The notes beneath the pieces are model-generated. The model made no database searches. It was not told the origin of the DNA and worked only from the letters and a program-made list of their open reading frames with translations. 64,000 bases of DNA from Actinobacteria bacterium HGW-Actinobacteria-1 (GTDB lineage: Bacteria > Actinomycetota > Coriobacteriia > Anaerosomatales > Anaerosomataceae): contig PHFB01000001.1 in NCBI GenBank assembly GCA_002841355.1, positions 310,001-374,000 on the forward strand, written 5' to 3'. Shown here one piece after another: positions 1 to 64,000 of the stretch (position 1 is the first letter of the stretch; every line of letters starts with the position of its first letter). The position numbers were made by a program, and so were the translations under genes.

Positions 1-98
1 ACCGGCTGGTTGACGATCGGCACCATTGGCTTTGGACGCGTGCTCGTGAGCGGGCGCAGACGCGTTCCCTCGCCGCCTGCCATGATGACTGCTTTCAC
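1..98 (-). CDS. Sugar-phosphate nucleotidyltransferase (partial, N-terminus only)
   Basis: The first 32 codons of a gene that leaves the window at base 1. The GTG start at 98 has an AAGGG ribosome site 8 nt upstream. The translation begins [19 protein letters not shown], the nucleotide-binding signature (GGxGTRLxPLT) of the NTP-transferase fold shared by mannose-1-phosphate guanylyltransferases and glucose-1-phosphate thymidylyl/uridylyltransferases. These enzymes activate sugar phosphates for cell-wall or polysaccharide synthesis. It lies 27 bp downstream of the PgsA-like gene in the same direction, so it is probably co-transcribed. Too little is present to tell the sugar, or whether a phosphomannomutase domain is fused at the C-terminus, as seen in some actinobacterial homologues. 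Confidence 0.8.
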
Positions 99-125
99 CG
101 ACACGACCCTTCCCTGTGGCTACAC

Positions 126-719
126 CTACACCGAACGGGCTGCAGCTCTTGCTTTGTCGAGTGCCAGCCTCGCGCTGAACGTGTACTTCACAGCCGTGAT
201 GAGCGACAGCACCATTCCAACGTAGACGAGCCAGATGCCGAGAACGGTGCCCCCAGCTGTCGGCCAACCGGCGATCAAAGAAGAGAAACCGGTCAGCAGA
301 ATCGCCGTCGTGATCTTGCCGATGTAGGTGACCGGCAGGATGATCCTGTCCTTCTCAAGGACATAAGAGCCGTACAGCAGGTAAACGTCGCGGAGCACAA
401 GCACAACCGGGATCCAAAGCGGAAGCTCGCCGATGATGTAGAGACCGATGACGCCCGAGGCAAGCAGCAGGCGATCGACAAGGGGGTCGATGACCTTCCC
501 GACCTGCGTGACCGTGTGTGTGCGCCGTGCGATCTGTCCGTCGATCCAGTCCGTGGAGGCAGCGAGGGCATACAACGCGAACGCAGCAAGTCTCGCCCGC
601 TCCGAATCGCGAATGAGCATCGCGAAGAAGAACGGAACCAGCAACAGGCGCAATACCGTGACCAGGTTCGCCACCGAGTAGATCCCGGAGTGAACCTCTT
701 CCGTACCTTCTTCTACCAC
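126..719 (-). CDS. pgsA: CDP-alcohol phosphatidyltransferase, probable PGP synthase
   Basis: A membrane enzyme of phospholipid synthesis that transfers a phosphatidyl group from CDP-diacylglycerol to an alcohol, most likely glycerol-3-phosphate. About residues 47-70 carry the family signature DGxxAR, a spaced G, then DxxxD (DGQIARRTHTVTQVGKVID followed by PLVD), and several hydrophobic helices surround it. The frame stays open upstream, but the GTG at 719 is preferred. It overlaps the corA stop (GTGGTAG) and has an AGGAGAG site just upstream, giving 197 residues, normal for PgsA. The longer frame would overlap corA by 106 bp. The exact alcohol acceptor is inferred; cardiolipin or phosphatidylinositol-phosphate synthase relatives are alternatives. 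Confidence 0.85.
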   Translation of the reverse strand: MVEEGTEEVHSGIYSVANLVTVLRLLLVPFFFAMLIRDSERARLAAFALYALAASTDWIDGQIARRTHTVTQVGKVIDPLVDRLLLASGVIGLYIIGELPLWIPVVLVLRDVYLLYGSYVLEKDRIILPVTYIGKITTAILLTGFSSLIAGWPTAGGTVLGIWLVYVGMVLSLITAVKYTFSARLALDKARAAARSV

Positions 720-1666
720 CAGTCTCTCCTCTTGAAGTACCACAGCATCCAGACGGTGATCGCGACCATCGAGCCGATGATCGCCGGGAACGACCACACC
801 GCGTTGATTGGTGGCCACATCCCTTTCACCACGTTCATCCCGTATATGCCCGAGATGAGCGTCAGTGGCATGAAGATCGTCGCGATTATGGTGAGTTGCT
901 TCATGATCGCGTTCATGCGATTGCTGACCGAGGACAGATAGATGTCCATCGTTCCCGACGCGACGTCCCGATAGGTGTCGACCTGATCGGCGACGCGCGC
1001 CAGATGATCACCGATGTCCTGGAAGTACATGTACGCGTCGGGCTCAACGAACGCCTCAAGGCGGGCAAGACCACGGACCACATCGCGCTCGGGTCCAACC
1101 ACCTTGTGGAGCTGAACAAGAGCCCGCTTTGCCGCGTACAGCCGCTGGAGACTGGTTGGACGTGCATCGGCCAACATGAGGTCCTCAAGCTCCTCGAGCT
1201 CGTCCGAGAGCGTCTCGATGACCGGGAAAACCTCGTCGACCGCGATGTCCAACATCGCGTGCAGCGTCCACTCAACGCCTCGCTTGAGGTACTCTTCCGC
1301 GTGAGCTGCCACACGGTTGACGACTTCGATCTCTTCTCTGTGCACCGTGACGAGATGTTCTTCGCCGAGAAACACGTCGAGTTCCTGCGAAGCGATACCG
1401 TCGCCCGGTACTAGCCTTGGCAGCAGCCAGATGAGGAACGAGACATCGGGGTATGCGTCGATCTTGGGACGCTGCGGGAAGTGAAGGCAGTCCTCAACGG
1501 CGAGCGGCGGAAGCGAGAACCGCGCGGCAACGGCTGCCAGTGAGTCCATATCCACGTCCACGATGTCGATCCAGACGGCGCCGGTCAACTCGTCGGGTAA
1601 GGAGTGCATGCCATCCGCTCGCAGAACGCCATCGTCGATCCAGCGTACGGTGATTCGCGCAGCCAT
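713..1666 (-). CDS. corA: CorA-family Mg2+/Co2+ transporter
   Basis: A pentameric inner-membrane channel for divalent cations. The 317-residue length is typical. A soluble, acidic, helix-rich N-terminal domain is followed by two C-terminal transmembrane helices. The first ends in the diagnostic selectivity motif YGMN (LISGIYGMNV), and the protein closes with a basic tail (KRRDWW). The ATG start has a GGGGGAGA site 2-3 bases upstream. The stop overlaps the start of the PgsA-like gene, so the two are translationally coupled. Whether Mg2+ or Co2+/Zn2+ is the main cargo cannot be read from the sequence. Confidence 0.93.
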   Translation of the reverse strand: MAARITVRWIDDGVLRADGMHSLPDELTGAVWIDIVDVDMDSLAAVAARFSLPPLAVEDCLHFPQRPKIDAYPDVSFLIWLLPRLVPGDGIASQELDVFLGEEHLVTVHREEIEVVNRVAAHAEEYLKRGVEWTLHAMLDIAVDEVFPVIETLSDELEELEDLMLADARPTSLQRLYAAKRALVQLHKVVGPERDVVRGLARLEAFVEPDAYMYFQDIGDHLARVADQVDTYRDVASGTMDIYLSSVSNRMNAIMKQLTIIATIFMPLTLISGIYGMNVVKGMWPPINAVWSFPAIIGSMVAITVWMLWYFKRRDWW

Positions 1667-1740
1667 CGTCTCCCCCAGTCGAGAACGTAGACCACTCCGC
1701 TGCCAGGATAGCAGAGGAGCTCGGCCGTACGGGGCGCGGG

Positions 1741-2940
1741 CTACTCTCCGAACACGTCCTGGTAGACCTGCTTCGCTCTCAGGAACTCGTCGTACGTGGA
1801 CGCGAACGTCTGAGAGCCATCCTTGCCGGTCAGCACGTAGTAGTAGTACTTCGTTTTTGCAGGCGCGGCAGCTGCCTCAAGCGCGGCAAGTCCGGGATTG
1901 CTGATCGGCCCCACCGGCAGCCCGTCGTGGATGTACGTGTTGTACGGGCTGTCGATCTTCGTGTCAGCATTCGTGAGCTTCGTCGTACCCTCGGGCATCT
2001 TATAGAGGACCGTGGCACACAACTGGAGGCGCATCGGCTTGGCAAGCCGGTTGTAGATAACGGAGGAGACCAGCGGGAACTCCTTCTGGATCTTGGACTC
2101 ACGCTCCAAGATTGAGGCGATGATCACCACGTCGCGCAGGTCGAGGTTCTTGGATTTCGCGTACGACATGTCGACATCAGCGATCACCGAGTCGAACTTG
2201 TCCAGCATCATCTCCACGACATCGTGCGCCGAGGTCCCCTCTTTCACGCGATACGTTGCCGGGAAGAGGAATCCCTCCAGTGAGTCTCCGTACGCATTCT
2301 CGAGATACGGATGGTCCGCGACGAAAGTGCCCGCGCCGCTGGTCACCAGCGCAACGAGTTCCGCCTCGGGTATCTGCGCACGAGCCGCAAACCGCTCTGC
2401 GATCTGCCTGGCGGTAAAGCCCTCCGGAATCGGAACGTCGTAGTAAACGATGTCGGGACCGATCTTGAGCTTCTCAAGCACCAGGTTGTACGGCATTCCG
2501 GTAGAGAATGTGTACACACCAGCCCTGAGCAGTCCGTCGGACTCGGTCAGACGCGACTGCAGTCGAAACATGAGCGCGTTCTCCACCACTCCCGCTGACG
2601 CGAGTGTCTCAGCGATGGCCGCGGTAGACGAGCCACTGGCGATTTCCACCTCGACGGGAACGCCGGTCGCGACTTCGACGTCTGGACGATTCAGCATGCT
2701 CCAGCCGATCGCGGCGGCTACAAGCACGGCGACGATGAGCAGCAATGCGATTGCCCCGAACACGCGGATCGCTCTTCCTCGCTTCTTGGGCGCACGACGA
2801 GGTGAAGGCGTACGTCGAGATCGAGGCACAGCAGTCGCTGCGGCTCGTGCACGTATCGCTTGACTCCGTTCGGAACGTCGCACTTGTATCCAATCACTCG
2901 ACCTGCAGAAGCCTACCATGCGAAACGCTTGCCAGAACAT
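1741..2940 (-). CDS. mltG: Endolytic murein transglycosylase MltG (YceG-like)
   Basis: A membrane-anchored lytic transglycosylase that cuts nascent glycan strands in the cell wall. A basic, Arg/Ser-rich cytoplasmic N-terminus of about 65 residues precedes one transmembrane helix (ALLLIVAVLVAAAIGW) and the periplasmic LysM-like and YceG domains. The conserved catalytic-site segment IIASILERES with its glutamate is followed by the substrate-groove motif VIYNRL and then PYNTY. These are characteristic of the family, and the length (399) is slightly long because of the N-terminal extension. The start is uncertain: the ATG at 2940 has no strong ribosome site and an in-frame GTG about 20 codons in is possible. 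The gene lies downstream of the cytochrome gene, past a hairpin. Confidence 0.85.
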   Translation of the reverse strand: MFWQAFRMVGFCRSSDWIQVRRSERSQAIRARAAATAVPRSRRTPSPRRAPKKRGRAIRVFGAIALLLIVAVLVAAAIGWSMLNRPDVEVATGVPVEVEIASGSSTAAIAETLASAGVVENALMFRLQSRLTESDGLLRAGVYTFSTGMPYNLVLEKLKIGPDIVYYDVPIPEGFTARQIAERFAARAQIPEAELVALVTSGAGTFVADHPYLENAYGDSLEGFLFPATYRVKEGTSAHDVVEMMLDKFDSVIADVDMSYAKSKNLDLRDVVIIASILERESKIQKEFPLVSSVIYNRLAKPMRLQLCATVLYKMPEGTTKLTNADTKIDSPYNTYIHDGLPVGPISNPGLAALEAAAAPAKTKYYYYVLTGKDGSQTFASTYDEFLRAKQVYQDVFGE

Positions 2941-2964
2941 GGTGCGTCATCGCCCTGACATGAA

Positions 2965-2997
2965 GAAGGGTTCCGCGGCGTCGGCCCGGAACCCTTC
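2965..2997 (-). terminator. Hairpin between cytochrome and mltG genes
   Basis: A perfect 10-bp inverted repeat (GAAGGGTTCC / GGAACCCTTC) with a 13-nt loop, lying 31 bp after the cytochrome stop codon. No strong T-run follows on either strand. It is a terminator or mRNA-end hairpin by position; function inferred. Confidence 0.55.
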
Positions 2998-3027
2998 TGT
3001 CAGGTCCGTTTGAGAATCGCGGTGGCG

Positions 3028-4056
3028 CTAGTACGAGATTCCGACTCCGGCCGGATTCCCGTCGATGTCGGTATAGGCGACATGACAGTGGAAGCACGTT
3101 CCGTCCGAGGACGCATCCGGCGTGTCGATCCAGTTGCCGTCAGTGTCGCTCGAGATAAGGAACCGCTGCCTCGTGGCCGTGAAGTGCGGGAAGCTCGACT
3201 CCCAAGCGCCGGGGCCAAGGTTCGTGTAGTCGCCCTCGCCATGGCAGCGATAGCAGCCGTTCGTGCTCATGCCAGCAACTTGTGTCGATGTCGGAAGCGA
3301 CGATCCCTCCGCTACGAAATCGATGTTCATGTCCGCATCGCCCCAGTAGCGCTTCATCGGGTGCGAGGCGAACGAGGTGGTCTCAGTGGAGATCTCGCCG
3401 TTGACCATCATGCGGTTGGTCGTGATCTCATCCTCTGAGGCACGCGTGAAGTACGGATGGCAGCCGGTACAAAACGCACTCTGCTGCACTTCCTTGGCTC
3501 CACCCCATTCCTCCCAATCGTACGGCGGAGCGCCGACGATCGTGTCATCGGTATCGAGTGTGTACAGGTACTCGGCATCGTCGATCTCCGAGAACATACG
3601 GACGAACTCGGGTTGAATCGGCAGGCGTTTGAGGATCTTGCTGGCGATCTTGCCTGTGTATGTGTCAGCGCCGTGGACGGAGTGGCACCCAATACAGGGC
3701 GCACCACCGGCGAGGCTGTGATTGTTCTTGTTGTCATCGGTATAGAGGCTGGTGTCGCCGTCGTAGATGCCGATAAGCCCCGTTGTGCTGGAGATATGGC
3801 AGTACACGCACGCGTCTTCGCTCGTCGTGCGAAGAAGCAGCTGACCGTCGGCAGCAGCCTTGTGGACCGAGTGACAGACGGCGCACTTCGTGGACGTCGT
3901 CGTGAACCCGTTGTGAGGTGTGTCAGTCCCGTACGAATCAACCCACTCTAGGTAGTCGGAGGTCGTCTCGGCGAAAGCAACGGCCGGCAGGATCACGATC
4001 ACGAGAAGCGCCAGACATACGACGAGCGCTACTCTCAGCATAGTGCGGTTGGGCAC
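3028..4056 (-). CDS. Exported six-haem c-type cytochrome
   Basis: A secreted or cell-surface multihaem cytochrome, probably an electron carrier. The GTG start has GAGGAG 5 nt upstream. A signal peptide of about 30 residues (hydrophobic LVVCLALLVIVILPAVAFA) is followed by six CxxCH haem c sites: CAVCH, CVYCH, CIGCH, CTGCH, CYRCH and CFHCH. The first and third are followed by SVH, the doubled-CxxCH arrangement of NrfB/NrfH/OmcA-like carriers. No enzymatic signature and no membrane anchor beyond the signal peptide were seen. It is flanked by unrelated genes and transcribed divergently from the ABC-F gene. Partner reductase and redox role are unknown. Extracellular electron transfer or a periplasmic nitrite, sulfite or metal pathway are possibilities only. 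Confidence 0.88.
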   Translation of the reverse strand: MPNRTMLRVALVVCLALLVIVILPAVAFAETTSDYLEWVDSYGTDTPHNGFTTTSTKCAVCHSVHKAAADGQLLLRTTSEDACVYCHISSTTGLIGIYDGDTSLYTDDNKNNHSLAGGAPCIGCHSVHGADTYTGKIASKILKRLPIQPEFVRMFSEIDDAEYLYTLDTDDTIVGAPPYDWEEWGGAKEVQQSAFCTGCHPYFTRASEDEITTNRMMVNGEISTETTSFASHPMKRYWGDADMNIDFVAEGSSLPTSTQVAGMSTNGCYRCHGEGDYTNLGPGAWESSFPHFTATRQRFLISSDTDGNWIDTPDASSDGTCFHCHVAYTDIDGNPAGVGISY

Positions 4057-4264
4057 AGTGACTCCTCAGTCTGCTTTGCGACAACACAAACAGGCGCACG
4101 ATAGTCCGCGAACTTACCTGAATCATGCTGAATCCAGAATGTACGCGTCAAGACAATCTCGGCAGACGGCGAGCGGATGCGTGGGCGAGCTGTATCCTGT
4201 GTGCTGACGCAAATCGCTGGCAGTGCCCGCCCCCATCGGAGCGGACGGAAACGAGGGTCATCGC

Positions 4265-6052
4265 GTGGCGTATCTTCTGGGATGCGAGAACATTCACCTG
4301 GAGTACCCGACGAAGAAGGTCTTCGACTCGGTCACGCTCGGAATCAACGAGGGAGACCGAATCGGCATCGTCGGTGGCAACGGCGACGGCAAGTCCACGA
4401 TGCTGGCGCTTCTCGCCGGCACCGTCGAGCCCGATGAAGGCCGGATCATGCGTCGCGGGGGCACGACGGTGCGCGCGCTCATGCAGACCGACGCGCTCGA
4501 CCCCGCCATGACCGTCGCCCACGCCATCGTCGGCGACGTGCCCGAGTACACATGGGCATCGGATGCCCGAATCCGCAGCATCATGCGCGGACTCGTCGCG
4601 GACCTGCCGTGGGATGGTCGCATCGGCGAGCTCTCGGGCGGCCAACGTCGGCGAGTCGATCTGGCCCGCATCCTCGTCGAGGACAGTGATGTGCTCATGC
4701 TCGACGAGCCCACAAACCACCTCGACGTCCACGCGATCGCATGGCTTGCCGAGCACCTCAAGAGCCGGTGGCCGAAGAAGTCCGGTGCCCTGCTCGTCGT
4801 CACACATGACCGGTGGTTCCTCGACGAGGTCTGTCTGAGCATGTGGGAAGTCCATGACCGGCAGGTGGAGCAGTTCGAGGGTGGGTACTCGGCGTACGTG
4901 CTTCAGCGAGTGGAGCGTGCCGAGGCCGCGCTGACTGCCGAGCAAAAGCGCCGCAACATCATGCGCAAGGAGCTCGCGTGGCTCTCGCGGGGAGCACAAG
5001 CGCGCTCGACCAAGCCGAAGTTCCGGGTCGCCGCCGCGCACGCGCTCATCGATGACGAGCCTCCGCTGCGCAACACCCTCGAGCTGAAGCGCACCGCGAT
5101 GTCCCGTCTCGGCAAGCAGGTCGTCGACCTGCTCGATGTGACCGAACGCTTCGGCGACAAGACAGTCATCGATCATGTCACGTGGCATATCGGTCCTGGC
5201 GACCGATTCGGGATCCTTGGCGAGAACGGCTCGGGGAAGACGACGCTGCTCCGGGTGATCCAGGGAGCGCTCGAACCGACGTCGGGACACGTGAAGGTCG
5301 GCTCCACGGTGAAGTTCGCCGTGCTCTCACAGCACCTCGATGAATTGACAGCCCACGACGGTCTGCGCGTCCGAGAAGTCCTGGCGCGATACAAGACCCG
5401 CTACGAGTTCGAAGGCAAGGAGCTCACGCCAGCGCAGCTGCTGGAACGCCTCGGATTCGACATCGCGCACCTCTCGGCGTACGTGGCCGACCTGTCCGGC
5501 GGCCAGAAGCGTCGCCTGCAGCTGATGCTCGTGCTGCTCGACAAGCCGAACGTGCTGATTCTCGACGAGCCGGACAACGACCTCGACACCGACATGCTCG
5601 CGGTGTTGGAGGCCCTGCTCGACACGTGGCCGGGGACGCTGCTGCTCATCACGCACGACCGCCACCTGATGGAGCGCGTCACCGACGATCAGTTTGCGAT
5701 CTTCGACGGGAAGGTGCGCCACGTACCGGGCGGAGTGGACGAGTATCTGCGAATTCTCGATGCGCGGGCGGACGTGGGCGCTGCGACAGAACCCAAGGCG
5801 CCGAAGCACATCACCAGCACTGCACGACTCTCAGCAGCACAGGAGCGCAGTGCGAAGAAGGAGCTCGCTGCGACGGAGCGGAGAATCAACAGTCAGCGCA
5901 GCAAGCTCGATTCGATCAGGGCCGAGATGCACGATGCTGACCCGTCGGACTACGTCGCTTTGGGAAGCATTCAGGCCCGCCTGCGCGATGCCGAAAGGGA
6001 CATGGAAGGCCTCGAGGATCTCTGGCTCGAGCTCGCCGACAAGCTCTCCTAG
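4265..6052 (+). CDS. ABC-F family ATPase (Uup-like)
   Basis: A soluble twin-ATPase ABC protein of the ribosome-associated ABC-F family, without transmembrane segments. Domain 1 has Walker A GGNGDGKST, signature LSGGQ and Walker B LMLDEPTNHLD. Domain 2 has GENGSGKTT, LSGGQ and LILDEPDNDLD. A charged linker lies between them, and the C-terminal ~80 residues form the coiled coil typical of Uup. In Uup-type members the C-terminal part binds nucleic acid or ribosomes, so a translation or quality-control role is inferred. The GTG at 4265 (GAGGG 8 nt upstream) starts the conserved sequence, giving 595 residues. An in-frame ATG at 4223 would add 14 unconserved-looking residues. The departure from DEPTNHLD in domain 2 (T to D, H to D) is notable. 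Confidence 0.88.
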   Translation: MAYLLGCENIHLEYPTKKVFDSVTLGINEGDRIGIVGGNGDGKSTMLALLAGTVEPDEGRIMRRGGTTVRALMQTDALDPAMTVAHAIVGDVPEYTWASDARIRSIMRGLVADLPWDGRIGELSGGQRRRVDLARILVEDSDVLMLDEPTNHLDVHAIAWLAEHLKSRWPKKSGALLVVTHDRWFLDEVCLSMWEVHDRQVEQFEGGYSAYVLQRVERAEAALTAEQKRRNIMRKELAWLSRGAQARSTKPKFRVAAAHALIDDEPPLRNTLELKRTAMSRLGKQVVDLLDVTERFGDKTVIDHVTWHIGPGDRFGILGENGSGKTTLLRVIQGALEPTSGHVKVGSTVKFAVLSQHLDELTAHDGLRVREVLARYKTRYEFEGKELTPAQLLERLGFDIAHLSAYVADLSGGQKRRLQLMLVLLDKPNVLILDEPDNDLDTDMLAVLEALLDTWPGTLLLITHDRHLMERVTDDQFAIFDGKVRHVPGGVDEYLRILDARADVGAATEPKAPKHITSTARLSAAQERSAKKELAATERRINSQRSKLDSIRAEMHDADPSDYVALGSIQARLRDAERDMEGLEDLWLELADKLS

Positions 6053-6086
6053 CGGCACCCCGAAGGGTACCTCGTGAACTACATCG

Positions 6087-6902
6087 CTACTGTTCCCAAT
6101 CCCAGCCCAGCTGCAGTACGCCACGATTGCCGGCTTCATAGAAGGCGAGCGTGACGTTGTACTTTCCATCCATCCACGTGATCGTTCGCGCGTCCTGGTC
6201 GACCGCGAAATCGGTCTTGCTGCCGTAGCGCTCACGGTAGTAGGCGTAGATGTCCTCAAGTGAGAGGTCAGGGCCGTCCTTGCCATCACGATCAGCGATG
6301 TCGAACTGGCGCCAGTAGGCCATGTCGGTGCTCCGGTAGAGGTACTCGTAGTACTTGTCCTCAAAGAACACGAATTCCTGCGGAGCCTCTACCAACTCGG
6401 CCGGATACTCAGCGTAGAACGGGTTGACATCAGTCACCTCGGACTTGGGCAGATCGACTGTGATGTAGACGGCGTTGTAACTGCTCTCCTCGGTGGTGTT
6501 GACCTGAACCGGGTACGTGCCGATCGTCCCCTCGATGTAGTCGTCCGAGGCATCTGCGTCAGTCGATTCGGTCATCAGTCCGAGGTAGTACTCAAGCACC
6601 TCGGAGGTCGGTGCGGCGGTGTGGTAGACCACGTGGTGGATGTTTCTGAGCCCACCCTCGACTGCCGCATACTGCGGATCGTTGCGAACCGAGTAGTAGG
6701 CGGTGTCGAGCAGTTCGGACTTGTAGAGCGGCACGACGTCCTCGGGCCAGCCATCGAGCGGCTGCACCGTGAACTCGGCAGGCTTATTGGCGGCGGCATC
6801 GTTCGTCTTTTCCGCAGACGGGGACGGGTCGTCCTTGGCTGCACAGCCGGTGACGGACAGTGCGAGAATCAGGGCCAGCGCAAGCGGCACGACACGGTTC
6901 AT
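6087..6902 (-). CDS. Lipoprotein of unknown function
   Basis: An exported lipoprotein of about 271 residues. From the ATG at 6902 (AGAAGGG 8 nt upstream) there is a short basic start, a hydrophobic stretch and the lipobox LSVTGC, giving a mature lipid-anchored Cys at about residue 20. A Ser/Pro/Ala-rich linker follows, then an acidic mixed alpha/beta domain rich in Tyr and Trp, with no motif I recognise. It is convergent with the ABC-F gene and the next element upstream is a tRNA, so context gives no functional hint. Confidence 0.7.
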   Translation of the reverse strand: MNRVVPLALALILALSVTGCAAKDDPSPSAEKTNDAAANKPAEFTVQPLDGWPEDVVPLYKSELLDTAYYSVRNDPQYAAVEGGLRNIHHVVYHTAAPTSEVLEYYLGLMTESTDADASDDYIEGTIGTYPVQVNTTEESSYNAVYITVDLPKSEVTDVNPFYAEYPAELVEAPQEFVFFEDKYYEYLYRSTDMAYWRQFDIADRDGKDGPDLSLEDIYAYYRERYGSKTDFAVDQDARTITWMDGKYNVTLAFYEAGNRGVLQLGWDWEQ

Positions 6903-7114
6903 CCACATCACCCTTCTCAGTTCCAATGGTCGCCAGAACGACAACCGCATGCTCTCTCGTGGAACAGAGAGCGTCTCCCTCCTCTGTGCACAGTCAGTAT
7001 ACGCAAACGCGTGGATGACAAAGGGGTCCTGACAGGAAGGCTCACTGGGTGGCTACTCGGCATTCGCGGAGTGCACGCGCGCCGTAATCCTCGACATTCC
7101 TGCTGGTGAACGCA

Positions 7115-7138
7115 GCAGGGCACCCGAAGGTGCCCTGC
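7115..7138 (-). terminator. Hairpin downstream of tRNA-Pro
   Basis: A 10-bp perfect GC-rich stem (GCAGGGCACC / GGTGCCCTGC) closed by a CGAA tetraloop, 9 bases past the encoded CCA end of the tRNA on the minus strand. No U-tract follows. Probably a terminator or the processing hairpin of the tRNA transcript. Confidence 0.6.
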
Positions 7139-7146
7139 GGAATTGC

Positions 7147-7223
<77 letters not shown>

Positions 7224-7310
7224 ATAACCGCCCTCGCGAGCAGCGAGTACCCATAGTAAGGGTCGAGCGGGAACCGTTCAAGGGACTAGCGAGCGAAATG
7301 CGCGGCTCTG

Positions 7311-8249
7311 CTAGGTGATCATCAACCTGAGTGCCGAGTAGGGGTCCACGGGCGACCCGCCGCCGGGGTGGATCTCGAAGTGAAGATGCGGCGCGCTCGC
7401 GCTTGCATTGCCCGAGCTGCCTACGGCTCCGATACGCTCCCCTGCCTTCACGCGGCCGGACGTACGTACGGTGCTGGACAGATGGGCGTAGTAGTACTCG
7501 GTACCGTCATCGGCCGTGAGATAGATGCACAGACCGCCGAGGCGGTTGCTCTTCACGCGGACGGTGCCGTTCTTCACGGCCACGACCGGCGTTCCAGCCT
7601 TGGCCATGATGTCGGTGCCTTTGTGACTACGTCCACCACTGCGAGCAAAGCCCCAGCTGTCGATGTAGCTGTTGGCGCCGGCCACAGGGAAGATCCCTAC
7701 GCGCTTTGCGAGTTCGGCACGAGCCGCGTCTCGGGCGGCCTTCGCAGCGGCTACACGTTCGGCCGCAGCCTGCTCAGCAAGCCGGACGGATTCAAGCGAC
7801 GCGGTGACCGCGAGCGAGAGCTCGTGGGCCTCAGTCGCTGCGACTTCAAGTTCTTCGACTGCCGCATCCTGGCTCGCACGCAGCGAACCCAGACGAGTTG
7901 CGGCGTCAAGCGTCTCGGCGGTCTCGGCCATGAGGGTCTCCGAGAACGGCGCGGCATATGCCTTCAGGATCTGGACAACGCCCTCGGAAGGGGTCTGCGG
8001 CTGCAAGGCCTCGGCGCGCGAGATCGCGAGCGAGTAGATGGCGATGTCGGCCTGGATGTCGGCGATGCGCGTTTGCGCTGCCGTGAGGGATGCCTCTGCC
8101 GAGGCAAGACGCGCTTTCGCGTCGACCACGCTGAGCGTGGTGGGCGTCGGTTGCGTGATCGCAGCCGAAGCGCCCGCGGGGAACGCAAGTGCGGCGAACA
8201 TGACAGCCGCAGTGATGGTCGGCGCAAGGCGCCGCGTGATCGTACTCAT
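7311..8249 (-). CDS. Secreted M23 (LytM) peptidase with coiled-coil N-domain
   Basis: An exported murein hydrolase or hydrolase activator of the EnvC/NlpD type. The ATG at 8249 follows GGAGG at short spacing (3 nt) and opens a signal peptide ending near AGASA. Residues ~35-165 are a long Ala/Glu-rich coiled coil. The C-terminal ~120 residues are an M23 domain with HKGTD (zinc ligands H and D), HLSS, and [10 protein letters not shown], so the zinc-binding residues look complete and the enzyme may be catalytically active rather than a degenerate activator. Total about 312 residues. An upstream frame extension to 8327 is non-signal-like. It lies beside, but is not coupled to, tRNA-Pro. Confidence 0.88.
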
Positions 8250-8390
8250 AAGCCTCCGTGGGCCGGGTACAGGACCGCCCGAAATACCTCCGCGAACGAA
8301 CCCGGAGGGTGGGCACAGGGCACACACTACGCAAGCGCGGTGCCAAACCCGAGAAGAGGCTGTGTAGAAAGTGTGCGGCTGGGAGCGCTG

Positions 8391-9605
8391 CTAGCGTGCC
8401 TTGCGGGCGCTCACGAGTGCCGCCACACGGTCGAGAAGCTCGCGCGCGATGACCCGCTTGTCGAGCACCGGGCGCTCCTCGGCGCTATCCGCCGAGACGA
8501 ACACCACGCGGTTCTCCTCGGTCTCGAAACCAAGCTCGCCGGAGACGTCGTTGGCAACCACGAGGTCGAGGCGCTTAGCCGCGAGCTTCTCGCGCGCGTA
8601 GGCGACGACGTCGCTTGTCTCGGCGGCGAATCCCACGAGGATGGCACGGCCGTCGTTGGCCTCGCCAAGCTCGGCGAGGATGTCGGGGTTGCGCGCCAGC
8701 ACGACGGCGTCGGGTGCGTCGGACTTCTTGATCTTGCCGCTTGCGAAGGTGGCGGGCCGGAAGTCGGCAACGGCGGCCGAGGCGATCACGACATCGGCGG
8801 CCTCGAAGCGCGCGAACGCGGCGGCGCGCATCTGGAGCGCGGTCGTGACGCGCACGACCTCCACGCCGAAGGGGTCCGGGAGCGAGACGGGGCCGGTCAC
8901 GAGCGAGACGCGCGCGCCACGGCGGGCGGCCTCCTCGGCGATGGCGAAGCCGGTCTTGCCCGAGGATCGGTTGCCGATGAAACGCACGGGGTCGAGCGGC
9001 TCGTGCGTGGGCCCGGCCGTCACGAGCACGTGCACGCCCGCGAGGTCGCGCGCGCGGCGTGCCTCGGCCTCAGCGGCATCCGCGATGGTGGCCGGATCCG
9101 CGAGTCTCCCCTCGCCCACGTCGCCGCATGCGAGCGCGCCCTTGCCCGGCTCGATGAAGACGAAGCCACGAGCGCGAAGTGCCGAGACGTTCGCCTGGGT
9201 GATGTCCTTGCGCCACATATGCGTGTTCATCGCCGGCGCCACGATCACGGGCGCCTCGGCGGCGAGCACGGTGGTGGTGAGCATGTCGTCGGCACGGCCG
9301 TGGGCGAGCTTCGCGATGACGTTCGCCGTGCACGGAGCAAGCACGACGACGTCGGCTTCCTCGGCAAGGGAGATGTGGTGGACTCTTGAGTCGGGCTCGT
9401 CGGCCCAGAGCGACACGGCGACCGGCTCGCCGGTGAGTGTGCGGAACGTGAGCGGGGTGACGAAGCGCGTAGCGGCCTCGGTCATGACGACCTTCACGCG
9501 AAAGCCGCGCCGCATGAGGTCGCGGACGAGCTCGCACGCCTTGTACGCGCCGATGCCGCCGGTCACACCCACGACGATGGTCTGCTGTTCGCGCTTCGGG
9601 TTCAT
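8391..9605 (-). CDS. coaBC: Bifunctional phosphopantothenoylcysteine decarboxylase / PPC synthetase
   Basis: Makes 4'-phosphopantetheine precursors for coenzyme A: CoaB joins cysteine to phosphopantothenate and CoaC decarboxylates the product with FMN. The N-terminal flavoprotein half has VTGGIGAYKACELVR, the active-site segment with H and N (AMNTHMW) and CGDVGEGR. The C-terminal synthetase half has VTAGPTHEPLDPVRFIGNRS, SSGKTGFAIAEEA and the KIKKSD lysine motif. The ATG at 9605 has GAGGAGG 5 nt upstream, giving 404 residues, a normal length. The longer open frame upstream lacks conservation. It is divergent from korA. Confidence 0.96.
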   Translation of the reverse strand: MNPKREQQTIVVGVTGGIGAYKACELVRDLMRRGFRVKVVMTEAATRFVTPLTFRTLTGEPVAVSLWADEPDSRVHHISLAEEADVVVLAPCTANVIAKLAHGRADDMLTTTVLAAEAPVIVAPAMNTHMWRKDITQANVSALRARGFVFIEPGKGALACGDVGEGRLADPATIADAAEAEARRARDLAGVHVLVTAGPTHEPLDPVRFIGNRSSGKTGFAIAEEAARRGARVSLVTGPVSLPDPFGVEVVRVTTALQMRAAAFARFEAADVVIASAAVADFRPATFASGKIKKSDAPDAVVLARNPDILAELGEANDGRAILVGFAAETSDVVAYAREKLAAKRLDLVVANDVSGELGFETEENRVVFVSADSAEERPVLDKRVIARELLDRVAALVSARKAR

Positions 9606-9714
9606 CCGTACCTCCTCAGGCGATAAGGATACACCGATGCAGGTTCTGCGCGCCCGTGGCGCCGACAGTTGGGAATAACCTCCAAGTACACCCTCACCCA
9701 CCGAGGAGGCACGC

Positions 9715-11475
9715 ATGCCCCAGGCACCCACCGAACTCCGCGTCCGAATCGGCGGCGAAGCAGGCTTCGGCATCAAAGCCGCCGGCCAGATGCTCGCCCG
9801 CTCCTTCGTCGACGCAGGACTTGAGACGTTCGACCTCACCGAGTACCCGTCGCTCATCCGCGGCGGTCACAACAATTACCTCCTGCGTGTCAGCACCGAG
9901 CCGGTGTACTCACATGTAGAGCCGGTCGACGTGCTCATCTGCCTCAACCGCGAGACGCTCGACCTGCACCACCAGGAACTCGTCGACGGCGGTGCAGTCA
10001 TCTTCGACCCCGCCGACTTCCCCGCCGAGGACGTGCCAGCCCGGCTCCGTGCCGTTCCCGTGCCGCTCACCGACATCGCCCGCGACTCAGGCGGCAAGAT
10101 CATGCGCAACACGGTCGCGCTGGGGGCGCTGCTCGGCATCGTCGGATTCCCGCTCACGTATCTTGGCGATTCGCTGCACAAGCAGTTCGCCAAGAAGGCG
10201 CCTGAGATCGCCGAGAACAACGTCGCCGCCGCGCAAGCAGGCTGCGACGCCGCCGTCGCATCATGTCCCGACTTCTTCGTGAAGCTTGCGCCGATCGAGG
10301 GAGCGCCCAGGCGAATCCTTGTGGACGGCAACGAAGCCGTCGGCATGGGCGCGCTGGCGGCCGGCATCGGCTTCTACGCCGCGTACCCGATGACGCCGGC
10401 CTCCTCGATCCTGCACTTCATGGCAGCGCACGAGCGCGAATACGGCGTGGTCGTGAAGCACACCGAGGACGAGATCGCGGCGATGAACATGGTCGTCGGA
10501 GCGGCGTTCGGCGGTACGCGTGCGATGACCGCGAGCGCCGGCGGCGGCTTCGCGCTCATGGTGGAAGCGTTCGGCATGGCCGGTGCGAGCGAGACCGCGG
10601 TCGTGGTGGGTGTTCTCACGCGTCCAGGGCCCGCTACAGGGCTTCCAACGTGGACCGAGCAGTCTGACCTGCGCTATGTCATTCACGCCGCTCAGGGCGA
10701 GTTCCCGCGTGTGGTGCTCGCCCCCGGCGACCGCGAGGACGCGTTCGAGCTCACCTGGAAGGCGTTCAACCTCGCCGACCAGCTCCAGACGCCGGTGGTC
10801 ATCCTTGGCGACAGCTACCTCTCGGACAACCGGCAGTCGACGCCCGCCTACGATCTCTCGAAGGTGACGATCGACCGCGGCAAGCTCGTGACCGAGGGCG
10901 AGGTCCCCGCCGAGGCGAAAGGCGCCGACGGGCGTTACCTGCGCTACAAGGTCACCGAGGACGGCGTGTCAGTGCGCGCGCTTCCGGGCGTGAAGGGCGC
11001 GAACCAGCTTGGCAACTCCTACGAGCATGACGAGTACGGCTTTGGCTCGGCAGGTGAACCGGCGGAGGTGCGCATCGCGCAGAACGAGAAGCGGATGCGC
11101 AAGATGAAGCTTGCCGAGAAGCTCGCTCCCCCGCCCGCGTACTTCGGGTCACCGCCAGATGCGGCCGACATCGGGCTGCTCTTCTTCGGCACCACGAAAG
11201 GCCCCGCGCGCGAGGCCGCGCGCATGCTCGAGCGTGAAGGCGTGAAGGTTGCGCTCATGCAGGTCGTGACCGTCTTCCCGTTCCCCGCACAGGAGGTCGC
11301 GGCGTTCCTCGGCACGGTGCCGAAGACGTTGCTCGTTGAAGGCAACTTCACGGGTCAACTTGAAGGCCTCGTGCGCCAGGAATGCCTGCTGCCCGTTGAG
11401 AACACGCTTCACCGCTATGACGGGCGGCCGTTCACGCCCGAGCAGATCGTCGCCCGCGTGAAGGAGGTGCTGTAA
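9715..11475 (+). CDS. korA: 2-oxoacid:ferredoxin oxidoreductase, fused gamma-alpha subunit
   Basis: Larger subunit of a two-gene 2-oxoacid (probably 2-oxoglutarate) ferredoxin oxidoreductase. The complex interconverts a 2-oxoacid plus CoA with acyl-CoA and CO2 through thiamine diphosphate. Residues 1-190 are the gamma domain (RIGGEAGFGIKAAGQMLA), followed by the alpha pyrimidine-binding domain (GNEAVGMGALAAGIGFYAAYPMTPASS) and a C-terminal CoA-binding-type domain. The length of 586 fits fused KorA. The ATG has GAGGAGG 6 nt upstream. korB starts 1 nt after the stop, so it is one operon. The substrate could also be a branched or aromatic 2-oxoacid; 2-oxoglutarate is an inference. Confidence 0.93.
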   Translation: MPQAPTELRVRIGGEAGFGIKAAGQMLARSFVDAGLETFDLTEYPSLIRGGHNNYLLRVSTEPVYSHVEPVDVLICLNRETLDLHHQELVDGGAVIFDPADFPAEDVPARLRAVPVPLTDIARDSGGKIMRNTVALGALLGIVGFPLTYLGDSLHKQFAKKAPEIAENNVAAAQAGCDAAVASCPDFFVKLAPIEGAPRRILVDGNEAVGMGALAAGIGFYAAYPMTPASSILHFMAAHEREYGVVVKHTEDEIAAMNMVVGAAFGGTRAMTASAGGGFALMVEAFGMAGASETAVVVGVLTRPGPATGLPTWTEQSDLRYVIHAAQGEFPRVVLAPGDREDAFELTWKAFNLADQLQTPVVILGDSYLSDNRQSTPAYDLSKVTIDRGKLVTEGEVPAEAKGADGRYLRYKVTEDGVSVRALPGVKGANQLGNSYEHDEYGFGSAGEPAEVRIAQNEKRMRKMKLAEKLAPPPAYFGSPPDAADIGLLFFGTTKGPAREAARMLEREGVKVALMQVVTVFPFPAQEVAAFLGTVPKTLLVEGNFTGQLEGLVRQECLLPVENTLHRYDGRPFTPEQIVARVKEVL

Positions 11476-11476
11476 G

Positions 11477-12367
11477 ATGCCGACCGCCAAGGAGCTTGAA
11501 AGCAGCATGAAGCCCACCTGGTGTCCGGGGTGCGGCAACTTCGGCATGTTCCGCGCGCTCAAGGAAGCGATCGAGGAACTCGCGATCCCCGCCGAGGAAC
11601 TCGCGATGGTGTGGGGCATCGGCTGCCACGGCAACGGCGCCGACTTCTACAACGTGCAGGGCTTCCACGGCCTCCACGGACGCGCACTTCCGGTCGCAAC
11701 GGGCATCGCCCTTACGCGCCCGGACCTCAAGGTGATCGTGGAGATGGGTGACGGCGACGGCTACGGCATCGGCGGCAACCACTTCATCCACTCGGTGCGG
11801 CGCAACATCGACATGACCGCGATCTTCCACAACAACCAGATCTACGGACTCACCACCGGCCAGGCCTCCCCGACCTCCGACCAGTTCATGAAAACGCCGA
11901 GCACACCGGGCGGCGTTGTGGAGGAGCCGGTCAACCCGGTCGGCGTGGCTGTCGCGCAGGGCGCCACGTTCGTGGCGCGCGCGTTCGCGGGCGACATCCC
12001 CCACCTGAAGGAGATCTACAAGCGCGCGATCACCCACGAGGGCTTCTCGGTGGTAGACGTGTACCAGCCGTGCGTGACGTGGAACAAGATGAACACGTTC
12101 ACGTGGTTCCGCGACCGCGTGTACCGCATCGAGGAACTCCCCAACTACGACCCGACGGACCGCACGAAGGCGTTCGACCTGTCGATGTCGACATTCCACG
12201 AGCTCACGTGCGCCCCTGACGAGTGCAAGATCCCCGTCGGCATCTTCTTCGAGGAGCCTGAGTCGTTCACGTACCAGGACGGCCTGCCGCAGCTTGACCG
12301 ACCGATGTGGAAGCATGCCGAGAAGCCGCGCGATATCAGCGCGACGATAGCGGCGTTCGGCGGATAG
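11477..12367 (+). CDS. korB: 2-oxoacid:ferredoxin oxidoreductase, beta subunit
   Basis: Thiamine-diphosphate-binding partner of KorA. The N-terminus shows CPGCGNFGMF and then a conserved second Cys (GIGCHGNG), ligands for the [4Fe-4S] cluster. The ThDP/Mg2+ motif is GDGDGYGIGGNHFIHSVRRN with NNQIYGLTTGQ. At 296 residues it is the usual KorB length. AAGGAGG lies just before the start within the end of korA, giving tight coupling. No separate ferredoxin-like delta subunit follows, so the electron acceptor must be encoded elsewhere. The gene converges on the fucose-isomerase-like gene with only 12 bp between stops. Confidence 0.94.
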   Translation: MPTAKELESSMKPTWCPGCGNFGMFRALKEAIEELAIPAEELAMVWGIGCHGNGADFYNVQGFHGLHGRALPVATGIALTRPDLKVIVEMGDGDGYGIGGNHFIHSVRRNIDMTAIFHNNQIYGLTTGQASPTSDQFMKTPSTPGGVVEEPVNPVGVAVAQGATFVARAFAGDIPHLKEIYKRAITHEGFSVVDVYQPCVTWNKMNTFTWFRDRVYRIEELPNYDPTDRTKAFDLSMSTFHELTCAPDECKIPVGIFFEEPESFTYQDGLPQLDRPMWKHAEKPRDISATIAAFGG

Positions 12368-12379
12368 CGGCAGCGCGCG

Positions 12380-13624
12380 CTAGATCATCGTCTCCCACCA
12401 CGAGCGCAGACGCGCGGCGTGATGTCCCGGCACGAGCACGATATGGTTGCCGAGCGGTTCCGTGAGCAAGTCGCTCACGCTGCCGTCCGAGAGCTCGATG
12501 TACGCCTGCGTGCGGCAGAGGTTCTCGGCATCACCAGAGCGCACGATCGCGCCCTCGGCGATCCAGATGCGCTCCATGCGCGTACCGCCGATACGCACGA
12601 GCGTGACGGGGCTGTTCGGGAGAACGCCCTGGATGCCCACGCCGAGTCCGGACTCGAAGTGCGAGCGGAGCCGGTAGCTCTCGACCATGCTGCGCGGCAC
12701 GGTGCAATGCGCGAGCCAGAGCGCGTTCGCTGCCTCATCGAGCTGCGCGGGGTTGGCCATCCACGGCGTTGCGCCCGTCATGAGCCTCGCCCACATGAGG
12801 CCGACGGTCGTGACGATGTCGCCCTCGCAACCGGCGATGACACCGGCGTCGGTGAGCTCCGCAAGCGCGAAGCAGCCAGTGGTCTTCATGCTGAGCACCA
12901 GGTCGAAGCAGCGCACCGTAAGCGCGTTCAGTCGGCGGTCGACGACGAGCTGCTTGAGCGCCTGGCTCACGCGCGCGACATCGAGCAGGTCCTCGCGCGT
13001 GGGCTCCACGCACCCGGTGGCCGCACCTACAAGCGCATCGGCAGCCGCTCCAGCGGCCTCATCGGTGACGCTCGCAATACGGCCGACAAGGTCGCCGAGG
13101 TTGATTGGATAGACTTCCGGACCCCAGACCTCGTTCACGACCTTGCCGCTCGGCATGCTGGCCACGAGCCAATCCGATGGTGCGCCGACAAGACCGACCT
13201 TCGCCGCATGCAACGTGCGGCGCACACCAAGATCGATGGCAGCGCTGTGGATCGCGGCGAGAGCCACGGCGTCGTCGGCAGCGTTCAGGTAGATGATGCG
13301 GCCCTTGAGACCGTCCTGGTGCAGCTTCGCGAGCACCTCGAGCGCGGCGGGCAGCGAGTTGTTGCCGGGGTGCGCGAGGATGAAGACGGGTTCGCCCGGA
13401 ACCGCCTTCTGGCGCCGCTCGACGAGCTCAAGGGTCTTGCTCTCGGTACCGCCGGTTGCAAGCAGGTAGAAGACGGGCAGGTCCTGCCCGATGTCATCGA
13501 CGCTGGTGACCGTGCCGCCAATCCCGGTCAGGGCGACGGCGTACTCACCGATGATGTGATCGAGCGCCTCGGGACCCTCGACGAGTACCGATGCCACCGG
13601 AATGAACCCGAATCGAGCTTCCAC
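12380..13624 (-). CDS. L-fucose isomerase-fold family protein
   Basis: About 414 residues, resembling the fucose/arabinose isomerase superfamily: an N-terminal Rossmann-like part (SVDDIGQDLPVFYLLATGG, ILAHPGNNSLPAALE) and a C-terminal beta-barrel-like part ending in GHHAARLRSWWETMI. The internal segment LSMKTTGCFALAELTDAGVIAGCEGD and a nearby Glu match the metal-binding region of that family. The GTG at 13624 has AAGGAGG 6 nt upstream; upstream sequence in frame looks non-coding. These proteins convert aldose to ketose, but the anaerobe-associated members often have no known sugar, so the substrate is unassigned. It lies 53 bp downstream of a polyferredoxin gene in the same direction. Confidence 0.75.
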   Translation of the reverse strand: MEARFGFIPVASVLVEGPEALDHIIGEYAVALTGIGGTVTSVDDIGQDLPVFYLLATGGTESKTLELVERRQKAVPGEPVFILAHPGNNSLPAALEVLAKLHQDGLKGRIIYLNAADDAVALAAIHSAAIDLGVRRTLHAAKVGLVGAPSDWLVASMPSGKVVNEVWGPEVYPINLGDLVGRIASVTDEAAGAAADALVGAATGCVEPTREDLLDVARVSQALKQLVVDRRLNALTVRCFDLVLSMKTTGCFALAELTDAGVIAGCEGDIVTTVGLMWARLMTGATPWMANPAQLDEAANALWLAHCTVPRSMVESYRLRSHFESGLGVGIQGVLPNSPVTLVRIGGTRMERIWIAEGAIVRSGDAENLCRTQAYIELSDGSVSDLLTEPLGNHIVLVPGHHAARLRSWWETMI

Positions 13625-13677
13625 CCTGTGCCTCCTTCGCGTTGCCGACATATGCGAGCGTACCCGAAAAGACGCGG

Positions 13678-14676
13678 CTACAGCCCCGGAATCCGCATGA
13701 ACTGCCCGAACACCTCTATCGGCAACTGCGAGTGCCAGTGCCCGGTCCCAACAGCGATACCGTACACGAGCAGCCACACCGCGACGACTGCGAGCGGCCA
13801 CACCCACCACGGGAAGGTGAAGCGCCCGAACACGCGTGAGGTGAGCGCTCCCTCGGCAGGGCAGGCGCGCACGCAATCCTGGCAGCCATCGCACTCTGGC
13901 GCGCGGACGGACTTAAGGGTATCGACCGGCACCGCCGCGTGACACGCCTTGGCGCACTTGCCGCAGTCGATGCACTTCTCGGCATCGCGCACGACTGTGC
14001 ACGCCGATGCAACGCCGCACGCGCCGTACAGACCGCCGAGTGGGCACAGGTAGCGGCACCACACGTTGCCGAGCAGCATCATGCTCACAAACGCGAGCGC
14101 AATCACCGCAAGGTAGACCGGTGCGGCGAAGAGCAGCAGCATCTTCGCATCGACGGTGGCGTAGTACGGCGTCTGTTGGAAGCTCATCGCCTCGGCAACG
14201 CTCACTTTCGCGAGCCAGACCATGAGGGCGGCGGCCAGTGCGTAGCGCAGCGCACGAAGCGCGAGGTCGAACCAGCGCGGGAACCGGAAGTTGTCACGGC
14301 CGAGAACCTTTCGGCCCAGCCACGCGGCACCCTCCCACACGGTTCCGACCGGACAGATCCAGCCGCAGAAACCGCGCTTGAAGAGCAACGACGTCACAAG
14401 CGCGCCGATGATGATCACGATGCCGGCAGGCAGCACCGGGTCGAAGAAGCCGGTCTTGAGCCACAGGAAGAAGCTCATGTAGGAGCCGATCGGCAGAAGG
14501 CCAGCAACCGCCTCAGGCCTTGGCACGAAATCACCGGTGCCGAGCGCCCACGCTCGGAATTGCAGAAGCCGGATGGAGATGAAGATGAAGTATGCGAGGA
14601 AACCGCCGCGCACCAGCAATCGCGGTCCGATCTTCCCGAACGTCCGGCCGATCGCGTCATCCTGCCTGGGTGCCAT
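13678..14676 (-). CDS. Membrane polyferredoxin (NapH/NosR-like)
   Basis: An integral membrane [4Fe-4S] protein of about 332 residues for quinol or ferredoxin-linked electron transfer. Roughly five hydrophobic helices carry two conserved Cys-Pro motifs (CGWICPVGT and CRYLCPLGG). A C-terminal domain then binds two clusters (CIDCGKCAKACH and CDGCQDCVRACP), followed by a last helix. The ATG at 14676 is preceded by GGAAGGCGG 8 nt upstream. The frame is open to 14832, but that extension is Arg-rich and overlaps the divergent region. The NapH/CcoG/NosR family delivers electrons to periplasmic reductases or assembles metal centres; no specific partner is encoded here. Confidence 0.85.
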   Translation of the reverse strand: MAPRQDDAIGRTFGKIGPRLLVRGGFLAYFIFISIRLLQFRAWALGTGDFVPRPEAVAGLLPIGSYMSFFLWLKTGFFDPVLPAGIVIIIGALVTSLLFKRGFCGWICPVGTVWEGAAWLGRKVLGRDNFRFPRWFDLALRALRYALAAALMVWLAKVSVAEAMSFQQTPYYATVDAKMLLLFAAPVYLAVIALAFVSMMLLGNVWCRYLCPLGGLYGACGVASACTVVRDAEKCIDCGKCAKACHAAVPVDTLKSVRAPECDGCQDCVRACPAEGALTSRVFGRFTFPWWVWPLAVVAVWLLVYGIAVGTGHWHSQLPIEVFGQFMRIPGL

Positions 14677-14856
14677 GTACTGGTCCGCCTTCCGGATCGT
14701 GAGTGATCGTGCTGCGTCGCGAAGGCTGCCGGACCGAACGGCGACACGAATGCTGGTTCTACCACTGCCCCGACCGAGCGTCAAACCACGCATTCGCGGT
14801 ATGCTCGGCATCGCAGCTAGTGCAACCATCATGCCGTGATTGCCAGAGGAGGTCCT

Positions 14857-15966
14857 GTGCGAGTCCGTCCGTTCGTCGCAGTCGCACTCGCGCTCTCACT
14901 CGCGCTCGTGGCCGGCTGCAATGCCGACGGCACCCTGCGGCTGCCGACCGGCGTCGTCTATCCCTCCATCACGCCCGTCGCCGGCACAGCGAACCTCACC
15001 GTCGACACGACCTTCACCTTCGAGGGGACGCCTCGCACACTCTCCGTTGTCATCGATGGCGCACTCTACGCCGGGGCGCAGCAGGCCGAGAAGAGCGTCA
15101 TACGCTTCGGCAAGGCCAGAGAGAACGACTGGATCAGCGACTACTACCCGGCGTTCGTCTTCGAGAAGCACCAGGACGCGTTCTTCTCGGCGCTGATCGG
15201 ACAGTTCCGCGGTATCCGCGATGCGTCCGGACTGGATAGCGACCGATACGTAGAGCTCATGACCGCGTACGCTCAATCGCTTGAGTACAGGCTGGACCCG
15301 CAGAACCTCTCGCCGAAGTTCCCGGTGGAGACCGCCGCGCAACAGGCGGGCGACTGCGACGACAAGGCACTGCTCCTCGGCGGACTGCTCGCACGCGAAG
15401 GGTACGACGTCGCGATCCTCCTCTTCGGACCCGAGCAGCACGTCGCCCTCGGCATCAAAGCCGATGGACTCGAGTACGGCAGCACAGGGTACGCCTACAT
15501 CGAGACCACCACCCGGGGGCTCGTGGGCATGCCCCCCGACTCGGTCGGCGACGGCACCAAGCTCTCCAGCAAGCCGCAGGTGTTCAAGCTGGGCGACGGC
15601 ACCAAGCGCTACGGCGCCGGGGCCCAGGTGAGCACCATCCTCGCAACAGCCGACGCCGCGAAGAAGCGCGCGGACGAACTCGCGGGGCGCGTGAAGACGG
15701 CCGACACGCAGCTTGCCACGCTCAAGGCGAACGTGAGCGACCTCAAGTCCCGCATGGACGGATTGCTCGCCTCCGGCGACACCGCGGGCTACAACGCGCT
15801 CGTCGCCACCTATAACGCCGCAGCTGATGAGTACAATACCGCCGCAGAGGAGCGCAATGCGCTCGTCTCGGAACACAACCGCGTGGTCGCCGTGCACACG
15901 TACATCGTCGAGCACCTCGATGATCGCGCCGGGACGTTCGCGTATCTCGCGGCGAATCCTCTCTAG
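14857..15966 (+). CDS. Lipoprotein with transglutaminase-like fold
   Basis: An exported lipoprotein of about 369 residues. The GTG at 14857 has AGGAGG 4 nt upstream. The signal peptide ends in lipobox LVAGC. A beta-rich domain is followed at about residues 165-225 by a transglutaminase-like core: GDCDDKALLLGGLL with the nucleophile-type Cys, then EQHVALG with a His and an acidic partner in YAYIETT. Similar cores are found in bacterial transglutaminase-like cysteine proteases. The C-terminal ~110 residues are a coiled coil (ADELAGRVKTADTQLATLKA). It lies between, and shares orientation with, the second polyferredoxin gene. Substrate and reaction are unknown. Confidence 0.72.
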   Translation: MRVRPFVAVALALSLALVAGCNADGTLRLPTGVVYPSITPVAGTANLTVDTTFTFEGTPRTLSVVIDGALYAGAQQAEKSVIRFGKARENDWISDYYPAFVFEKHQDAFFSALIGQFRGIRDASGLDSDRYVELMTAYAQSLEYRLDPQNLSPKFPVETAAQQAGDCDDKALLLGGLLAREGYDVAILLFGPEQHVALGIKADGLEYGSTGYAYIETTTRGLVGMPPDSVGDGTKLSSKPQVFKLGDGTKRYGAGAQVSTILATADAAKKRADELAGRVKTADTQLATLKANVSDLKSRMDGLLASGDTAGYNALVATYNAAADEYNTAAEERNALVSEHNRVVAVHTYIVEHLDDRAGTFAYLAANPL

Positions 15967-16065
15967 ACACTTCACACCGTCTTCACGACACCTCCCTTGT
16001 GCGTTCACCCCAATTCGTTAGTCTGTTCACGATGTTACTCCGCCGCCCTGACTGAAAGGACGACC

Positions 16066-17310
16066 ATGTCGTACGAGAAGGCCCCGAAGGAACCGCGCAA
16101 ACGCGCACGGATTATTCGCTGGGCGGTACTCGCAGTCGTCCTTGTGGCGATCACGGTCATCGGCTACCTGCACCAGACGGCTGTCACCGGCAAGCCTGCC
16201 GGGGTCGACGCACTGTGCCCGTTCGGAGGGCTTGAGACCGCGTTCTCGCTCATCACGTCCGGCTACCTGCTCAAGCGGGTCGCGCTCTCGGGCGTCATCC
16301 TCCTCGTGGCAGTTGTGGCGGTCGCGATCGTCTTCCGGCGTTCGTTCTGCGGGCAGATCTGTCCGCTCGGCTTCATCCAGGAGATGTTCGGCGGCCTCGG
16401 ACGACGTGTCTTCAGGCGTCGCCTGGAACTCCCCGCCTGGCTCGACCGGCCGGCCCGGTACCTCAAGTACGTCGTACTCGTCGTCTTCATCTACCTGACG
16501 TGGACCGCCGCTGACCTCGTGATCCGTCCGTACGACCCCTGGGTCGCTTACATGCACCTGACCTCGGCCGAAGTATTTGCCGAGTTCGGCATCGGCCTTG
16601 GCGTGCTCGCCGCTGCCGTCGTCGGATCCTTCGTGTACGACCGCTTCTTCTGCAAGTACCTGTGCCCGATGGGCGCCACCCTGGGTTTGCTCTCGAAGTT
16701 CAGCATCTTCAAGGTGCGGCGCACCGAGAGCACGTGCATCGACTGCAAAGCCTGCGACGCCGCATGCCCGGTGAACCTCAAGGTCTCCGAAGTCGAGACG
16801 GTCGAGTCCCCCGAGTGCATCAACTGCAACGAGTGTGTGAACGCTTGCCCGGTGAAGGACACCCTTGCGGTGAGCACGAGCAAGGGCAAGCGTCTCTCGG
16901 CACTGGCGACCACCGGCGCGGTTGTGGCCATCTTCGCGATCGTCGTCGGAGCGGCCACCGTTACCGGCGACTTCCAGTGGAAGGCCGCAAGCCTTGCAGA
17001 CGAGATCAAATCGGGACAGGGCCTTGGCGAAGGTACCGGCGCCTCGGATGCACCGATGACGGGCGACTTTGACGTGAGCCTCATCAAGGGCCGTACCACC
17101 CTTGCCGAGGTGAGCGAGGCGACCGGGATTCCCGCCAGCCTCTTCGAGCAAGTCCTCGGCGTGCCGACCTCCGAGCAGGGCACCCCGATGAAGGACATCA
17201 AGGATGCCTACGGTTTCAGCCCCGAGGATGTCCGCACGATCGTCGAGCTGTATCGCACTGACCCCGCGGCTGCGGAGGCATACGTGCCGCTCGGCGAGGC
17301 CGGAGAGTAA
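16066..17310 (+). CDS. Membrane polyferredoxin with C-terminal helical domain
   Basis: A second NapH/NosR-like protein (414 residues), longer than the one at 13.7 kb. The ATG at 16066 has AAAGGA 7 nt upstream. Membrane helices carry CGQICPLGF and CKYLCPMGA. Two cluster motifs follow (CIDCKACDAACP and CINCNECVNACP), then another transmembrane helix and an external region of ~100 residues containing two short helix units (TLAEVSEATGIPASLFEQ; DIKDAYGFSPEDVRTIVEL). That tail is absent from the other copy and resembles C-terminal extensions of NapH-type proteins in anaerobic actinobacteria. An electron-transfer role is inferred. Two terminator-like hairpins follow. Confidence 0.86.
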   Translation: MSYEKAPKEPRKRARIIRWAVLAVVLVAITVIGYLHQTAVTGKPAGVDALCPFGGLETAFSLITSGYLLKRVALSGVILLVAVVAVAIVFRRSFCGQICPLGFIQEMFGGLGRRVFRRRLELPAWLDRPARYLKYVVLVVFIYLTWTAADLVIRPYDPWVAYMHLTSAEVFAEFGIGLGVLAAAVVGSFVYDRFFCKYLCPMGATLGLLSKFSIFKVRRTESTCIDCKACDAACPVNLKVSEVETVESPECINCNECVNACPVKDTLAVSTSKGKRLSALATTGAVVAIFAIVVGAATVTGDFQWKAASLADEIKSGQGLGEGTGASDAPMTGDFDVSLIKGRTTLAEVSEATGIPASLFEQVLGVPTSEQGTPMKDIKDAYGFSPEDVRTIVELYRTDPAAAEAYVPLGEAGE

Positions 17311-17325
17311 GGCTCCGAAAATTCC

Positions 17326-17355
17326 AGAGGGCTCCCGTAACCTCGGGAGCCCTCT
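17326..17355 (+). terminator. Hairpin after polyferredoxin gene
   Basis: A 12-bp perfect stem (AGAGGGCTCCCG / CGGGAGCCCTCT) with a 6-nt loop, 15 bp after the stop codon. It is followed by GTACGTTT, so the U-tract is weak. First of two tandem hairpins. Confidence 0.7.
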
Positions 17356-17370
17356 GTACGTTTACCTGCA

Positions 17371-17400
17371 TGCCAGCCACCCCTCGGCTGGCATTTCCTT
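17371..17400 (+). terminator. Intrinsic terminator
   Basis: An 8-bp stem (TGCCAGCC / GGCTGGCA) with a 7-nt loop, followed directly by TTTCCTTTTCCC. It is the best rho-independent signal after the polyferredoxin gene and separates it from the convergent GGDEF/HD-GYP gene. Confidence 0.8.
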
Positions 17401-17404
17401 TTCC

Positions 17405-19618
17405 CTACGCGTTTTCCCTATGCTCCTCGCGAGCTGAGTTCATGTCCGGGCGAAGCAACCGTCGCTTCCCCACAAGCCGGATGAACGTCTCGGTGAGTGT
17501 CGGATCGAACTGGGTGCCGATGCACAGATCAAGCTCCTGAAGAGCGGCTGTAGATGACAGTGCCGCGCGGTAGGGGCGACCCGACGTCATGGCGTCGTAG
17601 GCGTCGCAGATGCACAGCAGACGCGCCTCCAGCGGGATGGCCTCCCCTGCCAGTCCGTCGGGGTATCCCGTGCCATCCCACCGCTCGTGGTGATGGCGAA
17701 CCCACGGGAGAATCTCCTCAAGCTGCGTCGAGCGCAGGATCTTCTCGCCAAGCCCGGGGTGCTCTCGGATATGGCGCAACTCGGACGTGTTCAGGGGACC
17801 GCGCTTGCGCAGCACCCGGTCGGAGATGCCGATCTTGCCGACGTCGTGAAGTAGCGCCGCTACCTCGATAAGCCGGCGCTTCCCCTCATCCAGCTCGGCC
17901 TCCTCGGCAAGCATGACCGAGAGAACCGCAACGTTACGCGAATGGAACTGCGTCAGCGGATCGCGCGCATCGACCGCCGCCGCAAGCGCGCGCACTGTTC
18001 CCAGGTGCGATTGCTCTTCAAGCATGCGAATGCGATCTTCCGCACTCAGAGATTCCACGACCGACTCATCGAACGCGACGATGCGGTCCTTCCCGTGGTA
18101 CTTAGCCCAGTACAGGGCGCCGTCGGCTTTGCGCAGCAGATCGGCTCTTTCAAGGCTGTCCTGCGGATACGTGGCAAGACCGATCGATGCTGTCAGAAGT
18201 CCTGACTCGCCGGTGTCCACTTCGAGCAGAGCCTCGCGGATACGCTCGGCCACTCTGGACCTGTCGACATCGTTTGCCTCGGGCAGGATGATCGCGAACT
18301 CATCGGCTCCGAGTCTGCAGACGACATCCGACGCCCGGCAAGCCGTGCGGATCGCTCCCGCTGCCGACTTCAGGACTGCATCGCCGAATGCGTGGCCGTG
18401 CGCGCCGTTGATGCGCGAGAACCCGTCGAGGTCGAGCACCGCCACCGACAGTCGGCTGCCGCGCCGACCGGCCATGTCCAGCTCGAGCTGCAGCCGTTCG
18501 TGGAAGTACCGGTGACCGAAGAGTTCCGTGAGCGGGTCGTTCACTGCCCTATCGAAGAGGAACTCGTTTTCGATAGCGGACACGGCAGAGCGGCCCGCGA
18601 CTATGAATGTGAGACCGAGCGCCGTAATCGCGTACGCAGTACGCGTAAGCGAATCAACTGATTCGAGTAGCGCCATGTACCCAAACACCGGGATTCCAAC
18701 GGTGAACAGCGTGGGCATCGTGATCGAGAGCGATCCGTGGCGTCTCGGACGCATGCGCGGCAACGTGAGGAACCTCGGCTCATCGCGCTCGACGCGCAGC
18801 CGGGTCATCGCGCCCGAGAAGACCATGAACGCGCCCGCCATCCAGAGGATCTCTATGATGCTGTCCCACGGGAGCGAGCGGTTAAGGACGGAGCCGAGGT
18901 ACCACAGCGGCCACAACGCTGTCGCGAAACCGTACACGCCAACGCCGACGATGACGCGTCGCTCGCATTCGCGCCAGTGGTTCCAGCCACGTGTCGCGAA
19001 GTTCACCGCAGTCGCAATGAGCATGAAGATGCCAAGCACCGAGTAGACCGCGGCCGCGATATCCTCGACGGGTCCGGATGCCGGGTACTTGGCGGTCATA
19101 GGAACCGCGAAGAACGCCAGCACCGATCCGAAGATCAGGAAGCCGGCGCCCGCAGCATCGGTGATGTGTCGTACGCCGACAGCACGCGAGAGCGTGCGGA
19201 AGTCGGTGAGCCTGAACAGAGTGACGATCAGCACGATGGCTGCGATCATGCTCACGATCATCGGCAGCGCAGACGAGTCACCGCTAAGCGGACGCCCGAT
19301 GAGCACAAGCACGCTCACGTACGCCTCGCTCAAAGAGATGAGCAGCAGACCGATCGAGAGACCACGCCAGAGGCGACGCTCACGATCGCTTGCGCGCAGA
19401 TATGCCATGAGTGTGGCGATCGTCGCGAGGAAGAACGGTACAAGGTACGCAAGTTGCCGGACAGCCTCAAGAAGCAACGAGCGCTCCGGGACCGAGTAGA
19501 GAATCCCGTACAGGCCGCAACACACCAGGGCCAACACCACTACCGGCGCAACCGGACGCACTGGAGAGGTGCGATCTCGGCTTCCGATGGGGGCACCGTC
19601 AAGCGCGCGCGTTCCCAT
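17405..19618 (-). CDS. Membrane GGDEF / HD-GYP signalling protein
   Basis: A cyclic-nucleotide second-messenger protein of about 737 residues. The N-terminal ~330 residues hold about eight to ten hydrophobic helices (a sensor of unknown ligand). A GGDEF-type domain follows, in which the active-site loop reads RLGADEFAIILPE, so the second Gly is Ala. A C-terminal HD-GYP phosphodiesterase domain has LLHDVGKIGISD, HIREHPGLG, HHHERWDGTGYPDGL and CDAYDAMTS, with HD and GYP complete. Degradation of cyclic di-GMP is therefore well supported, while synthesis is doubtful. The ATG at 19618 has GAAGGG 8 nt upstream. Confidence 0.9.
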   Translation of the reverse strand: MGTRALDGAPIGSRDRTSPVRPVAPVVVLALVCCGLYGILYSVPERSLLLEAVRQLAYLVPFFLATIATLMAYLRASDRERRLWRGLSIGLLLISLSEAYVSVLVLIGRPLSGDSSALPMIVSMIAAIVLIVTLFRLTDFRTLSRAVGVRHITDAAGAGFLIFGSVLAFFAVPMTAKYPASGPVEDIAAAVYSVLGIFMLIATAVNFATRGWNHWRECERRVIVGVGVYGFATALWPLWYLGSVLNRSLPWDSIIEILWMAGAFMVFSGAMTRLRVERDEPRFLTLPRMRPRRHGSLSITMPTLFTVGIPVFGYMALLESVDSLTRTAYAITALGLTFIVAGRSAVSAIENEFLFDRAVNDPLTELFGHRYFHERLQLELDMAGRRGSRLSVAVLDLDGFSRINGAHGHAFGDAVLKSAAGAIRTACRASDVVCRLGADEFAIILPEANDVDRSRVAERIREALLEVDTGESGLLTASIGLATYPQDSLERADLLRKADGALYWAKYHGKDRIVAFDESVVESLSAEDRIRMLEEQSHLGTVRALAAAVDARDPLTQFHSRNVAVLSVMLAEEAELDEGKRRLIEVAALLHDVGKIGISDRVLRKRGPLNTSELRHIREHPGLGEKILRSTQLEEILPWVRHHHERWDGTGYPDGLAGEAIPLEARLLCICDAYDAMTSGRPYRAALSSTAALQELDLCIGTQFDPTLTETFIRLVGKRRLLRPDMNSAREEHRENA

Positions 19619-19682
19619 GCATTGGACCCTTCGTGTTCGCGTGAGCACTGAGACAGCGCAGCTGTCGACCGGTCAGGCGTAG

Positions 19683-19716
19683 TATAGTCGTGACCTGGCA
19701 TTCAGTGCCAGGTCAC
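19683..19716 (+). promoter_or_regulatory. -10 element and perfect inverted repeat before rubrerythrin-like gene
   Basis: TATAGT at 19683-19688 is followed one base later by a perfect 11-bp inverted repeat (GTGACCTGGCA, 5-nt spacer, TGCCAGGTCAC; 19690-19716). The position, over the expected transcription start and 34 bp before the start codon, suits either a repressor operator or a 5' mRNA hairpin. No good -35 is visible, which would fit an activated promoter. Confidence 0.55.
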
Positions 19717-19750
19717 ACCCAGGAAACCCCCTCCCGAGAGGAGCCCCCAC

Positions 19751-20287
19751 ATGCAACTGAAGATGTTCCGCTGCCGGATCTGTGGTGAGACCTATCTGGG
19801 TTACGAGGAACCGGGCAACTGCCCGTTTTGCGGAGCGCATGTCGAGTTCTTAGTGGACCCGGCCGAGTACGACGCCTCCGTCAACCGCGTCGAGCTCACC
19901 GAGACCGAGCGTGGCGACCTGGATTCCTCCATCGAGCTCGAGCGTGCGAACACGCGCTTCTACCTGGGCATGGCCGAGCGAAAGGACAACGACACGCTCC
20001 GCTCGGCGTACAAACGGCTGGCGAAGGTGGAGGCCGAGCATTGCTCGGTATTCTGCAAGCTCGCCGGGATACCGAAGCCGGCGGACCTGCTTGAGCCCGG
20101 TGAGACGACCGGCTCGTGGGCGGGAGACATCGCCGAATCGCTCGCACGCGAGAACCGCGCGACGACGCTCTATGCGAACTTCGCTGCCCGGGCCACGAGC
20201 CCGCGTCTGCGCGAGGTCTGGGAGGCTGTGAGCGCGGTCGAGGCGGACCACATCACGCTCGACGAGCTGGCGATGACGTACATCTAG
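19751..20287 (+). CDS. Rubredoxin-rubrerythrin fusion protein
   Basis: A 178-residue non-haem iron protein with the domains in reversed order. The N-terminal ~35 residues form a rubredoxin-like Fe(Cys)4 site (CRICGETY and CPFCGAH), followed by a ferritin-like four-helix bundle. Two repeats of E...ExxH-type ligands are visible (ELERAN, KVEAEHCSVF; LARENRA, AVEADHITLDEL). Such proteins reduce hydrogen peroxide in anaerobes. The start has GAGAGGAG upstream. It is a single-gene unit between an inverted repeat and a terminator hairpin. A peroxide-scavenging role is a family-based inference; electron donor unknown. Confidence 0.88.
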   Translation: MQLKMFRCRICGETYLGYEEPGNCPFCGAHVEFLVDPAEYDASVNRVELTETERGDLDSSIELERANTRFYLGMAERKDNDTLRSAYKRLAKVEAEHCSVFCKLAGIPKPADLLEPGETTGSWAGDIAESLARENRATTLYANFAARATSPRLREVWEAVSAVEADHITLDELAMTYI

Positions 20288-20302
20288 CGCTGCCGGACGA
20301 AT

Positions 20303-20335
20303 CAAGGCCCCGGAGGATGCATCCCCGGGGCCTTG
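20303..20335 (+). terminator. Terminator between convergent genes
   Basis: An 11-bp stem (CAAGGCCCCGG / CCGGGGCCTTG) with an 11-nt loop, 15 bp past the rubrerythrin-like stop, followed by TCATTTC. It lies between convergent genes, so it may serve both strands. Confidence 0.7.
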
Positions 20336-20352
20336 TCATTTCACGTGACGTC

Positions 20353-21123
20353 CTAGAGCTCCTTGCGACCGAACGCGAGCACCGCACCGCCTACCAGGAG
20401 CACGATAGCGAGCGCTCCGGTCGCGAGGGGCCACGCGAGGCTCACCTCGGTGCCAAGCAGCACGGCGTTCGGGGCGCTCATCAGCCCGGCGGGGCTGTAC
20501 TTCACTGCCGGCCCCCAGAGCGTCGCGATCGAGAGCAGCACCAACATGCCGAAGCCGAGTCCGGCCGCGCCCGATTGCGAATCGATCAGCGCCGAGACAA
20601 GCGTCATCACCGCCGTCACGAAGAGCGCGAACACAAGCCACACGCCCGTCGCGCCAGCAAGCACGCGGATGGGTGCCTCGGCGAACACCGCGTATGTCAC
20701 GCCCCACGTAGCCACCGCGCCAACGACGGTCGTCACCGTGAGGAAGACCGCATTCGATGCGAACTTCGCCAGGATGAACGCCGGGCGTGAGACCGGCTTG
20801 GTCAGCACGAGGATGGCGGTGCCCGAGCGTCGCTCGGCAGAGACCATGCCGCCGAGGATGATCACGAGCGCCCAGATCACGATCTGCGAGATGTTCTTCG
20901 TCCACTGCGCGTACGCATCGCGCCACGTGGGGTCGGGCAGGTTGATGACGGCACCGCCCAGGCCGCCGCTATCGGACATGGACTTGATCAAGTCGGGCGT
21001 GAGCTTGGCCAAAATGGGACCGCTGAGCGCGAGGAGCAGCACGATGCCCGGCAGCACCCAGATGCGCCACGTTCGTACGATCTCACGAAGTTCCTTGCCG
21101 AGAAACGCACCGAAGCCGCGCAT
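20353..21123 (-). CDS. ABC-2 type transporter permease
   Basis: A membrane permease of about 256 residues with about six hydrophobic helices. The N-terminus FLGKELREIVRTWRIWVLPG is typical of ABC-2/NatB/YxlG-like permeases. The start overlaps the ATPase stop by one base (TAATG), so the two are coupled. It is the last gene of the PadR operon. Cargo is unknown; such exporters often handle peptides, lipids or sodium. Confidence 0.88.
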   Translation of the reverse strand: MRGFGAFLGKELREIVRTWRIWVLPGIVLLLALSGPILAKLTPDLIKSMSDSGGLGGAVINLPDPTWRDAYAQWTKNISQIVIWALVIILGGMVSAERRSGTAILVLTKPVSRPAFILAKFASNAVFLTVTTVVGAVATWGVTYAVFAEAPIRVLAGATGVWLVFALFVTAVMTLVSALIDSQSGAAGLGFGMLVLLSIATLWGPAVKYSPAGLMSAPNAVLLGTEVSLAWPLATGALAIVLLVGGAVLAFGRKEL

Positions 21124-22049
21124 TACCGCTCACCTCCCACGAGCTCCACGAAGACTTCCTCCAGGGAGACCTCGCCGCCTTCCATCCGCACGAGCCCGGC
21201 ACCCTCGGCGACGACCGCGGCCGGAATCGCGAGCCGGGCAGCGTCGATGTCGTTCACGGTCAGGATGACCGAGTGGTTCTCGCGCTCGACCGCGCTCGTC
21301 CAGCTCTCTGCCGAGAAGCGCTTCGCGAGCGCGTCGGCAGCGGATGTGACCTCGAGGACGATCTTCTGCGCGCCGTAGCGGCTCTTGAGATCGTCGATCG
21401 GTGCCTGCGCAACGACCCGACCGCGATCGAGAATCGCGACGGTGTCGCACACGCGCTCCACGTCGGAGAGGATGTGCGTTGAGAAGAACACGGTCGTGCG
21501 ACCCGCGAGCGACGCGATCATGTCCAGCACCTCTTTGCGCCCGATCGGATCAAGCGCCGAGGTTGGTTCGTCGAGCATGAGCAGCGACGGTGCGTTGATG
21601 AGCGCCTGGGCAACGCCGAGGCGCTGCTTCATTCCACGCGAGTACCCGCCGATGCGTGCCTTCACGTCTGACAGCCCGGCAAGCTCCAGAAGCGCCTTCA
21701 CGCGCTCGTCGAGCGTGGTTCCCGTGATGCCGAACAGGCTGCCGGTGAAGCGCATGAACTCCTCGGCGGTCATCCAGTCGTAGAAGCCGGGCACGTCCGG
21801 CAGGAAGCCGATGCGTGCGCGCACCTCGTTGCCTGCCGACGCCACGTCGGTGCCGAACACCTTCGCGCTTCCCGACGTCGCCTGCGCAAGTCCCGTGAGG
21901 ATGCGCAGCGTAGTCGTCTTCCCTGCCCCGTTCGGGCCGAGGAATCCGAAGACGGATCCCTCGGGGACCGAAAGGTCGATGCCGTCGAGCGCGTGGAACG
22001 AGCCGTAGTGCTTCGCGAGCCCTGTGAGCTCTATCGCTGGGACGGCCAC
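21123..22049 (-). CDS. ABC transporter ATP-binding protein
   Basis: A 308-residue drug or peptide exporter-type ATPase: Walker A FLGPNGAGKTTTLRIL, Q-loop and motif PGFYDWMTAEEFMRF, signature YSRGMKQRLG (in place of LSGGQ), Walker B LLMLDEPTSALDPIGR, and a ~85-residue C-terminal regulatory domain. The GTG at 22049 follows the previous gene's TAG by one base. The longer frame to 22121 would overlap that gene. The ribosome site is weak, consistent with translational coupling. Together with the downstream permease it forms an exporter of NatAB/YxlFG type. Confidence 0.9.
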   Translation of the reverse strand: MAVPAIELTGLAKHYGSFHALDGIDLSVPEGSVFGFLGPNGAGKTTTLRILTGLAQATSGSAKVFGTDVASAGNEVRARIGFLPDVPGFYDWMTAEEFMRFTGSLFGITGTTLDERVKALLELAGLSDVKARIGGYSRGMKQRLGVAQALINAPSLLMLDEPTSALDPIGRKEVLDMIASLAGRTTVFFSTHILSDVERVCDTVAILDRGRVVAQAPIDDLKSRYGAQKIVLEVTSAADALAKRFSAESWTSAVERENHSVILTVNDIDAARLAIPAAVVAEGAGLVRMEGGEVSLEEVFVELVGGER

Positions 22050-22050
22050 G

Positions 22051-22386
22051 CTACTCGCCGTCCCGGCTGCCGTAGAGCACGTCTGCGGCACGCTCCGCGC
22101 GATCCGCCGTCTTGGGCGCACCCTCGGCAGGGGCAGTGGCGAACGGATCCGCGGCAGCCGCCGGCTTGCGACCGATGACGAGGAACAGCAGCGGTCCGAT
22201 GAAGGAGTTCATGAGCAGCAGGATGATAAGCAGCCAAGGCCACTTCTTGCCGAACACGAGCTGCTCGTCCGGCGTCTTCATCAGCCGGAACAGCGCGAAG
22301 CCGGTCACGCCAAGCTCGAGCACGATCAGGGCACCGATGAGCGCGATGGTGGTACCCGATAGGTCGCTCAGTGATGTCACGTTCAT
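22051..22386 (-). CDS. Small PLDc_N-type membrane protein
   Basis: 111 residues, two transmembrane helices (TIALIGALIVLELGVTGF and LLIILLLMNSFIGPLLFLVI) separated by the basic loop FGKKWPW. This fits the PLDc_N (phospholipase D nuclease N-terminal) small-membrane-protein family such as YxlE. An Ala/Asp-rich cytoplasmic tail follows. The ATG at 22386 overlaps the preceding stop (ATGA) and has AGAAGGA upstream. The longer frame to 22647 is antisense-like and rejected. The PLDc_N-ATPase-permease order equals B. subtilis yxlEFG, where YxlE is thought to act with the exporter and the sigma-Y operon; the role here is inferred. Confidence 0.8.
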   Translation of the reverse strand: MNVTSLSDLSGTTIALIGALIVLELGVTGFALFRLMKTPDEQLVFGKKWPWLLIILLLMNSFIGPLLFLVIGRKPAAAADPFATAPAEGAPKTADRAERAADVLYGSRDGE

Positions 22387-23303
22387 TCCGATTCCTTCTC
22401 TCTTCCCGGCGCCGCGGGTGCGGCACTCCATTCCTTCTTGAGGCTCGCCCGTGCGAGCACGTAGAACATCACACCGGGCACGAGGACGCAGAGGAGCACG
22501 AGCAGCCCGATCCACCAGCCCTCGACGCCGTACACCACATTCGCGATCGTGTAGCCGGCAATCGTGCCGGCAAGCACGCCGAAGAACATCGAAAGCGTGG
22601 CGATGATGGCGAACGTCCCCCTCGACGCGCGGCTGGTCCACGCCCACAGGTACGCCGCGAGCGGCGCGCCCAGGGCGACAGCCACGAGAACACTGAGCGT
22701 GACCGTCTTGGAGCCCCAGCCGTCCGCGGCACCGCCAGCGTCGAAGTGCACCGGGATCGTCTCGGGCATCCTGCTCCAGAACGCGATGACAACTCCTGCC
22801 ACAGCCATTCCAAGGAGCACTGGCAACGTCACCGCTACCGAGACTGCGGCGTCGCTCAGGTTCTCGAGCGGCCGTTCCTCAACATCGTCCGGCCGTATCC
22901 AGCCGAGGCGGGCAGCGATGGCCCCGAAGTTGATGGTCCAGCCGACCCCGAACGTCCTCGGCATGAAGATCCGCGGGTCGGACGGGTTCCAGATGCGATC
23001 CATGACCGTGCTCGCTGTTGGCGTGCGGAACTCGAACGGCATGCCGAGAATGCGCCCCTGCGGCTGCGGCGACGTGCTCTCGCGGCCGAACGCCTCGCGT
23101 ACTGCTGCCGCATACTCGGCAGGCGATCCCAGATCCGCTATCGCGGCGTGCTCCGCCGCCTCATTGCCGCCACGGCGACCGATATCGGTGAGGAGGTTCG
23201 CCTCCAGTTCCGCGACCGCCTCGTCACGCTCGCCAGCAGGGAGTCCAGCCAGCGCGGCGTGGACCTCGCTGAGGTACTGCTTCAGCTCGAGGTTCTCAGG
23301 CAT
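22383..23303 (-). CDS. HAAS-domain membrane protein (DUF1700/DUF1648-like)
   Basis: About 306 residues. The first ~75 residues form a HAAS-like helical domain (LKQYLSEVHAALAGLPAGERDEAVAELEANL), usually found next to PadR regulators. A linker with FGVGWTINFGAIAARLGWIRPDD follows, then four or five transmembrane helices. One loop is DUF1648-like (FWSRMPETIPVHFDAGGAADGW). The ATG at 23303 (AAGGGAG 9 nt upstream) overlaps the padR stop by 8 nt. HAAS proteins are inferred to partner PadR regulators as sensors or effectors; the exact role is not established. Confidence 0.82.
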   Translation of the reverse strand: MPENLELKQYLSEVHAALAGLPAGERDEAVAELEANLLTDIGRRGGNEAAEHAAIADLGSPAEYAAAVREAFGRESTSPQPQGRILGMPFEFRTPTASTVMDRIWNPSDPRIFMPRTFGVGWTINFGAIAARLGWIRPDDVEERPLENLSDAAVSVAVTLPVLLGMAVAGVVIAFWSRMPETIPVHFDAGGAADGWGSKTVTLSVLVAVALGAPLAAYLWAWTSRASRGTFAIIATLSMFFGVLAGTIAGYTIANVVYGVEGWWIGLLVLLCVLVPGVMFYVLARASLKKEWSAAPAAPGREKESE

Positions 23304-23643
23304 GCGAGTCAACTCCCTTCAACAACGAATCGATGGCGGACGACAGGTCGCGCCACGACGACGACATCTCGGCCAGGTCACGGCTGCCTGCCTCGGCCAG
23401 CCGGTAGTACTTGCGGGGCGGCCCCACGGGCGACTCGCGCCAGACCGAGTCCACCAGCGACGCCTTCTTGAGGCGGCTCAGGAGCGGATACACCGTCCCT
23501 GACGTCACCGCCAATCCCGGAAGCACCGCAAGGCGATCGACGATCTCGGCGCCGTAGAGCTCGCCGCGTGCTAGAAGCGCGAGTATCGCCAGCTCGACAG
23601 CGCCCTTGCGGAACTGCGAGGTACGCGAATCTGCCTCTCCCAT
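23296..23643 (-). CDS. PadR-family transcriptional regulator
   Basis: 115 residues, one winged helix domain: KGAVELAILALLARGELYGAEIVDRL (helix-turn-helix start) and SGTVYPLLSRLKKASLVDS (recognition helix and wing), followed by YYRLAEAGSRDLAEM. This is the short PadR subfamily s1 size. The ATG has GGAAGGAGG upstream. It heads the operon PadR-HAAS-PLDc_N-ATPase-permease. A palindrome in the promoter 50 bp upstream is its likely operator, implying negative autoregulation, with ligand or signal unknown. Confidence 0.92.
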   Translation of the reverse strand: MGEADSRTSQFRKGAVELAILALLARGELYGAEIVDRLAVLPGLAVTSGTVYPLLSRLKKASLVDSVWRESPVGPPRKYYRLAEAGSRDLAEMSSSWRDLSSAIDSLLKGVDSHA

Positions 23644-23684
23644 GCGAACGACCTCCTTCCAGACTTACTTGTTGTGCCATCTAC

Positions 23685-23713
23685 CTTGTATCACACTCTA
23701 GTATGTGATGCAA
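23685..23713 (-). promoter_or_regulatory. padR-operon promoter with embedded palindrome
   Basis: -35 TTGCAT (23708-23713) and -10 TACAAG (23685-23690), exactly 17 bp apart. The spacer is almost entirely occupied by the 20-bp palindrome ATCACA-NN-CTAG-NN-TGTGAT (23690-23709). Occupancy by a dimeric repressor would block polymerase directly. PadR is the obvious candidate, as it is encoded next. Confidence 0.75.
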
Positions 23714-23742
23714 AGTACCGCAAGGGGTCAATCGGAGATTCC

Positions 23743-24837
23743 TTAGCGGTGGCCGGCGATGCGAGCGAGCGTCGCCTCGTACGCCGGTTGCAGCGACTCG
23801 GCGGTGAACCGCTCGGCCAGGTGCCGCGCAGCGCCCGGTTCAGGGCGTTCGAGGATGAGCGAACGCAACAGCGCGACCAGACCTTCGGGGCTCCCGTAGC
23901 GGTACTGCTCCGGGTAGAGCTCCGGGTACGCGAGCCGATCCGGCACGACGGGCGTGCACCCTGCATAGCACGCCTCAAGCATCGCCAGGCCGAAGAACTC
24001 GTTCTGCGCCGTCGATACAGCGATGTCCGAGCTGCCGAGGAGCGCGGCGTACGCTCCCCTCCCCTCGGGCTCGCCGAGGTGCACGAGCCGCTCGCCAAGC
24101 GCCGCTGCGGATGCCTCAACGCTCGCCTGCGTCTCCCGGAACGCCTGCCCGGCGACGGCTACCTCGAAGTCGAGCCCCTCGGCAGCAAGCGCGTGCATAG
24201 CCGAGAAGAACGCCTTGGGATCCTTGTCGTGCTCCCAGCGATGCGGCCACACGATGCGCGACCGCGCGCCGCGCGTGGGCGCCGCCGAAAACGGCGTTGG
24301 GTCGAACGGCGGCGCAAGCACCTCGGATTTCGCGGCGATCCGCTCGGCTACGCCAACCGGATGATGATCGGGGAACTGCTTGAGGAAGCCAGGGATTTCG
24401 CGGATGAACGCGTCGAGGTTCCACTGCGTGTTGAAGAGACACGCGTCTGCCGCAAGCGCGCTCGTGATGTTGGTGAGCGGGAACTGGAGGTCCCACTCGG
24501 CCTCATGGCGCACGGGGTAGACGAGCTGGTTCTCGTGGAAGTAGACGATGGTGGGCACGCCCGCGATCGCGCAGCCCGTAAGCCCTTTGAATTCGGCGAG
24601 GTTGAGGAAGGTGCTCGAGAAGATGAGGTCCCAGCGAGCACCCGAGGCGTACAACCGCTCGACCTCGGCAGCCATCGTGATCGCCGCGCCGCGCATGCGC
24701 CATTTCCACTTGCGCGGCGGCAGCGTGAGCAGGTCGACGTCCCAACCTGGCAGCGGGAAGATGGCGTCGAGCACCGCGCGGTGTGACCCGCCGTAGTAGG
24801 GCTCCAGGATGAGGATGCGACGCGACGTTTGCGGCAC
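23743..24837 (-). CDS. Glycosyltransferase related to tRNA-queuosine mannosyltransferase (QTMAN)
   Basis: A 364-residue GT-B glycosyltransferase. The N-terminal half matches the DUF3524/QTMAN_N family: ILEPYYGGSHRAVLDAI, WKWRMRGAAITMA, STFLNLAEFKGL, IVYFHENQLVYPVRH. The C-terminal half has the NDP-sugar domain: WPHRWEHDKDPKAFFSAM and the ExxxxF/GLAMLEACYAGCTPVVPD acidic region. The family's animal member (GTDC1/QTMAN) adds mannose to queuosine in tRNA-Asp; bacterial members are less well characterised. It lies 3 bp after the 131-residue hypothetical, which follows the ThiI tRNA thiolation gene, supporting an RNA-modification link. The sugar and target in this organism are unproven. Confidence 0.8.
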   Translation of the reverse strand: MPQTSRRILILEPYYGGSHRAVLDAIFPLPGWDVDLLTLPPRKWKWRMRGAAITMAAEVERLYASGARWDLIFSSTFLNLAEFKGLTGCAIAGVPTIVYFHENQLVYPVRHEAEWDLQFPLTNITSALAADACLFNTQWNLDAFIREIPGFLKQFPDHHPVGVAERIAAKSEVLAPPFDPTPFSAAPTRGARSRIVWPHRWEHDKDPKAFFSAMHALAAEGLDFEVAVAGQAFRETQASVEASAAALGERLVHLGEPEGRGAYAALLGSSDIAVSTAQNEFFGLAMLEACYAGCTPVVPDRLAYPELYPEQYRYGSPEGLVALLRSLILERPEPGAARHLAERFTAESLQPAYEATLARIAGHR

Positions 24838-24840
24838 GCG

Positions 24841-25233
24841 CTACCCGGCTCCGCCGGAGGGAGGTGCGGCTGTCGGCGCGGGAGCGGGAGCAGTCGCCGC
24901 TGCAAGCAGCCTACGCTCGAGCTCGGCGATGCGGGGCTTGAGCATCGCTTTGGGAGCGGCACCCCAGACGCCAGACGTCGGATCCATCTCGCCTACATAG
25001 ACGCCAGGAAGAAACGCGTATCCCGCGGTCCATGCCTCGATGTGCACGAGGCCGTCAGCGGGCTCGGCTTTGATGAACTGTGGCACGGTAAGCGCTCCAA
25101 CGCCCTTGCGCCAGACCTGCTCACCACGCTCGTCGCGGTACTCGAATCCTTCGCCCTGGAGATACGCGGTGATGACCGCCCAAGCCTCGTCGCGCGAGAC
25201 GGCCGTACTGAGATCCTTCACATACCGGGACAT
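24841..25233 (-). CDS. Conserved hypothetical protein
   Basis: 130 residues. The first ~75 form an alpha+beta domain (YVKDLSTAVSRDEAWAVITA; QVWRKGVGALTVPQFIKA) with a possible ligand groove. A short helical segment follows and a low-complexity Pro/Ala/Gly tail (residues ~115-131). No transmembrane segment or known catalytic motif. The ATG at 25233 has AAGGGGG upstream; a GTG one codon earlier is possible. It lies between thiI (42 bp) and the QTMAN-like gene (3 bp), so it is probably in the same transcript. Function unknown. Confidence 0.7.
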   Translation of the reverse strand: MSRYVKDLSTAVSRDEAWAVITAYLQGEGFEYRDERGEQVWRKGVGALTVPQFIKAEPADGLVHIEAWTAGYAFLPGVYVGEMDPTSGVWGAAPKAMLKPRIAELERRLLAAATAPAPAPTAAPPSGGAG

Positions 25234-25275
25234 CACTACCCCCTTGTCCGCGTCCTGGCGGCGTACGTCGCCTGG

Positions 25276-26487
25276 CTAGAGCGTAGCACTCCGAGGGCGG
25301 AGTTTGGGAGGGCGGTACGGCGCGCACGCATAGTCCGTCCACGACAGCGATGCGAGCGCATCGCTCACCATCCGCTCGATGTCGAGGTCCGACTCCCCCT
25401 TCTCGACCTGCCACACCTTCGCGTGGGTCTCAGGGGTTCTCGGCATGAAAAGCGTACAGCAGTCGGTATGCTGCTGCGTCGAAAGCTCGAAGGTGCCGAT
25501 ACGGCGCGCCTCGGCGATAATCTCCTGCTTGTCATGACCGGAGAGTGGGCGCAGGATCGGTAGCTTCGCCACCGCGTCCACAGCCGCCATGTTCTCGAGC
25601 GTCTGGGACGCGACCTGCCCAAGGCTCTCGCCGGTCACAAGCGCACCAGCGCGCTCCTCGGCAGCAATCGCCTCGGCGACCCTCACCATCAACCTGCGGT
25701 AGAGCAGGATGCGCAGGTCGGGCGGCGCCAGAAGCGAGATCTCGCGCTGCAGATCGCCGAACGGCACCACGTACAGGCGCGCCAGGCCGCCGGTCCGCTC
25801 CAGCACCTGCGCGATCTCGGCGGTCACGTGCTCCGAGAGGTCGTCGGTCTGCGGTCTGCCCGAGAAGTGCACACCCACCGCAACGGCGCCGCGCCGGATG
25901 ATGCGCCACGTGGCGACCGGCGAGTCGATGCCCGCCGAGAGGAGCGCCACGACCTTCCCGGAGGTACCCACCGGCAGACCGCCAGGTCCCTCGACACGCT
26001 TCGCATACGTGTAGACCTCGCCTTGCACGACCTCGACGCGGCAGAGCACATCGGGCGCGTCGAGATTCACGTCAAGGCCGGTCTCGGCCTGTACTGCCGC
26101 GCCAAGACGGCGGTTGATCTCCAGGCTGCGCTCGGGGTGGTCGGTCGCCGAGCGACGCGCAGCGATCGCGAACGTGCGGGCGCGCGGGTCGGCCTCGCAT
26201 ACCGCGAGGATGGCGGCCTGTTCCATCTCGGTGGCATCGCGTGACGTGACGAATGCGAGCGATGCGGAGCTCACGCCGGGCACTGCCGAGACGCGCGCGA
26301 GCATCTCGGCGGCGAGCGACGGTGCGACCGGGATGATGAGGCGGCTTGCGACACGCTCCACGCCAACGCTCGAGAGCGTCCCGACCGCGGCTACCAGGTT
26401 CGCCTGCAGCTGACGCTCGAAGCGACCGCGATTGCGACCCTTCAGCGCGATCTCGTGGTAGTGGACGAGAACCGCTCGCTCAAACAC
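25276..26487 (-). CDS. thiI: tRNA 4-thiouridine synthetase ThiI
   Basis: A 403-residue enzyme that adenylates and thiolates U8 of tRNA and can also supply sulfur for thiamine. It has an N-terminal ferredoxin-like plus THUMP domain (YHEIALKGRNRGRFERQL) and a PP-loop ATPase domain (VVALLSAGIDSPVATW, with SGGxDS-type loop SAGIDS). The conserved segment QHTDCCTLFMPRTP carries the two Cys. The C-terminal rhodanese domain of the E. coli enzyme is absent, as in many Gram-positives. The GTG at 26487 is placed after a G-rich ribosome site. It lies downstream of rpoZ beyond a GC-rich hairpin. Confidence 0.93.
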   Translation of the reverse strand: MFERAVLVHYHEIALKGRNRGRFERQLQANLVAAVGTLSSVGVERVASRLIIPVAPSLAAEMLARVSAVPGVSSASLAFVTSRDATEMEQAAILAVCEADPRARTFAIAARRSATDHPERSLEINRRLGAAVQAETGLDVNLDAPDVLCRVEVVQGEVYTYAKRVEGPGGLPVGTSGKVVALLSAGIDSPVATWRIIRRGAVAVGVHFSGRPQTDDLSEHVTAEIAQVLERTGGLARLYVVPFGDLQREISLLAPPDLRILLYRRLMVRVAEAIAAEERAGALVTGESLGQVASQTLENMAAVDAVAKLPILRPLSGHDKQEIIAEARRIGTFELSTQQHTDCCTLFMPRTPETHAKVWQVEKGESDLDIERMVSDALASLSWTDYACAPYRPPKLRPRSATL

Positions 26488-26509
26488 CCGCTCACCCCCG
26501 AAGATGCGT

Positions 26510-26539
26510 GTGCCCCGCGCCGTGATGGCTGCGGGGCAC
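26510..26539 (-). terminator. Hairpin after rpoZ
   Basis: A 9-bp stem (GTGCCCCGC / GCGGGGCAC) with a 12-nt loop, 25 bp past the rpoZ stop on the minus strand. No T-tract follows, so termination may be partial and thiI could be reached by read-through. Confidence 0.6.
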
Positions 26540-26563
26540 CTCACACGCTGCCATGCGGCTGCG

Positions 26564-26812
26564 TTACTTGTACGATTCGGCCGTGCGCTCGTAGCCGATG
26601 TCACCGTTCGCGATCTCGTCGAGCGCGAGGGTGAGCGGCTTGGTGCTGGTGATCGATGCGATCTGCGAGGCCGCCATGGTGAGCAGGGCCTGGTCGCGAA
26701 CACCGTGAACCATGTCGTTGATCTGGCGTGCGCGACGCGCAGCAACGATGCAAAGCGTGTACTTCGAGTCGACCTTGGAGAGCAGCAGGTCGATGTCAGG
26801 CTTGATAACCAT
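26564..26812 (-). CDS. rpoZ: RNA polymerase omega subunit
   Basis: 82 residues. The omega signature is visible: MVIKPDIDLLLSKVDSKYTL, ARRARQINDMVHG and KPLTLALDEIANGDIGY. It promotes assembly of the beta-prime subunit and is part of ppGpp response in some bacteria. It lies 9 bp after the gmk stop, the classic gmk-rpoZ pair. Confidence 0.94.
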   Translation of the reverse strand: MVIKPDIDLLLSKVDSKYTLCIVAARRARQINDMVHGVRDQALLTMAASQIASITSTKPLTLALDEIANGDIGYERTAESYK

Positions 26813-26821
26813 CAGGAATTC

Positions 26822-27382
26822 CTATCCGCCGAGGGATCCGAGAATCTCCGCGAGTTCGTCCGTGGCGCGGAGTACGTCGTCGTTTTCTACCACATAATCA
26901 TAGGTACCCACAAGTTCGAGCTCGCGGACGGCGGTCGCCAGACGCACCGCGACCTGCTCATCTGTCTCGGCGCCGCGGCCTCGAATGCGGCGTTCCAGCT
27001 CCTCCATGGAGGGTGCGAGGATGAAGATGAGAACCGCGTCGGGCATGAGCGCCTTGACCTGCGCTGCTCCCTGCGGATCGATCTCCAGTATCACCTGCCG
27101 ACCCTCGGCGATCTTCTCCTCCACGGTGCTACGGAGCGTTCCGTAGCGGTTGCCATGGACGCTCGCCCACTCGAGGAACTCACCGGCCTGCACGCGACGC
27201 TCGAACTCATCCGCCGAGAGGAAGACGTAGTCTTCGCCATCCACCTCGCCGGGGCGCGGAGCGCGCGTGGTCGCCGAGACCGAGACCCAAACATCAGGGA
27301 CCCTGGCGACAAGACGTTCTACCAGAGTCCCTTTACCCGCGCCCGAAGGCCCGGAGATGATAATCAGATTGCCCTTGTGCAT
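26822..27382 (-). CDS. gmk: Guanylate kinase
   Basis: 186 residues converting GMP to GDP with ATP. P-loop GPSGAGKGTLVERLV near residue 10; GMP-binding site with SVSATTRAPRPGEVDGEDY; lid region following. The start lies 14 bp after the mIHF stop, in the mihF-gmk-rpoZ order typical of actinobacteria. Confidence 0.96.
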   Translation of the reverse strand: MHKGNLIIISGPSGAGKGTLVERLVARVPDVWVSVSATTRAPRPGEVDGEDYVFLSADEFERRVQAGEFLEWASVHGNRYGTLRSTVEEKIAEGRQVILEIDPQGAAQVKALMPDAVLIFILAPSMEELERRIRGRGAETDEQVAVRLATAVRELELVGTYDYVVENDDVLRATDELAEILGSLGG

Positions 27383-27396
27383 CCGGGGCGGAGCGC

Positions 27397-27705
27397 TTAG
27401 CCGAGCCGCTGCATGAGCATCTCAAGCTGGCGCGCGCCCAGACCCTGCACGCGACGGCTCTCGGAGATCTCAAGCTCGTCCATGATCTTCGCAGCCTTGG
27501 CCTTGCCGAAACCGGGCAGGCTCTCGAGAAGCGTGGAGACCTTCATGCGGGCGACGATGGGATCGTCGGACATCTTCATGACGCCGGCAAAGTCGACCTT
27601 GCCGCTCTTGATCTCCTGGCGCAGTGCGGCACGCTTCTGGCGCGCTTCCGCGGCCTTCTTAAGCGCAGCCTTGCGATCGGCCTCAGAAAGGTTCGGCAGA
27701 GCCAT
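27397..27705 (-). CDS. mihF: Actinobacterial integration host factor (mIHF)
   Basis: About 102 residues. The ATG at 27705 is preceded by GAGGAGGAA; the frame extends further upstream without support. N-terminal basic helix (LSEADRKAALKKAAEARQKRAALR), then a helix-two-turn-helix/HhH DNA-binding region: ARMKVSTLLESLPGFGKAKAAKIM and RVQGLGARQLEMLMQ. These match mIHF/sIHF, the nucleoid-associated protein of Actinobacteria unrelated to E. coli IHF. It lies between pyrE and gmk, its conserved actinobacterial neighbourhood. Confidence 0.93.
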   Translation of the reverse strand: MALPNLSEADRKAALKKAAEARQKRAALRQEIKSGKVDFAGVMKMSDDPIVARMKVSTLLESLPGFGKAKAAKIMDELEISESRRVQGLGARQLEMLMQRLG

Positions 27706-27839
27706 GGTTCCTCCTCGTTCTTCGCTCCCAGTGGTGGTGCTTGTATGCGATGCACAGGCCTTCGCATACCCCTCGGTATGCGTCACTTGCATGTGACAAC
27801 TCCGTTGATACTACCCTTGACCTGCGCGTATGCCAACCC

Positions 27840-28424
27840 TCACTCGGAAAGTCGGCGGCTTCCAGGCGAGTAGAGCGGCACGTCGGAGGCGCAAAGACCG
27901 CATGATTCCGGCTCCCATGACTCAACCTCAAGTCCAAGTAGAGGTATGAGCTCAAGGTCGAATGCCTTGGGACCACCGCGGTCGATGAGCGAGGTTACAG
28001 CAACCGGCTTCCCGCCTGCAGCACGTACGAGATCGATGACCTCGGCAACCGATCCACCCGTTGTGACCACGTCTTCTACCACGAGCACGTTCGCGCCAAG
28101 CGGTATCTCGAAGCCGCGCCGTAGCACCATGGCTCCACCCTGTCGTTCCGTGAAGATGAACTTCACGCCGAGAGCCTGTGCAACGGCGAAGCCGATGATG
28201 ATTCCGCCAACTGCGGGAGCGGCGACCAGGTCGATACGCCGTTCACCGAGTCGTTCAACCATCGCACCGGCGAGGCGCGTCGTGAGCATCGGATCCTCGA
28301 GCACCCGCGCGCACTGCACGTACGTATCCGAGTGCCGGCCGCTCGTGAGCTGGAAGTGACCCGAGAGGATCGCCTTGGCTTGCTTGAGGGCTTCAAGCAC
28401 CTCGTTCTCAGTCATGGCGCTCAT
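27840..28424 (-). CDS. pyrE: Orotate phosphoribosyltransferase
   Basis: 194 residues making OMP from orotate and PRPP. PRPP motif VVEDVVTTGGSVAEVIDLV; N-terminal GHFQLTSGRHSDTYVQ orotate site; ERQGGAMVLRRG basic loop. The ATG at 28424 has GGAAGGGGAG about 6 nt upstream and follows the pyrF stop by 3 bp. Typical size; penultimate step of UMP synthesis. Confidence 0.95.
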   Translation of the reverse strand: MSAMTENEVLEALKQAKAILSGHFQLTSGRHSDTYVQCARVLEDPMLTTRLAGAMVERLGERRIDLVAAPAVGGIIIGFAVAQALGVKFIFTERQGGAMVLRRGFEIPLGANVLVVEDVVTTGGSVAEVIDLVRAAGGKPVAVTSLIDRGGPKAFDLELIPLLGLEVESWEPESCGLCASDVPLYSPGSRRLSE

Positions 28425-28427
28425 GCG

Positions 28428-29129
28428 CTACTCCCCTTCCACGATACGCGACAGTGCAGCTACGGGATCGACTGCGCCGGTGATCGGACGTCCGATCACC
28501 AGGTGCGACGCACCGGCCTCGATCGCCTCGGCGGGCGTGGCAACGCGCGCCTGGTCTTCCGACTCCGCCCACGCGGGGCGAACACCGGGCGTGACCACGT
28601 ACGCATCAGCGCCGAGAAGTGCCCGCATCGCGGCGGCCTCCTCGGGCGAGCACACCACGCCGTCGCAGCCGCAATCGCGAGCGAGCGCGGCCAGCGCGGC
28701 GACCTGCTCGGCAGCGGACGCGGGAACGCCGATCTCGGTGAGCGCGGCGTCGTCGAGGCTCGTCAGCACGGTCACCGCAACGAGCGCGGGTTTGTTCACC
28801 TTGAAGCGCTCGGCGGCGGCTGCGACCTCCTCGGCAGCAGCAGTGAGCATCGCGCGGCCACCGGTGGCATGCACGGTGATCATGTCCGCACCCTGGCGCA
28901 CCAGCGTGCGGCACGCTCCGCGAACCTGGTGCGGGATATCATTGAGCTTGAGGTCGACGAAGACCTTGAAGCCAAGTGCACGCAGCTCGCGAACGATCTG
29001 CGGGCCTTCGGCATAGAAGAGCGTCATGCCCACTTTCACCCACGTGGCACGGCCCTTGAGCGAGCGCGCCATATCCATGGCGGCGGCTCCATCGGGCAGG
29101 TCAAGCGCGACTATGATCTGTTCTCGCAT
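28428..29129 (-). CDS. pyrF: Orotidine 5'-phosphate decarboxylase
   Basis: 233 residues; last step to UMP. (beta/alpha)8 barrel with VALDLPDG, WVKVGMTLFY and the catalytic tetrad segment DLKLNDIPHQV. The ATG at 29129 has GGAAGGGAA upstream. The longer frame to 29225 overlaps the propeller-like gene and is rejected. Confidence 0.95.
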   Translation of the reverse strand: MREQIIVALDLPDGAAAMDMARSLKGRATWVKVGMTLFYAEGPQIVRELRALGFKVFVDLKLNDIPHQVRGACRTLVRQGADMITVHATGGRAMLTAAAEEVAAAAERFKVNKPALVAVTVLTSLDDAALTEIGVPASAAEQVAALAALARDCGCDGVVCSPEEAAAMRALLGADAYVVTPGVRPAWAESEDQARVATPAEAIEAGASHLVIGRPITGAVDPVAALSRIVEGE

Positions 29130-29160
29130 GCGTTCCCTTCCGTGATAGATCGGGCTCCAG

Positions 29161-30498
29161 CTAGAAGCCGGGATCCTCGACGTCTGTCTTGGGACTGGTC
29201 CACACCGTCTCGCGGTTCCCGCCATGGATGTCCGAGCGCACCAGCTCGATCCACTCCTGCGATACCGGACCGTCGTTGTAACCGTACTCCACGCCGAGCA
29301 GCCCCGAGCCGGGATACCACGCGCCCGGACCGTACGACTCGCTCATGCCCAGGTCTGTGAAGCCGTCGGCGCCAATCTGCCAGAGCCGACCCTCCACCGA
29401 GTAGATCGGTCCTGTCGGATCCCAGCCGAGGAGGTTGACCTGGTAGACGCTCGAGAAGTCGCCCGGACGCTCCCAGCCGTTGGCGTCAAAGGCGTCTCGC
29501 GCGACAGCGCCGGTGGCTTCAATCGACTTGAACCTGACGCTCACCGTCTCCCCATTGGGCGACTCTACCAACTCAGGCCAGAACAGGATGTCACTGGCGC
29601 CATCCCAGGCAGCCACGGGAGCAGCGATGTCCTGCGATGTGATCAGCGGGCTCGTAACGACCTCACCTGTCGTCACATCGAAGACGACGAGTCTGCGTGA
29701 CAGCCCGGCGGAAACGTCATCTTCCTGGTAGATCGACTCATCGATGAGGTCTTCGATCGCGAAGTAGCGTCCCGAAGCCGACCAGCCGATCGGAACGAAC
29801 GTAATCACGGTCTCGGGCATCTTCGCCTTCACGCCTTCGCCGTGCGACTCCTTGTTGTTGAAGAGCAGCGCCGAGGGACCAGCTCCTTTGAGAGGGTTGA
29901 TCTCCAGGTACGCGATGGAATCTGCGGGTCCCGGCCACGCGTGCCACTTGGAGGGCACGTTGTCCGTGGGCTTGGAGCCGTCATCCAAATGCCATGCCAC
30001 CAGCCGCTTCGGCTTGTGGTCGAGTGCATCCCCGAGGGTGTCGACGGATGCTCCCATCTCGGCTTCTTCGTCGGTGACCGGCTCCAACCACACAACAGGC
30101 GCGGCGCTTTCCACGAACAGCACGCGATAGCCGTCAAGCGTCTGGGTCTCTCCCGTGGTGCTGTCCCAAACGGCGACTGACGGGTACGTGTACTCGCGGA
30201 GATACTGAACCACACCGTAGCGGCCGTTGCCTGACCACGCGACTGATTCTGTCGGTCCGATGAGGCCGGCCATGCCGTCTTCGCCGAGCAACTCCTCGGT
30301 GATGGAGTTGACCGAGTTGTCGAGAATCCACACCGCACCCACGCACCCGCCGATAAGCACGAGCAACACGACAACGCCCACGACCCACGGCCAAACCTTG
30401 CGGCGCGGTGCCGGTGATGTCTGCGGTGCAAGCGGTATCGGTGCCGGTGGCTGAACGGGAATCGCCTGCGGGATCGTCGGTTCGGTCTTGTCGGTCAC
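29161..30498 (-). CDS. Membrane-anchored beta-propeller-like protein of unknown function
   Basis: 445 residues. The N-terminal ~33 residues are a Pro-rich cytoplasmic segment (IPVQPPAPIPLAPQTSPAP), followed by one transmembrane helix (VWPWVVGVVVLLVLIGGCVGAV) and a ~385-residue external domain. The domain contains repeated units of the type GNGRYGVVQYLREY...SVAVWDSTTGE, ASGRYFAIED...VVFDVTTGEV and GWDPTGPIYSV, as in WD40/TolB-like propellers. No catalytic motif recognised. The GTG at 30498 has GAGGGGAG 7 nt upstream. The gene lies 13 bp after pyrD and 31 bp before pyrF, yet has no pyrimidine-related feature; acquisition into the operon is inferred. Confidence 0.72.
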   Translation of the reverse strand: MTDKTEPTIPQAIPVQPPAPIPLAPQTSPAPRRKVWPWVVGVVVLLVLIGGCVGAVWILDNSVNSITEELLGEDGMAGLIGPTESVAWSGNGRYGVVQYLREYTYPSVAVWDSTTGETQTLDGYRVLFVESAAPVVWLEPVTDEEAEMGASVDTLGDALDHKPKRLVAWHLDDGSKPTDNVPSKWHAWPGPADSIAYLEINPLKGAGPSALLFNNKESHGEGVKAKMPETVITFVPIGWSASGRYFAIEDLIDESIYQEDDVSAGLSRRLVVFDVTTGEVVTSPLITSQDIAAPVAAWDGASDILFWPELVESPNGETVSVRFKSIEATGAVARDAFDANGWERPGDFSSVYQVNLLGWDPTGPIYSVEGRLWQIGADGFTDLGMSESYGPGAWYPGSGLLGVEYGYNDGPVSQEWIELVRSDIHGGNRETVWTSPKTDVEDPGF

Positions 30499-30511
30499 GA
30501 TCGAACTCCCC

Positions 30512-31444
30512 TCATCGTTTGAGCGCCCCCGTCAGCGCCGAGACGCGGTCGATGCCACGCTCCCGGCAATACCGCTCCAGACCGTCGACCACGTGCATCG
30601 TGGTAGCCGGGTCCACGAAGTTCCCCGTCCCGACCGCAACGGCGGTGGCCCCGGCCAGCATGAACTCGACTGCGTCCTCGGCATTCATGATACCGCCCAT
30701 TCCGACGACCGGGACGGACACTGCCGAGGCGACCTGCCAGACCATGCGTACGGCGACCGGCTTGATCGCCGGACCGGAGAGTCCTCCGACCGTGCGCGCT
30801 AGCTTGGGTCGCCACGTATCGGTATCGATCGCCATGCCGAGAAGCGTGTTGATGAGGCTCACCGCGTCGGCACCCTCGGCCTCCACGCTGCGTGCAATCT
30901 CCGCTATGTCGGTGACATTCGGGCTCAACTTCACGATGAGGGTCTTGCCCGTTGCGGCACGCACGGCGCGCGTCACGTCGGCCGCGGCAGCGCACGAGGT
31001 GCCGAACGCCATACCGCCCTCATCCACGTTGGGGCACGAGATGTTGAGCTCGAGCGCGTCGATCGCGTCCTCGGCGTCGAGTCGCTCCGTCACCGCCACG
31101 TACTCGGCCAGACTGTGTCCCGAGACGTTCACGATGACCGGGACGTCCTGCTCGGCAAGCCATGCGAGGTCGTTCGCGCAGAAGGACTCGACGCCCGGAT
31201 TCTGCAGACCGATCGAGTTGAGCATGCCGCTTGCGGTCTCAGCGATGCGCGGGCTGGCGTTGCCGGCCCAGGGATTGAGGCTCACACCCTTGGTGACCAC
31301 GGCGCCGAGTCGACCGAGGTCCATGAACTCCGCGTATTCGCGGCCCGCAGCGAAGGTGCCCGAGCCGGTCATGACCGGATTGCGCAGCTCGAGTGCACCG
31401 ATCCTGACGCTCATGTCCACGTTGATGTTGTGCGCAGATTCCAC
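30512..31444 (-). CDS. pyrD: Dihydroorotate dehydrogenase B, catalytic subunit
   Basis: 310 residues of a class 1B FMN enzyme oxidising dihydroorotate to orotate. FMN barrel motifs: GSGTFAAGREY, NPWAGN, LNISCPNVDEGG, the active-site loop ... CAA (catalytic Cys in FGTSCAAAADVTRAV), VKLSPNV, GMGGIMNAEDA. The GTG at 31444 has AGGAG 5 nt upstream and starts just after the pyrK stop. PyrK supplies the NAD+ linkage, distinguishing this type from quinone-linked PyrD. Confidence 0.95.
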   Translation of the reverse strand: MESAHNINVDMSVRIGALELRNPVMTGSGTFAAGREYAEFMDLGRLGAVVTKGVSLNPWAGNASPRIAETASGMLNSIGLQNPGVESFCANDLAWLAEQDVPVIVNVSGHSLAEYVAVTERLDAEDAIDALELNISCPNVDEGGMAFGTSCAAAADVTRAVRAATGKTLIVKLSPNVTDIAEIARSVEAEGADAVSLINTLLGMAIDTDTWRPKLARTVGGLSGPAIKPVAVRMVWQVASAVSVPVVGMGGIMNAEDAVEFMLAGATAVAVGTGNFVDPATTMHVVDGLERYCRERGIDRVSALTGALKR

Positions 31445-31452
31445 TTCTTCTC

Positions 31453-32273
31453 CTAGTGCTTCGGCGGAATCTCGGAGACGTCCCACACGACGTGCGCGGC
31501 GTCGAACACCGGGCCGTCAACGCATGCCCGCCGCTGACCGTCGGTGGTCGTGACCACGCACGAAAGGCAGGCGCCGATGCCGCACGCCATCAACCGCTCG
31601 AGCGAGACCTGGCACGGCACGTCCGCCGCAGCAGCCTGCGCCGTCACGATGCGCGCCATCGCCTCGGGCCCGCAGACGTAGACGACGTCGGGGCGATCCG
31701 TCGCGAGCGCGCCCTCGACGAGCCCGGTCACGAAGCCGTGCTCGCCTGCGCTCCCATCGTCAGTGGCCGTTAGCACGCGGCGCGCGGTGGCCTCGAAGAC
31801 TCCCTGGCCGACGAGCCGCTCGGCAGTCGGCGCGCCCTGGGCGACCGTGACGGCGACTCCACACGCCGAGAGCTGCTCGGCGAGCATGCCCATCGGCGCG
31901 GCGCCAAGCCCACCCGCAACGAGGAGCGCGTGCGCGGTGCCTTCCGGAATCTCCCACCCGTGGCCGAGCGGACCGATCACGTCCATCTCCTCGCCGCGGC
32001 GCTTCTCGGCCAGTGCGCGGGTGCCCGTGCCGAGCACCTGGTAGAGGATATGAAGCCGATCCTCCTCGGCACGGTGGATCGAGAACGGACGCCGCAGGAT
32101 GAAGTCGGTGCCGGTGCTGATGCGCAGGTGCACGAACTGACCCGGGCGCACCGCACGCGCGACTCTGGGCGACTCAAGCACGATGAGCCCAACTCCCTCG
32201 GTCACGCGGTCGTTCGCAACGACGGTGACACGCTCCAGGAGCCGGTGGCCGTCCTCGTGTGTGCTTGCGCAGC

Positions 32274-32277
<4 letters not shown>
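31453..32277 (-). CDS. pyrK: Dihydroorotate dehydrogenase B electron-transfer subunit
   Basis: 274 residues, FAD and [2Fe-2S] protein that passes electrons from PyrD to NAD+. FAD motif [16 protein letters not shown]-binding [10 protein letters not shown]; four Cys at the C-terminus ([27 protein letters not shown]; three C's in CGIGACLSC plus one later). The GTG at 32277 overlaps the carB stop (GTGA), so the true start is near the ATP-grasp gene end. The longer frame upstream is a shadow of carB. Confidence 0.94.
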
Positions 32278-35519
<3,242 letters not shown>

Positions 35520-35527
35520 CTGTCTCC

Positions 35528-36373
35528 TTACGGAACGATCATGACGGGACACGACGCCTGGCGAAGCAGTGTCATCGACACGCTTCCCATGAGCGCCTCC
35601 TGTATCGCATTGCGACCGCGCGTGCCGGTGATGACACCGGTGGCGCGGCGTTCGTCGAGCTCTTCGAGAATCGCGCGCTGCGGCTCGCCGCGACGCACGA
35701 CCACGCTTGCCGAGATACCCTGCTGCTGCGCCATAGCCTGGAGGTTCTTCAGGTGGAACTCGGCACCCTCCTCTGCACGGCGCAGCTTCTCGCCGGTGAG
35801 CCCGGGGTCGACCGCGTGCATGAGATAGAGCGTCTTGATGAGGCCCTTGGGCAGCTCCATCGCCGAGCTGAACGCGTGCGACGCCGAGAGCGAGAAGTCG
35901 GTCGGCAACAGGACTTTCTCGCCGAACCGCTTGAGCAGCAATGTGGGGTCGCCCTGGTTCTTCAGCAGGTCGAACCGCGCGAGCAGCATCGGCACGGGCG
36001 CGTCGCGCAGGAGTCGCTCGGAAACCGAGCCGGCTACAAGCTGCGTCATGAGGCCCTTCGCGTGCGACCCGCACACGATAGCGTCGACGCCCGACTCGGT
36101 TGCAAGCGCGACGATGGTGTCGAACGGGTCGCCGGTGGGCACGCGGACCTCGACTTTGAGACCGGCGGCTTCAAGCACGGCAGCCGACACCCGCAGCTTG
36201 TCCCGCACCTCGTCGATCTTCTCGGCGATGATGGGACCTTCCATTCCGGAGGCCTCGACGACGTGCGTGAGAACCACCACCTTGACGCCAAGTGCGGGAA
36301 GCCCCGTGGCGAATCCAAGGATGCTCTCGCAGTCATCCGAGAAATCGGTCGGCAGCATGACCGTGCGCAACAT
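35528..36373 (-). CDS. Tandem-domain universal stress protein
   Basis: 281 residues with two UspA domains. Each begins with a hydrophobic strand and Asp ([25 protein letters not shown]). The second ends with the ATP-binding pattern G-2x-G-9x-G-S ([15 protein letters not shown]). The first has [17 protein letters not shown], also close to the pattern. ATP-binding stress or regulatory proteins; ligand not proven. It lies 2 bp from carA and 8 bp from carB, so transcription and translation are coupled to carbamoyl-phosphate synthase. Confidence 0.9.
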
Positions 36374-36375
36374 CG

Positions 36376-37644
36376 CTACACCTCATCCTCTAGAGCGAAC
36401 ACGTCGTCCTTGCCCTCCATCAGCCGCACGAAGGCGCCAAAGAGATACTTCGCATCGTGCGGACCTGGTGCCGCTTCAGGGTGATACTGGACCGAGAAGG
36501 CGTGCTGGTCGAGCGCGCGAACGCCCTCGACCGTCATGTCGTTGAGGTTCACGTGCGTGAGCTGGACGCCGCCGAAGCGCTCCGAGCGCACCACCGGCGC
36601 GACGTCGGCTTCCACCCATGCGCCGAGGTCGGTCGGGTCTAGGTCGAGGCCGCCAGAGCGCGCCACGTCAAGCTCGCCGATGCTTGAGAAGTCCACGCAG
36701 AAGCCGTGGTTCTGGCTCGTGATCTCCACCTGACCCGTCAGCAGGTTCTTGACCGGCTGGTTGCCGCCCCTGTGGCCGTACTTGAGCTTGTACGTGCCGC
36801 ACCCGAGCGCCAGCGAAAGCATCTGGTGTCCGAGACAGATCCCGAAGATCGGCTTGACCCCAAGCAACTCGCGCAGCGTCTCGTACAGATACGTGACCGC
36901 TGCCGGATCGCCGGGCCCGTTCGCGAAGAAGATACCATCCGGTCCAAGCGCAAGTGCATCTGCGGCGCTCGTCGTCGGCGGCACGACCACGACCTCACAG
37001 TCCGCCTCGGCAAGGCGGCGGAGGATGTTGTACTTGATGCCCGAGTCGAACGCGACCACCTTGAAGCGTGGCCGCACCGGCAGCACGCCGGTGTCGACCG
37101 GCAGGTCGCAACCGGGGGGCATCTCGTCGCCCCAGGTGTAGGGCTCGCGCGTGGCGACCTCGGCGACGAGATCGCGGCCGACAAGGCCGGGTGACGCCGC
37201 CGCCTTCGCCGCAAGCGACGCCGGGTCCAGATCGATCGTGGAGAGCACGGCGCGCATCGCGCCGCGTTCACGGATGTGGCGAGTGAGCCGCCGCGTATCG
37301 ACGCCCTCGATGGCGACCACGCCGAGACGCTCGAAGAACGCGCCGAGGGTCTCCTCGGCACGCCAGTTCGACGAGATCTTCGACATCTCGCGCATCACGA
37401 AGCCGGCTGCGAAGACGCCGCGCGACTCCATGTCGGCCGCGTTCACACCGTAGTTGCCGATGTGCGGCGACGTCATCGTCACGAGCTGACCGGCGTAGGA
37501 CGGGTCGGTGAAGACCTCCTGGTAGCCGGTCAACGACGTGTTGAAGACGGCCTCGCCCGTGGTCTCGCCGGGAACACCGCACGAGAATCCATGGAACGTC
37601 GTGCCATCCTCAAGCACCAGCAGTGCCGGCTGCCGCGTGATCAC
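36376..37644 (-). CDS. carA: Carbamoyl-phosphate synthase, small (glutaminase) subunit
   Basis: 422 residues, class I glutamine amidotransferase subunit. N-terminal domain DGTTFHGFSCGVPGETTGE, then the amidotransferase triad: nucleophile Cys in GICLGHQMLSLALG and HPEAAPGPHD with His and Glu. Supplies ammonia to CarB. The GTG at 37644 overlaps the pyrC stop (GTGA). The longer open frame from 37896 is pyrC shadow. Confidence 0.95.
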   Translation of the reverse strand: MITRQPALLVLEDGTTFHGFSCGVPGETTGEAVFNTSLTGYQEVFTDPSYAGQLVTMTSPHIGNYGVNAADMESRGVFAAGFVMREMSKISSNWRAEETLGAFFERLGVVAIEGVDTRRLTRHIRERGAMRAVLSTIDLDPASLAAKAAASPGLVGRDLVAEVATREPYTWGDEMPPGCDLPVDTGVLPVRPRFKVVAFDSGIKYNILRRLAEADCEVVVVPPTTSAADALALGPDGIFFANGPGDPAAVTYLYETLRELLGVKPIFGICLGHQMLSLALGCGTYKLKYGHRGGNQPVKNLLTGQVEITSQNHGFCVDFSSIGELDVARSGGLDLDPTDLGAWVEADVAPVVRSERFGGVQLTHVNLNDMTVEGVRALDQHAFSVQYHPEAAPGPHDAKYLFGAFVRLMEGKDDVFALEDEV

Positions 37645-38933
37645 CGGGCGACCACCTTCCCGTTCTTGAGTGCGAAGTATCCTCCGACGAGCACTTCGCT
37701 CGCCTTGCCAAGCAGCTTGCTGCCAAGAAACGCCGAGTTCCGCGATTTCGAGACGAACCACTCCCGCGTGATTTCGACGCGCGCCTCGGGGTCGATGATG
37801 GTGATGTCGGCGACCTGTCCTGCCGCCAGGCTCACGGCCGGAAGTCCGAGCGCGGCACGGGGGCCGTGGCACATCAACCGGGCGACATCGGCCCACGTGA
37901 GCTTCTCGGTGGCCACAAGGTGCGTGTTCACCAGGGAGAGCGCCGTCTCAAGGCCGGTGGTCCCGAACGGTGCCAACTCGAACTCCAACTCCTTCTCGTG
38001 TGCAGCGTGCGGAGCATGGTCGGTGGCGATACAGTCCACCGTGCCATCAAGCAGTCCCCCGACGAGCGCCGCGCGGTCCTCGGCACTCCGAAGCGGCGGG
38101 TTCATCTTCAGGTTCGTATCGTACCCGATGAGCACGTCTTCATCGAGGAAGAGATGGTGCGGGGTGACCTCACAGGTGACGCGCAGGCCGCGCGCCTTCG
38201 CCTCGCGAACGAGCGCGACGGAACCCGCTGTCGACAGGTGCGCAAGGTGCAGGCGACACCCGGTGAGCTCTGCTAGCCGGATGTCACGCGCGACCATCGT
38301 CTCCTCGGCGGCAGCGGGCCAGCCCGGCATCCCAAGCCGAGTGGAGATGACGCCCTCGTTCACGACGCCGTGTCCCACGAGCGATTCGTCCTCGCAGTGC
38401 GCGATGAGCGGCGCGTCGAACGCCTTGAGGTAGTCCATCGCGATCCGTGCCACGCCAGCGCTCTGAACGCCGCGACCGTCGTCCGAGAACGCGACGGCGC
38501 CCTCCGAGAGCATGTCGCCGATCTCGGCAAGCGCAACGCCCTCCTGCCCTTTCGTGATCGCGCCGATCGGGTACACCCGCACGACGCCCTCCTCGGCAGC
38601 GCGCTCCACGATGAAGCGCACCTTCGAGCCCGTGTCGCAGATCGGCGAGGTGTTCGGCATCGCGCAGACAGCGGTGAAGCCACCGTGCGCCGCAGCTGCG
38701 GTACCGCTGGCAACCGACTCCTCGTCCTCGCGTCCGGGCTCACGCAAGTGCGTGTGCACGTCGACGAGACCCGGAAGCACAACCTTCTCGCTGACATCGA
38801 GGGTTTCGCCCTTGGGGATCGAGAGGTCCTTCCCGATCTCGACGATCACGCCATCCCGGATGATGATGTCGGCGACCTCGTCGATTCCCGCGACGGGATC
38901 GACCACGCGCCCGTTCTTAAGCAGCAGTGCCAC
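37641..38933 (-). CDS. pyrC: Dihydroorotase
   Basis: 430 residues of the class I zinc amidohydrolase cyclising carbamoyl aspartate. Zinc motif DVHTHLREPGREDEES; later H residues in HCEDESL and ATDHAPHAAHEKE. The GTG at 38933 overlaps the end of pyrB by 17 nt and has GGAGG 8 nt upstream. Normal length for the class. Confidence 0.95.
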   Translation of the reverse strand: MALLLKNGRVVDPVAGIDEVADIIIRDGVIVEIGKDLSIPKGETLDVSEKVVLPGLVDVHTHLREPGREDEESVASGTAAAAHGGFTAVCAMPNTSPICDTGSKVRFIVERAAEEGVVRVYPIGAITKGQEGVALAEIGDMLSEGAVAFSDDGRGVQSAGVARIAMDYLKAFDAPLIAHCEDESLVGHGVVNEGVISTRLGMPGWPAAAEETMVARDIRLAELTGCRLHLAHLSTAGSVALVREAKARGLRVTCEVTPHHLFLDEDVLIGYDTNLKMNPPLRSAEDRAALVGGLLDGTVDCIATDHAPHAAHEKELEFELAPFGTTGLETALSLVNTHLVATEKLTWADVARLMCHGPRAALGLPAVSLAAGQVADITIIDPEARVEITREWFVSKSRNSAFLGSKLLGKASEVLVGGYFALKNGKVVAR

Positions 38934-39852
38934 CGCTCTCACCTCCAAGCAGCAGGTACATGACGGCCATTCGGACCGCGACACCCGCGTTGACCTGGTC
39001 AAGGACAACCGAACGAGGCGAGTCTGCCACGTCGGACGAGATTTCAACGCCGCGGTTCATCGGTCCCGGATGCATGACGATCATCTCGGGCTTGGCCGCT
39101 GCGAGCCGTTTGCCGTTCATGCCGTAGAGCTTCGCGTACTCGCGATTGCTCGGAATGGGCATCGCGTCGGCACGCTCGAACTGAACCCGAAGCATGTACG
39201 CGACGTCGAGGGTTGGGAGCGCCTCATCGAAGGAGTACATGACCTCGGCGCCCAGCACGTCCGGTCGCGCTGGCATGAGCGTCGGCGGTCCGATGACGAT
39301 CGGCGTAGCGCCCATCATCCTGAGCGCGGGCACGAGCGACCCGGCAACGCGCGAGTGACAGATGTCGCCGACGATGCCCACGCGCAGTCCCTCGAGCTTC
39401 CCGAGCGAGCGGCGCATAGTGAACAGATCGAGCAGCGCCTGCGTGGGATGCTCGTTCACGCCGTCGCCACCGTTGACGATGTGCGCGTCCATGCAGTCCA
39501 GCAGCATCTGCGGCGCACCGGCGTACCTGTGCCGGATGACCACCAGGTCGCATGCCATCGCTGAGAGCGTCTTGGCGGTATCGCGCAGCGACTCGCCCTT
39601 CACCGTCGCCGACGAGGATGCCGTGAAGTTCACGCCGTCCGCCGAGAGACGCTTCGCGGCGATCTCGAAGGACATTCGCGTGCGCGTCGAGGGCTCGAGG
39701 AACAGGTTCACGACCGTGCGGCCTCGCAGGGTCGGGAGCTTCTTGATGCGGCGCTCGTTGACCTCCATGAACGACTCGGCCGTGTCGAGGATCGTGGTGA
39801 TGTCCTCGGCGGTCATGTCGCTCACGGTCATGATGTGCTTGCAGGAGAGCAT
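38917..39852 (-). CDS. pyrB: Aspartate carbamoyltransferase catalytic subunit
   Basis: 311 residues; condenses carbamoyl phosphate and aspartate. Carbamoyl-phosphate motif [29 protein letters not shown] and the later [11 protein letters not shown]. No pyrI regulatory subunit gene is near. The ATG follows the pyrR stop directly (TAGATG) with GAGGAG before it. Confidence 0.96.
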
Positions 39853-40422
<570 letters not shown>

Positions 40423-40450
40423 TCATTCGAACCCGGTTTCGGTCCTGGAG

Positions 40451-40485
40451 ACAAAACAATGCCTCCTTGCGAGTGGCAAGAAGGC
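40451..40485 (-). terminator. Attenuator terminator in pyr leader
   Basis: 10-bp stem (GCCTTCTTGC / GCAAGGAGGC, one G-U) with a 5-nt loop, followed in RNA by AUUGUUUUGU. The 5' arm can instead pair with the upstream GCAAGGAGC, giving a candidate antiterminator. Confidence 0.82.
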
Positions 40486-40532
40486 TGTCTGCGTTGGCGC
40501 GCCGCGATGCAGGCGCGGGGTATGCGGTTGCT

Positions 40533-40570
40533 CCTTGCCGGCCTCACGGGACCGGGTTTAAAGGTCAAGG
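40533..40570 (-). promoter_or_regulatory. pyrR leader: PyrR-binding hairpin (anti-antiterminator)
   Basis: In RNA sense it reads CCGG-UCCCGUGAGG-CCGG, flanked by an outer CCUUG/CAAGG stem. The loop fits the PyrR consensus UCCNGNGAGG. Its 3' arm includes the GCAAGG needed by the antiterminator, so PyrR/UMP binding favours the downstream terminator. Confidence 0.8.
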
Positions 40571-40572
40571 CG

Positions 40573-40601
40573 ACGATACCAGGAGATCTCCCCATTCACA
40601 A
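40573..40601 (-). promoter_or_regulatory. Predicted pyr operon promoter
   Basis: -35 TTGTGA (40596-40601), 17-bp spacer, -10 TATCGT (40573-40578). The start of RNA would lie right before the PyrR hairpin, as expected for a leader. Sigma-70 type, moderate consensus. Confidence 0.6.
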
Positions 40602-40620
40602 GGGCGACTCCCGAGGCGCT

Positions 40621-43116
40621 CTAGAATCGGTCAGCCTGAACTGGCACCAGAATCGTGAACGTGCTGCCCTTGCCAGGTGTGCTCGTCACATCGATGTGTC
40701 CGCCGTGGGCGCGAACAATCTGATCGGCAACGAACAGACCGATGCCGACTCCGCCGAACGCACGCGTCGATGACATGTCACCCTGCGTAAAGCGGTCGAA
40801 CAGCCGGGGGATGTCCTCGGCAGCGATGCCGATACCTCGGTCCGTGACCGCGATCCTCGCGGTATCGTCATCGGTCGAGACTACAACGGAGATCGGACCT
40901 CCGTCGGGCGAGTACTTCACTGCGTTCGCCACAAGATTCTCGACAGCTCTGCCGAGACGATCCGGATCGCAGTGCACAAGCGGCAATTCGCCCGTCACAT
41001 CCACGGTGAGCAGGTGATCGGGACCACGCCTTACGACGTCGGCGTGCTGGCGAACGACCTGCTCGAGATCGACCGATCGCTTGAGGATGCGCAGGCCCTC
41101 CTCCTGAATGGTCGTGACCTCGAGGAGCTCCTCGACCAACTGGCGCATGCGCCCCGTGTTCTCCCTGATCTTCGAGAGCACCTGCGGCGCACGATCCGGG
41201 ATGATCTCGGGCTTCATCTGAGCGAGCACGTCAGCGAAGCCCATGATGCTCGTGAGCGGTGTACGAAGCTCATGCGATACGTTGGCCACGAATCCACTCC
41301 GCAGCTGCTCGAGCTGACGGCTCTCGGTGATATCACGCTTGACGACGACGAAGTGCGTCTTGGCGCTCTCGGTCGCAAGTACCGGCGCGATCACAAGACT
41401 CTCGTAGTAGCGCGATCCATCCTTTCGACGTCCGACGGTCTCGCCGCTCCAGACCCCGCCCGCCGAGGCGGTGTTCCACGCCTCCGCGTAGACCGGCGCC
41501 ACCGATTCGTCAGGCACAAGATCGTCGATGGTCATGTGCGTGTATTCATCGACCTCGTAGCCCGTGAGTTCGCGGAATGCCAGGTTCGCCCATTCGATGC
41601 GGCCCTGACCGTCCGCGATGAGGATCGCATCCGCGGAGGACTCCAACGCTGCGGATTTCAACCGACCTTCGTCCCGGCTCTCAAGCAGCGTGATAGCGGT
41701 GCCGACCGATCCAGCGAGCGTCTCGAGGATACCCGCGAGATGGTCATCCATCAGTGAGGGGTCGCGCAAGAACATCGTGAATGTGCCTATCGGCGCGCCA
41801 CCAGCCATGATCGGGATCGCATACACAGCAGCGCTGCCGATCTCCACCGCGTGGCGCAGGCACGCTGTCAGGTCGCCCTCTTCCTCGTAGACGTGTAGAA
41901 CCGGGCACCCGCCTGCGGCAGGACACGCGTCACCGACAGCACACAACGTGTCAGGGTGCACGGTGTCCGGCGCTCCCGCGGCAACCTCCGCGTTCTCTCC
42001 ATCACGGGTGAGTACCGACCACACAGCACTGAACCGCATGCCCATGTCTGCTACAAGCCGGTCGCTCACACGCTGCAGCAGGTCGTGCTTGCTGCCACCG
42101 GTGACGACGACGTGGTCCACGTCGCGGATGATCGACTCGAGCACCTCGGCACGACGACGCTCCGTGATATCCACGCCGAACATGTTGATCGCCGCAGGTT
42201 GCCCGCTACCATCCGCCGTGACCGACGTCGTCAGGTCGACAAGCCGGTACGTGCCCGTCTTCGCTCGAACCAGCTGTTCGTGGCATGAAGGACCCATGCT
42301 CCGCAGCACTTCTTGCCACCGGGCCGTGTCCGCTTCGCGGGACCAGTCGGGTGAGAGCAGCTCAAGATAGTTCGCACCCATGATCTCTGCCGATGAGTAG
42401 CCCGTCGCCGCCTCAGCGCCCCGGCTGAAGAGCATGATCGAACCGTCGAGTTCGGTGATGGCGATGAAAGTATCGGCATGATCAAGTACTTGCCGGGTAA
42501 AGTCACGCTCCGTCCGGAGATCCGCCTCGACCCTCTTGCGCTCTCGAACGTCGGCATTGAGCTCAGCGATCAGGTTCGCCTTCACCGATACCTCTTCGGC
42601 CAGAATCTCCATAGCGTGCCGGAGCTCCACGTTTGCCTTCTCAAGGTCGAGCGCCTTCTCCTCGAGCTTGTGAACGAGTCGCTCGTTGTACTCCTGAAGA
42701 ATCTCCGTTTCGTCGGTCATCTCGGGACGACGGACCTCGGCTGACCCACCGGTGCGCTGCCCGATTTCCTCGATCCGCTGAAGCATCGTCGTTGGATCAA
42801 GCGGCTTCCGCCAGAATGCATCAGCGCCGAGACCATCAGCGAACCGCTCATCGGCGAGATCCGTGTAGGAGGCAGTGTAGAAAACAAGCGGAACGTGGCT
42901 GAGGTCCTCGTCCGACTTCCAAGCGCGACAGAGCTGATAACCGTCCATCCTCGGCATTAGGATGTCTGTGATGATGAGGTCAGGAACATCGCGACGGGCG
43001 ACCTCAAGGGCCTCTTCGCCATTCATGGCCGAGAGTACCTCGTACCCGCCCGAGCGCACGATCGATTCCAGAAGGTAGCGCCCCGCTGGATCGTCATCCA
43101 CGACAAGCACCCTCAC
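40621..43116 (-). CDS. REC-PAS-GAF-like-PAS hybrid sensor histidine kinase
   Basis: 831 residues, no membrane helices. Order: receiver domain (VRVLVVDDDPAGRYLLES; phospho-Asp in DLIITDILMPRMDG; K in FWRKPLD), a coiled coil, a PAS domain (FIAITELDGSIMLFSRGAEAATGYS), a GAF-like Cys-rich region (CAVGDACPAAGGCPVLH), a second PAS, then HisKA (FVANVSHELRTPLTSIMGFA) and HATPase (NLVANAVKYSPDGG; VTDRGIGIAAEDI). The REC-first layout suggests control by another kinase. GTG at 43116, GAGGAG 5 nt upstream. It follows the kinase at 43128 within 12 bp. Confidence 0.88.
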   Translation of the reverse strand: MRVLVVDDDPAGRYLLESIVRSGGYEVLSAMNGEEALEVARRDVPDLIITDILMPRMDGYQLCRAWKSDEDLSHVPLVFYTASYTDLADERFADGLGADAFWRKPLDPTTMLQRIEEIGQRTGGSAEVRRPEMTDETEILQEYNERLVHKLEEKALDLEKANVELRHAMEILAEEVSVKANLIAELNADVRERKRVEADLRTERDFTRQVLDHADTFIAITELDGSIMLFSRGAEAATGYSSAEIMGANYLELLSPDWSREADTARWQEVLRSMGPSCHEQLVRAKTGTYRLVDLTTSVTADGSGQPAAINMFGVDITERRRAEVLESIIRDVDHVVVTGGSKHDLLQRVSDRLVADMGMRFSAVWSVLTRDGENAEVAAGAPDTVHPDTLCAVGDACPAAGGCPVLHVYEEEGDLTACLRHAVEIGSAAVYAIPIMAGGAPIGTFTMFLRDPSLMDDHLAGILETLAGSVGTAITLLESRDEGRLKSAALESSADAILIADGQGRIEWANLAFRELTGYEVDEYTHMTIDDLVPDESVAPVYAEAWNTASAGGVWSGETVGRRKDGSRYYESLVIAPVLATESAKTHFVVVKRDITESRQLEQLRSGFVANVSHELRTPLTSIMGFADVLAQMKPEIIPDRAPQVLSKIRENTGRMRQLVEELLEVTTIQEEGLRILKRSVDLEQVVRQHADVVRRGPDHLLTVDVTGELPLVHCDPDRLGRAVENLVANAVKYSPDGGPISVVVSTDDDTARIAVTDRGIGIAAEDIPRLFDRFTQGDMSSTRAFGGVGIGLFVADQIVRAHGGHIDVTSTPGKGSTFTILVPVQADRF

Positions 43117-43127
43117 GGGAGCTCCTC

Positions 43128-44906
43128 TCAATCAGCAGACGGTGTGTATCCGTTGCCAGCAAGAACAGTATCCAACAAGGCAAGCATCTCTGCCGAATCG
43201 ATCGGCTTGACCAGATACCCGGCAAAATCGTCCGTGAGACCGTGCTCGGACTCAAGAAGAATGCTGACGCATACCAGAGGAATATCGGCTGTTTCCTCTG
43301 CTGTCTTCAGTCGCCGTGCAATCTCCCATCCGTCGATTCCAGGTAGAACGAGGTCGAGAAGAATCACATCCGGGCGTTCGTCGGCCACCGACCGCATTGC
43401 AGACGCACCATCCGGTGCCTGCCGAACGACGTACCCGGCGTCACGCAGAATCCTCGTCACGATGCCTCGTGCATGCGCGTCGTCGTCGACCACAAGCACC
43501 GAGCGGCGCCGAGAGCCCGCGTGCTCCTCGGCGGGTTCAGCCTCGACACCGACCGGAAGCGTGAGCACGAATGTGGAGCCGATGCCGACCTCCGACGCCG
43601 CGACAAGTGTCCCTCCGAGCAAGTGGGCCAGGCGACGACTGATGGCGAGCCCAAGACCTGTTCCTTCGGGTCGAATGGCATCCTTGGTGTCCAACTGAAC
43701 GAACTCCCCGAACACGTCGTGCAGCGCATCAGAGTTGATGCCAACACCGGTGTCCGCAACCTCGAACCGTGCGTAGGGACCCACAACGTTCGCCGACAGC
43801 CTGACGCCGCCGGCGTCGGTGAATTTGACAGCGTTGGACAGCAGGTTCAGCAGTATCTGCTCAAGTCTCCGCTTGTCTGTGTAGAGCGTTGCAGTCTCAG
43901 CGCACTCGCATGCCCACTCAAGCCCTTTAGCCTCAAGGAGCGGGCGTACGATTCCCTCCACGGACGCCAGGACCTCGGAGATCCGCACCTCTTCGGGCTG
44001 CAGAATCGTCTGGCCGGCCTCGATTTTCGACAGATCGAGGATGTCATTGATGAGTGCCAGCAAATGACGACCGGAGGCGTTCACCATCTCCATCTGCTTG
44101 ACCTGCTCGGCATTCATTGGACCGGCGAGGCCCTGAAGCAGGATCTGGGTGAACCCGATGATCGAGTTGAGTGGCGTCCGAAGCTCGTGACTCATGCTCG
44201 CGACGAAGGTGTCCTTGGCCTCGGTGGCGCGCTTCAGCTCGTCGTTGGCCTGCTGGAGTCTGGCGGTCCGGTCCTTGACCAGCTCCTCAAGGTGGTCGCG
44301 GTACTGCTCGATCTCGACCACCGCAGCGGTATACGCCGTGATGTCTTCGAGCACGCCGATCGTGCCGATCACGGCTCCCCGTTCATCGTGCACTGCTGCG
44401 TTGAAGATCCGCAGCCGGAGTCTCTGACCGTCCTTGCGAGTCCTGACTACTTCGAATCCGGTCGCGGTGGGCGCGTTCAGCAGTCGTTCCTGGTTCTCGA
44501 TGAAGGTGTCCCATTCCTCCTCCGGAACGATCGGGTTCCTCTTCCCAAGGACCTCCTCGGCAGTCCAGCCGAAGACCCGCTCGGCTGCGGGGTTCCACAG
44601 AACGACCCGATTCTGAAGGTCGAGCGAGACGATCGGTATCGGCGCTACGTCAATGAACGTCGAGAGTCGCTCGCTCAGACTCGCGAAACGACGCGTCCCC
44701 CTGGTGACTGAGGCGTAGAGCACGATCGACGTCACAGTGACAAAGCCGAGGCCCTTGTAGAGCGACAACCGCGATATCTGATCGGCGCTCAAGCCGAGCC
44801 GTGAAAGCAGCGTGTCGGAAAACGTGATCCAGGCACCTGCGGCAAGCGCATAGAGGAGCGTCACGCGCGTAGCATACCGACGGTCCACGACGCTCACCCC
44901 AATCAC
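43128..44906 (-). CDS. Membrane hybrid sensor kinase (PAS-HisKA-HATPase-REC)
   Basis: About 592 residues. Two N-terminal transmembrane helices (VTLLYALAAGAWITFSD; GLGFVTVTSIVLYASV), PAS/PAC domain (PIPIVSLDLQNRVVLWNPA), coiled coil, HisKA (FVASMSHELRTPLNSIIGF), HATPase (NLLSNAVKFTDAGG, VADTGVGI, GTGLGLAIS) and C-terminal receiver (VLVVDDDAHARGIVTRI; DVILLDLVLPGIDG). It can pass phosphate to its own receiver and possibly to the REC of the next kinase. The start is uncertain: the GTG at 44906 has AGAGGA 8 nt upstream; TTG at 44924 is the longest option. Confidence 0.86.
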   Translation of the reverse strand: MIGVSVVDRRYATRVTLLYALAAGAWITFSDTLLSRLGLSADQISRLSLYKGLGFVTVTSIVLYASVTRGTRRFASLSERLSTFIDVAPIPIVSLDLQNRVVLWNPAAERVFGWTAEEVLGKRNPIVPEEEWDTFIENQERLLNAPTATGFEVVRTRKDGQRLRLRIFNAAVHDERGAVIGTIGVLEDITAYTAAVVEIEQYRDHLEELVKDRTARLQQANDELKRATEAKDTFVASMSHELRTPLNSIIGFTQILLQGLAGPMNAEQVKQMEMVNASGRHLLALINDILDLSKIEAGQTILQPEEVRISEVLASVEGIVRPLLEAKGLEWACECAETATLYTDKRRLEQILLNLLSNAVKFTDAGGVRLSANVVGPYARFEVADTGVGINSDALHDVFGEFVQLDTKDAIRPEGTGLGLAISRRLAHLLGGTLVAASEVGIGSTFVLTLPVGVEAEPAEEHAGSRRRSVLVVDDDAHARGIVTRILRDAGYVVRQAPDGASAMRSVADERPDVILLDLVLPGIDGWEIARRLKTAEETADIPLVCVSILLESEHGLTDDFAGYLVKPIDSAEMLALLDTVLAGNGYTPSAD

Positions 44907-44966
44907 CGTAGCTATCCTCTGCAAGGGTACCCGCAGTGCTGGAAGGCTAACCCATCTCCGAACAAG

Positions 44967-45968
44967 CTACGCCGGAGGCATGATGATCGGCCAGAGCTCC
45001 TCGCCCACCGCGGTCCGACCCATCGACTCCGGTTCGAGGTTGCGAAGGTGTCGGGCAAGGTCCTCGGGAAGCGGGTCGAGGAAGTCGAGCGTCTCGCCCG
45101 ATGTGGGGTGCACGAGGCTGAGCCGGCAAGCGTGCAGGAACTGCCGATCAAGGCCAAGGTCCGCCTTGGGATGGTTCCGCCCGTACAGCGGATCGCCAAC
45201 GACCGGATGCTTGATGTACTCCATATGCACGCGAATCTGGTGGGTGCGCCCCGTGTAGAGTTTGCACTCCACCAGCGTGTACCCGTCGTCGTAACGGCCA
45301 GCCATGTACCGTTCAAGCACGCGGAACGTCGTAACCGCCTGCTTGCTCGTGGGCGCCTCGACCACGCCCATGCGCATGCGATCCCGAGGATTCCTGCCAA
45401 GTGGTGCATCAACGAGCCCTGAATCGGGGGCAATGTAGCCGTGCACAAGCGTGGCGTATCGGCGCTCGATCGTTCTGAGGCGCAGGGCGTCGCTGAGCGC
45501 GGCTTGGGCTACGTCGTTCTTGGCGACCATCATGAGGCCGGATGTGTCTTTGTCGAGCCGGTGGACGATGCCAGGTCGATCTTCGCCCTGCAGCGTGCCG
45601 AGATCGACGCTGTGCGCCAGGAGCGCATGCACGAGCGTCCCGGTGTAGTGCCCGCGCGACGGGTGCACGACCAGGTCAGGCGGCTTGCTCAGCACGATCA
45701 AGTCGTCATCCTCATAGCGGATGTCGAGCGGAATGTGTTCGGGTTCAAGATCGCTCACCACTGAGGGCGGTACGAAGACTTCGATCCGCTCCCCTGCCCG
45801 CGTAATGTGATGCTTGCTTGCGACCTGCCCACCGACAAGGACATAGCCCGTCTCGATCAGCTTCTGCGCCGCCGAGCGACTCACCATGAAGTCAAGCTCG
45901 CCGAGAAGCTTGTCGAGTCGGCTGCCGGCCTCCTCGCCGCGCACATCGTGCACATGACGTTCGCTCAT
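44967..45968 (-). CDS. RluD-family 23S rRNA pseudouridine synthase
   Basis: 333 residues: S4-like N-terminal RNA-binding domain (SRLDKLLGELDFMVSRSAAQKLI) and RluA/RluD catalytic domain with HRLDKDTSGLMMVAKND (catalytic Asp). It modifies uridines in 23S rRNA (or tRNA in RluA relatives). Starts inside the lspA stop (ATGA), as in many Gram-positive lspA-rluD pairs. Confidence 0.93.
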   Translation of the reverse strand: MSERHVHDVRGEEAGSRLDKLLGELDFMVSRSAAQKLIETGYVLVGGQVASKHHITRAGERIEVFVPPSVVSDLEPEHIPLDIRYEDDDLIVLSKPPDLVVHPSRGHYTGTLVHALLAHSVDLGTLQGEDRPGIVHRLDKDTSGLMMVAKNDVAQAALSDALRLRTIERRYATLVHGYIAPDSGLVDAPLGRNPRDRMRMGVVEAPTSKQAVTTFRVLERYMAGRYDDGYTLVECKLYTGRTHQIRVHMEYIKHPVVGDPLYGRNHPKADLGLDRQFLHACRLSLVHPTSGETLDFLDPLPEDLARHLRNLEPESMGRTAVGEELWPIIMPPA

Positions 45969-46477
45969 GACACCGCCTCGGACGCGGAGTCGTCACCGTC
46001 CTCCTGCTTCACCGTGGCGAGCGCGTCGTCATTTGAGAAGAGTATCCATATGAGAAGAATGGCGACACCGACGTCGAGCGCCATGTCGGCCACGTTGAAG
46101 ACCGGCCACCAGCCGAGGTCGAAGAAGTCCGTCACCCAACCAGCTGCGATCCTGTCGATGAGGTTGCCGGTGGCACCCCCGGCGACAAGCCCGAGCGCGA
46201 CAGCCACCCATCGGCTTTCGGGCTTCAGGCGCCACCACACCCAGGCGATTCCACCCAGCACGACGAAAGCCATGAACACGAAGAACGGAAGACGCCCCGG
46301 AAACAGGCCGAAGGCGGCGCCCACGTTCCGAACGTATGTGAGATTGAGGATGCCTTTGAGCAGCGGTATCGAATCACCAAGCGTGAAGTTCGCCCGCACT
46401 GCGGCCTTGCTCACCTGATCCACGACCAGTACTACCAGTGCGGTCCCCGCGAGAAGGACGCCAGAACGACGCTGCAT
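45965..46477 (-). CDS. lspA: Lipoprotein signal peptidase (signal peptidase II)
   Basis: 170 residues, four transmembrane helices; catalytic Asp pair in NLIDRIAAGWVTDFFDL and FNVADMALDVGV. Cleaves prolipoproteins. Start abuts the DksA-like gene's stop. Confidence 0.95.
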   Translation of the reverse strand: MQRRSGVLLAGTALVVLVVDQVSKAAVRANFTLGDSIPLLKGILNLTYVRNVGAAFGLFPGRLPFFVFMAFVVLGGIAWVWWRLKPESRWVAVALGLVAGGATGNLIDRIAAGWVTDFFDLGWWPVFNVADMALDVGVAILLIWILFSNDDALATVKQEDGDDSASEAVS

Positions 46478-46846
46478 CTAGCGGCTCTCCTCCCACTCTT
46501 TGCAGGTGATGCACAGTTCGGCAGCAGGTACAGCTTCCAAGCGCTCGGGTCGTATCTCCTTGCCACATCGTGTACACACGCCGTACACGCCTTCATCCAT
46601 GCGCGCGAGCGCCGCATCGATCGATCCGAGCATCTCTCGTGCATTGTCTTCCAGCGTCATGTCCAGCTCGCGTGCAAACGTGGCCGATCCCTGATCCGCC
46701 ATGTGGTCGCGGTAGTTGTTCTCGCCGGACACGTCGGACAGGGTCTCCTGGTCTTCGCGCTCATACTCAGCGATCTCGACAAGCACCTGCTCACGCTCCG
46801 CGCCGAGCGCATCCTTGAGTCGACCGAGCATCTTCTCGTCAAGCAT
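46478..46846 (-). CDS. DksA/TraR-type zinc-finger protein
   Basis: 122 residues. Acidic coiled-coil-like N-terminus, then RMDEGVYGVCTRCGKEIRPERL and CITCKEWE forming a C4 zinc finger. The family acts on RNA polymerase or stress response. The ATG at 46846 has GGGAGG just upstream. Linked to lspA in the classic Gram-positive order; absence of the full DksA hairpin means the DksA function itself is not assured. Confidence 0.88.
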   Translation of the reverse strand: MLDEKMLGRLKDALGAEREQVLVEIAEYEREDQETLSDVSGENNYRDHMADQGSATFARELDMTLEDNAREMLGSIDAALARMDEGVYGVCTRCGKEIRPERLEAVPAAELCITCKEWEESR

Positions 46847-46878
46847 TGCGACCTCCCATGTCCGAGGGGGGATTATCG

Positions 46879-46903
46879 AAAAGCGCCCCGCCAAGGGGGG
46901 CGC
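46879..46903 (-). terminator. Intrinsic terminator or attenuator before DksA-like gene
   Basis: Minus-strand stem GCGCCCC / GGGGCGC with 7-nt loop, followed by TTTTC. It lies between the ileS terminator hairpin and the DksA-like gene, 32 bp before its start. Confidence 0.65.
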
Positions 46904-46955
46904 GCTGTCTCATGTTGGATTATACCACCGCCCGCAGTTCTCGAAGCGATACTAC

Positions 46956-46992
46956 AGCTGCCCGGTGTGCAGGATCCGCACACCGGGCAGCT
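46956..46992 (-). terminator. Terminator hairpin after ileS
   Basis: A perfect 15-bp stem (AGCTGCCCGGTGTGC / GCACACCGGGCAGCT) with a 7-nt loop, 24 bp past the ileS stop on the minus strand; no strong U-tract. Confidence 0.72.
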
Positions 46993-47016
46993 CTGTCAGT
47001 CATCAGTACGATCTCG

Positions 47017-49788
47017 CTAGGCGCGCCGGGCAAGCACCGAAGCGCACCGGGCGCACACATCGGGGTGCGCCGGGTCGGTGCCGAGCGAGCGGAAGTTCCA
47101 GCACCTGGGGCACTTCTCGCCCTCGGCGGGGAGCACCTCAACGGCAAGCTCCGGGCCTTCGGCGATCACAACCGCCGACACGATGAGCATCTCGGCAAGC
47201 TGGTCATCGCCACGCTCGCGCAGTACAGCCGACACGGACGCCGGAGCCGTCACGACCACCCGCGCCTCCTGGCTCTTGCCGATCGTACCCGCATTGCGCG
47301 CCTCTTCGAGCGCCTTGGTCACGACGTCCCGAACCTCAAGCACCGTCGCGTACGCCGCTCGCAGCTCACCCGCTGTCTCCGCGGGTACTTCGACCGCTGG
47401 CCAGCCAGCAAGGTGAACGCTCGGCACGCCTTCACGAAGAGCTTCGGGCATGAACTGCCAGACTTCCTCGGTGGTGAACGAGAGAATCGGCGCCATGAGC
47501 CGAACAAGGGTCTTGAGCACTTCTGCAAGCACGGTCTGTGCGCTTCGGCGGCCGAGAGAATCAGGGGCCTCGGCGTACAGGCGGTCCTTGAGCACGTCCA
47601 TGTAGAACGAGGAGAGATCGGTCACGCAGTACCCGTAGATGGCGTGATAGACCTGGTGGAACCGCCAGTCGTCGTACGACTTCGTCACGCGATCCGAGAG
47701 ATCGGCAAGCGCGACAAGCGCATATCGGTCGAGTTCCGGCATATCGTCCCAGGCGACCGAATCAGCGACATCGAAGTCGGCAAGGTTCGAGAGCAGGAAC
47801 CGGAACGTGTTGCGGATTCGGCGATACGCCTCGCTCGTGCGCTCCAGGATCTCTGCCGAGACCGACACGTCCTGCGAGTAGTCCGACGCCGCGGTCCAAA
47901 GACGCACGATGTCGGCGCCATACTTCGCGACCACGTCGAGCGGCGAAATCGTGTTGCCAAGCGACTTGCTCATCTTGCGTCCGTCACCATCGACGATGAA
48001 GCCGTGCGTGAGCACCGTCTTGAACGGTGCGGTGTCATACGCTCCGACCGCTGTGAGCAGCGAAGACTGGAACCAGCCACGGTGCTGATCGGAACCCTCA
48101 AGGTACAGTTCAGCCGGATAGCGAAGCTCGGGTCGAGCCTCAAGTACGCTCGTGTGCGAGCAGCCGGACTCGAACCAGACGTCAACGATGTCGGTCTCAG
48201 GCTTGAGCTCGGTCGCACCGCAACGCGGGCACGCGGTACCGGCCGGGAGGTACTCGGACGGCGACTTGGTGAACCACGCGTCAGCGCCCTCCTCGGCGAA
48301 GAGCTTCTCCACTGCTGCGAACGTGTCGTCATTCGCAACGGTCTCGCCGCACCTGGCGCATTCGAACACCGGGATCGGAACGCCCCATGCGCGCTGGCGG
48401 CTGATGCACCAGTCGGGTCGATCGGCGACCATGGAGTTGATGCGATTGACGCTCCAGCCAGGAACCCACTCGACGCCCTGGATCGCCTTGAGCGCGGAAT
48501 CACGTAGACCGGTCTCGTCCATCGAGATGAACCACTGCTCAGTGGCACGGAAGATGACCGGCTTCTTGCAGCGCCAGCAGTGCGGATAGCTGTGCGACGT
48601 GGTGCCCGCAGCGAGGAGCACGCCGCGCTCGCGCAGCCACTCGATGATGAGCGGGCTGGCCTTCTCCACATGCATGCCCTCGAAGGGGCCGCCGCCAGCG
48701 TCGAACACACCGTTGTCGTCGACCGGCATGGGCATCGGCAGGCCGAACTTCACGCCGACGAGGTAGTCCTCCTCGCCATGTCCCGGCGCTGTGTGCACGG
48801 CGCCCGTACCGGTCGTGAGTTCGACGTGGTCGCCGGTGATGATGACGCCGGTACCGTCTGTGTGAATCGGCAGCACGTAGGTGAGTCCGGCAAGCGCCGA
48901 GCCCTTCACCTTCGCGGGAAGTACTTCGTAGCTCTCCCAGCCGGCGACAGCCGCAACCGCTTCGACGAGTGCCTCGGCCATAACGAGCACTTCGCCATCG
49001 ACCTTCACGCCGACGTAGTCGGCGGACTCGGCGAGCGTGACGGCAACGTTGGCCGGAAGCGTCCAGGGAGTGGTCGTCCAGATGAGGATGGAAGTCGGTA
49101 GACCCTCGGCCGCCCACGGCTCGGGTGTCACCGTGAAGTTGAACTTCACGTAGATGCTCGGCGAAGTGACATCGTGATACTCGATCTCGGCCTCCGCAAG
49201 CGCGGTCTTGCAGCGATAGCACCAGTGGATGGGCTTGCTGCCCTTGTAGACCATGCCGCGCCGGTAGAGCTCGGCGAAGACGCGGACGTCGCCAGCCTCA
49301 TAGCTGTGATGAAGGGTGAGGTACGGATTCTCGAAGTCACCCCGTACGCCCAGGCGCTTGAACTCATCGCCCTGAATTTTCACGAACTCCAGCGCGTACT
49401 CACGGCAGAGCGCGCGAAGCTCTGCCTGCGAGGTCTGCTTCATCTTCTCGGGGCCGAGGTTCTTCTCAACCTGATGCTCGATCGGCTGGCCGTGGCAGTC
49501 CCAACCTGGAACGTATGGCGACCAGTAGCCGCGCATCGTCTTGTACTTGACGATGAGGTCCTTGAACACCTTGTTGAACGCGGTGCCCATATGGATGTGA
49601 CCGTTCGCGTACGGAGGCCCGTCGTGCAGGATGAACGTGGGACCGCCCTCGTTCGCCTCCAGCGACTTGCGGTAGATGTCCATCCCGCTCCAGAAGTCGA
49701 GCCACTCGGGCTCGCGCTGGGAAAGGTTCGCACGCATCGGGAAATCCGTCTGCGGCAGGTTCATCGTCTGCTTGTAGTCGTTGCTCAC
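47017..49788 (-). CDS. ileS: Isoleucyl-tRNA synthetase
   Basis: About 923 residues charging tRNA-Ile. Class I motifs: HIGH as GHIHMG in PPYANGHIHMGTAFNK; KMSKS as KMSKSLGN; editing and anticodon domains; C-terminal zinc site CPRCWNF and CARC. The GTG at 49788 (AGAGGA 9 nt upstream) opens MSNDYKQTMNLPQTDFPMRA, the usual N-terminus; the frame to 50022 runs into the T-box leader. Regulated by the T-box upstream. Confidence 0.96.
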   Translation of the reverse strand: MSNDYKQTMNLPQTDFPMRANLSQREPEWLDFWSGMDIYRKSLEANEGGPTFILHDGPPYANGHIHMGTAFNKVFKDLIVKYKTMRGYWSPYVPGWDCHGQPIEHQVEKNLGPEKMKQTSQAELRALCREYALEFVKIQGDEFKRLGVRGDFENPYLTLHHSYEAGDVRVFAELYRRGMVYKGSKPIHWCYRCKTALAEAEIEYHDVTSPSIYVKFNFTVTPEPWAAEGLPTSILIWTTTPWTLPANVAVTLAESADYVGVKVDGEVLVMAEALVEAVAAVAGWESYEVLPAKVKGSALAGLTYVLPIHTDGTGVIITGDHVELTTGTGAVHTAPGHGEEDYLVGVKFGLPMPMPVDDNGVFDAGGGPFEGMHVEKASPLIIEWLRERGVLLAAGTTSHSYPHCWRCKKPVIFRATEQWFISMDETGLRDSALKAIQGVEWVPGWSVNRINSMVADRPDWCISRQRAWGVPIPVFECARCGETVANDDTFAAVEKLFAEEGADAWFTKSPSEYLPAGTACPRCGATELKPETDIVDVWFESGCSHTSVLEARPELRYPAELYLEGSDQHRGWFQSSLLTAVGAYDTAPFKTVLTHGFIVDGDGRKMSKSLGNTISPLDVVAKYGADIVRLWTAASDYSQDVSVSAEILERTSEAYRRIRNTFRFLLSNLADFDVADSVAWDDMPELDRYALVALADLSDRVTKSYDDWRFHQVYHAIYGYCVTDLSSFYMDVLKDRLYAEAPDSLGRRSAQTVLAEVLKTLVRLMAPILSFTTEEVWQFMPEALREGVPSVHLAGWPAVEVPAETAGELRAAYATVLEVRDVVTKALEEARNAGTIGKSQEARVVVTAPASVSAVLRERGDDQLAEMLIVSAVVIAEGPELAVEVLPAEGEKCPRCWNFRSLGTDPAHPDVCARCASVLARRA

Positions 49789-49819
49789 GTTCGCAAGTCC
49801 TCTCAACACTCCGTCGCCG

Positions 49820-50070
49820 AAAAAAGAAAACACGCCCGCCCCTACCTGGGACGAAGCGCGTCTGCACCCCGCGGTACCACCCAGCTTGCCGAGGCCCTCA
49901 CGGACCCGTCGCCACTCGGTTGCTCTGTAACGGGAACACCCGTCGGAGTCTACTTGGCGCGAGCGCCGTTCGGTCCGAGGCTCCGAGGTGATCTTCGGTC
50001 GGGTCTCCCCGCGGGCTTCCACTCTCCCCGCTCGCTGGTGAGGCGACGTGCCGACCTACTCTTCCTCGTC
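49820..50070 (-). promoter_or_regulatory. T-box riboswitch leader of ileS
   Basis: Minus-strand leader with the stem I start GAGGAAGAGTAGG (about 50055-50068), a specifier ATC (Ile) at 49990-49992 in the context GAAGATCACC, the T-box sequence GGGTGGTACCGC at 49871-49882, and a terminator stem (49831-49860) followed by TTTTCTTTTTT. Uncharged tRNA-Ile (GAU anticodon) would stabilise the antiterminator and let ileS be transcribed. Confidence 0.9.
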
Positions 50071-50157
50071 AAAGCCGTTGTATCCACGCGCCGGGACCTC
50101 CGGTCGCGTACACGACAGGGTATCGCAGCGGTCGGGCTCGGCACAAGTGCCGGATGT

Positions 50158-51906
50158 CTACTCGTGGATGGAGATCGAACCGCCGCACAGGTTCACGAAA
50201 GTCTCGGCTGCACTCCAGCTGACCGCCCTCTCGCTGCCGAAGACCCATGTGTTCGTGACGGTGATGGGCGGCACGAGCAGCGCCTCCCCGGTGTCATACG
50301 GCAGGTACTCCAGTCGCGTCAGCACTACACCACCGTTGCGCGATCCCACGACCGGACCGGCACATAGCGCGTCGGGGTAGTTGAGCCCGGTAACCAGGCC
50401 TATCTGACTTCCATCGGTCCATTCGTTGTCGAGTGCATGGAACCAGAGGAGGGAAGCTGTCTGGTATCTATTCGCTCCGCCTATCCGGTGCGCGTCCGTA
50501 CCGAAGGTGCCGACGACCGCATCCGACACTGCAGTCGTACTCCCGACCACGACCACAGATTCCACACCTGCCGAGTGCGCTGCCGATACGACCGCTGCGG
50601 GAGCCGACTTCGGTGCGACCAGCAACATAGGCATGAGCTGTGAATATGCGTACGATGACGCACCCAGCGCATCCGCGTAGCTGTCGCCTCGGACAATGAA
50701 AGCCTCCGGCGTTGCCGTGCCCAGAACGGAGCTCAGCTTGCCGCACACCGCGGCGGACGTGCCGTATCGGTCGGTTCCCGCGACGCGCGTGACGTTCTCC
50801 TCGCCAAGCATTACCTTCAGTTCGTTTTCCACACTGACCGGAACGGCCGCCGCACCGCCGACGATGAGAACCTCCTTGGTGCCCAGTCGCAGCAGCTCCT
50901 GGCGGACGTCCGAGCGAAGTGATGTTCCGCCGTTGAGGAGAATCGGCGACTCGAGCGCCCCTGCCAGCGGAGCGGCGGAGAGCGCATCAGGGAACGAGAG
51001 GCCGCTCACAAGAACACAGGTGGGCACGCTGTCAGTGGTGAATGTCGAGCGTGACGCCTCAATCGCTGTAGCGAACCGATCAGCGCCCGACAACCTCACA
51101 TCACGAACCACGCCAGGATAGCCGATCTGTCCGCGCGCCACCGCAAGCCATGCGGTGTCAGCCGGGTCGTGTGCCACGGTCATCGCCGCGGTGCTCATCC
51201 ATCCAGCACCAGGAGCAAGATCCGCGGTCTCAACCCACGTCGCGTCGATGAAGTCCCCCGTCTTCTTAGACCACTCGACGACAGCGATCCTGTTTCTGTA
51301 CATGTTCCAACGCGTCCAATTGCCCACGATGAACTCGTACTCTCGGCGAGTCGAAGTGTTGACCATCCTCTGCGCGGTCAGATCACAATACACGGGCATC
51401 ATGTACGTGCTTGGACTGGCTTCGATACGCAGAGAGACGGATACGGGACCAGGAGAGCCGAAAGCTGTCGCCCACGACCAAACGCAGAACTCACCCGGGT
51501 AGAGGACCCTCGTGTCGTAGTGGTCGTAGTAGTCGTCCTCCGTCACCTTGTGCCCGTCGGCATACGTCCACGTGAGCCAGACGGTTGGATATGAGACAGC
51601 GTGGTCATGCTGGTTTCGAATCATGCCTCGGAAGTGAATGCCAGAGCCCTCGGTCCAAATGCGCAAGCCCTGCCATTCAAGTGGGACACCGCCCGAGAGC
51701 GGGCTTACGGTCTCACCCTCGTCAGCGATATCCAGGGTGACTTCAAAGGGCGCATCGTACGAGAATCCTGGGCTGATGGAGGCGGAATCCGTCATCGCGC
51801 TCCCCGCTTTGCCGAGCTCCGGCTGAGGAGTCTGGGCGAACGCGCCCGACGTTGCGAACACAACGCTCACGGCCACGACAAGTCCGACCAATCGCCCTCT
51901 GCGCAT
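50158..51906 (-). CDS. Secreted cell-wall-binding protein (three CWB2 repeats)
   Basis: 582 residues. ATG at 51906 with GGGAGGAG 5 nt upstream; signal peptide ending AFA-QT. N-terminal ~250 residues have a Tyr/Trp-rich beta domain. The C-terminal half contains three CWB2 (PF04122-type) repeats: RLSGADRFATAIEASR, RVAGTDRYGTSAAV and RIGGANRYQTASLL. Each is followed by LSFPDALSAAPLAG-, YADALGA- and LNYPDALCAG-type segments. CWB2 modules attach proteins to secondary cell-wall polymers. No catalytic motif seen; a surface or adhesion role is inferred. Confidence 0.87.
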   Translation of the reverse strand: MRRGRLVGLVVAVSVVFATSGAFAQTPQPELGKAGSAMTDSASISPGFSYDAPFEVTLDIADEGETVSPLSGGVPLEWQGLRIWTEGSGIHFRGMIRNQHDHAVSYPTVWLTWTYADGHKVTEDDYYDHYDTRVLYPGEFCVWSWATAFGSPGPVSVSLRIEASPSTYMMPVYCDLTAQRMVNTSTRREYEFIVGNWTRWNMYRNRIAVVEWSKKTGDFIDATWVETADLAPGAGWMSTAAMTVAHDPADTAWLAVARGQIGYPGVVRDVRLSGADRFATAIEASRSTFTTDSVPTCVLVSGLSFPDALSAAPLAGALESPILLNGGTSLRSDVRQELLRLGTKEVLIVGGAAAVPVSVENELKVMLGEENVTRVAGTDRYGTSAAVCGKLSSVLGTATPEAFIVRGDSYADALGASSYAYSQLMPMLLVAPKSAPAAVVSAAHSAGVESVVVVGSTTAVSDAVVGTFGTDAHRIGGANRYQTASLLWFHALDNEWTDGSQIGLVTGLNYPDALCAGPVVGSRNGGVVLTRLEYLPYDTGEALLVPPITVTNTWVFGSERAVSWSAAETFVNLCGGSISIHE

Positions 51907-51977
51907 GCGGTCTCCTCCCCGAACCCCAACGCACCACACGGTCCCCAAATACTTCTAGGCCCCTGCCACACCTCCTG

Positions 51978-52250
51978 CTATCGCTTCTCGGCTGCTCCCA
52001 ATTCATGCTCTACCGCATCTTGCTCTACTCCCTCGACCTCGACCGTCTTATGCCTGGACGCCTCACCCCGCGTGACGCTCACGGCCGACTTCGGCACGCC
52101 GAGCGCCTTCGCGATCACCTTGCACACGGCGGCGTTCGCTTTGCCGTCCTCGGGCGGTGCGGTGACCCGTACCGACAATTCACCCCCTCGCCAACCCGCG
52201 ATCTCATCGCGGTTCGACTTGGGGGTGGCATGGACGTGCAGTATGGCCAT
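51978..52250 (-). CDS. YggU/DUF167 family protein
   Basis: 90 residues from the ATG at 52250: ATPKSNRDEIAGWRGGELSVRV and PPEDGKANAAVCKVIAKALGVPKSAV match the DUF167 fold. Function unknown. The ribosome site is weak, and the gene begins 7 bp after the divIVA stop, so coupling is likely. The upstream extension in frame overlaps divIVA and is rejected. Confidence 0.86.
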   Translation of the reverse strand: MAILHVHATPKSNRDEIAGWRGGELSVRVTAPPEDGKANAAVCKVIAKALGVPKSAVSVTRGEASRHKTVEVEGVEQDAVEHELGAAEKR

Positions 52251-52257
52251 AACGGCG

Positions 52258-53067
52258 CTAGTCGATCTCCTCGATGTCAACGTCGTCCTCGCGCTCACCG
52301 ATCGAACCGAAGTCCATCGTGAACTCGGGAACGTCTAGGAATTCGGGCTCGACCGGCAGATCCGGGCTGGCCATCTCGCCAAGCTGCAAGCCCTGGACGA
52401 ATCCAGATGCCGGCGGCTCGATCGGTTGTGTGTCTTCGCGCCGCGCAGCCGGCTCGGGTGTCGGCTCCGGCGCTGCCGCCTCGCTCGCCCCTGAGAGCTG
52501 CGATTCGACGGCCGCGGCGTACGACGGCATCGATGCCGGTGCCGCAGGAGCGGCCGGCGTGACCTCAACGTCGCCCACGACGCCGCTGTCGGTCTGACCG
52601 GTCAGCACCTTCACATCCTCGGGCAGCGGAATCTCGCCGAGATTGCGGACGTGCGTCTCAAGCAGCGAACGGAAGCGCCCGCGGAAGTCCTCCTCGGCGG
52701 CTTTGATGCGCATCAGTTCTGCTTGCGTCTTCTGCTTCATCTGCAGGGCGTTGTGGATGATCTCCTTCGCCTTGACCTCGGCGTCCTTGAGAACGACCTC
52801 GGCCTCGTGGCGCGCCTTGGCCACGATATCCTCGGCAGACTGCTGGGCGCTCACCATGGTGTTGTGGAGCGTGCGCTCCATATCCTGGTAGCCCTTGACC
52901 TTCTCCTCGATCGCCTCGTTGCGCTCGGAGAGGTCGATGTTCTCCTTGAAGAGTCGCTCAAGCTCATCGGCGACCTGGTCGAGGAACTCGTCGACCTCGG
53001 CCTCGTTATAGCCGCGAAGCGAGCGGCCGAATTCCTTATGGTGAATGTCGAGCGGGGTGAGTTTCAT
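52258..53067 (-). CDS. divIVA: DivIVA/Wag31-like polar growth and division protein
   Basis: 269 residues. N-terminal lipid-binding domain MKLTPLDIHHKEFGRSLRGYN and EVDEFLDQVADELERL, then a long coiled coil to about residue 150 (QKTQAELMRIKAAEEDFRGR), and a Pro/Ala/Glu-rich disordered C-terminus. Marks cell poles and division sites and directs wall synthesis in actinobacteria. Lies 21 bp after yggT, near sepF. Confidence 0.93.
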   Translation of the reverse strand: MKLTPLDIHHKEFGRSLRGYNEAEVDEFLDQVADELERLFKENIDLSERNEAIEEKVKGYQDMERTLHNTMVSAQQSAEDIVAKARHEAEVVLKDAEVKAKEIIHNALQMKQKTQAELMRIKAAEEDFRGRFRSLLETHVRNLGEIPLPEDVKVLTGQTDSGVVGDVEVTPAAPAAPASMPSYAAAVESQLSGASEAAAPEPTPEPAARREDTQPIEPPASGFVQGLQLGEMASPDLPVEPEFLDVPEFTMDFGSIGEREDDVDIEEID

Positions 53068-53088
53068 CGGTCGAATCCTTCCGAACCG

Positions 53089-53358
53089 TTAGAGTCCTGC
53101 CGTCCTGAGCAGTGTAACCAATACCGGGCCGATGAGGTACTGCAGCACGAGCACTGCGATCCACGGCGAGAAATCGAAGTTGCCCATCGGTGGCACGATA
53201 CGCCTGAAGATACCCACATACGGCTCACACACCTGTGCGAGCACGCGATACACGTCGTAGATGGCGCCTGTGGGGCGGAACCACGACAGGATGACGTACG
53301 CGAAGACCAGAATCCCGTAAAACGAGATGAGACTCCGTACCAAACCAGATATGGACAT
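53089..53358 (-). CDS. yggT: YggT family membrane protein
   Basis: 89 residues, two hydrophobic segments (SLISFYGILVFAYVILSWF and VLVLQYLIGPVLVTLL) as in YggT proteins; function in wall or membrane organisation is not well defined. Start follows the proC stop without gap. Confidence 0.9.
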   Translation of the reverse strand: MSISGLVRSLISFYGILVFAYVILSWFRPTGAIYDVYRVLAQVCEPYVGIFRRIVPPMGNFDFSPWIAVLVLQYLIGPVLVTLLRTAGL

Positions 53359-54174
53359 TTACGAACCCAGCTCCTTTGAGCGACGGACGGCGGCGGCCAC
53401 GGCATCGAACACACCCGAGCGAAGCCCACTCGCTTCAAGAGCTTCGACAGCAGCGATCGTCGTGCCACCCGGGCTCGAGACCGCGTCGACGACCGCCTCG
53501 GGATGCATGCCGGTACGCTCGATGAGCTCAACGGTGCCACGAAGCGTCTGCAGGGCCAGTGCCTGCGAGATGTCGCGAGTCAGGCCCTGACGCACCCCTG
53601 CGCGAGCCAGCGCGTCCACGAAAAGCGCTACATACGCGGGTCCGGAGCCGGAGATGGCCGTCGCCGCATCCTGATAGCGCTCGTCTAACACGATCGCTCG
53701 ACCGAGCGCCTCGAACATCGCCCGGATGGACTCTACCTGCTCGGCAGTCGCATCGCTGCCACCCGAGATGACGCTCATCCCCTGGCCTACCATCGCGGGC
53801 GTGTTCGGCATGACGCGCACGACTGCCGCGCCCGCACCCAGTTGCGACTCCAGGCGCGCAGTCGTGATGCCGGCGGCGATCGAGACCACGATGGCATCCG
53901 AGGACACTTCGGGCGCAAGATGCGCGAGAACAGCGTCGATGACCTGCGGCTTCACGGCGAGCACGATGATATCGGCACCAGCAACAGCGTCATGCCCGTC
54001 GACTACCGTAGCCACGCCATGCGACGCGAATACCTCGGCGCGGTCGGCGTTCGGCTCTGCGACGGTGATGTCGGCGGCGGCTGCGAATCCCGAGGCAACC
54101 AGGCCCGCAACAATCGCCTCACCCATCTTGCCGCCACCGATGACGGCGATGCGATTCACGCTCATGTCGCTCAC
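53359..54174 (-). CDS. proC: Pyrroline-5-carboxylate reductase
   Basis: 271 residues converting P5C to proline with NAD(P)H. Rossmann motif IAVIGGGKMGEAIVAGL; C-terminal catalytic region ISGSGPAYVALFVDAL and SSPGGTTIAAVEAL. The GTG at 54174 overlaps the sepF stop (GTGA); an ATG three codons in is an alternative. Confidence 0.94.
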   Translation of the reverse strand: MSDMSVNRIAVIGGGKMGEAIVAGLVASGFAAAADITVAEPNADRAEVFASHGVATVVDGHDAVAGADIIVLAVKPQVIDAVLAHLAPEVSSDAIVVSIAAGITTARLESQLGAGAAVVRVMPNTPAMVGQGMSVISGGSDATAEQVESIRAMFEALGRAIVLDERYQDAATAISGSGPAYVALFVDALARAGVRQGLTRDISQALALQTLRGTVELIERTGMHPEAVVDAVSSPGGTTIAAVEALEASGLRSGVFDAVAAAVRRSKELGS

Positions 54175-54716
54175 GCGTTCGGGTCGAAGAGACCCTTGTC
54201 ACGCAGCACACGGCGCTGCTCGGCAGAGACCTCGACGTTGGCCGGCGAGAGCATGAAGACCTTTTCCGAGACCTTCTGCAGCCCGCCGTTCAGGCCGTAC
54301 GTGAGTCCCGAGGCGAAGTCGATCAGTCTGCGCGACAACTCGGGGTCGGACATCGACAGGTTCATGATCACGGGAACGCCCTGCTTGAAGCGGTCCGCGA
54401 TAGCCTGCGCCTCGGAGAACGCCCGGGGCTCAACGATGTTCATCTTCACCTGAGGCACAGCCTGCATGCCCGGTCCGGGCGTCGGCTCCTGGTACGAGGG
54501 GCGCGACCCGGCACGAGCTGCGCGCTCGAGGTCAGGTTCACGGTTCACCCGTCGAACCGGTGAAGGGTCGCCGGTGTCGTACGGGCTGCGATACGCGGGT
54601 GCCGGGTCGTAGCCGTCGGCTTCGCTCGGAGCATCCTCGTAGTAACCCTCGTCGTCATACTCGTCGTAATCGTCGCCAAGCCCAAGCCGCGCCTTGATCG
54701 ATTGCCACACGCCCAC
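54171..54716 (-). CDS. sepF: Cell-division protein SepF
   Basis: 181 residues. Membrane-binding N-terminal helix (MGVWQSIKARLGLG), a flexible acidic Tyr/Asp/Pro linker, then the SepF core (NIVEPRAFSEAQAIADRFKQGVPVIMNL; FASGLTYGLNGGLQKVSEKVFML). It tethers FtsZ to the membrane where ftsA is absent. 27 bp after yggS. Confidence 0.94.
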   Translation of the reverse strand: MGVWQSIKARLGLGDDYDEYDDEGYYEDAPSEADGYDPAPAYRSPYDTGDPSPVRRVNREPDLERAARAGSRPSYQEPTPGPGMQAVPQVKMNIVEPRAFSEAQAIADRFKQGVPVIMNLSMSDPELSRRLIDFASGLTYGLNGGLQKVSEKVFMLSPANVEVSAEQRRVLRDKGLFDPNA

Positions 54717-54743
54717 GGTCGTCTCCTCGCGCGTTCGTCGGGT

Positions 54744-55421
54744 CTACCGGCCGAAGATGGCCCGCCCGACCCGGATGATCGTCGCACCCTCTTCGATGGC
54801 TACCCGAAAGTCGTTGGTCATACCCATCGAAAGATCCGTCAGTTCCATGCCATTGAACCGCATCGACGCTAGCGAGGCAAAGAGCCGCGCGGTGTCGCGA
54901 AACACCCACCGCACGTCCTCCGGTCTGCCGAGCGGCGCTATCGTCATGAGGCCGCGCACCCGAACGCCCGGCATCTCGAGCGACGCACGCAGGGTGTCCT
55001 CAGCTTCCTCGGGTATCATGCCGTGCTTGCTCTGCTCGCCGGACACGTTCACCTGGAGCAGAACATCCTGCACGATTCCGTGCGCCTCGGCCACGCGATC
55101 GATGTGCTCAAGCAATCGCAGTGACTCGACCGAGTGGATAAGATGCGCACGCCCCACGACGTCTTTCACTTTGTTCGTCTGGAGCGTGCCGATGAAGTGC
55201 CAGTTCAGATCCGGGAACAACCCGTACTTCCCGAGAAACTCCTGCACCCGGTTCTCACCGAAGTCCTTGCAGCCGGCGACGATCGCCTTCTGTATCTCCG
55301 TGACGCCGACGTGCTTGGTGACCGCTACGATCGTTATCTCGTCGGGATCGCGGTCGGCAGCATCGGCGGCATCGCGCACCGCGCACCGGATGCTCTCGTA
55401 TCGCTCCGCGATCGCATTCAA
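54744..55421 (-). CDS. yggS: YggS-family pyridoxal-phosphate homeostasis protein
   Basis: 225 residues of the PLP-binding barrel. VAVTKHV carries the PLP lysine; FGENRVQEF; WHFIGTLQTNKVKDVV; GMTNDF. Binds and buffers PLP. Starts 6 bp after the phoU stop, linking the Pho and division blocks. Confidence 0.94.
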   Translation of the reverse strand: MNAIAERYESIRCAVRDAADAADRDPDEITIVAVTKHVGVTEIQKAIVAGCKDFGENRVQEFLGKYGLFPDLNWHFIGTLQTNKVKDVVGRAHLIHSVESLRLLEHIDRVAEAHGIVQDVLLQVNVSGEQSKHGMIPEEAEDTLRASLEMPGVRVRGLMTIAPLGRPEDVRWVFRDTARLFASLASMRFNGMELTDLSMGMTNDFRVAIEEGATIIRVGRAIFGR

Positions 55422-55427
55422 GTGAGA

Positions 55428-56090
55428 CTAGGCCTCTTCTTCCTCGGCAGGTGCCTCGAACTGGCCGGTGACCATATAGGTGATGCGGTCACCGATATCG
55501 ACTGCGTGGTCCGCGATGCGCTCCAGGTACCGCGAAGCCAGAACCATCGAGCTTGCCCACTCGATGTCCTCTTCCTCCTGCAGACGCGCGAGCTCGCGGA
55601 AGAACTGCTTGAACAGATGATCGATGGGCTCATCAAGATCCTGGAGCTTGCGCGCAAGCTCCAGATCGTTCTTCTCAAGCGCTTCGAGCATCGCCTCAAG
55701 CACGCGGTGCACGAGATTGCCCTGAGCCTGGATGAGATCGTAGAGCGTCTGCGGACCACGGCGCGACGCCGTGCGCCGTGCCGCCTTGGCGATGTTGACG
55801 CCCAGGTCGCCCATACGCTCGAAGTGCATGGAAATATAGCCGAGGGAGTGCAACAGTCGCAGGTCGCGAGCGACCGGGAACTGCGTAGCGATCACCTCAA
55901 GGCTATGCTCCTCGATGGCCAAGCACCGCTGGTCAAGATCGTCGTCACCGGCGATGACCTGCTCGGCCAGATCGACATCTCCGTCGACAAGCGCCTTCAC
56001 GGACAGTCGCGTCACGTCGACGATCGAACGGCCGATGTCGAGCACGTCCCTCTTGAGGTCTTTGAGTTCCTTGCGGAAGTTCTCGCGCAT
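55428..56090 (-). CDS. phoU: Phosphate-signalling regulator PhoU
   Basis: 220 residues, two helical PhoU repeats (MHFERMGDLGVNIAKAA and ASRYLERIADHAVDIGDRI, each with the conserved E/D clusters that bind metal). Negative regulator of Pst/PhoR. A perfect -10 TATAAT lies at 56130-56135 in the gap to pstB, without an obvious -35. Confidence 0.94.
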   Translation of the reverse strand: MRENFRKELKDLKRDVLDIGRSIVDVTRLSVKALVDGDVDLAEQVIAGDDDLDQRCLAIEEHSLEVIATQFPVARDLRLLHSLGYISMHFERMGDLGVNIAKAARRTASRRGPQTLYDLIQAQGNLVHRVLEAMLEALEKNDLELARKLQDLDEPIDHLFKQFFRELARLQEEEDIEWASSMVLASRYLERIADHAVDIGDRITYMVTGQFEAPAEEEEA

Positions 56091-56143
56091 CGGGTAGCTC
56101 CACTTCGATTCGTTGCTGCCTACCCGCCGATTATAGCGTGTCC

Positions 56144-56968
56144 CTACCCGAAGCGGCCGGTGATGTAGTCCTCTGTTCGCTTGTCCTTCGGGCTGGTGAA
56201 GATGTCGGCGGTTCTGCCGAACTCCACGAGCATCGCGGGTTCGCCCATCACTTCCTGCAAGAAGAACGCCGTCTCATCGCTCACGCGCGCGGCCTGCTGC
56301 ATGTTGTGGGTGACGATGATGATCGTCACGGACGACTTCAGCTCGGCCATCAAGTCCTCGATCTTCTGGACGCTCGTGGGGTCGATTGCCGAGCACGGCT
56401 CGTCCATCAGCAGCACGTCTGGCTGAACGGCGAGGACGCGGGCGATGCACAGGCGCTGCTGCTGTCCACCGGAGAGCGTGAGTCCGCCGCGGCCGAGGAT
56501 GTCCTTCACCTCTTTCCAGAGGTTCGCCCGCTTGAGCGAGGTCTCCACGACCTCGTCTAGCTCGGCCTTCTTCTTCATGCCGTGCAGCCGTGGTCCGTAC
56601 GCCACGTTGTCGTAGATCGACATCGGGAACGGGTTCGGCTGCTGGAAGATCATGCCGATGCGACGACGCAGGTCGACCGGATCCACGCCGGGCGCATAGA
56701 TGTCCTGGCCGTCGAGCGTGATGAGCCCTTCGACCTTGGTGCCGATGATGAGGTCGTTCATGCGATTGAAGCACCGCAGGAACGTTGACTTGCCACACCC
56801 GGACGGGCCGATGAACGCGGTGACCGAGTTGTCCTTGATGTCGCACGTGATGTCGGTCAGCGCCTGGAAGTCCCCGTAGTAGAAGTCCAGGCCTTTGACT
56901 GCGATCTTCACGGACGGATCAGCCGTGGGCACGAAGCCGGGCTGGTGTTCGGCGAGGGTATGACTCAT
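56144..56968 (-). CDS. pstB: Phosphate ABC transporter ATPase
   Basis: 274 residues. Walker [12 protein letters not shown], signature [16 protein letters not shown], Walker [15 protein letters not shown]-loop in VTHNM. Powers Pst. The ATG at 56968 (AGGAGG 8 nt upstream) overlaps pstA (ATGA). The frame to 57304 is a pstA shadow. Confidence 0.96.
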
Positions 56969-57801
56969 CCCTGCATCCTCCTGTTTCTGCGGAGCAGCCA
57001 TCGGGCCGAAAGGTTGAAGAACAGGATCATCACCATGAGGAGCAATGCCGTGCCGAACGCAGCCGGCAGGTTGATACCCTCCATGGCCATCTGGTAGAGA
57101 TGCACGGTCATCGAACGACCGGGATCCGACGGAAATAGCGGCGTGTTGATCATGGTGCCCATCGTGAAGATGACGACTGCGGTCTCGCCCACCGCACGGC
57201 CGGTCGCGAGAATCAGCCCCGTGATGATACGCGGCATCGCCGCCGGAAGAACGATCCGACTCACGGTCTGCCACTTGGTGGCGCCCAGACCATATGAGCC
57301 CCACCGAATGAACTTAGGCACCGCACGAATCGCTTCCTCAGTGGTGCGCATGACGATCGGAAGCATCAGGAATGAGAGTGCGAGGGCGCCGGAGAGAACC
57401 GAGAATCCGAAGCCCATCCCCTCCACGAACAGGGCGAGGCCAAACAGACCCATGACGATGGATGGCACGCCGGCAAGCGTGTCAGCCGCGAACCGGATTA
57501 TGCGTACCAGCCGTCCCTGGACTGCGTACTCGGCGAGGTAAACCGCAGCGAGTACGGCGATCGGTGTGACGATCACCATGGCCAAACCGGTCACGTAGAG
57601 CGTGGACACGATCATCGGCCAGATTCCGCCCTCGGCATTCACGCCGTGGGGTTTGGTGAAGATGAAAGCAAGGTTGAGGTGTCCGATGCCGTTCACGAAG
57701 ACGTAGAGGATAACGGCGCCAAGAACCACGACAGTGGTCAACCCCGCGATCCAGAAGACCGCGAGCGCAAGCGCGTTGGTGATGCGCTTCATGTCTCTCA
57801 C
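56965..57801 (-). CDS. pstA: Phosphate ABC transporter permease
   Basis: 278 residues, six helices; EAA-type loop [20 protein letters not shown]. Start GTG overlaps pstC stop (GTGA) with GAGGAG just before. Confidence 0.95.
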
Positions 57802-58730
57802 GATGTCTCCTCACGCAACCGGGACAGCAATCGCACCGTGAGAACCAGTCCCATAGAAACCAGGAAGAGGATGATCGCCATACCGAAAAGCGCAGTGCGG
57901 TGCATACCCGACGCGTACGGCATGTCCATCACGATCTGACTTGTGAGCGTGGAGAGCGGCTCACCCATCCCACGGAAGAACCCGGGCGCATTGCCAACGA
58001 CCATGAGCACGGCCATCGTTTCGCCGATTGCGCGCCCCATGCCAAGGATGATTGCGTCGACGATGCCGATCTTGGCCGCCGGAAGCAGCACACGCGATAT
58101 CGTCTGCCACGTTGTAGCGCCCATCGCGTACGAGGCCTCGCGCACGCCGCCGGGAATCGAATGCAGTGCATCCTCAGTGAGCGTCGCAATCGTAGGGACG
58201 ATCATGATCGCGAGGATGATCCATGCGGTCAGCGGACCGAAGCCGAGCCCGCCGGTCAGATCGGCCACGATGGGCCTGAGTATCAGCAGTCCAAAGAAGC
58301 CATACACGACTGACGGAACGCCGGCCAGCAGTTCGATGGCAGGACGCACGATGGAGCGCACCTTCGGCGGCGCGATCTCCGAGAGGAACACAGCCGCCCC
58401 CACCGCGAGTGGCGTGCCGAGCAGAAGCGCTCCCACCGTCACCACGATGGAGCCGACGAAGAGCGGCAGAATGCCAAACAGCCCCTCGGTGGGCAACCAC
58501 TCCATACCGAACAGGAAGTTGCCCGCGCCCACCTCGCTGAAGATCGGCCATCCCCGGTACCCGACGAAGACGAAGATCAGCGCGACACCTGCGACCGCCA
58601 TGAAGGCGCACAGCAGGAACAGGTTCTTCAGCGCGGCTTCCTTGAAGTACGTCGCACGCGAAACAAGCTTGAGGTTGCTCACTTCACCGCGAACGGACGG
58701 CATGTCTTCCATGCGTGGTTCGTCAGTCAC
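57798..58730 (-). CDS. pstC: Phosphate ABC transporter permease
   Basis: 310 residues, six membrane helices; EAA loop SYAMGATTWQTISRVLLPAA. GTG at 58730 overlaps pstS by 8 nt. Longer N-terminus than PstA, as usual. Confidence 0.95.
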   Translation of the reverse strand: MTDEPRMEDMPSVRGEVSNLKLVSRATYFKEAALKNLFLLCAFMAVAGVALIFVFVGYRGWPIFSEVGAGNFLFGMEWLPTEGLFGILPLFVGSIVVTVGALLLGTPLAVGAAVFLSEIAPPKVRSIVRPAIELLAGVPSVVYGFFGLLILRPIVADLTGGLGFGPLTAWIILAIMIVPTIATLTEDALHSIPGGVREASYAMGATTWQTISRVLLPAAKIGIVDAIILGMGRAIGETMAVLMVVGNAPGFFRGMGEPLSTLTSQIVMDMPYASGMHRTALFGMAIILFLVSMGLVLTVRLLSRLREETS

Positions 58731-59571
58731 CGGTCAACCCCTTCGCAGTGATCGGGATGAACCCTGCGTCTCGTACGACGCTCTCCTGAACATCCGGCGA
58801 CAGCACGAAATCGAGGTAGCTCTTCGCAAGCCCGGTGGGCGCGCCCTTCGTGAACATGTGGAGCACACGCTGCACCGGGTACGTTCCGCTGACGACGGTC
58901 GCCTCGCTCGGCTCGACGCCGTCGATCGCGATGGCTTTGACGTCGTCGGTAACGAATCCGAGTGAGATGTAGCCGATCGCGCGCGGCTCCTGTGCAACAA
59001 CCGAGCGGACCTGACCGGTCCCAGGCAAGATGACGGCCGTCGGATCGAAGCGCTCCTTGTCGAGCACGATCTTGGCGAACGCCTCGCGGGTACCCGACGC
59101 CTCATCCCTGTTCACGAGACCGATTGCCATGTCCGGCCCACCGACCTCGCTCCAGTTCGTGATCGTTCCCTGGAAGATCGCCTTGACCTGCGCCTTCGAA
59201 AGCGAGGTCACGGGGTTGGAGGGATTCACGATCACGGCGATCGCATCGTAAGCGATGGGTGTATCGACAAGACCCAGGTCGAGTTCCTCGTCCTTGAGCT
59301 CCCGAGACGAGGTGCCGATGTCGCTCGTGCCCGAGGAGACGTTCTCGATTCCCGCCGAGGAGCCCACCCCGCTGACGAGCACGACCTGGTCTGGATTCCG
59401 ACGCTCGTAGTCTTCCTTCGCCACCTCGGCAATGGGCTGAATCGTCGTCGAACCCGTGACGATGATCTTGTTCTGCGCAGAGTTGCCACGCGAACAACCG
59501 GCAAGCGGGAGCGCGATGACTGCAAGCAACATGAATGCTACGAGCGTGGCTCGAGTAGCGCGAATGCGCAA
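58723..59571 (-). CDS. pstS: Phosphate-binding lipoprotein
   Basis: 282 residues. Signal peptide with Arg-rich start and lipobox LPLAGC; binding-protein motifs VTGSTTIQPIAE, TSDIGTSSRELK and RDEASGTREAF. The TTG at 59571 is preferred because it supplies the basic n-region; ATG at 59532 would leave too short a signal. Overlaps pgeF by 34 nt. Ribosome site weak. Confidence 0.9.
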   Translation of the reverse strand: MRIRATRATLVAFMLLAVIALPLAGCSRGNSAQNKIIVTGSTTIQPIAEVAKEDYERRNPDQVVLVSGVGSSAGIENVSSGTSDIGTSSRELKDEELDLGLVDTPIAYDAIAVIVNPSNPVTSLSKAQVKAIFQGTITNWSEVGGPDMAIGLVNRDEASGTREAFAKIVLDKERFDPTAVILPGTGQVRSVVAQEPRAIGYISLGFVTDDVKAIAIDGVEPSEATVVSGTYPVQRVLHMFTKGAPTGLAKSYLDFVLSPDVQESVVRDAGFIPITAKGLTGD

Positions 59572-60341
59572 TGACGACCGGTGCGGCCCTCTGCCCGGTA
59601 CGAGTAGAAACGATCCGTGTTGTGAGCAGTGCAGATTCCGAGGTGCCACTGGCGCTCTCTCGAGACTCCTGCGCGGTCGAGGTCCTCGGCCACAGCCGCC
59701 GCAAGATCGAGGCGGTCCGAAGCCCGAGGTATCGTAACAAACATGTTAGCGAATTGCGACACAAGCAACGGGTCGACTTCGTAGCAGCATTCCCCGATAT
59801 GCGGACCGATGTACGCCGTGATCGTCGCACCGTCCAAAGCGGCATCAAGTGCGCGTACCGTATCACCGACGATTCCCGCAAGCGCCCCCCGCCAACCCGC
59901 ATGCACAACAGCGATGGCGCGAGGCGATTCGCTCACCAGTACGACCGGCACGCAGTCCGCGAAGAACAACATCAGCGGCACGCCGGGCTCGGTGGTCCAC
60001 AGCGCGTCGGTTCCCGGAATCGGTCCGGAGCCATCAAGTGGGTCAGCGCCGCGCCCTGCGTCATCCAACGTGACACGCGCTATCGTCGTCCCGTGCACCT
60101 GCTCGGCTGTAGTCAAGCTCCCTGCGAACGCCTCGGCCCCGATTGCCGAGAGGACCCGGCGACGGTTCTCTCGGACCGCGATCGGATCGTCATCCACGTG
60201 TGCCGCCAGATTGAGCGTCGCGTACGGAGATGCGCTCACTCCGCCGGTACGTTCGGTGAAGCCCACCACGATCCCGGAGGCTGCTCGAAGTGCAGCATCC
60301 GTGTGACATATGACGCCATCTGTTTCGATGCGTGCGAGCAT
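59538..60341 (-). CDS. pgeF: PgeF/YfiH family multicopper-oxidase-fold enzyme
   Basis: 267 residues. Conserved VHAGWRGALAGI with zinc/copper-binding His and Cys residues (IGPHIGECCYEV). Proteins of this family act as purine nucleoside phosphorylase/adenosine deaminase-like enzymes and remove wrongly built peptidoglycan precursors; substrate here not proven. Usually follows ftsZ, as here apart from a plus-strand gene. Confidence 0.9.
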   Translation of the reverse strand: MLARIETDGVICHTDAALRAASGIVVGFTERTGGVSASPYATLNLAAHVDDDPIAVRENRRRVLSAIGAEAFAGSLTTAEQVHGTTIARVTLDDAGRGADPLDGSGPIPGTDALWTTEPGVPLMLFFADCVPVVLVSESPRAIAVVHAGWRGALAGIVGDTVRALDAALDGATITAYIGPHIGECCYEVDPLLVSQFANMFVTIPRASDRLDLAAAVAEDLDRAGVSRERQWHLGICTAHNTDRFYSYRAEGRTGRHCAFALLEPRS

Positions 60342-60486
60342 GCGAGCACCCGTCTAAGCGGTATCTTCGGTAATCCCTGGCAATTCCGGTGTGGAATGGG
60401 GCACACTAGTCACTGTAAGCGATACGTAAGACAAGTGTCGCTCAAGTGTTACTTCCCGGCTGCTCACCGAGAGGGGGTGACTGTAT

Positions 60487-61008
60487 ATGAAGCAGTCCTT
60501 CAAGTTTGCCGCCCCGCTCGCAGTGGGAGCCCTCACCTTAGCCACCGCCGTCCCCGCGTTCGCGCAGGACTATGGCAGCACTGCGGATGACGCCTTCGGC
60601 GTCGCGTTCTGCGGCATTTACGGATGCATCATCGCTTTCGGCATCGCGACTTTCGCCTTCTGGGTCTGGATGATGGTCGACGTGTTCCAGCGCCAGGAGT
60701 ACGAGTTCCCGAACTCGACTGGGAGCAGCAAGACGACGTGGTTGGTCATCATGCTGGTTTCGTGGTTGCTGAGCGCGTACTGGATCGCGGCCATCGTCTA
60801 CTACTTCATGGTCTTCAAGAAGATCAAGCGTGGAACGATGGGTGCACCCGCAGCTCCGGTAGGGTACGCTCCGCCTGTGCCACCTGGCGGATACGCGCCG
60901 GCACCTCCGGCATACCAGCCGCCTACGGCGCCTCCGGCGCCGCCCGCACCTCCGGTACCACCTGCACCGCCTGCGCCTCCTGCGCCGCCGGCACCGCCAA
61001 CGGAGTAG
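60487..61008 (+). CDS. Exported membrane protein with proline-rich tail
   Basis: 173 residues. Signal peptide (SFKFAAPLAVGALTLATAVPAFA), two transmembrane helices joined by a PLDc_N-like loop (VWMMVDVFQRQEYEFP; WLVIMLVSWLLSAYWIAAI), then a cytoplasmic or external Pro/Ala-rich tail with repeated APPAPP-type units over the last ~50 residues. RBS GAGGGGG. Lone plus-strand gene between ftsZ and pgeF. Function unknown; a protein-binding or wall-spanning tail is possible. Confidence 0.72.
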   Translation: MKQSFKFAAPLAVGALTLATAVPAFAQDYGSTADDAFGVAFCGIYGCIIAFGIATFAFWVWMMVDVFQRQEYEFPNSTGSSKTTWLVIMLVSWLLSAYWIAAIVYYFMVFKKIKRGTMGAPAAPVGYAPPVPPGGYAPAPPAYQPPTAPPAPPAPPVPPAPPAPPAPPAPPTE

Positions 61009-61025
61009 TCAAGGTCGCACACAAG

Positions 61026-61057
61026 GAGACCCCGCCCCTTTCGGGAGGCGGGGTCTC
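61026..61057 (+). terminator. Terminator after proline-rich protein gene
   Basis: 11-bp stem (GAGACCCCGCC / GGCGGGGTCTC) with a 10-nt loop, 17 bp past the stop, followed by TCTCGCTTTCG. Confidence 0.75.
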
Positions 61058-61082
61058 TCGCTTTCGCACTTCAGGAATGCCG

Positions 61083-61129
61083 AAGGCCGCGCTCCGGCGA
61101 GTCCCCATGCCTCGACGGAACGCGGCCTT
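61083..61129. terminator. Possible bidirectional terminator after ftsZ
   Basis: Stem AAGGCCGCG / CGCGGCCTT with a 29-nt loop and TTTT on the plus side (AAAA upstream on the opposite), between the convergent ftsZ and proline-rich gene. Confidence 0.5.
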
Positions 61130-61148
61130 TTGACCGAGCCAAGGACCG

Positions 61149-62228
61149 CTAGCGGCGCCTCAGGAATTCCGGTACGTCGAACTCGTCTTCCTTGAGTGGT
61201 TCGAAGGTCGGGATGCGCGGCGCGTTGTCTTCCTCGGCTGAGATCGCCGATTCGAACTCCATCGTCTCCTGCTTGCGCTTTGCGCCGAACCCGGTTGCGA
61301 TAACCGTCACACGAATCTGATCCATAAGGCTGTCGTCGATGACGGCACCGAAGATGATGTTCGCTTCGGGGTGTGCCGCGGCCGCAACAACCTCGGCGGC
61401 TTCATTCACCTCGAACAGTCCCAGGTCGCTTCCGCCCGAGATACTGAGAAGGACACCCTGTGCACCCTCGATGCTGCTCTCGAGCAGCGGGCTGGAGATG
61501 GCTGCCTTGGCTGCTTCGTGCGCCCGATTGTCACCGGCGGCGATGCCGATGCCCATGAGCGCGGAACCAGCGTCTTGCATGACGGTGCGTACGTCCGCGA
61601 AGTCGAGGTTGATGAGCCCTGGAACGGTGATCAGGTCGGTGATTCCCTGCGTGCCCTGCCGGAGAACGTCGTCCGCGATCCTGAACGCATCGAGGATCGA
61701 GGTCTTCTTCTCGGCAACCTGCAGTAGGCGGTCGTTCGGGATGATGATGAGCGTGTCGACTACCTCGCGAAGGCGCTTGATGCCCTCTTCGGCCTGGAGT
61801 GCGCGCTTGCGACCCTCGAAGGCGAACGGCCGAGTAACGACTGCCACCGTGAGGGCGCCTATCTCTTCTTTGGCAATCTGTGCGATCACCGGCGCGGCCC
61901 CGGTACCGGTTCCGCCACCTTCACCCGCAGTGATGAAGACCATGTCGGCGCCCTGGAGCGCCTCTTTGATCTCCGCCCGATTCTCCTCTGCAGCCTGGAA
62001 GCCCACATCGGGATCGGCCCCGGCGCCTAGACCCTTGGTAAGACCCACGCCGACGTGGACCTTGTAGTCAGCGTCGGACATAAGCAGCGCCTGCGCGTCG
62101 GTGTTCACCGCAATGAATTCGACACCTTTGACCCCGGCTTCGACCATACGGTTGACGGCGTTCGTGCCGCCGCCACCGATGCCGACGACCTTGATGACCG
62201 CCAGGTAATTGGCCCCCGTCTCCAACAT
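61149..62228 (-). CDS. ftsZ: Cell-division GTPase FtsZ
   Basis: 359 residues forming the Z ring. GTP motif [12 protein letters not shown]-terminal [15 protein letters not shown]; catalytic T7 loop [12 protein letters not shown]-terminal conserved tail ([21 protein letters not shown]). ATG with GGAGGAC upstream. Own promoter predicted. Confidence 0.97.
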
Positions 62229-62277
62229 CGCACGTCCTCCTGCTGTAGCTTGGCTGCTGTAGTATAACCCTCAAGTA

Positions 62278-62306
62278 GATGTATATGGTGCTCAAGCAAA
62301 CGTCAA
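62278..62306 (-). promoter_or_regulatory. Predicted ftsZ promoter
   Basis: -35 TTGACG (62301-62306), 17-bp spacer, -10 TACATC (62278-62283), about 50 bp before the start codon, in the 189-bp gap between ftsQ and ftsZ. Sigma-70-like; no other gene or ftsA present in this gap. Confidence 0.6.
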
Positions 62307-62417
62307 TCTTTGCATGAACTCTACCCTAGACGCAAGACGTATGCAACATTTTCTTGACTCCGAGCTTTAGACCAGCGGGAATGCTCCATGCAGATACATG
62401 GATACGCCCGGGTTCAG

Positions 62418-63410
62418 CTACTCGCCGAGTCCTCGGATGATCGCTGCATCGGTTGAGCGCACGTCAATCGTGACAACGCTGCCAGACTTCTCGCGCATAA
62501 CGGTCAACACGATAGCGTCCTTCTTCGCGAGATCGATTGCCTCCCCGATCACGATCTCTATGTTGTCCGTCGTCAGCAACATCGTCTCATCGATACTTGG
62601 TGCGCTCACGGCACGAACCTTCTGGCGCAGTTCGGCGCTGATGCCCGACAGCACGTCGAGTGCGTTGCGAAGCACCTCTGATGTCGATGCTCTCCCCGCC
62701 TTGAGGTCCAGGCCGGGGATGTCACGGATGGTCGGGAGCGTGGTCGTCTCTTCGAGCGACTGCTCTCCGAGAACCATCCCAGACGAGTCCACCACCCAGA
62801 ACGTCTCGCCGGTATCCACGACCGCTATGGGCTTGCGTTCCACCACCCTGATCCGCAAGGTGTTCGGGAAGTCCCGGGTCACCTGAGCGTCGGCGATCCA
62901 GGCATAGTCAAGCAGTCGCTGCTTGATCTCCCTTGCGGGAAAGCGCAGCAACGTCGCACCCTGCGGCACGGCGGCACGCGAGCGTATCGCGTCGACCGTG
63001 AGTCGCTCGGCTCCGATCACATCTACAGTGCGTATCTCGAAGAGCTGGGAGCGGTACAGCGCTGTCGCTCCGGCGAGCACTCCCACGAGGATCGCAGCGA
63101 TCAATGCGATGCGAATCTGTCGTTTGCGCCTGGCTTCCGCTGCACGTCGCTCGCGCTCGTCACGCTTGCCGCGCGCGACTTGGACACCGGCACCCGTGCG
63201 TGGTGCCTCGACCTCGAAGGACCGTGGTCGAACTCGGTTTGAGGTAGGCCGAACTGACGCGCCTTGTGCGCGGTGTGTAGAGTCAACCTTTGGTTGAGGC
63301 ACAGGTTGCTCGCTCAGCTTTCTGCTTCGCGAGCCGGTCCCGACATGGACCTTCCTACGGTTCTCAGAACTCCCCGAGGAACCGAACCTCCGTTTGGAGC
63401 TCGATGCCAT
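62418..63410 (-). CDS. ftsQ: Cell-division protein FtsQ
   Basis: 330 residues. Long basic, disordered cytoplasmic N-terminus (~105 residues), one transmembrane helix (IRIALIAAILVGVLAGATALY), then POTRA (FEIRTVDVIGAERLTVDAIR) and beta domain. Assembles the divisome with FtsB/FtsL. ATG at 63410 (AGGGA 5 nt upstream) overlaps murB by 47 nt; a later start is possible. Confidence 0.88.
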   Translation of the reverse strand: MASSSKRRFGSSGSSENRRKVHVGTGSRSRKLSEQPVPQPKVDSTHRAQGASVRPTSNRVRPRSFEVEAPRTGAGVQVARGKRDERERRAAEARRKRQIRIALIAAILVGVLAGATALYRSQLFEIRTVDVIGAERLTVDAIRSRAAVPQGATLLRFPAREIKQRLLDYAWIADAQVTRDFPNTLRIRVVERKPIAVVDTGETFWVVDSSGMVLGEQSLEETTTLPTIRDIPGLDLKAGRASTSEVLRNALDVLSGISAELRQKVRAVSAPSIDETMLLTTDNIEIVIGEAIDLAKKDAIVLTVMREKSGSVVTIDVRSTDAAIIRGLGE

Positions 63411-64000
63411 ACCGATCCCTCACACTCGTCCTTGCCTTGTTCACGATTCCCAGCACATCCGCGGCCGTCGCTCCCCCATCGTTGACGATGAAGTTGGCAT
63501 GCACGTCGGAGATTCGAGCTCCCCCCAGTGCAGTGCCCTTCAGTCCAACGCTTTCAATGAGCCGACCCGCCGAATCACCTTCGGGGTTGACGAAGACGCT
63601 TCCCGCGCTCGCGGCACCCATCGGCTGCGTCTGCTTCCGCCGAGTCAGACTACGTTCCATCTCGGCTCTGATCCTTGCCGGGTCCGACGGCGTCAGCCGA
63701 AGCTCACCCTCGACGATGATACCGCGCCCGGGTAGACCGCTCGACCGATAGCCCCACTCGATATCGTTGCCACGCAGCCGGATGAGACCCTGACCCGGGA
63801 CGTACAGCGTCACCGACTCGGTCACCGAGCCGATCCACGCGTCTCGCGAACCAGCATTCATCGCCAGAGCGCCACCAAGGGTCCCTGGCACGCCAACGGC
63901 GAACTCCAGCCCGGCCAGCCCTTTCGAGAATGCGTCCTGCACGAGATACGCGAGGATACACGCAGCGCCCGCACGGATGTACTCGCCCTCGCACACGTGC
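63364..64000 (-). CDS. murB: UDP-N-acetylenolpyruvoylglucosamine reductase (partial, C-terminal part)
   Basis: About 210 C-terminal residues remain, the 5' end lying beyond the window. Second-step reductase for UDP-MurNAc. FAD/substrate motifs: GVPGTLGGALAMNAG, EWGYRSSGL (catalytic Arg region), and AGSVFVNPEGDSAGRLIE with the catalytic Ser. Precedes ftsQ, the classic murB-ftsQ order. Confidence 0.94.
   Translation of the reverse strand, partial: HVCEGEYIRAGAACILAYLVQDAFSKGLAGLEFAVGVPGTLGGALAMNAGSRDAWIGSVTESVTLYVPGQGLIRLRGNDIEWGYRSSGLPGRGIIVEGELRLTPSDPARIRAEMERSLTRRKQTQPMGAASAGSVFVNPEGDSAGRLIESVGLKGTALGGARISDVHANFIVNDGGATAADVLGIVNKARTSVRDRYGIELQTEVRFLGEF

Follow-up and report, generated by a model that had tools for sequence, protein, structure and literature searches.

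A tandem universal stress protein gene retained between carA and carB in the pyrimidine operon of Coriobacteriia: a possible accessory factor of carbamoyl-phosphate synthesis

In the pyrimidine operon of Actinobacteria bacterium HGW-Actinobacteria-1, a gene for a tandem universal stress protein (Usp) lies between carA and carB, the genes for the small and the large subunit of carbamoyl-phosphate synthetase (CPSase). The order carA-usp-carB is retained in dozens of species from two classes of actinobacteria, and a real, though still putative, functional link is therefore suggested. Tentatively, and with less than even confidence, we consider the tandem Usp to be a nucleotide-loaded accessory factor tuned to carbamoyl-phosphate synthesis, presumably through a direct link to CPSase. 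All coordinates refer to the window, the whole stretch of 64,000 nucleotides that was analysed, unless a related locus is named.

All three genes are encoded head to tail by the minus strand. carA (36376..37644; Pfam domains CPSase_sm_chain and GATase) ends with a TAG at 36378-36376, and after 2 bp (CG) the 281 aa reading frame of usp (35528..36373; PF00582 twice) starts with an ATG at 36373. It ends with a TAA at 35530-35528 and is separated by the 8 bp GGAGACAG (35520..35527) from the ATG at 35519 that starts carB (32274..35519; CPSase_L_D1/D2/D3 and an MGS-like allosteric domain). On the coding strand the junctions read GAGGATGAGGTGTAG-CG-ATG for carA/usp and CCGTAA-GGAGACAG-ATG for usp/carB. 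The first-pass annotation had placed a tandem usp between carA and carB with gaps of 2 bp and 8 bp, and both coordinates and gaps proved to be exact. For both usp and carB there is a plausible ribosome-binding site, either within the last bases of the preceding gene or in the gap; the 8-bp gap contains a probable site for carB.

According to Pfam, the operon has the order pyrR, pyrB, pyrC, carA, usp, carB, pyrK, pyrD, all on the minus strand. pyrR (39853..40413; Pribosyltran and UPRTase) is followed by pyrB for aspartate carbamoyltransferase (38917..39852; OTCace_N, OTCace) and pyrC for dihydroorotase (37641..38918; Amidohydro_1, DHOase), for which an upstream start is possible. The likely start of carA is a GTG overlapping the pyrC stop. 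Behind carB follow pyrK for the electron-transfer subunit of dihydroorotate dehydrogenase (31453..32289; DHODB_Fe-S_bind) and pyrD for the dehydrogenase itself (30512..31426; DHO_dh). Downstream of pyrD there are a 445-aa ORF, pyrF, pyrE (a context-based label for a product with a Pribosyltran domain) and, separated from these by a gap, the gene for a guanylate kinase. The product of the 445-aa ORF (29161-30498, minus strand) is matched by no Pfam family and probably has a single membrane anchor; homologues with 51-80% identity are found at the same position in three related loci (L036, L038, L039).

A PyrR-binding leader RNA (RF00515) was detected by cmscan directly upstream of pyrR (40452..40568, minus strand). 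It matches the full-length model with 43.8 bits (E 0.0022), which is below the gathering score of 54. In four related operons the leader upstream of pyrR scored 46.8-59.3 bits, two of them above the cut-off. A scan of 35300-37700 revealed no promoter-like or terminator-like sites, which is weak evidence where the sigma-70 consensus is applied to a GC-rich actinobacterium, and the gaps between carA and usp and between usp and carB are too small for a promoter or a terminator. Independent transcription of usp was considered and judged unlikely, since no promoter-like or terminator-like site lies between the genes, with the same weakness of the sigma-70 scan in such a host. We predict that carA, usp and carB are on a single transcript under PyrR control. 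A shared message for the three genes had been suggested before, and the missing promoters and terminators and the leader in front of the operon support this view and make separate transcription unlikely.

The Usp product belongs to the Usp family (PF00582, 160.2 bits versus a cut-off of 24, in two stretches of the 281 aa). The Pfam matches and full-length matches to tandem structures reveal two complete Usp domains in a single chain, the tandem type. An AlphaFold2 model has a mean pLDDT of 89, with values below 50 only in segments 107-115 and 254-262, the two nucleotide loops. The best fold match of this model is the tandem Usp 3LOQ (Z 26.9 over 259 residues, 27% identity), which was also first in a sequence-profile search (E 3.4e-36), and further top matches are the tandem Usps 3AB7/3AB8 (TTHA0350) and Rv2623. 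From the model, the protein is predicted to be a standard tandem Usp with a Rossmann-like alpha/beta fold. Assignment to UspE (NF008380 equivalog) was rejected, with 42.2 bits versus a cut-off of 227. A search of plasmids gave mainly haloarchaeal Usps with about 30% identity.

The loop of domain 2 is GTRG-9x-GS and matches the full motif G-2x-G-9x-G-(S/T), while domain 1 has GSHA-9x-GS, with Ala for the second Gly. The strict motif is present in domain 2 of 44 of the 52 class orthologs and in all nine of the second class (9/9). In domain 1 the strict loop is found in 21 of the 52 class orthologs, and in 47 if the second Gly is left free. The Usp protein may well carry ATP or AMP. The Ala in domain 1 need not abolish binding, because TTHA0350 of Thermus thermophilus binds two ATP despite a degenerate motif in one domain (PMC3673472). 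Behind the second strand of domain 1, a segment S-G-x-E-G-P-x-I is common to the class orthologs and not kept in more distant Usps; it is a candidate contact site.

The first-pass annotation had proposed to follow the order carA-usp-carB across related genomes, and this order was found to be kept far beyond this genome, in two classes. Balanced synthesis of Usp with CPSase and a connection between nucleotide supply and stress signalling, both put forward in that annotation, are conjectural. The search covered a single phylum, with genomes that are mostly metagenome assemblies and some of them incomplete; genes of related loci that lie beyond the pyr operon were named by reading their sequence, except where a family search is given. 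A contig scan reached close relatives only, with one match of 90% identity from the Coriobacteriia. In 28 of 30 genomes including this one (L006-L035), usp is flanked by carA and carB; for the remaining two (L023, L031) the contig ends too early on one side to show both flanks. Among 218 sampled genomes of the class, at least 57 placed carB starts have a Usp gene directly upstream. Considering the matches listed, the gap between usp and these 57 carB starts is -1 to 113 nt (median 19), and within the taxonomic order to which this genome belongs, Usp is directly upstream in 52 of the 60 genomes whose carB start was placed and missing in the other eight. The remaining five placed starts, again among the matches listed, belong to the class families f17, f20 and f21 and have a Usp of 31-33% identity in the same slot. 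Chance or an assembly artefact was rejected as an explanation, since tens of other, independent assemblies have the three genes arranged in this way.

Not all members of the class have usp. In the 11 class genomes without it for which the junction was computed (L041-L051), carA and carB are adjacent (gap -22 to +9 nt), and one of these genomes (G018) belongs to the same genus as one with usp (G010). No match at E 1e-15 was obtained for families f18, f19 and f22, and one locus per family is also without usp. In one locus of f22 (L054, G072), about 207 nt with no listed ORF separate carA and carB, a junction that is tight elsewhere. On a carB tree built from 200 residues, in which many forks are weak, presence and absence of usp require about 10 changes, at least six of them forced by supported branches. 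usp is an old member of the operon, mostly vertically inherited and apparently lost repeatedly. Since usp is missing in several lineages with adjacent carA and carB, its product is accessory rather than an essential subunit, and the repeated absences imply that CPSase works without it.

Selection on usp was compared with that on its neighbours. Against four close relatives, dN/dS of usp is 0.05-0.14, within the range of carA and carB, a sign of strong purifying selection. A decaying or recently acquired insert was rejected on the basis of these neighbour-like values and the long conservation. Strong purifying selection and the position exactly between the subunit genes, with short gaps, would also fit an assembly or stability partner that helps CarA and CarB to meet or stabilises one of them, with nucleotide binding being secondary. 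We regard such a role as improbable, since usp is absent from many relatives with similar CarAB and the conserved ATP loop of domain 2 is needless for a pure scaffold.

In a profile search of 396 genomes of the phylum, strong relatives were found outside the class (E 1e-49 to 1e-61). Among them, nine genomes from five families (f68, f81, f82, f87, f90) have carA-usp-carB, and all nine belong to one second class, of which 36 genomes were sampled. Two of these loci (L115 and L116) have the entire order pyrR-B-C-carA-usp-carB-pyrK-pyrD together with the PyrR leader. Many genomes of the second class have carA-carB without usp. A phylum-wide trait was rejected, as car-linked matches were restricted to two classes among the 396 genomes. 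In f92, also of the second class, a gene for a UbiE-like SAM methyltransferase fills the slot between carA and carB (L122:502-1275, G521), and the Usp ortholog is located elsewhere.

In the Usp tree, the car-linked Usps of the own class form a single clade (support 99/100). Those of the second class form a separate clade that includes the relocated f92 copy and has nuo-linked Usps as sister group. A single clade for all car-linked Usps was rejected (AU p 0.0005). Possibly, related Usps entered the slot between carA and carB twice, once per class, and not once in an ancestor, which would be compatible with any functional reading; we regard this origin as less likely than not. The two car-linked clades, the nuo-linked sister of the second and the rejected one-clade tree argue for it, but the three changes on the tree also fit one gain and two relocations (the nuo group and L091), both classes have usp in an identical slot and orientation, and both the split from the outer Usps (52/74) and the rooting are weak.

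Relatives of the car-linked Usps are found in other surroundings. The nearest Usps of f25 and f39 come after genes that, judged from sequence, encode the apparent last complex I subunits. Tandem Usps of the sister group are located after apparent complex I genes in three loci (L107:2012-2908, L108:6610-8396, L109:3718-4593), with two copies in a tandem row in L108. More distant tandem Usps adjoin genes that, judged from sequence, appear to encode Acr3-type arsenite pumps and permeases (L111, L113, L119). With sister Usps downstream of complex I genes and others adjoining Acr3-like pumps, the Usp family is not tied to CPSase. A competing explanation is that usp is a passenger of the operon: its product would serve stress or energy functions in general, would be encoded there only for co-expression with growth-related genes and would never touch CPSase. 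Close relatives downstream of complex I genes and in the neighbourhood of Acr3-like and further transport genes indicate that the family moves between operons, and the repeated losses of usp point in the same direction. Against this stands the slot between the subunit genes, which is identical in two classes and never elsewhere in the operon. In addition, no usp ortholog away from carAB was seen in the own class, considering strong orthologs with a readable flank among the matches listed. On balance we consider a passenger nearly as likely as the accessory role.

We prefer the accessory-regulator reading for two reasons: the slot invariably lies between the genes of the two CPSase subunits, and domain 2 retains its ATP loop. 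In this scheme a single PyrR-controlled message would yield Usp together with CarA and CarB, and Usp, loaded with ATP or AMP, would signal the adenylate state to CPSase by direct contact. CPSase consumes two ATP per turnover. Under energy shortage, Usp would slow or protect the enzyme; nucleotide binding, the contact with CPSase and the direction of the effect are all inferred. The role appears dispensable, because many carA-carB pairs have apparently lost usp. Some points speak against an accessory of CPSase: CarB keeps its own MGS domain, domain 1 is without the second Gly, and the car-linked Usps fail to form a single clade in the tree, as indicated by the AU test. A more far-reaching version, by which CPSase of Coriobacteriia and the second class would have Usp as a third component dedicated to energy sensing, with adenylate control of the step that initiates pyrimidine (and arginine) synthesis, is less likely than not.

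Usps are widespread and their structures are well known. AF1760 of Archaeoglobus fulgidus (PDB 3LOQ), a tandem Usp with AMP, has two Usp domains per chain like the window Usp and is its best profile and fold match. We know of no link of AF1760 to carAB. TeaD (PDB 3HGM) is an operon-dedicated Usp of the TeaABC transporter. Like the window Usp, it is encoded together with the machinery that it presumably serves, and its fold matches one domain; it differs in being a single-domain protein and part of a transporter system, not of a biosynthetic enzyme. The second domain of AF1760 has a typical ATP loop (PMC3673472). TTHA0350 (PDB 3AB7/3AB8) is likewise tandem (Z 23.6), with 25% identity to the window Usp. 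Rv2623 of Mycobacterium tuberculosis (PDB 3CIS, 2JAX) binds ATP and regulates growth (PMC2682197), and its partner is the transporter Rv1747 (PMC5549992); it shares the tandem architecture and fold of the window Usp (Z 22.4), with 22% identity over the aligned part. Rv2624c changes arginine abundance (PMC5071874). The mycobacterial proteins are precedents for ATP-bound Usps with effects on growth, a partner protein and the abundance of arginine; none of them concerns CPSase.

Our literature search, with most subscription journals outside its reach, found no description of a link between usp and carAB. To our knowledge, no target is known for most Usps. A Usp that has long been retained between the subunit genes of a named enzyme provides a concrete, testable target. 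If it is true that Usp acts on CPSase, this would add an extra energy-sensing layer to the supply of pyrimidines and arginine.
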